Source of the DNA: a virus
Virus record (IMG/VR): IMGVR_UViG_3300004805_000034
Coordinates: 1-22,836 of that record
DNA: 22,836 nucleotides
Strand: one strand, 5' to 3'
A program made the translations under genes and the position numbers. Every line of letters begins with the position of its first letter. Within the stretch, counting starts at the first letter, position 1. Below, in pieces: positions 1-22,836 of the stretch. The notes under the pieces were generated by a model, which saw only the letters and a list, made by a program, of their open reading frames with translations, was not told where the DNA came from and did no database searches.

Positions 1-7
1 GTTACCT

Positions 8-1294
8 TTGTCAAGCCAAGTGAATGAGCTTGATAATGCCATTGCCAATGCCGAGTTTCCTGAGAAACTTTCGGTTCTTTTTGACAAGCATCGGTATAAG
101 GTAACCTTCGGCGGTCGAGGTGGCGGGAAGTCTTGGGCGATTGCCAGAGCGCTGCTAATCATCGGCGCATCAAAGCCCACTCGCATTCTCTGCGCTCGGG
201 AATTCCAGACGTCAATCCGCGATTCGGTGCATAAGCTCTTATGCGATCAAATCGAATCATTGCGATTGCATGGGTTTTATGAAATAACCCAGACGTCAAT
301 CAGAGCTAAGAACGGTTCTGAATTCTTCTTTGTTGGACTTAAAAACAATGTTTCCAACATAAAATCATTCGAAGGTGTTGATGTATGTTGGGTCGAGGAG
401 GCCCAATCAGTTTCTCGGATGTCATGGAATGTTCTAATCCCGACAATTCGAAAGCAGGATTCAGAGATCTGGATCAGCTTCAACCCGGAACTTGAGACTG
501 ATGAGACGTTCCAACGCTTTGTGGTTCATCCTCCTGCTGACTGTGTGGTCACTAAGATCAACTGGAGCGACAATCCCTGGTTCCCAGAGACTTTAAGAGC
601 AGAGAAGGACGCGCTTAAAGAGCGAGACATTGAGGCTTACAACACGGTCTGGGAGGGCATATGCCGGCAGACTGTCGACGGCGCGGTGTTTGCCAGGGAG
701 ATGCAGGACGCCGAGCTTCAGGGACGCATTGGACGGGTTCCGTTTGATCCTAGCAAGCCTGTTCACGCCGTGTTTGACTTGGGATGGTCTGATGCCACCG
801 CGATTTGGTTCTTGCAGTTTGTCGGCATGGAAACGCGCTTGTTGCGTTACATTGAGGACAATCAAAAGACCATAAGCTATTACCTAGCGCAACTTCAGAC
901 GTTTGGATACCATTACGACACGTTGTGGCTTCCGCACGACGCCGAGAATAAAACGCTTGCCGCTGCTGGCAAATCGATTGAGGAGATTGTCAGAGCGGCG
1001 GGTTACAAGACTAGAATCATTCCGAGAGTGCCAATTGCTGACTCTATCAATGCTGCGCGAACTATTTTCAACAACTGCTGGTTCGACAGAGATAACTGCG
1101 CGGAAGGTCTTGCCTGTCTGCGCCATTATCGGTACGAAGTCGACCCAGAGACGGGTGGATTCTCAAAATCTCCCCTTCACGACCATTATTCGCACGGCGC
1201 AGACGCATTTAGATACATCGGACTGATGGTCAACGAGCCTAAGTCACGCAAGAAACAACAGACGTTTACGTTACCTACGAACTGGATGAGCTAA
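8..1294 (+). CDS. terL: Phage terminase large subunit (packaging ATPase/nuclease)
   Basis: Motor that translocates phage DNA into the prohead through the portal and cuts the concatemer. The N-terminal ATPase shows a Walker A motif GGRGGGKS at residues 35-42 and a Walker B region VDVCWVEEA at 124-132 with the acidic pair E130/E131. The C-terminal RNase H-like nuclease shows acidic positions in DLGWSD (257-262), HD (310-311) and the final HDHYSHGAD (391-399). The length of 428 aa is normal for this terminase family. The only start inside the window is TTG at position 8; the frame stays open to the window edge, so the true start could lie a little upstream. No small terminase is present and it is probably just outside. 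Portal begins 2 nt after the stop, so the two are likely cotranscribed. Confidence 0.95.
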   Translation: MSSQVNELDNAIANAEFPEKLSVLFDKHRYKVTFGGRGGGKSWAIARALLIIGASKPTRILCAREFQTSIRDSVHKLLCDQIESLRLHGFYEITQTSIRAKNGSEFFFVGLKNNVSNIKSFEGVDVCWVEEAQSVSRMSWNVLIPTIRKQDSEIWISFNPELETDETFQRFVVHPPADCVVTKINWSDNPWFPETLRAEKDALKERDIEAYNTVWEGICRQTVDGAVFAREMQDAELQGRIGRVPFDPSKPVHAVFDLGWSDATAIWFLQFVGMETRLLRYIEDNQKTISYYLAQLQTFGYHYDTLWLPHDAENKTLAAAGKSIEEIVRAAGYKTRIIPRVPIADSINAARTIFNNCWFDRDNCAEGLACLRHYRYEVDPETGGFSKSPLHDHYSHGADAFRYIGLMVNEPKSRKKQQTFTLPTNWMS

Positions 1295-1296
1295 TC

Positions 1297-3411
1297 ATGG
1301 CGAGCTATCAAAACGACGGCGAAGATCCACGCATTGCCGATGCGATGAAATTTTTGCGCTTGGCAAGCGAAGCCGATAGCGTCAACCGTAGCGACGCGCT
1401 TGAGGATCTGCGCTTTGTCAGCGGCGACCAATGGCCGGTTGAAATTCAAAACAGCCGGAACCTGGAAGCCCGACCCTGCTTGACGATCAACAAGCTCGAT
1501 GCCTATTGCCGGCAGATCGCCAACCAACAGCGCCAGCAGCGTCCGCGCATTAAGGTGCATCCTTGCAACAGCTACGCAGACAAAGAGACAGCCGAGGTTG
1601 TCGAGGGTATCTGTCGGCACATTGAGATCAACAGCGATGCCGATAGCGCTTACGATAAGGCGTTTGAGTACGCCGTTCGCATGGGTTGGGGCTATTGGCG
1701 CGTGGTCACCGATTACACGTCTCCTGAGTCGTTTGATCAAGAGATCTACATCGAATCAATTGAGAACCCGTTCAGCGTCTACTTTGATCCCAATAGCACG
1801 GCTTTGGACGGCTCGGACCAAGAGAAATGCTTGATCACGACGATCATGAGCAAGGACAAGTTTCGGGATATGTACCCGGACGCAGACGATGGCGGCAGCT
1901 TTACCGCGCGAGCTGGTGGCGACAGCAACCCTGAGTGGGTGACCAAAGAGGACGTTCGCATCGCCGAATACTTTTACATTGAGCGCACGCCGGCAAAGCT
2001 CTACCTGCTGAACGACAAATCCCGTCTCTTTAAGGATCAGCTCCCTAGCAAAGAGTTCATGGCTCAGCACGGGCTTGAGATCGTTGGCGAGCGCGACAGC
2101 TATAAGCGCGTGGTCAAGTGGTGCAAGCTCACCGCAATGGAGATCCTTGAAGAACGGGATTGGCCAGGCAAATTTATCCCCGTCGTGCCGGTCTATGGCG
2201 GTCGGATCGTGATTGACAGCAAGTCGATCAAGTACGGTCTGGTGCGCTATGCCAAAGACCCGCAGAAAATGTACAACTTCTGGCAGACCTCGATGACCGA
2301 GGCAATTGCGTTGGCTCCAAAAGCCAAATGGTTGCTGGCAGAAGGGCAAGACGAGGGCCACGAGACTGAGTGGGCGGCAGCGAACATCAAAGCCACGCCG
2401 GTGTTGCGCTACAAGCAGACCGACATTGAAGGTCGGATGGCGCCAACTCCGACCCGTCTGCAACCCGAGCCACCTCCTGCTGGCATCATGGCGGCGGCAG
2501 AATCGGTCAGCAACGATCTGCAACAGGTCGTGGGCATCTTTGATCCGAGCCAATTGCCGACCGGCAACATCAGCGGTAAAGCGCTGAATGGTCAGCAACA
2601 GCAAGTGGATATGACGAATTATCATTACTACGATAATTTGACCAAATCCATTGCCCAGACTGGTCGGATTATCTTGGATTTGATTCCAAAGATCTATGAC
2701 TCCGAGCGCGTTATGCGAATCATCGGCGTCGATGGCAAGCCAGATCTAATCACCATCAATGAAGCCACCCAAGTTGGGCGTGTTTTGAACGACGTGACGG
2801 TTGGTGAGTACGACGTCAGCATGGATACTGGTCCCGGCTACGCATCACGGCGCATCCAAGCGGTCGATGCAATGATGCCGCTGATTGGCTCCAGCCCAGA
2901 GTTGTTCCAAGCTGCTGGCGATCTGGTGTTCCGGCAGATGGACTTCCCTGGCGCGGAAATCATTGCCGACCGGCTGGCAGCGGTGAACCCGTTGGCGCAG
3001 ATTGACGAGAAATCCGACATTCCACCGCAGGTCCAGATGCAGCTCGCACAAGCCAAGCAGCAGATGCAGATGATGCAGCAGCAAATGCAAGCGATGGAGC
3101 TGGAGATCAACAACCGTGGCCAGGTGGCGCAAATCAAAGAAGATGGCGCAACCAAGCGCAAACTGATGGACGTCACGGCTAAAGCGCACAACACCGAGAC
3201 AATGGCCGAGGTCAAGGTCAATGACCAGAATACTCGGGCAATTACCAGCCAGAATAAGACCGAGATTGACGCATTGGTGAACCTGCTTGTTCACAATATG
3301 CCAATCGACGTGCTGGCGCGGGAAATTGAGCGTCGGAATGCCGAGCAAATGGCGGCAGCGCAGTACGCTGTGCAAGACATTGATCAAGGTCAGAACCCAT
3401 TTATGCAATAG
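1297..3411 (+). CDS. P22-type portal protein
   Basis: Dodecameric ring at the unique capsid vertex through which DNA is packaged and ejected and to which the tail attaches. The 704-aa length and the N-terminal portion (about residues 15-200, including CLTINKLDAYCRQIANQQRQ near 61-80 and the VRMGWGYWRV segment) match P22-like portals as I know them. The C-terminal part holds a Gln/Met-rich helix at about 577-605 and a charged helical end, comparable with the helical barrel of P22 portal. ATG follows the terminase stop by 2 nt (TAA-TC-ATG) with only a weak purine stretch upstream, suggesting translational coupling. A large antisense ORF over this gene is a compositional shadow. Confidence 0.95.
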   Translation: MASYQNDGEDPRIADAMKFLRLASEADSVNRSDALEDLRFVSGDQWPVEIQNSRNLEARPCLTINKLDAYCRQIANQQRQQRPRIKVHPCNSYADKETAEVVEGICRHIEINSDADSAYDKAFEYAVRMGWGYWRVVTDYTSPESFDQEIYIESIENPFSVYFDPNSTALDGSDQEKCLITTIMSKDKFRDMYPDADDGGSFTARAGGDSNPEWVTKEDVRIAEYFYIERTPAKLYLLNDKSRLFKDQLPSKEFMAQHGLEIVGERDSYKRVVKWCKLTAMEILEERDWPGKFIPVVPVYGGRIVIDSKSIKYGLVRYAKDPQKMYNFWQTSMTEAIALAPKAKWLLAEGQDEGHETEWAAANIKATPVLRYKQTDIEGRMAPTPTRLQPEPPPAGIMAAAESVSNDLQQVVGIFDPSQLPTGNISGKALNGQQQQVDMTNYHYYDNLTKSIAQTGRIILDLIPKIYDSERVMRIIGVDGKPDLITINEATQVGRVLNDVTVGEYDVSMDTGPGYASRRIQAVDAMMPLIGSSPELFQAAGDLVFRQMDFPGAEIIADRLAAVNPLAQIDEKSDIPPQVQMQLAQAKQQMQMMQQQMQAMELEINNRGQVAQIKEDGATKRKLMDVTAKAHNTETMAEVKVNDQNTRAITSQNKTEIDALVNLLVHNMPIDVLAREIERRNAEQMAAAQYAVQDIDQGQNPFMQ

Positions 3412-3414
3412 TCT

Positions 3415-3445
3415 TTGACGCAATTGACCAAGCGGGTTATATAAG
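3415..3445 (+). promoter_or_regulatory. Candidate sigma70-type promoter for the capsid genes
   Basis: In the 79-nt gap between portal and scaffold, TTGACG (3415-3420; 5 of 6 to the -35 consensus) is followed after 17 nt by TATATA (3438-3443). The overlapping TATAAG (3440-3445; 5 of 6 to the -10 consensus) has a 19-nt spacer. The scaffold start lies about 45 nt downstream. It is one of only two gaps of more than 50 nt in the window; the other holds the terminator that would end this unit. Prediction from sequence only. Confidence 0.55.
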
Positions 3446-3490
3446 CGCAATCGTACCGGCGCGTTTCACCGGGCAAATCCGTGGGTAACC

Positions 3491-4387
3491 ATGTCAGAAC
3501 CAAGAGAGACAACGCAAGTTGTCACAAGCGAAAATCAAGCCGAATTTTTTGCACAAAAACTGGGCTTAGCTCCCGAAGAAACGACTGAGGCTGCTGAAGA
3601 AGCAGAGCCAATCGAATCCGAGGTTGAGAATGAGCCAGATGCGGAAGATGAAGCACCAGCTACAGAAAACGAAGGTAAACCGAGCAAGCTAAAGGCGCGG
3701 TTTTCAGAGCTAACTAAGCAGCGCGAACAGGCCAGGGCTGATGCTCAGCGTGAACGCGAAGCCAGGGAAGCGCTGGAAGCACGGCTACAGGCTTTGGAGC
3801 AAGGACAGGCGCCGAAACAGGCTCCTGTTGCTGACGCCAAGCCTACGCCGGATCAATTCACGGATGCTTTTGAATACGCAGAAGCATTGGCTGAATATAG
3901 CGCTGAGAGAGCACTCAAAGAACGGGATCGGCAGGATCAGGAAAGGAAAGCGCAAGAGCAACAGGCGAAAGTCGTGCAGACTTGGACCAAACGGCTTGAA
4001 GCGGCAAAGGCTGAGATTGACGATTTTGATGAGATGGTGGCGTCAAGCGATGTTGTTGTGCCGAATCACATTCGGGACGCGATATTAGAATCAGACGTGG
4101 GACCACAAATCCTGTATCACCTTGCATCAAATCAAGATCAGGCCAGGTCTTTTAATGATTTGACGCCGGCTCAAGCGTTGAGAGCTATTGGCAAGCTGGA
4201 AGCAAAGTTTGAGAAATCTGAAACTAGCAAGCCTGAGAGATCTGTGGTAAAAAGCAAGGCACCAGCCCCGATCAACCCTATCAAGTCAAGCAACGCAACC
4301 GCTGACAATCTCGTGAATTCCAAAGGTGAATTTCATGGGACATACGCAGCATGGAAAGCGGCTAGACAAGCCGGCAAGATTAGGTAA
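3491..4387 (+). CDS. Capsid scaffolding protein
   Basis: Predicted internal scaffold that directs coat protein assembly into a prohead and then leaves. Position directly upstream of the coat gene is the main evidence, backed by composition: a strongly acidic N-terminus (about residues 29-62), long charged helical stretches likely to form coiled coils (about 63-105 and 132-178), no cysteine, and a short basic C-terminus (AAWKAARQAGKIR), which recalls the basic coat-binding helix-turn-helix end of P22 scaffold. At 298 aa it is close to the 303 aa of P22 gp8. ATG at 3491 has only a weak GTGGG upstream. Scaffolds diverge rapidly, so identity rests on context more than similarity. Confidence 0.85.
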   Translation: MSEPRETTQVVTSENQAEFFAQKLGLAPEETTEAAEEAEPIESEVENEPDAEDEAPATENEGKPSKLKARFSELTKQREQARADAQREREAREALEARLQALEQGQAPKQAPVADAKPTPDQFTDAFEYAEALAEYSAERALKERDRQDQERKAQEQQAKVVQTWTKRLEAAKAEIDDFDEMVASSDVVVPNHIRDAILESDVGPQILYHLASNQDQARSFNDLTPAQALRAIGKLEAKFEKSETSKPERSVVKSKAPAPINPIKSSNATADNLVNSKGEFHGTYAAWKAARQAGKIR

Positions 4388-4397
4388 ACAGATTAAT

Positions 4398-4410
4398 GGA
4401 TCTTTGATCC
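4398..4410 (+). other. Small hairpin just upstream of the coat gene ribosome binding site
   Basis: GGATC (4398-4402), TTT loop, GATCC (4406-4410): a perfect 5-bp inverted repeat ending immediately before the GAAGGA Shine-Dalgarno of the coat gene. It may keep the binding site exposed or mark an mRNA processing site. A stem this short can occur by chance. Confidence 0.3.
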
Positions 4411-4422
4411 GAAGGAAATAAA

Positions 4423-5670
4423 ATGGCTAATACCCTCTTAACGATCAGCAAGATCACCAACGAAGCGTTGATGGTCTTGGAAAACGAACTCACCTTTACC
4501 AGCGAAGTTAACCGTGAATACGACGATCAATTCGCCGTTGCCGGTGCCAAGATTGGTGCAACTGTTAACGTCCGTAAACCAGCACGGTTTATCGGTGTTA
4601 CCGGACCAAACCTGTCGGTTGAAGACTTTAACGAGACTTCAATTCCTGTCACGTTGAATACCCAATTCCACGTTGATACCCAATTCAGCACCGCTGATTT
4701 GGCTCTGTCGATGGATATGTTCAGCGACCGTTTGATCAAACCGGCTGTTGCAACGATTGCCAACAAGATCGACCGTGACGGTCTGGTGCTTGCCAAGAAC
4801 AACGTGGCAAACATCGTCGGCACCGCTGGCGTTCCTCCTACCTCGCTGCTGACCTACCTGACCGGCCAGGCTTATCTGGACTCAGAAGGTGCGCCACGCG
4901 ACGGTCGTCGTGCTTGTATCGTCGAGCCATTCACGTCTGCAACCATCGTCGATTCTTTGAAAGGGCTGTTTATGCCTAATCAGAAGATCTCCGAGCAGTA
5001 CGAAAAGGGCATGATGGGCACGGATAGCGCTGGTATGCGCTGGAAGATGGATCAGAACGTGGTCTCGCAGACGTTTGGTTCCTACGCTTCTGCAACGCTG
5101 GCAACCAACACGGCGACCTTCACCGGCTCGCTCACGTCTGGTTGGGCATCGTCATCGACGATCACCATCTCGGCAACGTCGGCAGCAGCTCCAATCCAGC
5201 AGGGCGACGTGATCACCATCGCTAACGTCTACGCTGTTAACCCACAGAACCGCCAGCCTTACGGCACAAACCGTCTGCGTAACTTCGTTGTTACCAGCGC
5301 TGTGACCATCAGCTCGGGTGGCTCGGCATCGGTCACGGTTAGCCCCGCGATCATCACCGCTGGTCAATTCCAGAACGTCTACGTTTCGGCTACCAGCAGC
5401 TCGGCTGTTGTGACTCCGTTTAATAACACCGGCACCGTTAGCCCACAAAACATCATCCTGCACCGCAATGCAGAGACGTTGGCTTGTGCTGACCTTGAGC
5501 TGCCAATGGGCGTTGTGTTTGCTGGACGTGCATCTGACAAGGATCTGGGTCTTTCGATCCGCGTCGTTCGTCAGTACACGATTAACAATGACTCAATCCC
5601 GTGCCGTCTTGACGTGCTCTATGGTTGGGCGATGCTCTACCCTGAGCTGGCTTGCCGCGTTGCAGCTTAA
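4423..5670 (+). CDS. Major capsid (coat) protein, P22 gp5-like, HK97 fold
   Basis: Main shell protein of the icosahedral head. The N-terminal region is typical of the P22 coat family: an NTLLT start, then VNREYDDQFA (29-38) and GATVNVRKPARF (45-56), followed by an helix-rich segment of the HK97-like core. A Ser/Thr-rich, beta-predicted segment spans about residues 218-340 and precedes a conserved C-terminal core; P22 coat likewise carries an extra insertion domain. At 415 aa it is near the 430 aa of P22 coat. The start has the strongest ribosome binding site around (GAAGGA, 6 nt before ATG), as expected for the most abundant virion protein. G+C looks higher than in the fibre block (38 of 60 bases are G or C in 5101-5160). 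Confidence 0.95.
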   Translation: MANTLLTISKITNEALMVLENELTFTSEVNREYDDQFAVAGAKIGATVNVRKPARFIGVTGPNLSVEDFNETSIPVTLNTQFHVDTQFSTADLALSMDMFSDRLIKPAVATIANKIDRDGLVLAKNNVANIVGTAGVPPTSLLTYLTGQAYLDSEGAPRDGRRACIVEPFTSATIVDSLKGLFMPNQKISEQYEKGMMGTDSAGMRWKMDQNVVSQTFGSYASATLATNTATFTGSLTSGWASSSTITISATSAAAPIQQGDVITIANVYAVNPQNRQPYGTNRLRNFVVTSAVTISSGGSASVTVSPAIITAGQFQNVYVSATSSSAVVTPFNNTGTVSPQNIILHRNAETLACADLELPMGVVFAGRASDKDLGLSIRVVRQYTINNDSIPCRLDVLYGWAMLYPELACRVAA

Positions 5671-5695
5671 TCAATAACGATTTAAGGAAATAATC

Positions 5696-6127
5696 ATGGC
5701 GAATCCGGGACCCGCAACTACCGTAGCCAATCATCCACAGGTGCTCGGTTCAAACCAGGCTCTGCGTTTGTTGGCATCGGCTCAGTCAGTCAGCTTGGCA
5801 GTAACGGGTGACACCGTTCTGCCGATCCTTAACACGGGGCGTTACAGCGTCTCCAACGTGGTCGTGACGAATGCCTCGACCGATCTGTCGGCGTCAACCG
5901 TCCCTTTTGCTGGCGTGTTTCCCGCACCTGGCGCAAGCGGCACCGCAATCGTTTCGAATGCGACGTTGAATGCTTTGACCAGCTCCTCGGTTGTGTCGCA
6001 GCGAACGATCAACTCTACGGCAGCTCAGACAGGCCAGAACGTATACTTTAACGTCGGCACGGCAGCGTCTTATGCTGCTACCGTTGACGTTTTTGTCTAC
6101 GGTTACGATCTCACGTTCCTGCCTTAA
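5696..6127 (+). CDS. Putative head decoration or minor capsid protein (143 aa)
   Basis: Small Ala/Ser/Thr/Val-rich protein with alternating hydrophobic residues, hence beta-rich, with no signal peptide or membrane segment. Two stretches stand out: YSVSNVVVTNAS (50-61) and the C-terminal VDVFVYGYDLTFLP (130-143). It starts 25 nt after the coat stop with a good AAGGA site and is the last gene before the terminator at 6146-6180, so it is probably made with coat protein in large amounts. Small beta proteins in this place are often head decoration or head-fibre proteins in other phages, which is the basis of the call. I do not recognise a named family. Confidence 0.55.
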   Translation: MANPGPATTVANHPQVLGSNQALRLLASAQSVSLAVTGDTVLPILNTGRYSVSNVVVTNASTDLSASTVPFAGVFPAPGASGTAIVSNATLNALTSSSVVSQRTINSTAAQTGQNVYFNVGTAASYAATVDVFVYGYDLTFLP

Positions 6128-6145
6128 TCAAGGCAAATGAGAAGG

Positions 6146-6180
6146 AAAGCCGATCCCATAAAGGTCGGCTTTTTCTCTTT
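6146..6180 (+). terminator. Rho-independent terminator after the capsid unit
   Basis: AAAGCCGATC (6146-6155) pairs with GGTCGGCTTT (6163-6172): a 10-bp stem with one G-U pair and a 7-nt loop (CCATAAA), followed by a T-rich tract (TTCTCTTTAATTTT). A second small inverted repeat GCCTT/AAGGC (6121-6125 and 6130-6134) overlaps the preceding stop codon. No matching T-tract exists on the other side, so it should act on + strand transcripts only. Read-through would set the level of fibre and tail gene expression. Confidence 0.9.
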
Positions 6181-6196
6181 AATTTTGGAATAGCAA

Positions 6197-7687
6197 ATGT
6201 CGCAGACCAATCAGGTAAATACGGTCACGTCGCAGAACGTGGTCCCAGTTGGCGCTACTTACGACGCTAACGGTAATTTCATTACTTTGGTTGGCGCTGG
6301 TGGCCAGCCAATTAGCTCGGGCGCAGGGTCGACCGATAGCTATGTCTTAATGTCTGCATCGTCAACGCTGCCAAATGAGCGCGTTTTGACAGCCGGCACA
6401 AATATCACGATTACCGATGGTGGCGCGGGTGGCACGGTCACCATTGCGTCGACTGCTGGTGGCGTTTCAAACGTCGCAACCGGGACGGGTCTGACGGGTG
6501 GTCCGATCACCACGACCGGCACGATCTCGCTGGCAAACACAGCGGTCACCGCAGGAACCTATGGCACGTCCATTGGTATCCCTCAGATTACCGTTGACGC
6601 TCAAGGCCGGATCACTGCTGCCACCGTCATTGCAACGACCAGCAACAGTTACCAGGGGACATGGAATGCTTCGACTAATAGTCCGACGCTTACATCAAGC
6701 GTTGGAACGCTCGGGTATTACTACGTTGTCTCGACTGCTGGCTCAACTAACCTAAACGGCATCAGCACGTGGGCAGTTGGCGATTGGGCGGTTTACAACG
6801 GATCAGCCTGGCAAAAGGTCGCTGCGAGCGGTTCTAGCGCGTTCAGCACGCTTACCGTGACTGGTTTGACGGGTTATATGTACGCCAACGGCGCAAGCGC
6901 TGTGACGGCATCCACGACTATCCCTAATGCTGGACTGACCAACAGCTCGGTCACAATCGGATCGACCAGCGTGGCGCTCGGCGCTACGGCAACGACCGTT
7001 GCCGGACTGACGCTGACCAGCCCGACGCTTACAACGCCGGCTCTTGGCACTCCTGCCAGCGCCAATCTATCTAATGCAACAAATCTGCCCTTAACGAGTG
7101 GTGTCTCGGGTCAATTGCCAATTGCGAATGGCGGGACGGGGGCAACGTCAGCCATTTCAGCGTTCAATGCTCTTGCTCCATCGCAAACCGGCAATAGCGG
7201 GTATTACCTAACAACCAACGGCACCAACGCTTCTTGGGCGGCAGTTTCTGGTGGTGGCGGCGGCACGGTTACATCGGTTGGATTGTCTGCGCCAGGCTTC
7301 TTATCGGTTAGCGGCACTCCTGTCACGTCATCTGGTACGTTGACACTTGGATACTCTGGCACGGCGCTTCCGGTGGCCAATGGCGGTACAGGCCAAATTA
7401 CGTACACTGATGGTCAATTGTTGATTGGCAACAGCTCAGGCAACACTTTAACTAAGTCAACGCTGACTGCTGGTTCAAACATCACCATTACGAATGGCAA
7501 CGGCTCAATTACAATTGCGTCGACGGGTGGTGGATCTTCGGGCCCCGTAGCCGAATCTTACCAAACAATCAGTTCAAATTACTCTGTAACGGCAGGTTCT
7601 AACGCATTTAGCGTTGGGCCTGTCACCGTGGCAACGGGTGTTGCCGTAACCGTCCCTACGGGCCAAGTTTGGCTCATCGCTGCTTAA
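6197..7687 (+). CDS. Tail fibre-like repeat protein (496 aa)
   Basis: Elongated Gly/Ser/Thr/Ala-rich beta protein typical of phage tail fibres. Recognisable repeats: LTAGTNITITDGG (64-76) recurs as LTAGSNITITNGN (423-435); PIANGGTGA (308-316) recurs as PVANGGTGQ (392-400); ATGTGLTGGPIT (94-105) recurs in the fibre at 9767. A distinct aromatic module at 150-209 (YQGTWNAST, GYYYVVSTAGST, VGDWAVYNGSAWQKV) is a type I know from many phage fibres and may be a small binding domain. The C-terminal 50 residues (from VAESYQ, 451) form a different beta-strand segment ending in VWLIAA. First gene after the terminator, with a weak TTGGAA site before ATG. It probably forms trimeric fibres; receptor unknown. 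Confidence 0.75.
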   Translation: MSQTNQVNTVTSQNVVPVGATYDANGNFITLVGAGGQPISSGAGSTDSYVLMSASSTLPNERVLTAGTNITITDGGAGGTVTIASTAGGVSNVATGTGLTGGPITTTGTISLANTAVTAGTYGTSIGIPQITVDAQGRITAATVIATTSNSYQGTWNASTNSPTLTSSVGTLGYYYVVSTAGSTNLNGISTWAVGDWAVYNGSAWQKVAASGSSAFSTLTVTGLTGYMYANGASAVTASTTIPNAGLTNSSVTIGSTSVALGATATTVAGLTLTSPTLTTPALGTPASANLSNATNLPLTSGVSGQLPIANGGTGATSAISAFNALAPSQTGNSGYYLTTNGTNASWAAVSGGGGGTVTSVGLSAPGFLSVSGTPVTSSGTLTLGYSGTALPVANGGTGQITYTDGQLLIGNSSGNTLTKSTLTAGSNITITNGNGSITIASTGGGSSGPVAESYQTISSNYSVTAGSNAFSVGPVTVATGVAVTVPTGQVWLIAA

Positions 7688-7697
7688 AGGAACAATT

Positions 7698-8126
7698 ATG
7701 AGCGCCATCAAACTTCAAGGCAATTCTAGCGGGGCTGGTACTTCAGTTCTACAGTCTGCCAATACCGCAAGCACACTTACCCAGACACTCCCATCTACGG
7801 ATGCGGTGACACTTGGTTATCTCAACGCTCCCCCGGTTGGGACCAAAACGGCCAGCTACACGTTGGCGGTTGGCGACGTTGGCAAGTATGTCCAACTCGG
7901 CGCTTCGGGTGCGATTGTGATCCCAACGTCGACTTTCAGCGACGGTGATTTGATTTCAATTTACAACAACACCGCATCGACGGCGACGATTACCTGTTCT
8001 GCGCCAACGGCTTACATTGCTGGGTCGAACACAACCGTAACGTCGGTAACGCTTGCGATTCGCGGTGTTTGTACCGTCCTGTTTAGTTCTGCCACCACTT
8101 GCGTTCTGACGGGCAACGTGTCATGA
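7698..8126 (+). CDS. Short tail fibre protein with C-terminal cap domain (142 aa)
   Basis: Residues 5-45 (IKLQGNSSGAGT, TLTQTLPSTDAVTLGYLNAP) form a short fibre lead-in. Residues 48-142 form a beta domain (YTLAVGDVGKYV, GDLISIYNNT, final CVLTGNVS) that also closes the fibre at 9767-10894 and is widespread as a fibre C-terminal cap in phages. A good AAAGGA site precedes ATG by 5 nt. The stop overlaps the next start as ATGA, so translation of the adhesin at 8123 should depend on ribosomes finishing this gene. It probably forms the stem or attachment piece to which that adhesin belongs. Confidence 0.65.
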   Translation: MSAIKLQGNSSGAGTSVLQSANTASTLTQTLPSTDAVTLGYLNAPPVGTKTASYTLAVGDVGKYVQLGASGAIVIPTSTFSDGDLISIYNNTASTATITCSAPTAYIAGSNTTVTSVTLAIRGVCTVLFSSATTCVLTGNVS

Positions 8127-8130
8127 GTGG
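8118..8130 (+). promoter_or_regulatory. Stop/start junction of adhesin cassette 1
   Basis: GTGTCATGAGTGG contains the ATGA overlap ending the fibre cap gene and starting the glycine-rich adhesin. The same 13 bases with one difference occur at 10886-10898 at the equivalent point of a second cassette. Likely a translational coupling site; it could also serve as a homologous exchange point. Confidence 0.5.
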
Positions 8131-9079
8131 GATTATGCTTGCTATGTTGGGGAGAAAACCTTCCCCAACAACACTTAATGTTGACTTCCTTGTTGTTGCT
8201 GGTGCTGGAGGATCTGCTGGAACCGGAAGCGGGTCGGCTGGTGGATCGGGTGCTGGTGGAGCGGGTGGTTACAGAACCTCTTACGGATCAATTTCTGGTG
8301 GCGGCGGCGCTGTTGAATCACCAGTTTTAGTTACATTAGGAACCGCGTACACAATCACAATAGGCGCAGGTGGTGCGGCGGGAATTGCTGTTGGCAATGG
8401 TTCTCAAGGAAATCAATCAATATTTTCAACCATTACTTCAACAGGAGGCGGTGGCGGCGGTGCTGCTAGTGGTGTTGGAGGCTCCGGCGGTTCTGGAGGT
8501 GGAGGAAACGGAGGGGCTGTAGGAAATAATGGTGGTGCAGGAACCGCCAATCAGGGATACGCTGGCGGTGCTGGTTCCGTAACAAGTGACGAAGGTGGCG
8601 GCGGCGGCGGTGGCGGCGCGGTTGGAACTGCCGGTGTAGGCAGCGTGTCTGGTGGTAATGGTGGTGTTGGTGTTATAAGCACAATTATTACAAGCGCGGT
8701 TGCAACAACATTGGTTGTTGGCGAAGTTAACTCTAGTAATGTGTACTTCTCAGGCGGCGGCGGAGGCGGTGGGAACAACGAGGATGGCGGCGGGACTGGC
8801 GGATTGGGCGGCGGTGCAACTCGGAGAAAAACCACTCAAGGTCCGGGTATTGCTGGAACCGCTAACACCGGCGGTGGGGCTAGTGGTGGATATGCAATTT
8901 CTGCCAATCAAACCGGAGCAACCGGCGGTTCGGGAGTAATTATTCTTAGAATACCAACTGGTTACACAGCAACATTTTCTGGTGGGGTTACATCTAGCCT
9001 TTCTACTGCTATTTCTGGATTTAACATCTATGCAGTTAAAGCGACTTCCACAGGATCAGAAACTGTGACGTTCAGCTAA
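8123..9079 (+). CDS. Glycine-rich phage adhesin (polyglycine receptor-binding protein, 318 aa)
   Basis: Predicted receptor-binding protein. After a short lead MSGIMLAMLGRKP, residues 19-29 (NVDFLVVAGAG) open a glycine-rich domain containing runs such as GGGGGG (108-113), GGGGGGGG (158-165) and GGGGGGG (211-217), spaced by variable loops. The domain ends with GGSGVIILRIPTG (268-280) and a C-terminal strand segment ending in ETVTFS. This opening and closing pattern is the known glycine-rich domain of aquatic phage tail proteins, and polyglycine sandwiches are established in T-even-type gp38 adhesins. ATG 8123 (ATGA overlap) is preferred over TTG 8099 because it fits coupling and matches the start of the paralogous cassette. 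Codon use appears more AT-rich than in the capsid genes, compatible with separate acquisition. Host specificity is probably in the loops between glycine runs. Confidence 0.8.
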   Translation: MSGIMLAMLGRKPSPTTLNVDFLVVAGAGGSAGTGSGSAGGSGAGGAGGYRTSYGSISGGGGAVESPVLVTLGTAYTITIGAGGAAGIAVGNGSQGNQSIFSTITSTGGGGGGAASGVGGSGGSGGGGNGGAVGNNGGAGTANQGYAGGAGSVTSDEGGGGGGGGAVGTAGVGSVSGGNGGVGVISTIITSAVATTLVVGEVNSSNVYFSGGGGGGGNNEDGGGTGGLGGGATRRKTTQGPGIAGTANTGGGASGGYAISANQTGATGGSGVIILRIPTGYTATFSGGVTSSLSTAISGFNIYAVKATSTGSETVTFS

Positions 9080-9088
9080 GGAATACAA

Positions 9089-9445
9089 ATGGCACATTTT
9101 GCAAAACTTGACAAAAACAATTTTGTTGTATTTGTTACTGTTGGTCGCGACGAAGACAAAGAAGATGAATTGACTTCTAGGACTGGCGATGTTTATAAGC
9201 AAACCAGTTACAACACAATTGGTGGTGTTCACGTCCTTGGCGGCACACCATTTCGCAAAAATTACGCAGGTATCGGGTACAAGTACGACCCCCAACGCGA
9301 CGCTTTTATTCCTCCGCAACCTTTCCTGAGCTGGACGCTCAACGAAAAAACGTGCTTATGGGATGCTCCTGTTGCATATCCATCGGACGGCGAGCGGTAT
9401 CAATGGAACGAGGAAACAACTTCTTGGGTGTTGATCAATGTATAA
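9089..9445 (+). CDS. Conserved aquatic-phage tail-associated protein, unknown function (118 aa)
   Basis: The start MAHFAKLDKNN, the centre FRKNYAGIGYKYDPQRDAF (about 76-94) and the end PQPFLSWTL, YPSDGERYQWNEETTSW match a small protein I know from marine cyanophages and related aquatic phages, usually near tail or fibre genes. No enzymatic motif, signal peptide or membrane segment is seen; many aromatic residues and short strands suggest a compact beta protein. AAGGA lies 8 nt before ATG. It directly follows the polyglycine adhesin and shares its AT-rich base use (22 of 60 bases are G or C in 9121-9180), so the two may have moved together. The function is not established. Confidence 0.6.
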   Translation: MAHFAKLDKNNFVVFVTVGRDEDKEDELTSRTGDVYKQTSYNTIGGVHVLGGTPFRKNYAGIGYKYDPQRDAFIPPQPFLSWTLNEKTCLWDAPVAYPSDGERYQWNEETTSWVLINV

Positions 9446-9767
9446 CTCACCATTTACGCCGTTTGGCCCGACCTACCTTGTTGGCACGTCTCCGGTGCAG
9501 GTTTCGACCAACAACAACGACAACCCTACAAGCTATCGGGTCCGCAATACCAGCGCTTCGGCGCAGTATCTTGCATGGGTAGCACCGGCTCCTGGCAATG
9601 CAACCCCAACGATTACGGTTGCAGCTCCGACAGCCGGAAGCCCGAAGCGGCAGACGCTTGGATTCTTGCCTAGCTCAGTTGAGGTCTTTGGCGGCATTCC
9701 TGCAAACGCTTGGTTCCAAGCTGACGCAGTTGGAGCCTTTGAAATTACTCCAGGCGAAGGACTCTAA
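9438..9767 (+). CDS. Small beta-rich virion-associated protein, unknown function (109 aa)
   Basis: The ORF overlaps the previous gene by 8 nt and the next gene by 1 nt (TAATG), which supports it as real. The sequence is Pro/Ala/Thr-rich with probable beta strands, including SYRVRNTSASAQYLAWVAP (32-50), SSVEVFGGIPANAWFQA (79-95) and a terminal FEITPGEGL. Proteins with this general pattern, ending in a PGEGL-like motif, occur in many phage structural regions without assigned function. It may be a small adaptor or decoration protein of the fibre complex. Confidence 0.5.
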   Translation: MYNSPFTPFGPTYLVGTSPVQVSTNNNDNPTSYRVRNTSASAQYLAWVAPAPGNATPTITVAAPTAGSPKRQTLGFLPSSVEVFGGIPANAWFQADAVGAFEITPGEGL

Positions 9768-10894
9768 TGGCTCTCAGGGCAATTGCTGGTGGTGGTGGTG
9801 GCGGCGGCAGCGGCACGGTCACGACCGTCAGCGTTGCTTCTGCCAATGGCCTTGCTGGAACGGTTGCAAATGCAACGACGTCACCATCTATCACGCTTAG
9901 CACGACCGTCACAGGCGTTCTGAAAGGCGATGGCACGACCGTCAGCGCTGCCGTAGCAAATACGGACTACCTGACACCACCGAGCGGCTCAGCACTGCTT
10001 AAAGCGGGTGGTGGTGGCGCTCTTGCCAATGCGTCAGCAGGTACGGATTTCCAAGCTCCGATCAGTTTGACAACAGTCGGCACAAGTGGAGCGGCGACGT
10101 TTGCCGCTAATGTGCTTAACATTCCAAATTACGCTGCTGGCGCTGGTACTGGCACGGTCACCAGCGCATCGGTTGTTAGCGCAAACGGTTTTGCTGGTAC
10201 GGTTGCATCGGCTACCACGACGCCAGCAATCACGCTTACGACCAGCATCAGCGGAATGCTCAAGGGCAGCGGTGGAGCGCTTGCGGCGGCGACTGCCAAT
10301 ACGGACTTTCAATCGCCGATCTCGCTGACAACGGTCGGGTCAACTGGCGCAGCGACGTTTGCTTCAAACGTGCTTAACATTCCCAACTACAGCGTGGCTG
10401 GAACGGTCACCAGCGTAGCGACGGGAACAGGGCTGACTGGTGGGCCAATCACCGGCTCCGGCACGATTGCAATTGATTCAACGGTGGTTACGCTGACCGG
10501 CACTCAAACGCTGACCAACAAGACCGTAACGGCTTTAGCGAGCGCGTCAACGGTTCAAGATAGCGATGGCAATAGCTACGCTTTTGGCTATCGGACAATG
10601 CCTCAGTCGGCCAATACGAGCGGCACGCTGATTTTGTCTGATAACGCCAAGCATTACTACGTCACTGGCAGCGTTACGGTTCCGCTCAATGCAACGGTTG
10701 GGTTCGACATTGGCACAGTGATCACAATTGTCAGCAACAACACGGCGCTCAGCATCATTCCGGCGTCTGGCGTCACGCTTCAGCTCGCCAACTCTAGTTC
10801 TGCCGGCACTCGATCATTGGCCAGCAACGGTATTGCGACGATGCTTAAGGTCGCTGTCAATACGTGGTATGTCAGCGGGACCGGCGTGACATGA
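9767..10894 (+). CDS. Tail fibre protein with tandem repeats and C-terminal cap domain (375 aa)
   Basis: Starts in a TAATG overlap. After a polyglycine stretch (GGGGGGG, residues 8-14), two diverged repeats follow: residues 16-122 and 129-208. Both contain SANG(L/F)AGTVA, (V/M)LKG.G, ANTD(Y/F), a PISLTTVG(T/S) segment and NVLNIPNY; the first has an extra piece (about 70-95). Residues 217-236 repeat the ATGTGLTGGPIT motif of the fibre at 6197. Residues 277-375 are a beta cap (from MPQSANTSG, with GTVITIVSNN and final WYVSGTGVT), related to the cap of the 142-aa protein at 7698. The stop overlaps the start of the propeller gene as ATGA. Probably the constant shaft of a second adhesin cassette. 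Confidence 0.75.
   Translation: MALRAIAGGGGGGGSGTVTTVSVASANGLAGTVANATTSPSITLSTTVTGVLKGDGTTVSAAVANTDYLTPPSGSALLKAGGGGALANASAGTDFQAPISLTTVGTSGAATFAANVLNIPNYAAGAGTGTVTSASVVSANGFAGTVASATTTPAITLTTSISGMLKGSGGALAAATANTDFQSPISLTTVGSTGAATFASNVLNIPNYSVAGTVTSVATGTGLTGGPITGSGTIAIDSTVVTLTGTQTLTNKTVTALASASTVQDSDGNSYAFGYRTMPQSANTSGTLILSDNAKHYYVTGSVTVPLNATVGFDIGTVITIVSNNTALSIIPASGVTLQLANSSSAGTRSLASNGIATMLKVAVNTWYVSGTGVT
9812..10390 (+). repeat. Diverged tandem repeat inside a fibre gene
   Basis: Two units, 9812-10132 and 10151-10390, encode related peptides, each ending in NVLNIPNY. Identity is clear at protein level and partial at DNA level, for example GGCACGGTCAC begins both. The first unit carries an extra segment that itself resembles part of the unit (LLKAGGGGALANASAGTDF against MLKGSGGALAAATANTDF), so the array is about two and a half units. 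Fibre length may vary by gain or loss of units. Confidence 0.7.
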
Positions 10895-10898
10895 GTGG
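10886..10898 (+). promoter_or_regulatory. Stop/start junction of adhesin cassette 2
   Basis: GTGACATGAGTGG contains the ATGA overlap between the fibre cap and the propeller gene. It differs from the junction at 8118-8130 at one position only. Confidence 0.5.
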
Positions 10899-11973
10899 TT
10901 TTCTGGGGATGATGTTCCCTAGCGGCGGTTCTGGTGGTTTGCCTCCGGTTACGCCGTCGACCTACATCGCATTTGGTGGAACAACGGCAGCAAAGCGCAT
11001 CTCGGTTTATGGTTGGGATTCTGCAAGTGGATTCGGGTCACTTTTCACGACGCCAAGCATTCCAAACAACATCAGCCAGGTTTCATTTGTCCGTGACAAC
11101 TCTGTTTTTTCAGCGTCATTTGTTGCCGCTCCTTATTTCAGCGTCTGGCAATGGTCTGGTCTTGGTTTTGGGACGCAATATTCCAATCCTGGCAGTTCTC
11201 TAAGCCCATCAACCGGAGGTCCGGCAGGGTTTACTTGGACCAAGACGGTTGACGCGATTCTGACGTCAAACGCAACGGCAGTATCGTATCCGCAAGCATG
11301 GGCTTGGAGCCAATCCAGCGGATTTGGATCTAAGTATTCAAACGGCTCAGCGATTAACTCGGTTGGTGCAACGACTGGCATCACGCTAAACGGTGACAAT
11401 ACTCAGGTTGCATTCAGTCAAAACGCAGGAACGGCAATTTCGCTTTATCCATGGTCATCATCGACCGGGTTTGGCACTCGATACTCAAATCCGGTGACAA
11501 TTCCTCCGTTTGGCAACAATCCTGGCAGCGTATCGTTCAACCAAACAACGAATGACGTTGCGATTGGCAGCACCGCATCACCGTTTATTGCTGCTTATCC
11601 GGTAACGTCGGCGGGTTTTGGCGTTAAATATTCCAACCCATCATCAGCAATTGGTGGCACGGTTTATTCGGTTAGATTCTCTCCTACTGGTGGTCAGCTT
11701 GCTGTTGGAAACAACTCAACGCCGGCAGCGCTAAAGATCTATCAATGGGGTGCTGGTTTCGGTTCTTTATATTCTGGACCGTCAATAAGCACGACAGTCA
11801 ATTCTGCTGACTGGTCTAGCACGGGATCAGAAATTGCCGGCGCAACATCAGCAGTTATTCCATACGTCAGAGCATATCCTTGGACGTCTGGTGGAGTTGG
11901 GTCTCAATATACAAACCCATCAACAACGCCAGGCGTTCCCAATTGTGTATCATTTAGCAATCAGACAAGGTAA
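10891..11973 (+). CDS. Seven-repeat beta-propeller protein, putative adhesin (360 aa)
   Basis: Seven copies of a motif of the form W..(2-4)..GFG..Y(S/T)NP, with GFG or its variant at about residues 47, 92, 144, 193, 242, 289 and 335, a period of 45-52. Examples are YPWSSSTGFGTRYSNP and YQWGAGFGSLYSGP. Strand segments such as VYSVRFSPTGGQLAVG (258-273) between motifs look like WD40/YVTN-type blades, so a closed seven-bladed propeller is predicted. The lead MSGFLGMMFPSGGSGG resembles the start of the glycine-rich adhesin. ATG 10891 (ATGA overlap) is chosen over TTG 10864. No signal peptide or catalytic motif is visible. It is placed behind a fibre cap, so a receptor-binding head is likely; the ligand is unknown. 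Confidence 0.7.
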   Translation: MSGFLGMMFPSGGSGGLPPVTPSTYIAFGGTTAAKRISVYGWDSASGFGSLFTTPSIPNNISQVSFVRDNSVFSASFVAAPYFSVWQWSGLGFGTQYSNPGSSLSPSTGGPAGFTWTKTVDAILTSNATAVSYPQAWAWSQSSGFGSKYSNGSAINSVGATTGITLNGDNTQVAFSQNAGTAISLYPWSSSTGFGTRYSNPVTIPPFGNNPGSVSFNQTTNDVAIGSTASPFIAAYPVTSAGFGVKYSNPSSAIGGTVYSVRFSPTGGQLAVGNNSTPAALKIYQWGAGFGSLYSGPSISTTVNSADWSSTGSEIAGATSAVIPYVRAYPWTSGGVGSQYTNPSTTPGVPNCVSFSNQTR

Positions 11974-11976
11974 ATC

Positions 11977-12342
11977 ATGATCACCGATCAAGAAAAGCAA
12001 GCCGGCTTAGTCATGAATGCTTTCCACCGTGAAATGGAAATCTACGGCTACCAGCTCAACATTGACAACTACTCGGCAATGCTGGACGCGCTTCCGGCTG
12101 GCGAATGGCCAGCAGACTTGGAAGCATTTCGAACGATTAAGACCGAAGATTTGCCGCACGATCTAAGCGATGGTCAAGTGGCTCAGATCAACGATTATCA
12201 ATATCGTGATCGTCTGCGCGTTCTGGTTCGCACCGAAAAGGCTGAACAGAATAAGTCGATTCGGGTGCGTGACGTGCTGAAAGCGCAGATTGGATCTAAC
12301 TATGATGCACTGGTTGCAGCTTACAAAATCAGCCAAGGTTAA
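11977..12342 (+). CDS. Hypothetical protein, possible fibre assembly factor (121 aa)
   Basis: Not recognised. Unlike its neighbours it is charged and mostly helical in character, with no repeats and no Gly/Ser bias (for example EMEIYGYQLNIDNYSAMLDA near 19-38). The C-terminal half is basic and helical (DRLRVLVRTEKAEQNKSIRVRDVLKAQIG). It starts 3 nt after the propeller gene stop with AAGG upstream and ends 2 nt before the next fibre gene. A small soluble helical protein directly after an adhesin gene fits the usual place of fibre assembly chaperones, but no sequence motif supports this. Confidence 0.55.
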   Translation: MITDQEKQAGLVMNAFHREMEIYGYQLNIDNYSAMLDALPAGEWPADLEAFRTIKTEDLPHDLSDGQVAQINDYQYRDRLRVLVRTEKAEQNKSIRVRDVLKAQIGSNYDALVAAYKISQG

Positions 12343-12344
12343 TC

Positions 12345-13409
12345 ATGGCCGTTAGACTTTCCCCGTTAGCTGGCGCCGGTTGGCAGTTTTTCGATAACCT
12401 CGGAATCCCGCTGAATGGTGGTCTGCTGTATACGTACACCGCAGGAACAACGACGCCACAAGCGACGTATACCAGCAACACGGGAACCATTGCCAATGCC
12501 AATCCAATTGTGCTGGATGCCGCAGGGCGCACCGCTAACGAGGTTTGGCTGACGGTCGGAGTGTCTTATAAGTTTGTGCTCCAGACTAGCGCGGCGGTCA
12601 CGATTGGCACTTACGATAACGTCTCTGGCATCAATGATCTGACGGGCATTACAAGCGGATCGTCGATTCTGCGTGGCGATGGATCGGGCGGCATCGGCAA
12701 CGTGACAATTGGTTCAGGGTTGAGCTACGTTGGCAGCACGCTATCCACGACCGGCCAATCTTTGCCTAGCAGCGGTGGTGGCTATTTGTACCGTGACTCG
12801 GTATCGTCAGCGCTTAATTACGACGCAATCATCAAGCGTGCAGCGCTTCCGGTTGCCACGACAGCTCAGATCGGTGCCTTGCGACCTGATGGAACGACGA
12901 TCACCATTGGCGGCACCAACAACGAAATTATCAGCGCTGTTGCCACGACGCCAACGATCAGCACCGGCGTCTTGCAATTCAGCTTGTACTACAAGGTAAC
13001 CAGCGGATCAGACACGTTTACTGTTCCGTCTGGCGTCACTCGGTTGCGAGCCACAATCGGCAGCGGCGTTTACTCAAACGGCACGACCGTTATTTACACG
13101 GTTGCCGCTGGTTTCATCACGGTCACGCCTGGCGCATCAATTGCGATCACCAATGGTGGTGCTGCCGGCAACACAAGCATTGGCTCATATCTGACGGCAC
13201 AAGGTCCGACCGGATCAACGCCAGGGCCGGCGGGTGGTTCTGCGTTGAATTCAACATTTTCAATTGGCTCAGCAAACTACATCACCAAGACATTTGACGG
13301 GGCACTGGCAAACCAATGCCGAGGAACAACCAACATTGTGCCGGTTCAAGCGCTATACGATGGGGCGTCTCCTCCGACGCTCAATGGCTACGTGATCATT
13401 GAGTATTGA
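12345..13409 (+). CDS. Tail fibre/spike with P22 tailspike-like N-terminal anchor domain (354 aa)
   Basis: Residues 1-100 carry the pattern of virion-anchoring domains related to the P22 tailspike head-binding domain: [20 protein letters not shown] (12-31), [13 protein letters not shown] (32-44), [10 protein letters not shown] (53-62), EVWL (66-69). The rest is fibre-like: [18 protein letters not shown] (108-125), a beta region at 208-285, a short collagen-like [11 protein letters not shown] (287-297) and a C-terminal beta end LNGYVIIEY. It lacks the long parallel beta-helix of enzymatic tailspikes (P22 tailspike is 666 aa), so it probably binds rather than degrades surface glycan. It precedes the gp4-like gene. 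Confidence 0.7.
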
Positions 13410-13411
13410 CC

Positions 13412-14380
13412 ATGACTGCGCCAATTGAAATCATTTCGCGGTCTCTGAAAGACATTGGGGCGCTCGAGGCTGGCGAAACGCCAACGACCGACGCAGCCCA
13501 GGATGCGTTCGATATGTTGAACGACATATTGGACCAATGGTCAAACGAACGGATGATGATCAGTTATCAGACTGAAATTATCTTTCCGACGTCAACCAAT
13601 CAGGTTCAGTACACAATCGGACCTGGTGGTCAAGTCGGAGCAGTATTTACCGGCTCCATCTCCGGCACGACGCTAACGGTCACGGCGCTAACAAGCGGAT
13701 CGGTGCAACTCGGTCAGACTTTGGTTGGAACAGGTATCGCAACTGGCACGACGATTGTGCAGTTTGTCACCGGCGCTGGCGGCAATGTCAACGAATTCGG
13801 CACGTATATTGTCAGCACAAGCCAGACGGTTGCCAGCACCACAATCACGGCGAGCTATCAGCGTCCGGTCAGCATCAACAGCGCGTTTGTGCGCGTGATC
13901 AACCAGTCTGGTGGTGGTGGCCAATCTCAGAACTCGCTGGATTATCCTGTTGCAGTCATTGGATTGGATCAGTACGAGCTGATTGGTCTCAAGAGTCTCA
14001 ACGGACCCTGGCCGAAAGCGCTCTACTATCAACCGGCTGAGCTGCTTGGCACGATCTATCTCTGGCCAGCTCCGGCGCAGGGCGAAATGCACATTTTTGC
14101 CGACACGATGTTTCGGCGCTATAGCAATCTCTACGAGTCGATTGCTCTGCCGCAGGGCTATCTAATGGCTCTGCGTTGGTGTTTGGCCGAGCGTCTATGC
14201 CCAATGTACGGAAAAAATTCGCAGACGCAGCTCGCTATGATCAACGCTTACGCAGCGCAAGCTAAAGCCACGCTCAAGCGTACCAATATGCGACCGAGCC
14301 TAACGGCACAATTCCCTGACGTTCTGTTCTCCGGCAAAGCCAAGGACGCGAGCTGGATCTTGACCGGCGGGTTTGTGTAA
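13412..14380 (+). CDS. P22 gp4-like tail accessory factor with inserted beta module
   Basis: Closes the portal ring and begins the short tail. Residues 1-75 ([40 protein letters not shown]) and 150-322 ([62 protein letters not shown]) follow the gp4-like family. P22 gp4 is 166 aa; relatives in many phages are longer. Between YTIGPGG and RPVSI lies a module at about 80-147 ([46 protein letters not shown]), which is a mobile beta module known from many phage proteins. ATG at 13412 is preferred over TTG 13406, which overlaps the previous stop. The next gene starts in a TAATG overlap. Confidence 0.85.
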
Positions 14381-15855
14381 TGGCTGACTTTGGGTTTGTT
14401 GGAGCGTCTTACGAAGCTCCGACCATCTACCAAGATGCCCAAGAGTGCATCAACTGGTATCCCGAGATTGATCCGGTAAAGCCCGATGGATCGCGCGGCG
14501 TTATCGCGTTGCTGCCGACTCCCGGTTACCAAACGATTGTCACGCTGCCAAACGGTCCCGTGCGCGGAATGAGAGCGATCAACCCATTTGGGCAGATGGT
14601 CGCGGTCGCAGCTAACAAGTTGTACGTGATCCTTGCAGACTGGTCGTATACCGAGGTTGGGACGCTTATTACGTCGAGCGGACCCGTTAGCATCACCGAG
14701 ATCCAAACGACCGATGACGGGGCTTCTAACGGCGTTGTGGCGTATATCGTCGATGGGTCTGCGCGATATATTTACAATCTGACAACCAGCACGTTTGCCC
14801 AACTATCCAGCGATGGACCGTGGGCCGATGCAACGGTTTGTGACTATGCCAACGGCTACGTGGTTTACAACAAGCCAAACAGCCAGCTATTCACGTCAAC
14901 CGATCCTGGCTCAGCCTATACGACCAGCACGCTCTATGGTCGCAAAGATGGCGGGTCGGACAATCTGGTCTCGTTGTTTTTTGATCACCAGCAGCTATTC
15001 TTGTTTGGCGAATACACGACTGAGGTCTGGGTTGAATCACCAGGCACCGACCCGACGATTGCCAGCTTTCCATTTGCGCCGATCAGCGGAACATTTATTC
15101 AGCACGGCATCAACGCGCCATTTTCTGTCGCTCGATGGTCCGAATCGTTTATGTTTGTCACGCGGGATCTATTGGGTCACGCGACCATCGGCACCATTAA
15201 TGGTTACCAATTTATTAGACTATCAACCCATGCGGTTGAGAACTCGCTGATTGGTTACGACGTCTCGGATGCAATTGCCTACTCCATGCAGATCACAGGG
15301 CATGAGTGGTACATCGTCACATTTCCACAAGCCAATCTGACGTGGGTCTATGACTCCACGACAAAGCTCTGGTTCAAGTGGATGAGCTTGGATCTGTTGA
15401 ACAACTTCCAGCGCAATCGCGGCAATTGTGCGACGTTTTTTAACACGTACAACTTGGTTGGCGACTACCAGAACGGCAAGATCTACATTGTAGATACCGA
15501 GGTGTTCACCGAGGGCGGCAACCCGATTCGGCGTCTGCGTCGCACTCCTCACTTGGTTTCTGATTTCCAGCGCGAATACTTCGACGAGCTGCAAATCCAA
15601 TTTCAGCCTGGCGTCGGCACAAGTACCGGACAGGGACAAAACCCACAAGCGATGCTGCGCTGGTCAAACGATGGCGGCAGCACTTGGTCGAATGAGCATT
15701 GGACCGGCATCGGGCGCATAGGCAAATACCAAAACAGAGCAATTTGGCGTCGGCTCGGCATGGCCAGAGATCGGGTCTGGGAAGTGTCAATCAGCGATCC
15801 GGTCAAGGCAGCAATCATCTCGGCAAACCTCAAGGCAAGCGTGGGTGATAACTGA
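14380..15855 (+). CDS. P22 gp10-like packaged DNA stabilisation / tail hub protein
   Basis: Hexameric plug-side tail hub protein that attaches after gp4 and keeps packaged DNA in. Length 491 aa against 472 aa in P22 gp10. Family features: CINWYPEIDP (23-32), RGVIALLPTPGY (39-50), VRGMRAI (61-67), a long beta-rich middle including FFDHQQLFLFG and VARWSESFMFVTRDLLG, and WVYDSTTKLWFKW toward the C-terminus. No frameshift is visible. Starts in TAATG with the gp4-like gene and ends in TGATG with the needle-position gene, the same order as P22 genes 4-10-26, which supports all three calls. Confidence 0.92.
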   Translation: MADFGFVGASYEAPTIYQDAQECINWYPEIDPVKPDGSRGVIALLPTPGYQTIVTLPNGPVRGMRAINPFGQMVAVAANKLYVILADWSYTEVGTLITSSGPVSITEIQTTDDGASNGVVAYIVDGSARYIYNLTTSTFAQLSSDGPWADATVCDYANGYVVYNKPNSQLFTSTDPGSAYTTSTLYGRKDGGSDNLVSLFFDHQQLFLFGEYTTEVWVESPGTDPTIASFPFAPISGTFIQHGINAPFSVARWSESFMFVTRDLLGHATIGTINGYQFIRLSTHAVENSLIGYDVSDAIAYSMQITGHEWYIVTFPQANLTWVYDSTTKLWFKWMSLDLLNNFQRNRGNCATFFNTYNLVGDYQNGKIYIVDTEVFTEGGNPIRRLRRTPHLVSDFQREYFDELQIQFQPGVGTSTGQGQNPQAMLRWSNDGGSTWSNEHWTGIGRIGKYQNRAIWRRLGMARDRVWEVSISDPVKAAIISANLKASVGDN

Positions 15856-16382
15856 TGGCAACGACCTATCTGCGATACCCACAATCGCCATTTCTTGATC
15901 CGGTCACCAGTCGGCCAGCGCGGGAATGGTTGATTTGGTTGCAAAACCCTAACGTGCAGACGATTACGGTTGGCGTTGGGCTGGTCAATAGCGTCAACGG
16001 TGGCACGACGGGTTTGACGCCAGCGGCGGCAACGTCTGGCGCGGTTACGTTGGGCGGAACGCTCAACACGGCATCCGGCGGCACTGGCGCCAATACGCTA
16101 ACAGGCTACGTCAAGGGCGCCGGCACAACACCGCTCACGGCGAGCGCAACAATTCCAATTGCGGACGTCTCTGGCGCTGGCACGATGGCGACGCAGAATG
16201 CCAGCAGCGTAGCAATCACGGGTGGATCGGTTGCCGGCACGTCAGTCAGCGCAACCACGCTCACAACGTCCAGCACCGTGACAGTCAATAACTTAGCAGC
16301 ATCCGGCACTCATACGGTGATTGCAAAATGGTTGCCGGTTGTTTGTGACGGTACAACTTATTACTTGCCGCTGTACAATTGA
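15855..16382 (+). CDS. Needle-position short fibre protein (175 aa)
   Basis: Occupies the place of P22 gene 26 (tail needle) but lacks the long coiled coil of that protein. Residues 1-32 (YLRYPQSPFLDP, PAREWLIWLQNP) form a non-repetitive N-terminus that could dock into the hub. Residues 45-150 are fibre-type repeats (LNTASGGTGANTLTGYVKGA, TASATIPIADVSGAGTMATQ). The C-terminus KWLPVVCDGTTYYLPLYN is a typical fibre cap strand. The piece TGYVKGAGTTPLTASATIP (83-101) parallels TGYMYANGASAVTASTTIP in the fibre at 6197. It may be a central tail-tip fibre closing the channel or a fibre attached to the hub; context favours the former. Confidence 0.6.
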   Translation: MATTYLRYPQSPFLDPVTSRPAREWLIWLQNPNVQTITVGVGLVNSVNGGTTGLTPAAATSGAVTLGGTLNTASGGTGANTLTGYVKGAGTTPLTASATIPIADVSGAGTMATQNASSVAITGGSVAGTSVSATTLTTSSTVTVNNLAASGTHTVIAKWLPVVCDGTTYYLPLYN

Positions 16383-16735
16383 TGCAAGCCAACGAATTAT
16401 TCAAGCATTTTGCTGGTCGATTTGATGTTGACCCACAGGTAAAACATCATTTTTCAGGCGGCATCTATGCCAAGCAAATGTTTATCCCGAAGGGATACGT
16501 TGCTGCGACCCACAAGCATACTTATTCCCATTTGAGTATACTGGCATCGGGTCAAGTGATTGTTTCGACTGATGATTCTGTCGAAAGTTACAACGCTCCA
16601 GCGTGCATTGAGATCAAAGCCGGCACTCACCACAAGATTGAAGCGTTGCAGGATTGCGTATGGTTTTGCATCCATGCAACGGACGAAACAGACGAAGATG
16701 CAATTGATGCTGTGTTAATCAGCAAAGGAATTTGA
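16382..16735 (+). CDS. Cupin-fold protein, unknown role (117 aa)
   Basis: Single-domain cupin: GGIYAKQMFIPKGYVAATHK (26-45) leads into motif 1 with H44, H46 and H50 followed by G57, and motif 2 lies around IKAGTHHKIEAL (78-89) with H83/H84. WFCIHATDETD (94-104) contributes another histidine, H98. Three or four histidines could bind a metal, so it may be an enzyme or a sugar-binding beta barrel; nothing shows a substrate. ATG 16382 overlaps the previous stop as TGATG; a TTG at 16379 is less likely. Similar small cupins occur in other phages' structural regions, but I know of no proven function. It is less repetitive and more AT-rich by eye than the fibre gene before it. Confidence 0.75.
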   Translation: MQANELFKHFAGRFDVDPQVKHHFSGGIYAKQMFIPKGYVAATHKHTYSHLSILASGQVIVSTDDSVESYNAPACIEIKAGTHHKIEALQDCVWFCIHATDETDEDAIDAVLISKGI

Positions 16736-16737
16736 TC

Positions 16738-17592
16738 ATGCCTTTAGGTCTACTTACCAGTCCAGCAGTCATTGGCGGCGGTCTTAGTTTGCTTGGCGGT
16801 GTTTTTGGAGCTAATGCGGCTCAATCTTCGGCAGATACTCAAGCAGCAGCGGCACGATATGCTGCCGATCTTCAGCAACGTCAATTTGATCTAATCAACC
16901 AGCAGCAAGCGCCGTATCGCGGCATCGGCTATACGTCATTGAGTCAGATCGGCGGGATGCTCGGCGGTCAGACGCCAATGTTTGACTCGCAGGGCAAGCC
17001 CATGCTGGACGCCAACGGTCAGCCAATGATGCAGACTGGTTCCGGTTATTTGACAAAGCAGTTTGGTCCAGAGGATCTCAAGACGAACCTGGCTCCAAAT
17101 TATGAGTTTATGCTCAAAGAAGGGCAGAGGGCGGCACGTCAACGGTTAAATGCTGGCGGCAGCGGTGGCAGCGATATTGACCGTGGCATCACTAGATTTG
17201 CCGAAGACTACGCCAGCAACGCTTATCAGAACGCTTTTCAAAATTTTTCAAACCAGCGCAAGGACATTTACAACACGTTGGCCGGCATTGCTGGAATTGG
17301 TCAGACGGGACAATCGGCAGTTAACGCAGCAAACCAAGCGCTCGGCACAAACCTGTCGAGCTTGGCAACTGGCTCGGCGGCGGTTCAAGGTGCTGGCCAG
17401 GTTGCAGCAGCAAACGCTTATGGTGGAGCGTTGGGCAACATCGGTGGGTACAGCTACTTGCAAGGTTTGCGGAACCCTAACCAGCAGCAAGCTCCCGCAC
17501 CGATTCAGATTGGGCCTTCTTCGCCGGCGTTAATTGGCGCCGGTGCCCAACAGCAGAGTATGCAAGGCGATTTCAATTATCACGCGGCTTAA
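16738..17592 (+). CDS. DNA ejection (pilot) protein, P22 gp7-like position (284 aa)
   Basis: First of three predicted internal virion proteins delivered into the cell before DNA. The N-terminus has a hydrophobic Gly-rich segment (LLTSPAVIGGGLSLLGGVFG, residues 5-24) that could insert in a membrane, then helical Ala/Gln-rich sequence (YAADLQQRQFDLINQQQAPY near 41-60), a central PNYEFMLKEGQRAARQRLNA segment that recurs in phage ejection proteins as I know them, and a low-complexity Gln/Pro/Ala tail. ATG 16738 is chosen because AAAGGA (16724-16729) lies 8 nt upstream; TTG 16732 would be too close to it. It follows the cupin by 2 nt. Confidence 0.75.
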   Translation: MPLGLLTSPAVIGGGLSLLGGVFGANAAQSSADTQAAAARYAADLQQRQFDLINQQQAPYRGIGYTSLSQIGGMLGGQTPMFDSQGKPMLDANGQPMMQTGSGYLTKQFGPEDLKTNLAPNYEFMLKEGQRAARQRLNAGGSGGSDIDRGITRFAEDYASNAYQNAFQNFSNQRKDIYNTLAGIAGIGQTGQSAVNAANQALGTNLSSLATGSAAVQGAGQVAAANAYGGALGNIGGYSYLQGLRNPNQQQAPAPIQIGPSSPALIGAGAQQQSMQGDFNYHAA

Positions 17593-17595
17593 ATC

Positions 17596-19095
17596 ATGGC
17601 ACTTGATCCAACCATTCCGCTGGGCGTCAAGCCGATTGATTTTCTTGGTTCTGCTGGAAATTTGCTGAACTTGGCTCGGGGCGCACAAGCGCTTGAGCAA
17701 GAACAGGCAATGAACCCGATTCAACAGCAAAAAGCTGCGCTTGAGCTTGGGACGGCTCAAAAAACGCAACAAGCCGAGATTGAACGACAAAAAGCATTGA
17801 GTCGTCAAGCGGTTACCGGCGCGGATGTTGCTGAATTTAACCAAGCCAGTCAAATTGAAGGCGCATTACGTCAGACGCTTAATCCTTTGTACAGACCAGA
17901 GTGGATTGCGAATGCGGTTAAAAATCCACAACAAGCAATCAATGATATTCGGCTGAGCACAGATCGAGCTATTGCAGGTGGCGTTCCTGTTGATCGGGCT
18001 GAAGCATACAAAGCGTCAATGTATGCGGTTCTTGCCGATGCCAAAAGAGCAAACAATCCGGAGCTTCTGGGAAGCTGGATGTTCAATAATTTGGTTGGTC
18101 AGCTACCACCAGGAACACAACAGAAATTGCTTGCTCCGGGTGAAGCGCCATCTGTCAGCGCTGGTGGGGTTCCGGGTTATCCGGTTTTAGGGCCTGGCGG
18201 AAATACATTTCAATCATTCCAAGTGGGTCCGCGTCCGACAACACCAGAGATGCCGCAGGAAGGCGCACAAACTGGCGCAATCGTAAAGCCTTCTTATGCT
18301 GCGGGTCCGCTCGAAACAGGGCCGGCAGCAAAGCAGGGTCCGGGCGTTCCGTTGATGCAACCGGAGGCACCAACGCAGCCACAAGGCGTTACCGCTACTC
18401 AAATGTCGATGCGCTATCCGCAGCGGACGCCTGGTCAGGCTTTCTTGCCGGTTCAAGGCGAAGAAGAAGATCGATTGGTGGGTCAGAAATATAGAAACGG
18501 TTTGATTGCCGCTCAACCTGTCATGACCAAGGCTCGACGTGATCTTGAGGAAGTCATTAGCATGGCCGACAAGATTGAAAAGGCAGCGGTATTTGACTCT
18601 GCTGGCGTCATGGGTGCAGCAGAGCGAAAAATAAAATCAGCGCTTGGAGATGTAGACTATCAAAAGCTCTCCAAAGATTTGGCTAACGCTCGGATTGCTA
18701 CAATCCAAGCCAAAGGCGGGTCGCTGGACACCGTTGGCGGTCAAGAGCTTGTCAGGATTTCAAACGGTGATGAAACCTATTCTCCCAAAGTATTGAAATC
18801 TGTTGCTCAACGCGCTTATGGCGACGTGATCGCAACCGAGCTTGAAGGCAGGGCGGCGGCGACATTTGCTCAAAGATATGGCGATGCTAACCACAACACA
18901 TTTAAGCAATTGTGGTCCAAGAATGCTGATTCTCGCATCTTTGAAATCATGGCTCTGCCGAAGCTCATTCAAGACAAAGCTGAGCGGATCAAGGCTGCAA
19001 ACGAGATCTTGAAGAATGCTTCGCCGAAAGAGCGCGAAGAATTCAATCGCAAATACCAAAACATTCTGCGTCTTGAGCAAACTGGATCGCTGTAA
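17596..19095 (+). CDS. DNA ejection (internal virion) protein, P22 gp20-like position (499 aa)
   Basis: Predicted by place and character. The N-terminal 170 residues are helical and rich in Ala/Gln (IQQQKAALELGTAQKTQQAE near 42-61). The middle (about 180-290) is a Pro/Gly/Gln-rich unstructured linker. The C-terminal part (about 295-499) is charged and helical, ending in a basic region before LEQTGSL. No signal peptide or catalytic motif is seen, as expected for a protein packed in the head and ejected. It starts 3 nt after the previous stop (TAA-ATC-ATG) without a clear Shine-Dalgarno and overlaps the next start as TAATG. Such proteins diverge quickly, so I cannot confirm homology to gp20 by eye. 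Confidence 0.7.
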   Translation: MALDPTIPLGVKPIDFLGSAGNLLNLARGAQALEQEQAMNPIQQQKAALELGTAQKTQQAEIERQKALSRQAVTGADVAEFNQASQIEGALRQTLNPLYRPEWIANAVKNPQQAINDIRLSTDRAIAGGVPVDRAEAYKASMYAVLADAKRANNPELLGSWMFNNLVGQLPPGTQQKLLAPGEAPSVSAGGVPGYPVLGPGGNTFQSFQVGPRPTTPEMPQEGAQTGAIVKPSYAAGPLETGPAAKQGPGVPLMQPEAPTQPQGVTATQMSMRYPQRTPGQAFLPVQGEEEDRLVGQKYRNGLIAAQPVMTKARRDLEEVISMADKIEKAAVFDSAGVMGAAERKIKSALGDVDYQKLSKDLANARIATIQAKGGSLDTVGGQELVRISNGDETYSPKVLKSVAQRAYGDVIATELEGRAAATFAQRYGDANHNTFKQLWSKNADSRIFEIMALPKLIQDKAERIKAANEILKNASPKEREEFNRKYQNILRLEQTGSL

Positions 19096-21686
19096 TGGAT
19101 GAAGTCTCAGAGCTGATTCTTGGAAAGCCATCCAAGACCGTTGTCACCGACCAATTGCTCGACGCTGTAAAAGCGGTTGAGAGCGGCGGCAACCCTCGCG
19201 CTGTCAACAAAGAGTCTGGCGCGATGGGTGCATATCAGTTTATGCCTAGCACGGTCAAGGCTTTGCAGAACCAAGGCGTCAAGTTTGATCCATTCAACGA
19301 GCCACAAGCGCGGGAAGCAGCTCGTGGGTACTTGCAAACCCTGCTAGACAAAAACAACGGCAACGTTGATAAAGCGCTGGCGCAGTACGGTGGTTTTGTT
19401 ACCAAGAATCCATCTGGCTATATCAGCAAGGTCAAGTCCAAGATGCCAGCGGCACCGGCTGACGAGATTAGTGCGTTGATTCTCGGCACAGAGAAAGCCG
19501 AGGAGCCGGCTAAGCCGGCGCCACTTAAGCCACCGGCGTTCACGTCATCTGGCTTACCCGAGGGCAATTTGGTCCGCAAGATTATGCAGGACAGATTGGC
19601 TCCAAAGCCGGCTCAAACGGCTCCAGCAGCGACAGCGGATCAGATCCCTACTACGACAGTCGCACCGCAGCCAGCGACGCCTAAGACGGAATATAAGATC
19701 GGCAGCGTGGCCGATCTCGGGAAAGGCATCGTCTCTCTGGCTGACGTTGCTGCCGGAAATCTTACCGGTCTTGTTGGTCAAGGAAGCTATGCGATACAAC
19801 GTGCAATGGGCGTTTCTGAACCAGAAGCTCGAAAGTCTGTTGCTGAATTTGTTGAAAAGCGCACGGACCCATTTGGCCGAGCTTTGGGTATCTCTAACGA
19901 TCCAGCGTACAAAGCCGAAGCCACTCGTCGACTGACCAACTTCATTAGCGAAAACATCGGCAAAGGAACGGCTTGGATTTCTGAAAAGACCGGCATTCCG
20001 CTCGGTGACGTTGAGAATATGGTTGGTTCGCTAGGACTGCTGCCAATTCCTGGCGTTGCCAAGGCTGGTCAGAAAGTTGGCGCAGTTACTTATGGCGCAG
20101 AGCAAGCGTTGCGCGACCAGTTTGCAGCCAAGGCACCGGAACCACGGGTTGAGCCAGGCATCGGAGCACCAGCTCCAGCAACGCCGGCACCGGGGCAACC
20201 AAAACCTCGCGTTGTTTACGCTGACGTTCAGCGTCAATTAGCTGAGCAAAAAGCAGCCAAGGAAGCGGCGTTTACAGAAAACGCAAACGCGCCAACGCAA
20301 CGTGAATTAAAAGCGGCACAAGAGCAAGCATTCCAAAATCTTGACAACGCTCCTAGCTTGCAAGCAGCTCAAGCGCGTGCGGCGGGTGCTACACCGGGCA
20401 GCGTTGGTGCGGCAGCGGTTGATACGCCACGTGTGCGGGTGGAGCGAGCGGCAAACTTACCTATTCCGATTACGTTACACAAAGCGCAAGCCACTAAAAA
20501 CCCGAATGACGTAAAATATTTTGCAGTTGCCGCTAAAAATCCAAATTTGGCCGAGCAAGTGTTTGAGCGTAACGCTGAGCAAAACGCTCAAGTACAACAA
20601 AATATGCAAGCCGGTATTGAAGCAACTGGCACGCAATCTCAAGGCGTTTCACCAACCGACTTTGGGCAGCGCATCAAGACCTACGTGCAAGACATCAAAG
20701 ATGCTCGCATGGCCGACATTCGCAACCAGTACGCAGCGGCAGAAGCGGCAGGTGAGCTGGCGCAACCAGTTTCCTACCAGCCGGTACTAGACTTTATCAA
20801 CAAGTCAACGGCAAATCGCCCAACTCGGAAATCTCAAAATCCGTTGTATGGAATCATTGAGGAAGAATTTGCAGCTAACGATCCAAGCGGCACGCGGTCA
20901 ATCGGCGTGCGCCAGCTTGAAGATATTAGGCAGATGATCAATGATGAAACCGACTGGACAGACAAACGTCAAGCTGCGCTGTCAGCCAAAACCAAACGAC
21001 TTATTGACAATATTACTGAGAACGCTGGCGGCGACATTTACAAGCAAGCCAGGCGGCAGCGAGCACAATGGTCCAACGACTTTGAGAATCAAAGCACGGT
21101 CAGATCAATCAATCAAATTAAAAAGGGAACGACCGAGCAAAGCGTCCCGACCGAAAAAATATTCGATCAGATTTTCCTTAGAAGTTCTGGTGACCAAGTA
21201 CGCAGGGTTTTTGATCTGCTAGACAATTCTGGGCCAGAAGGTCAGCAGTTGTTGCGTGACATTAAAGGTCGATTTGGTGAGCATATCTTGGAAAACACAA
21301 CCAAGTCAGCCCAAGTTGACACCAAAGGTCGGCGTTATGTGTCGACAGCAGAATTAAACAAGTTGGTTACCAATCTTGACAAGAGCGGCAAGTTGGATCT
21401 GGTGTTTGGTCCTGAATGGGCTGACCATTACCGCACGCTTAATGACGTTGTTGCAGATATCCAAACCATTCCCAAAGATGTTGTAAGCACGTCTGGCAGC
21501 GGTGAGACAATCCTTGGGGTTTTGGGGGGATTGGGTATTGAGGGTGCTGGTCGCATTTTTGCTGATGAACCTGGGTATGGTTTGCTTGCATACGGTGGTG
21601 GAAAGCTGTTAAATGTTGTGCGCGAAAACCGTAAAATTTCACGTGACCAAACCAAACTCAAAGATTTCTTGAATTACAAACCGTGA
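19095..21686 (+). CDS. Ejection protein with N-terminal lytic transglycosylase domain (863 aa)
   Basis: Large internal virion protein, in the place of P22 gp16. Residues 20-117 form an SLT-type peptidoglycan transglycosylase domain: catalytic-type Glu E29 in AVESGGNPRAVNKESGAMGA (27-46), then YQFMPSTVKALQ (47-58) and LAQYGG (95-100). It would open the cell wall locally during DNA entry. A Pro/Ala linker (about 117-195) leads to a long helical body with segments such as GDVENMVGSLGLLPIPG (303-319) and a C-terminal helix-rich region. The motif DE(V/I)S(E/A)LILG occurs at 2-10 and again at 123-131, on both sides of the enzyme domain. The start overlaps the previous stop (TAATG). Confidence 0.88.
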   Translation: MDEVSELILGKPSKTVVTDQLLDAVKAVESGGNPRAVNKESGAMGAYQFMPSTVKALQNQGVKFDPFNEPQAREAARGYLQTLLDKNNGNVDKALAQYGGFVTKNPSGYISKVKSKMPAAPADEISALILGTEKAEEPAKPAPLKPPAFTSSGLPEGNLVRKIMQDRLAPKPAQTAPAATADQIPTTTVAPQPATPKTEYKIGSVADLGKGIVSLADVAAGNLTGLVGQGSYAIQRAMGVSEPEARKSVAEFVEKRTDPFGRALGISNDPAYKAEATRRLTNFISENIGKGTAWISEKTGIPLGDVENMVGSLGLLPIPGVAKAGQKVGAVTYGAEQALRDQFAAKAPEPRVEPGIGAPAPATPAPGQPKPRVVYADVQRQLAEQKAAKEAAFTENANAPTQRELKAAQEQAFQNLDNAPSLQAAQARAAGATPGSVGAAAVDTPRVRVERAANLPIPITLHKAQATKNPNDVKYFAVAAKNPNLAEQVFERNAEQNAQVQQNMQAGIEATGTQSQGVSPTDFGQRIKTYVQDIKDARMADIRNQYAAAEAAGELAQPVSYQPVLDFINKSTANRPTRKSQNPLYGIIEEEFAANDPSGTRSIGVRQLEDIRQMINDETDWTDKRQAALSAKTKRLIDNITENAGGDIYKQARRQRAQWSNDFENQSTVRSINQIKKGTTEQSVPTEKIFDQIFLRSSGDQVRRVFDLLDNSGPEGQQLLRDIKGRFGEHILENTTKSAQVDTKGRRYVSTAELNKLVTNLDKSGKLDLVFGPEWADHYRTLNDVVADIQTIPKDVVSTSGSGETILGVLGGLGIEGAGRIFADEPGYGLLAYGGGKLLNVVRENRKISRDQTKLKDFLNYKP

Positions 21687-21693
21687 GTTGATC

Positions 21694-21897
21694 ATGTCAG
21701 ATATTGATCCCGTCAAATATGGTCAGCTAATTGCCAAAGTCGATCTGCTGGAAAAGCAAGTGGCTGATATGCAAGCCGACATAAAGAAACTGTTGGAGCT
21801 TGCTAATCAAAGCAAGGGTGGCTTTTGGTTCGGGATGGCAGTCATCAGCGGCATCAGCACCGCTGCCGGTTGGATCATCAGCCACTGGTCCAAATGA
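21694..21897 (+). CDS. Small coiled-coil membrane protein, putative holin component (67 aa)
   Basis: Residues 8-38 form a heptad-like charged helix (LIAKVDLLEKQVADMQADIK at 12-31), followed by one membrane segment at about 44-63 (FWFGMAVISGISTAAGWIIS) and a short HWSK tail. This layout resembles small one-span lysis proteins such as the XhlA type, and it lies directly before the 3TM holin, overlapping it as ATGA. ATG 21694 is preferred over TTG 21688. It could be a holin, an antiholin or an anchor for the lysis complex; the sequence does not decide. Confidence 0.6.
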   Translation: MSDIDPVKYGQLIAKVDLLEKQVADMQADIKKLLELANQSKGGFWFGMAVISGISTAAGWIISHWSK

Positions 21898-22295
21898 TCG
21901 GCATCGATGCGATCCTCGGGCTTGGTGGTGAAATCATCAAGCGGGTCTGGCCAGATCCAGCACAACAGGCCAGCGCTCAGCTTGAGCTGCTAAAGCTCCA
22001 GCAATCAGGCGAGCTTGCCAAGATCGTTGGCCAGCTCGAAATTAATAAAGCCGAAGCAGCATCGGGCAGCTTGTTTGTTGCCGGCTGGCGTCCGGCGATT
22101 GGATGGGTCTGCGCCACGGCGCTTGCGTATCAGTACGTTCTGCGACCAATTGGCTCTTACGTTGCAAGACTGAACGGGATTGAGGTTGGCGATATGCCGA
22201 CGTTGGACGCGAGCTTGTGGGAGCTGATGTTTGGTATGCTCGGGCTTGGCGGTCTACGGACCTTTGAGAAAGTTCAGGGCGTTGCATCTAAATGA
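21894..22295 (+). CDS. GTA-type 3TM holin (133 aa)
   Basis: Inner-membrane lysis protein that lets the endolysin reach peptidoglycan. Residues 8-34 (LGLGGEIIKRVWPDPAQQAS onward) and the helix LQQSGELAKIVGQLEINKAE (35-54) lead into the conserved block EAASGSLFVAGWRPAIGWVC (54-73), then ALAYQYVLRP (76-85) and the C-terminal GMLGLGGLRTFEKVQG (114-129). This set is the hallmark of the 'holin of 3TMs, for gene-transfer release' family. ATG 21894 is used: it gives the family N-terminus and the ATGA overlap, whereas the longer reading from 21825 adds a basic out-of-family lead. The endolysin follows with another ATGA overlap. Confidence 0.9.
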   Translation: MIGIDAILGLGGEIIKRVWPDPAQQASAQLELLKLQQSGELAKIVGQLEINKAEAASGSLFVAGWRPAIGWVCATALAYQYVLRPIGSYVARLNGIEVGDMPTLDASLWELMFGMLGLGGLRTFEKVQGVASK

Positions 22296-22801
22296 AAGAC
22301 AACTTTCAGAAAGCGCTGGATCTGACGCTAGGCTTTGAGGGCGGGTACTGCAACCACCCATCAGACCCAGGCGGTATGACTAACCACGGCGTCACTAAGC
22401 GCACGTGGGAGGACTGGACGGGCGAGAGTGTCGACGAGCAATGTATGCGCGATTTGTCCGTCTCTGACGTAGTGCCGCTCTATCGTGGGCGCTTTTGGAA
22501 TAAGGTTTGGGGCGACGATCTGCCGGCAGGTCTGGACTACTGCGTCTTTGATTGCGCGGTCAACAGTGGACCCAAACAGGCAATTGTATTCTTGCAGCGC
22601 ATCCTGGGCGTTGATGATGATGGGGTCATTGGTCCGATCACAATCGCAGCAGTCAAGCGCGAGAAACCGTCAGATTTGATTGAGGACTACAGCGATCTCA
22701 GGCTGAGATTTCTTGAGAAACTAAAGGCTTATCCGGTCTTCGGCAAGGGCTGGACCCGTCGAGTTAACGCTGTTGAAGACTACGCGAAAAAAAATATATA
22801 A
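22292..22801 (+). CDS. GH108 endolysin (N-acetylmuramidase-type lysozyme)
   Basis: Degrades host peptidoglycan at the end of infection. The N-terminal glycoside hydrolase family 108 domain shows the catalytic signature FEGGY with E16, then SDPGGMTNHGVTKRT (24-38), YRGRFWNKVWGDDLP (64-78) and LDYCVFDCAVNSGP (81-94). The C-terminal half is the small peptidoglycan-binding domain usual in this family (DDDGVIGPITIAAV, 108-121). At 169 aa it is near the usual length. No signal peptide, so export depends on the holin. The start overlaps the holin stop (ATGA). The last codons are a run of eight A followed by TATATAA. Confidence 0.92.
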   Translation: MKDNFQKALDLTLGFEGGYCNHPSDPGGMTNHGVTKRTWEDWTGESVDEQCMRDLSVSDVVPLYRGRFWNKVWGDDLPAGLDYCVFDCAVNSGPKQAIVFLQRILGVDDDGVIGPITIAAVKREKPSDLIEDYSDLRLRFLEKLKAYPVFGKGWTRRVNAVEDYAKKNI

Positions 22802-22802
22802 A
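22773..22802 (+). promoter_or_regulatory. Weak candidate promoter at the end of the endolysin gene
   Basis: TTGAAG (22773-22778) is followed after 18 nt by TATAAA (22797-22802), or after 16 nt by TATATA (22795-22800). It lies inside and just past the endolysin end and could serve genes beyond the window. It shares TATATAA with the candidate at 3438-3444. The A/T-rich codons alone could explain it. Confidence 0.25.
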
Positions 22803-22836
22803 ACAAGCGTTTGGCACTAGACACCGTAATCTGGGC

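Follow-up and report, generated by a model that had tools for sequence, protein, structure and literature searches.

A conserved pseudoknot in the leader of phage scaffolding genes and its possible role in capsid gene regulation

Gene order and bounding elements of the capsid unit

The window, that is, the whole stretch of DNA analysed, comprises 22,836 nt of a viral genome (IMG/VR record IMGVR_UViG_3300004805_000034, positions 1 to 22,836). Two gaps, 3412-3490 (79 nt) and 6128-6196 (69 nt), are the longest among its 23 gene junctions, and the third longest measures only 35 nt. As an earlier sequence-only reading had claimed, they enclose exactly the genes for the scaffolding protein, the coat protein and a 143-aa protein. 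The gene upstream of the first gap codes for a P22-type portal, and the identities of portal, scaffold and coat are firm. The features of the locus are as follows.

3415..3443, + strand: sigma-70-type promoter candidate directly 3' of the portal stop codon, supported by conservation in relatives
3449..3473, + strand: H-type RNA pseudoknot, supported by covariation in relatives and compensatory changes on the coat tree
3480..3493, + strand: hairpin CGUGG-GUAA-CCAUG enclosing the Shine-Dalgarno region and start codon (-5.4 kcal/mol, z -2.07)
3491..4387, + strand: scaffolding protein, 298 aa (phrog_8865 head scaffolding protein, E 2.2e-40)
4423..5670, + strand: P22-type coat protein, 415 aa (PF11651, E 2.8e-35; phrog_283, E 1e-70)
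5696..6127, + strand: 143-aa probable cement (decoration) protein, from its predicted fold
6144..6174, + strand: intrinsic terminator hairpin followed by a T tract (-19.0 kcal/mol, z -4.23)

Both gaps were extracted from 80 IMG/VR relatives, named phage records and 8 genome contigs. In several scans the coat queries had more than 600 candidates, of which only the 80 best were returned, so the clade sizes given here are lower bounds.

The sequence-only reading had also placed a TTGACG-17-TATATA promoter in the first gap. The letters are present (TTGACG at 3415-3420, a 17-nt spacer, and TATATA at 3438-3443), but in the window alone they do not rise above chance. A consensus promoter scan of the window gave 11 promoter-like sites against 14.2 expected, and this pair was not among them; with a sigma-70 matrix it ranked 26th on the + strand, and 19 more sites on the - strand scored at least as high. 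The idea that the promoter is convincing in the window by itself was rejected, and only comparison supports it. A promoter-like pair exceeded the 95th percentile of shuffles in 37 of the 69 distinct regions upstream of the leader in relatives, with a median score of 9.7 compared with 5.1 in shuffles. These pairs mostly keep the 17-nt spacer while the spacer letters differ. In the window's own clade TTGACA-17-TATATA is usual at the same place, again with a different spacer, and TTGACG represents a weaker form.

The -10 elements are positioned relative to the pseudoknot. Elements scoring above 4 and ending 3-8 nt before the knot were found in 88 of 161 distinct leaders, with a peak 5 to 6 nt before its first base, compared with 24/161 in a control stretch and 26/161 in shuffles. 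They occurred in 13/13 leaders of the BA3 group, 5/5 of the Vibrio-type, 34/54 of the DSL, 24/48 of the main, 12/33 of the PBR31-type, 0/7 of the PAE2-type and 0/1 of the EBPR-type group. This spacing places the transcription start at the knot, so that transcription would begin with the pseudoknot; this is inferred from sequence alone, without transcript data. By eye, palindromes across the -10 element were also seen in some relatives.

The claim of a strong terminator in the second gap held with respect to fold energy, z score and conservation. Among folds in the window that have a T run after them, the hairpin at 6144-6174 is the strongest. In relatives, a terminator sits 3' of the 143-aa gene in all 55 distinct readable downstream regions, each with a score of at least 20, a value reached by only 20 of 1100 shuffles. 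Its covariation was 0.426 compared with 0.234 in shuffles, with compensatory changes, in 44 of 47 extracted sequences; the alignment omits L028, L030 and L090, which were anchored on other hairpins, and L079 had no usable anchor. The G+C-rich conserved hairpin with its U tract meets the criteria of an intrinsic terminator, and termination itself is inferred from the sequence. L079 is also the weakest single case, with an inserted gene there and a hairpin match that falls short of a clean terminator. The idea of a second promoter that is widespread beyond the terminator was not accepted, since only 12 of 53 distinct regions exceeded the shuffle limit and none was seen in the window's clade; it remains a lead, and the best -10 element after the terminator was TATAAT or TACAAT in 27/53 regions. 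Coat insertions in L089 and L090 gave no Rfam intron match.

The 143-aa protein had no family match by sequence. Its structure model (pLDDT 85) was aligned with 982 chains, and the top four were the cement proteins of KHP30, KHP40, GP4 and Pam1. The cement proteins of GP4 and Pam1 are Ig-like, and GP4, KHP30 and Pam1 use trimeric cement proteins (PMC9698820). These matches had Z scores of 8.2-8.8, and unrelated rows reached 8.1. The gene product is thus likely a cement or decoration protein, and the "decoration" label given earlier is backed by a model-predicted fold only.

The sequence-only reading had proposed comparing both gaps among relatives, and this comparison showed that the promoter and the hairpin are kept while the promoter spacer letters vary. 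It supports a separate capsid transcription unit, for which there are no transcript data. Ten loci carry an extra gene between portal and scaffold, which invariably sits upstream of the leader and never between leader and scaffold gene; L074 is not one of these loci. Since the promoter and terminator are kept in relatives and the inserted genes always lie upstream of the leader, the scaffold-coat-143-aa unit appears to be a conserved feature of this phage group, unlike in P22. P22 has a homologous gene order and the same coat family, but its portal-scaffold gap is 13 nt, with no promoter and no knot there. An internal promoter and terminator speak against a P22-like late operon with one distant promoter, although this too is inferred from sequence alone. 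High coat expression independent of the other genes, as had been suggested, is only an inference, as no transcript data exist.

Hairpins directly after the capsid genes are also found in P22, HK97 and lambda; the P22 record annotates a stem-loop at 6102-6119 as "similar in location to stem-loops in phage HK97 and phage lambda". In the window, by comparison, the hairpin is located after the cement gene and has a T tract at its end. T7 has a terminator after its coat gene.

The pseudoknot and the initiation hairpin

Between the promoter candidate and the scaffold start lies a conserved structured leader, at about 3449-3493, which the sequence-only reading had missed, as it had the persistence of this leader beyond the promoter. 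Its first element is a pseudoknot, which stands upstream of the ribosome-binding site of the scaffold gene. In the window, the S1 5' arm (AATCG, 3449-3453) is followed by the loop TA (3454-3455), the S2 5' arm (CCGGCG, 3456-3461), the S1 3' arm (CGTTT, 3462-3466), the S2 3' arm (CACCGG, 3467-3472) and a conserved G at 3473. The knot has an S1 of 3 bp, a 2-nt "UA" loop and an S2 of 6 bp, and S2 ends 18 nt before the AUG (read from L002, whose leader is identical). With a first loop of 2 nt and, for a 3-bp S1, 1-5 nt after the S1 3' arm, the loops are compatible with both helices, as judged from lengths only and without a geometry model.

S1 is imperfect in the window, where G-C and C-G pairs are followed by a U·U mismatch at the third position, and this third pair is missing from all eight distinct leaders listed for the window's clade. 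In a model without pseudoknots, the window leader folded no better than shuffles (z 0.04). When distant phages were added, pairing became apparent between the bases before the UA and the first hairpin's loop, as in AACCG/CGGUU of BA3, AACAC/GUGUU of L064 and AAAGG/CCUUU of L083. AAGCC/GGCUU was noted by eye in L169, which is not in the UA set.

The wider comparison began with 292 loci with a scaffold start, of which 280 had a hairpin, giving 212 distinct leaders; 171 of these have the UA and a loop of at least 4, and 134 are distinct in the knot region. For loci after L094 the hairpin score was used to choose the scaffold start, so the S2 counts of the wider set favour S2; S1 was not used in this choice. 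Among the 134 distinct leaders, the three core S1 pairs were formed in 91.2% of cells compared with 53.5% after shuffling, and S1 covariation was 0.860 compared with 0.204, with slid controls not above 0.185. Covariation of the whole knot was 0.592 compared with 0.178 in shuffles. Of the 171 leaders, 128 had three contiguous S1 pairs; free shuffles gave 25.6, and shuffles confined within groups gave a mean of 47.0 (maximum 62).

To remove the effect of shared ancestry, changes were reconstructed by parsimony on a coat-protein tree of the phages of 167 of the 171 leaders; the other four have short or split coat frames. The three S1 pairs changed jointly on 22, 23 and 24 branches, and the changes were compensatory on 20, 22 and 17 of them, respectively. 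In 12 non-partner controls, joint change occurred on 3 to 10 branches and the pair was kept on 0-2. A fourth S1 pair was rejected, having 1 compensatory branch compared with 17-22 for the first three. For the S2 pairs other than the fifth, compensatory branches numbered 10, 18, 35, 16 and 34. Covariation thus shows an H-type pseudoknot, in which two interleaved helices are each backed by compensatory changes in relatives.

At the fifth S2 pair, the A in the 3' arm is constant (165/171) and its partner is U or C, and the UA loop is near-invariant among leaders. Together with the G after the knot, these are the likeliest positions for tertiary or protein contacts, a possibility for which there are no binding data.

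The second element is the initiation hairpin, which adjoins the start codon and in the window contains the entire AUG. S2 and this hairpin were examined in the wider clade of the window, using 55 distinct leaders; 6 of 61 were omitted, L034 and L080 with uncertain starts and L085, L086, L088 and L092 with another hairpin type. These helices were paired in 94.0% of cells compared with 76.9% in shuffles, both sides had changed in 105 cells compared with 27.9, and covariation was 0.527 compared with 0.183, with slid controls at or below 0.136. Compensatory changes were found for three of the four counted pairs of the initiation hairpin, and its loop is GUAA, GAAA or GCAA (GNRA) in 31/55 leaders. 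In other clades the hairpin is present with a different sequence. A 5' CCUU pairing with the Shine-Dalgarno sequence, considered as an anti-Shine-Dalgarno switch, was not kept, having been seen only by eye and in part of one clade.

Distribution and specificity of the leader

A covariance model trained on the 55 leaders of the window's clade was run on 100 sources (811 kb). At a limit of E 0.01 there were 68 matches, one per source and all at scaffold leaders; 15 of the 68 lie outside the training clade, including Thalassomonas phage BA3 at E 1e-8. Seven weaker matches up to E 1 comprised five at scaffold-leader positions (L118, L111, L100, L135, L092) and two elsewhere, in L300 (0.06) and L051 (0.97). 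No match at E 0.01 came from the remaining 32 sources, which include P22, Rhodoferax phage P26218, PAE2, EBPR podovirus, phiAX1 and the Paraburkholderia prophages. A strict pattern requiring S1 found 173 of 291 leaders and 45 other places across all loci with a known scaffold start; owing to the U·U mismatch, the window's clade escapes this pattern.

Five Vibrio and Shewanella phages examined later all had the knot pattern before the scaffold gene; four nearly repeat known sequences, and VvAW1 carries a new one, AAGC-UA-CCCAUG-GCUU-CAUGGG. In the Paraburkholderia prophages (L085, L086, L088) and Xanthomonas phage PBR31 (L092), a terminator-like hairpin replaces the knot and the initiation hairpin is kept (UGGA-NNNN-UCCA-UG). 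The knot element is absent or unrecognised in Rhodoferax P26218, EBPR podovirus and Acetobacter phiAX1, and in several phages with a P22 coat neither knot nor initiation hairpin was seen. Comparison shows the elements of both gaps, the pseudoknot, the initiation hairpin and their link to scaffold genes.

Rfam at the curated score gave no match in the window or in 16 relatives, and at a permissive threshold the leaders of L104 and L323 gave none and one match far below its cut-off, respectively. The phage records examined have no annotated feature at the knot position, and the literature searched contained nothing relevant on a structured scaffold leader (including PMC9576892, PMC6316719 and PMC2864571). 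Our results indicate a new, uncatalogued family of structured leader RNA before scaffold genes, whose structure is shown by covariation and whose role is inferred.

Possible function and alternative explanations

The reading we favour, at a probability of roughly 0.6, is that the knot leader acts as a translational operator that sets scaffold synthesis. The scaffold, coat and cement genes would form their own late transcription unit. RNA polymerase would start at the knot's first arm or immediately before it, leaving the knot at the 5' end of the mRNA, and transcription would end at the hairpin 3' of the cement gene. The knot and the initiation hairpin, with its Shine-Dalgarno region and start codon, would together serve as the operator of the scaffold gene. 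A product of the unit, with free scaffold as the first candidate and coat as the second, may bind or stabilise the knot and hold the initiation hairpin closed, and scaffold synthesis would fall as unassembled scaffold accumulates. The transcript ends, the translational regulation, the ligand and the direction of the effect are all inferred, as there are no binding, expression or transcript data.

This reading is favoured because of the position of the leader, its coverage of the start codon, its exclusive link to scaffold genes and its persistence without a recognisable promoter. The leader is kept without such a promoter in L035, L083, L084, L087 and L089, and a leader that outlasts its promoter favours a role at the RNA level. 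Scaffold is taken as the first candidate ligand because P22 scaffold reportedly represses its own synthesis after transcription (Casjens and co-workers 1985) and because feedback through a leader pseudoknot has a phage precedent in T4 gene 32 (PMC3014915, PMC535899). In both this group and P22, scaffold is the likely regulator.

In T4, gp32 binds a pseudoknot in the leader of its own gene and represses its translation (PMC3014915). The scaffold leader is similar in having a 5' pseudoknot in a phage gene leader, upstream of the ribosome-binding site. However, the gene, the protein and the knot dimensions differ, and binding has been shown for gp32 and not for the scaffold leader. The gene 32 start lies in an A+U-rich unstructured tract, whereas the scaffold start lies in a structured initiation hairpin. 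The rpsO (S15) leader likewise has a pseudoknot at the translation start that is used for feedback (PMC3014915), but it serves a bacterial ribosomal protein, and the scaffold leader has no sequence relation to it and no Rfam match. Against the operator reading stand the imperfect S1 of the window, a window leader that folds no better than shuffles when pseudoknots are left out of the model, the absence of the element from P22, where autoregulation has been reported, its absence or non-recognition in several other related phages, and the lack of any experiment.

A bolder form of this reading is that the leader directly senses capsid assembly, with free scaffold or coat binding the knot and shutting the start-codon hairpin. 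We rate it as somewhat less likely than not. If it is true, translation would follow the consumption of scaffold by procapsids. The control of the scaffold/coat ratio in phages is an old question, and to our knowledge no RNA target for P22 scaffold autoregulation has been identified; the leader would then supply the RNA target that scaffold autoregulation has lacked, and would represent a new family of viral autoregulatory pseudoknots beside T4 gene 32.

An unlikely alternative is that the knot is a 5'-end stabiliser, which blocks access to the 5' end and prolongs the life of an abundant capsid mRNA without being a regulated operator. The -10 elements 5-6 nt before the first arm put the start at the knot, and the mRNA would have similar protection at its 3' end from the matching hairpin. 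However, a plain hairpin would suffice for this purpose, and an S1 of exactly 3 bp, together with a UA loop and an S2 3'-arm A that hardly vary, resembles a binding site. The leader also persists in loci whose promoter is unrecognisable, and a second hairpin covers the start codon.

It is also unlikely that the knot recognises a host factor or a small molecule, such as a ribosomal protein or a riboswitch-like ligand, which would tie the production of capsid proteins to the condition of the host cell. S15 uses a compact pseudoknot next to the Shine-Dalgarno sequence (PMC3014915), and the knot has conserved unpaired letters. Riboswitches, too, use compact pseudoknots next to Shine-Dalgarno sites. 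However, the element occurs only before scaffold genes in the sources searched, and it matches no Rfam family.

That the gap motifs are DNA-level sites, such as overlapping regulator operators or a packaging or recombination signal, is very unlikely; the palindromes across the -10 element could be cited for it, but in the two interleaved helices the paired bases change in step, passing through several pair types, and the position of the helices is fixed relative to the start codon, which the initiation hairpin includes.

The translational operator reading can be approached in culturable phages, as the knot is carried by phages recorded from Thalassomonas, Vibrio and Shewanella, in addition to many environmental contigs, and thus offers a testable target. 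The knot is also a handy marker of the true scaffold start codon, which some records seem to put too far upstream.

Hairpins and a promoter-like motif around the capsid genes

In four relatives (loci L085, L086, L088, and L092), the portal-scaffold gap contains a terminator-like hairpin immediately 5' of the hairpin at the scaffold start codon. Between the two, no promoter could be recognised in these loci. The terminator-like hairpin might be an attenuator. Many relatives (e.g., L027, L036, L043, and L064) carry a strong G+C-rich hairpin in the gap between the coat gene and the 143-aa probable cement gene, which could reduce cement relative to coat; it is not present in the window's clade. 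Past the intrinsic terminator that follows the 143-aa gene, TATAAT or TACAAT occurs 15-17 nt beyond the 3' arm of the hairpin in 27 of 53 distinct regions (L043, L064, and L066 are examples). The motif is likewise not present in the window's clade. Hairpin and motif possibly constitute a terminator-promoter tandem.

Scaffold starts and coat insertions in relatives

In three Vibrio phages, the annotated scaffold start falls within the knot, the H-type RNA pseudoknot of the scaffold leader:
L381:997
L383:995
L100:1499
An ATG with a Shine-Dalgarno sequence further downstream agrees better with relatives. In two other loci, the P22-coat reading frame is interrupted by an insertion:
L089:4327-4571
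L090:3770-4024
These insertions are about 220-250 nt long, differ in site (near residues 90 and 109), and gave no Rfam intron match.

Likenesses seen by eye

Eight of the 10 small proteins inserted between portal and scaffold (L019, L035, L044, L054, L069, L070, L079, and L082) share a similar N-terminal tag, M-x-x-V-T-S-x-N-K-x-E-F-D-like, behind which the C-terminal parts differ. The N-termini of scaffold proteins (VVTSENxAEF) resemble it, as does the C-terminus of the portal protein (ITSQNKTEID). All three may represent a shared capsid-targeting peptide, a suggestion resting on visual likeness. Inspection also revealed, in the window:
6197-12342, series of tail-fibre-like genes rich in Ala/Ser/Thr/Gly
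These genes have in common a repeated segment with the pattern TGLTGGPITxxGTI.
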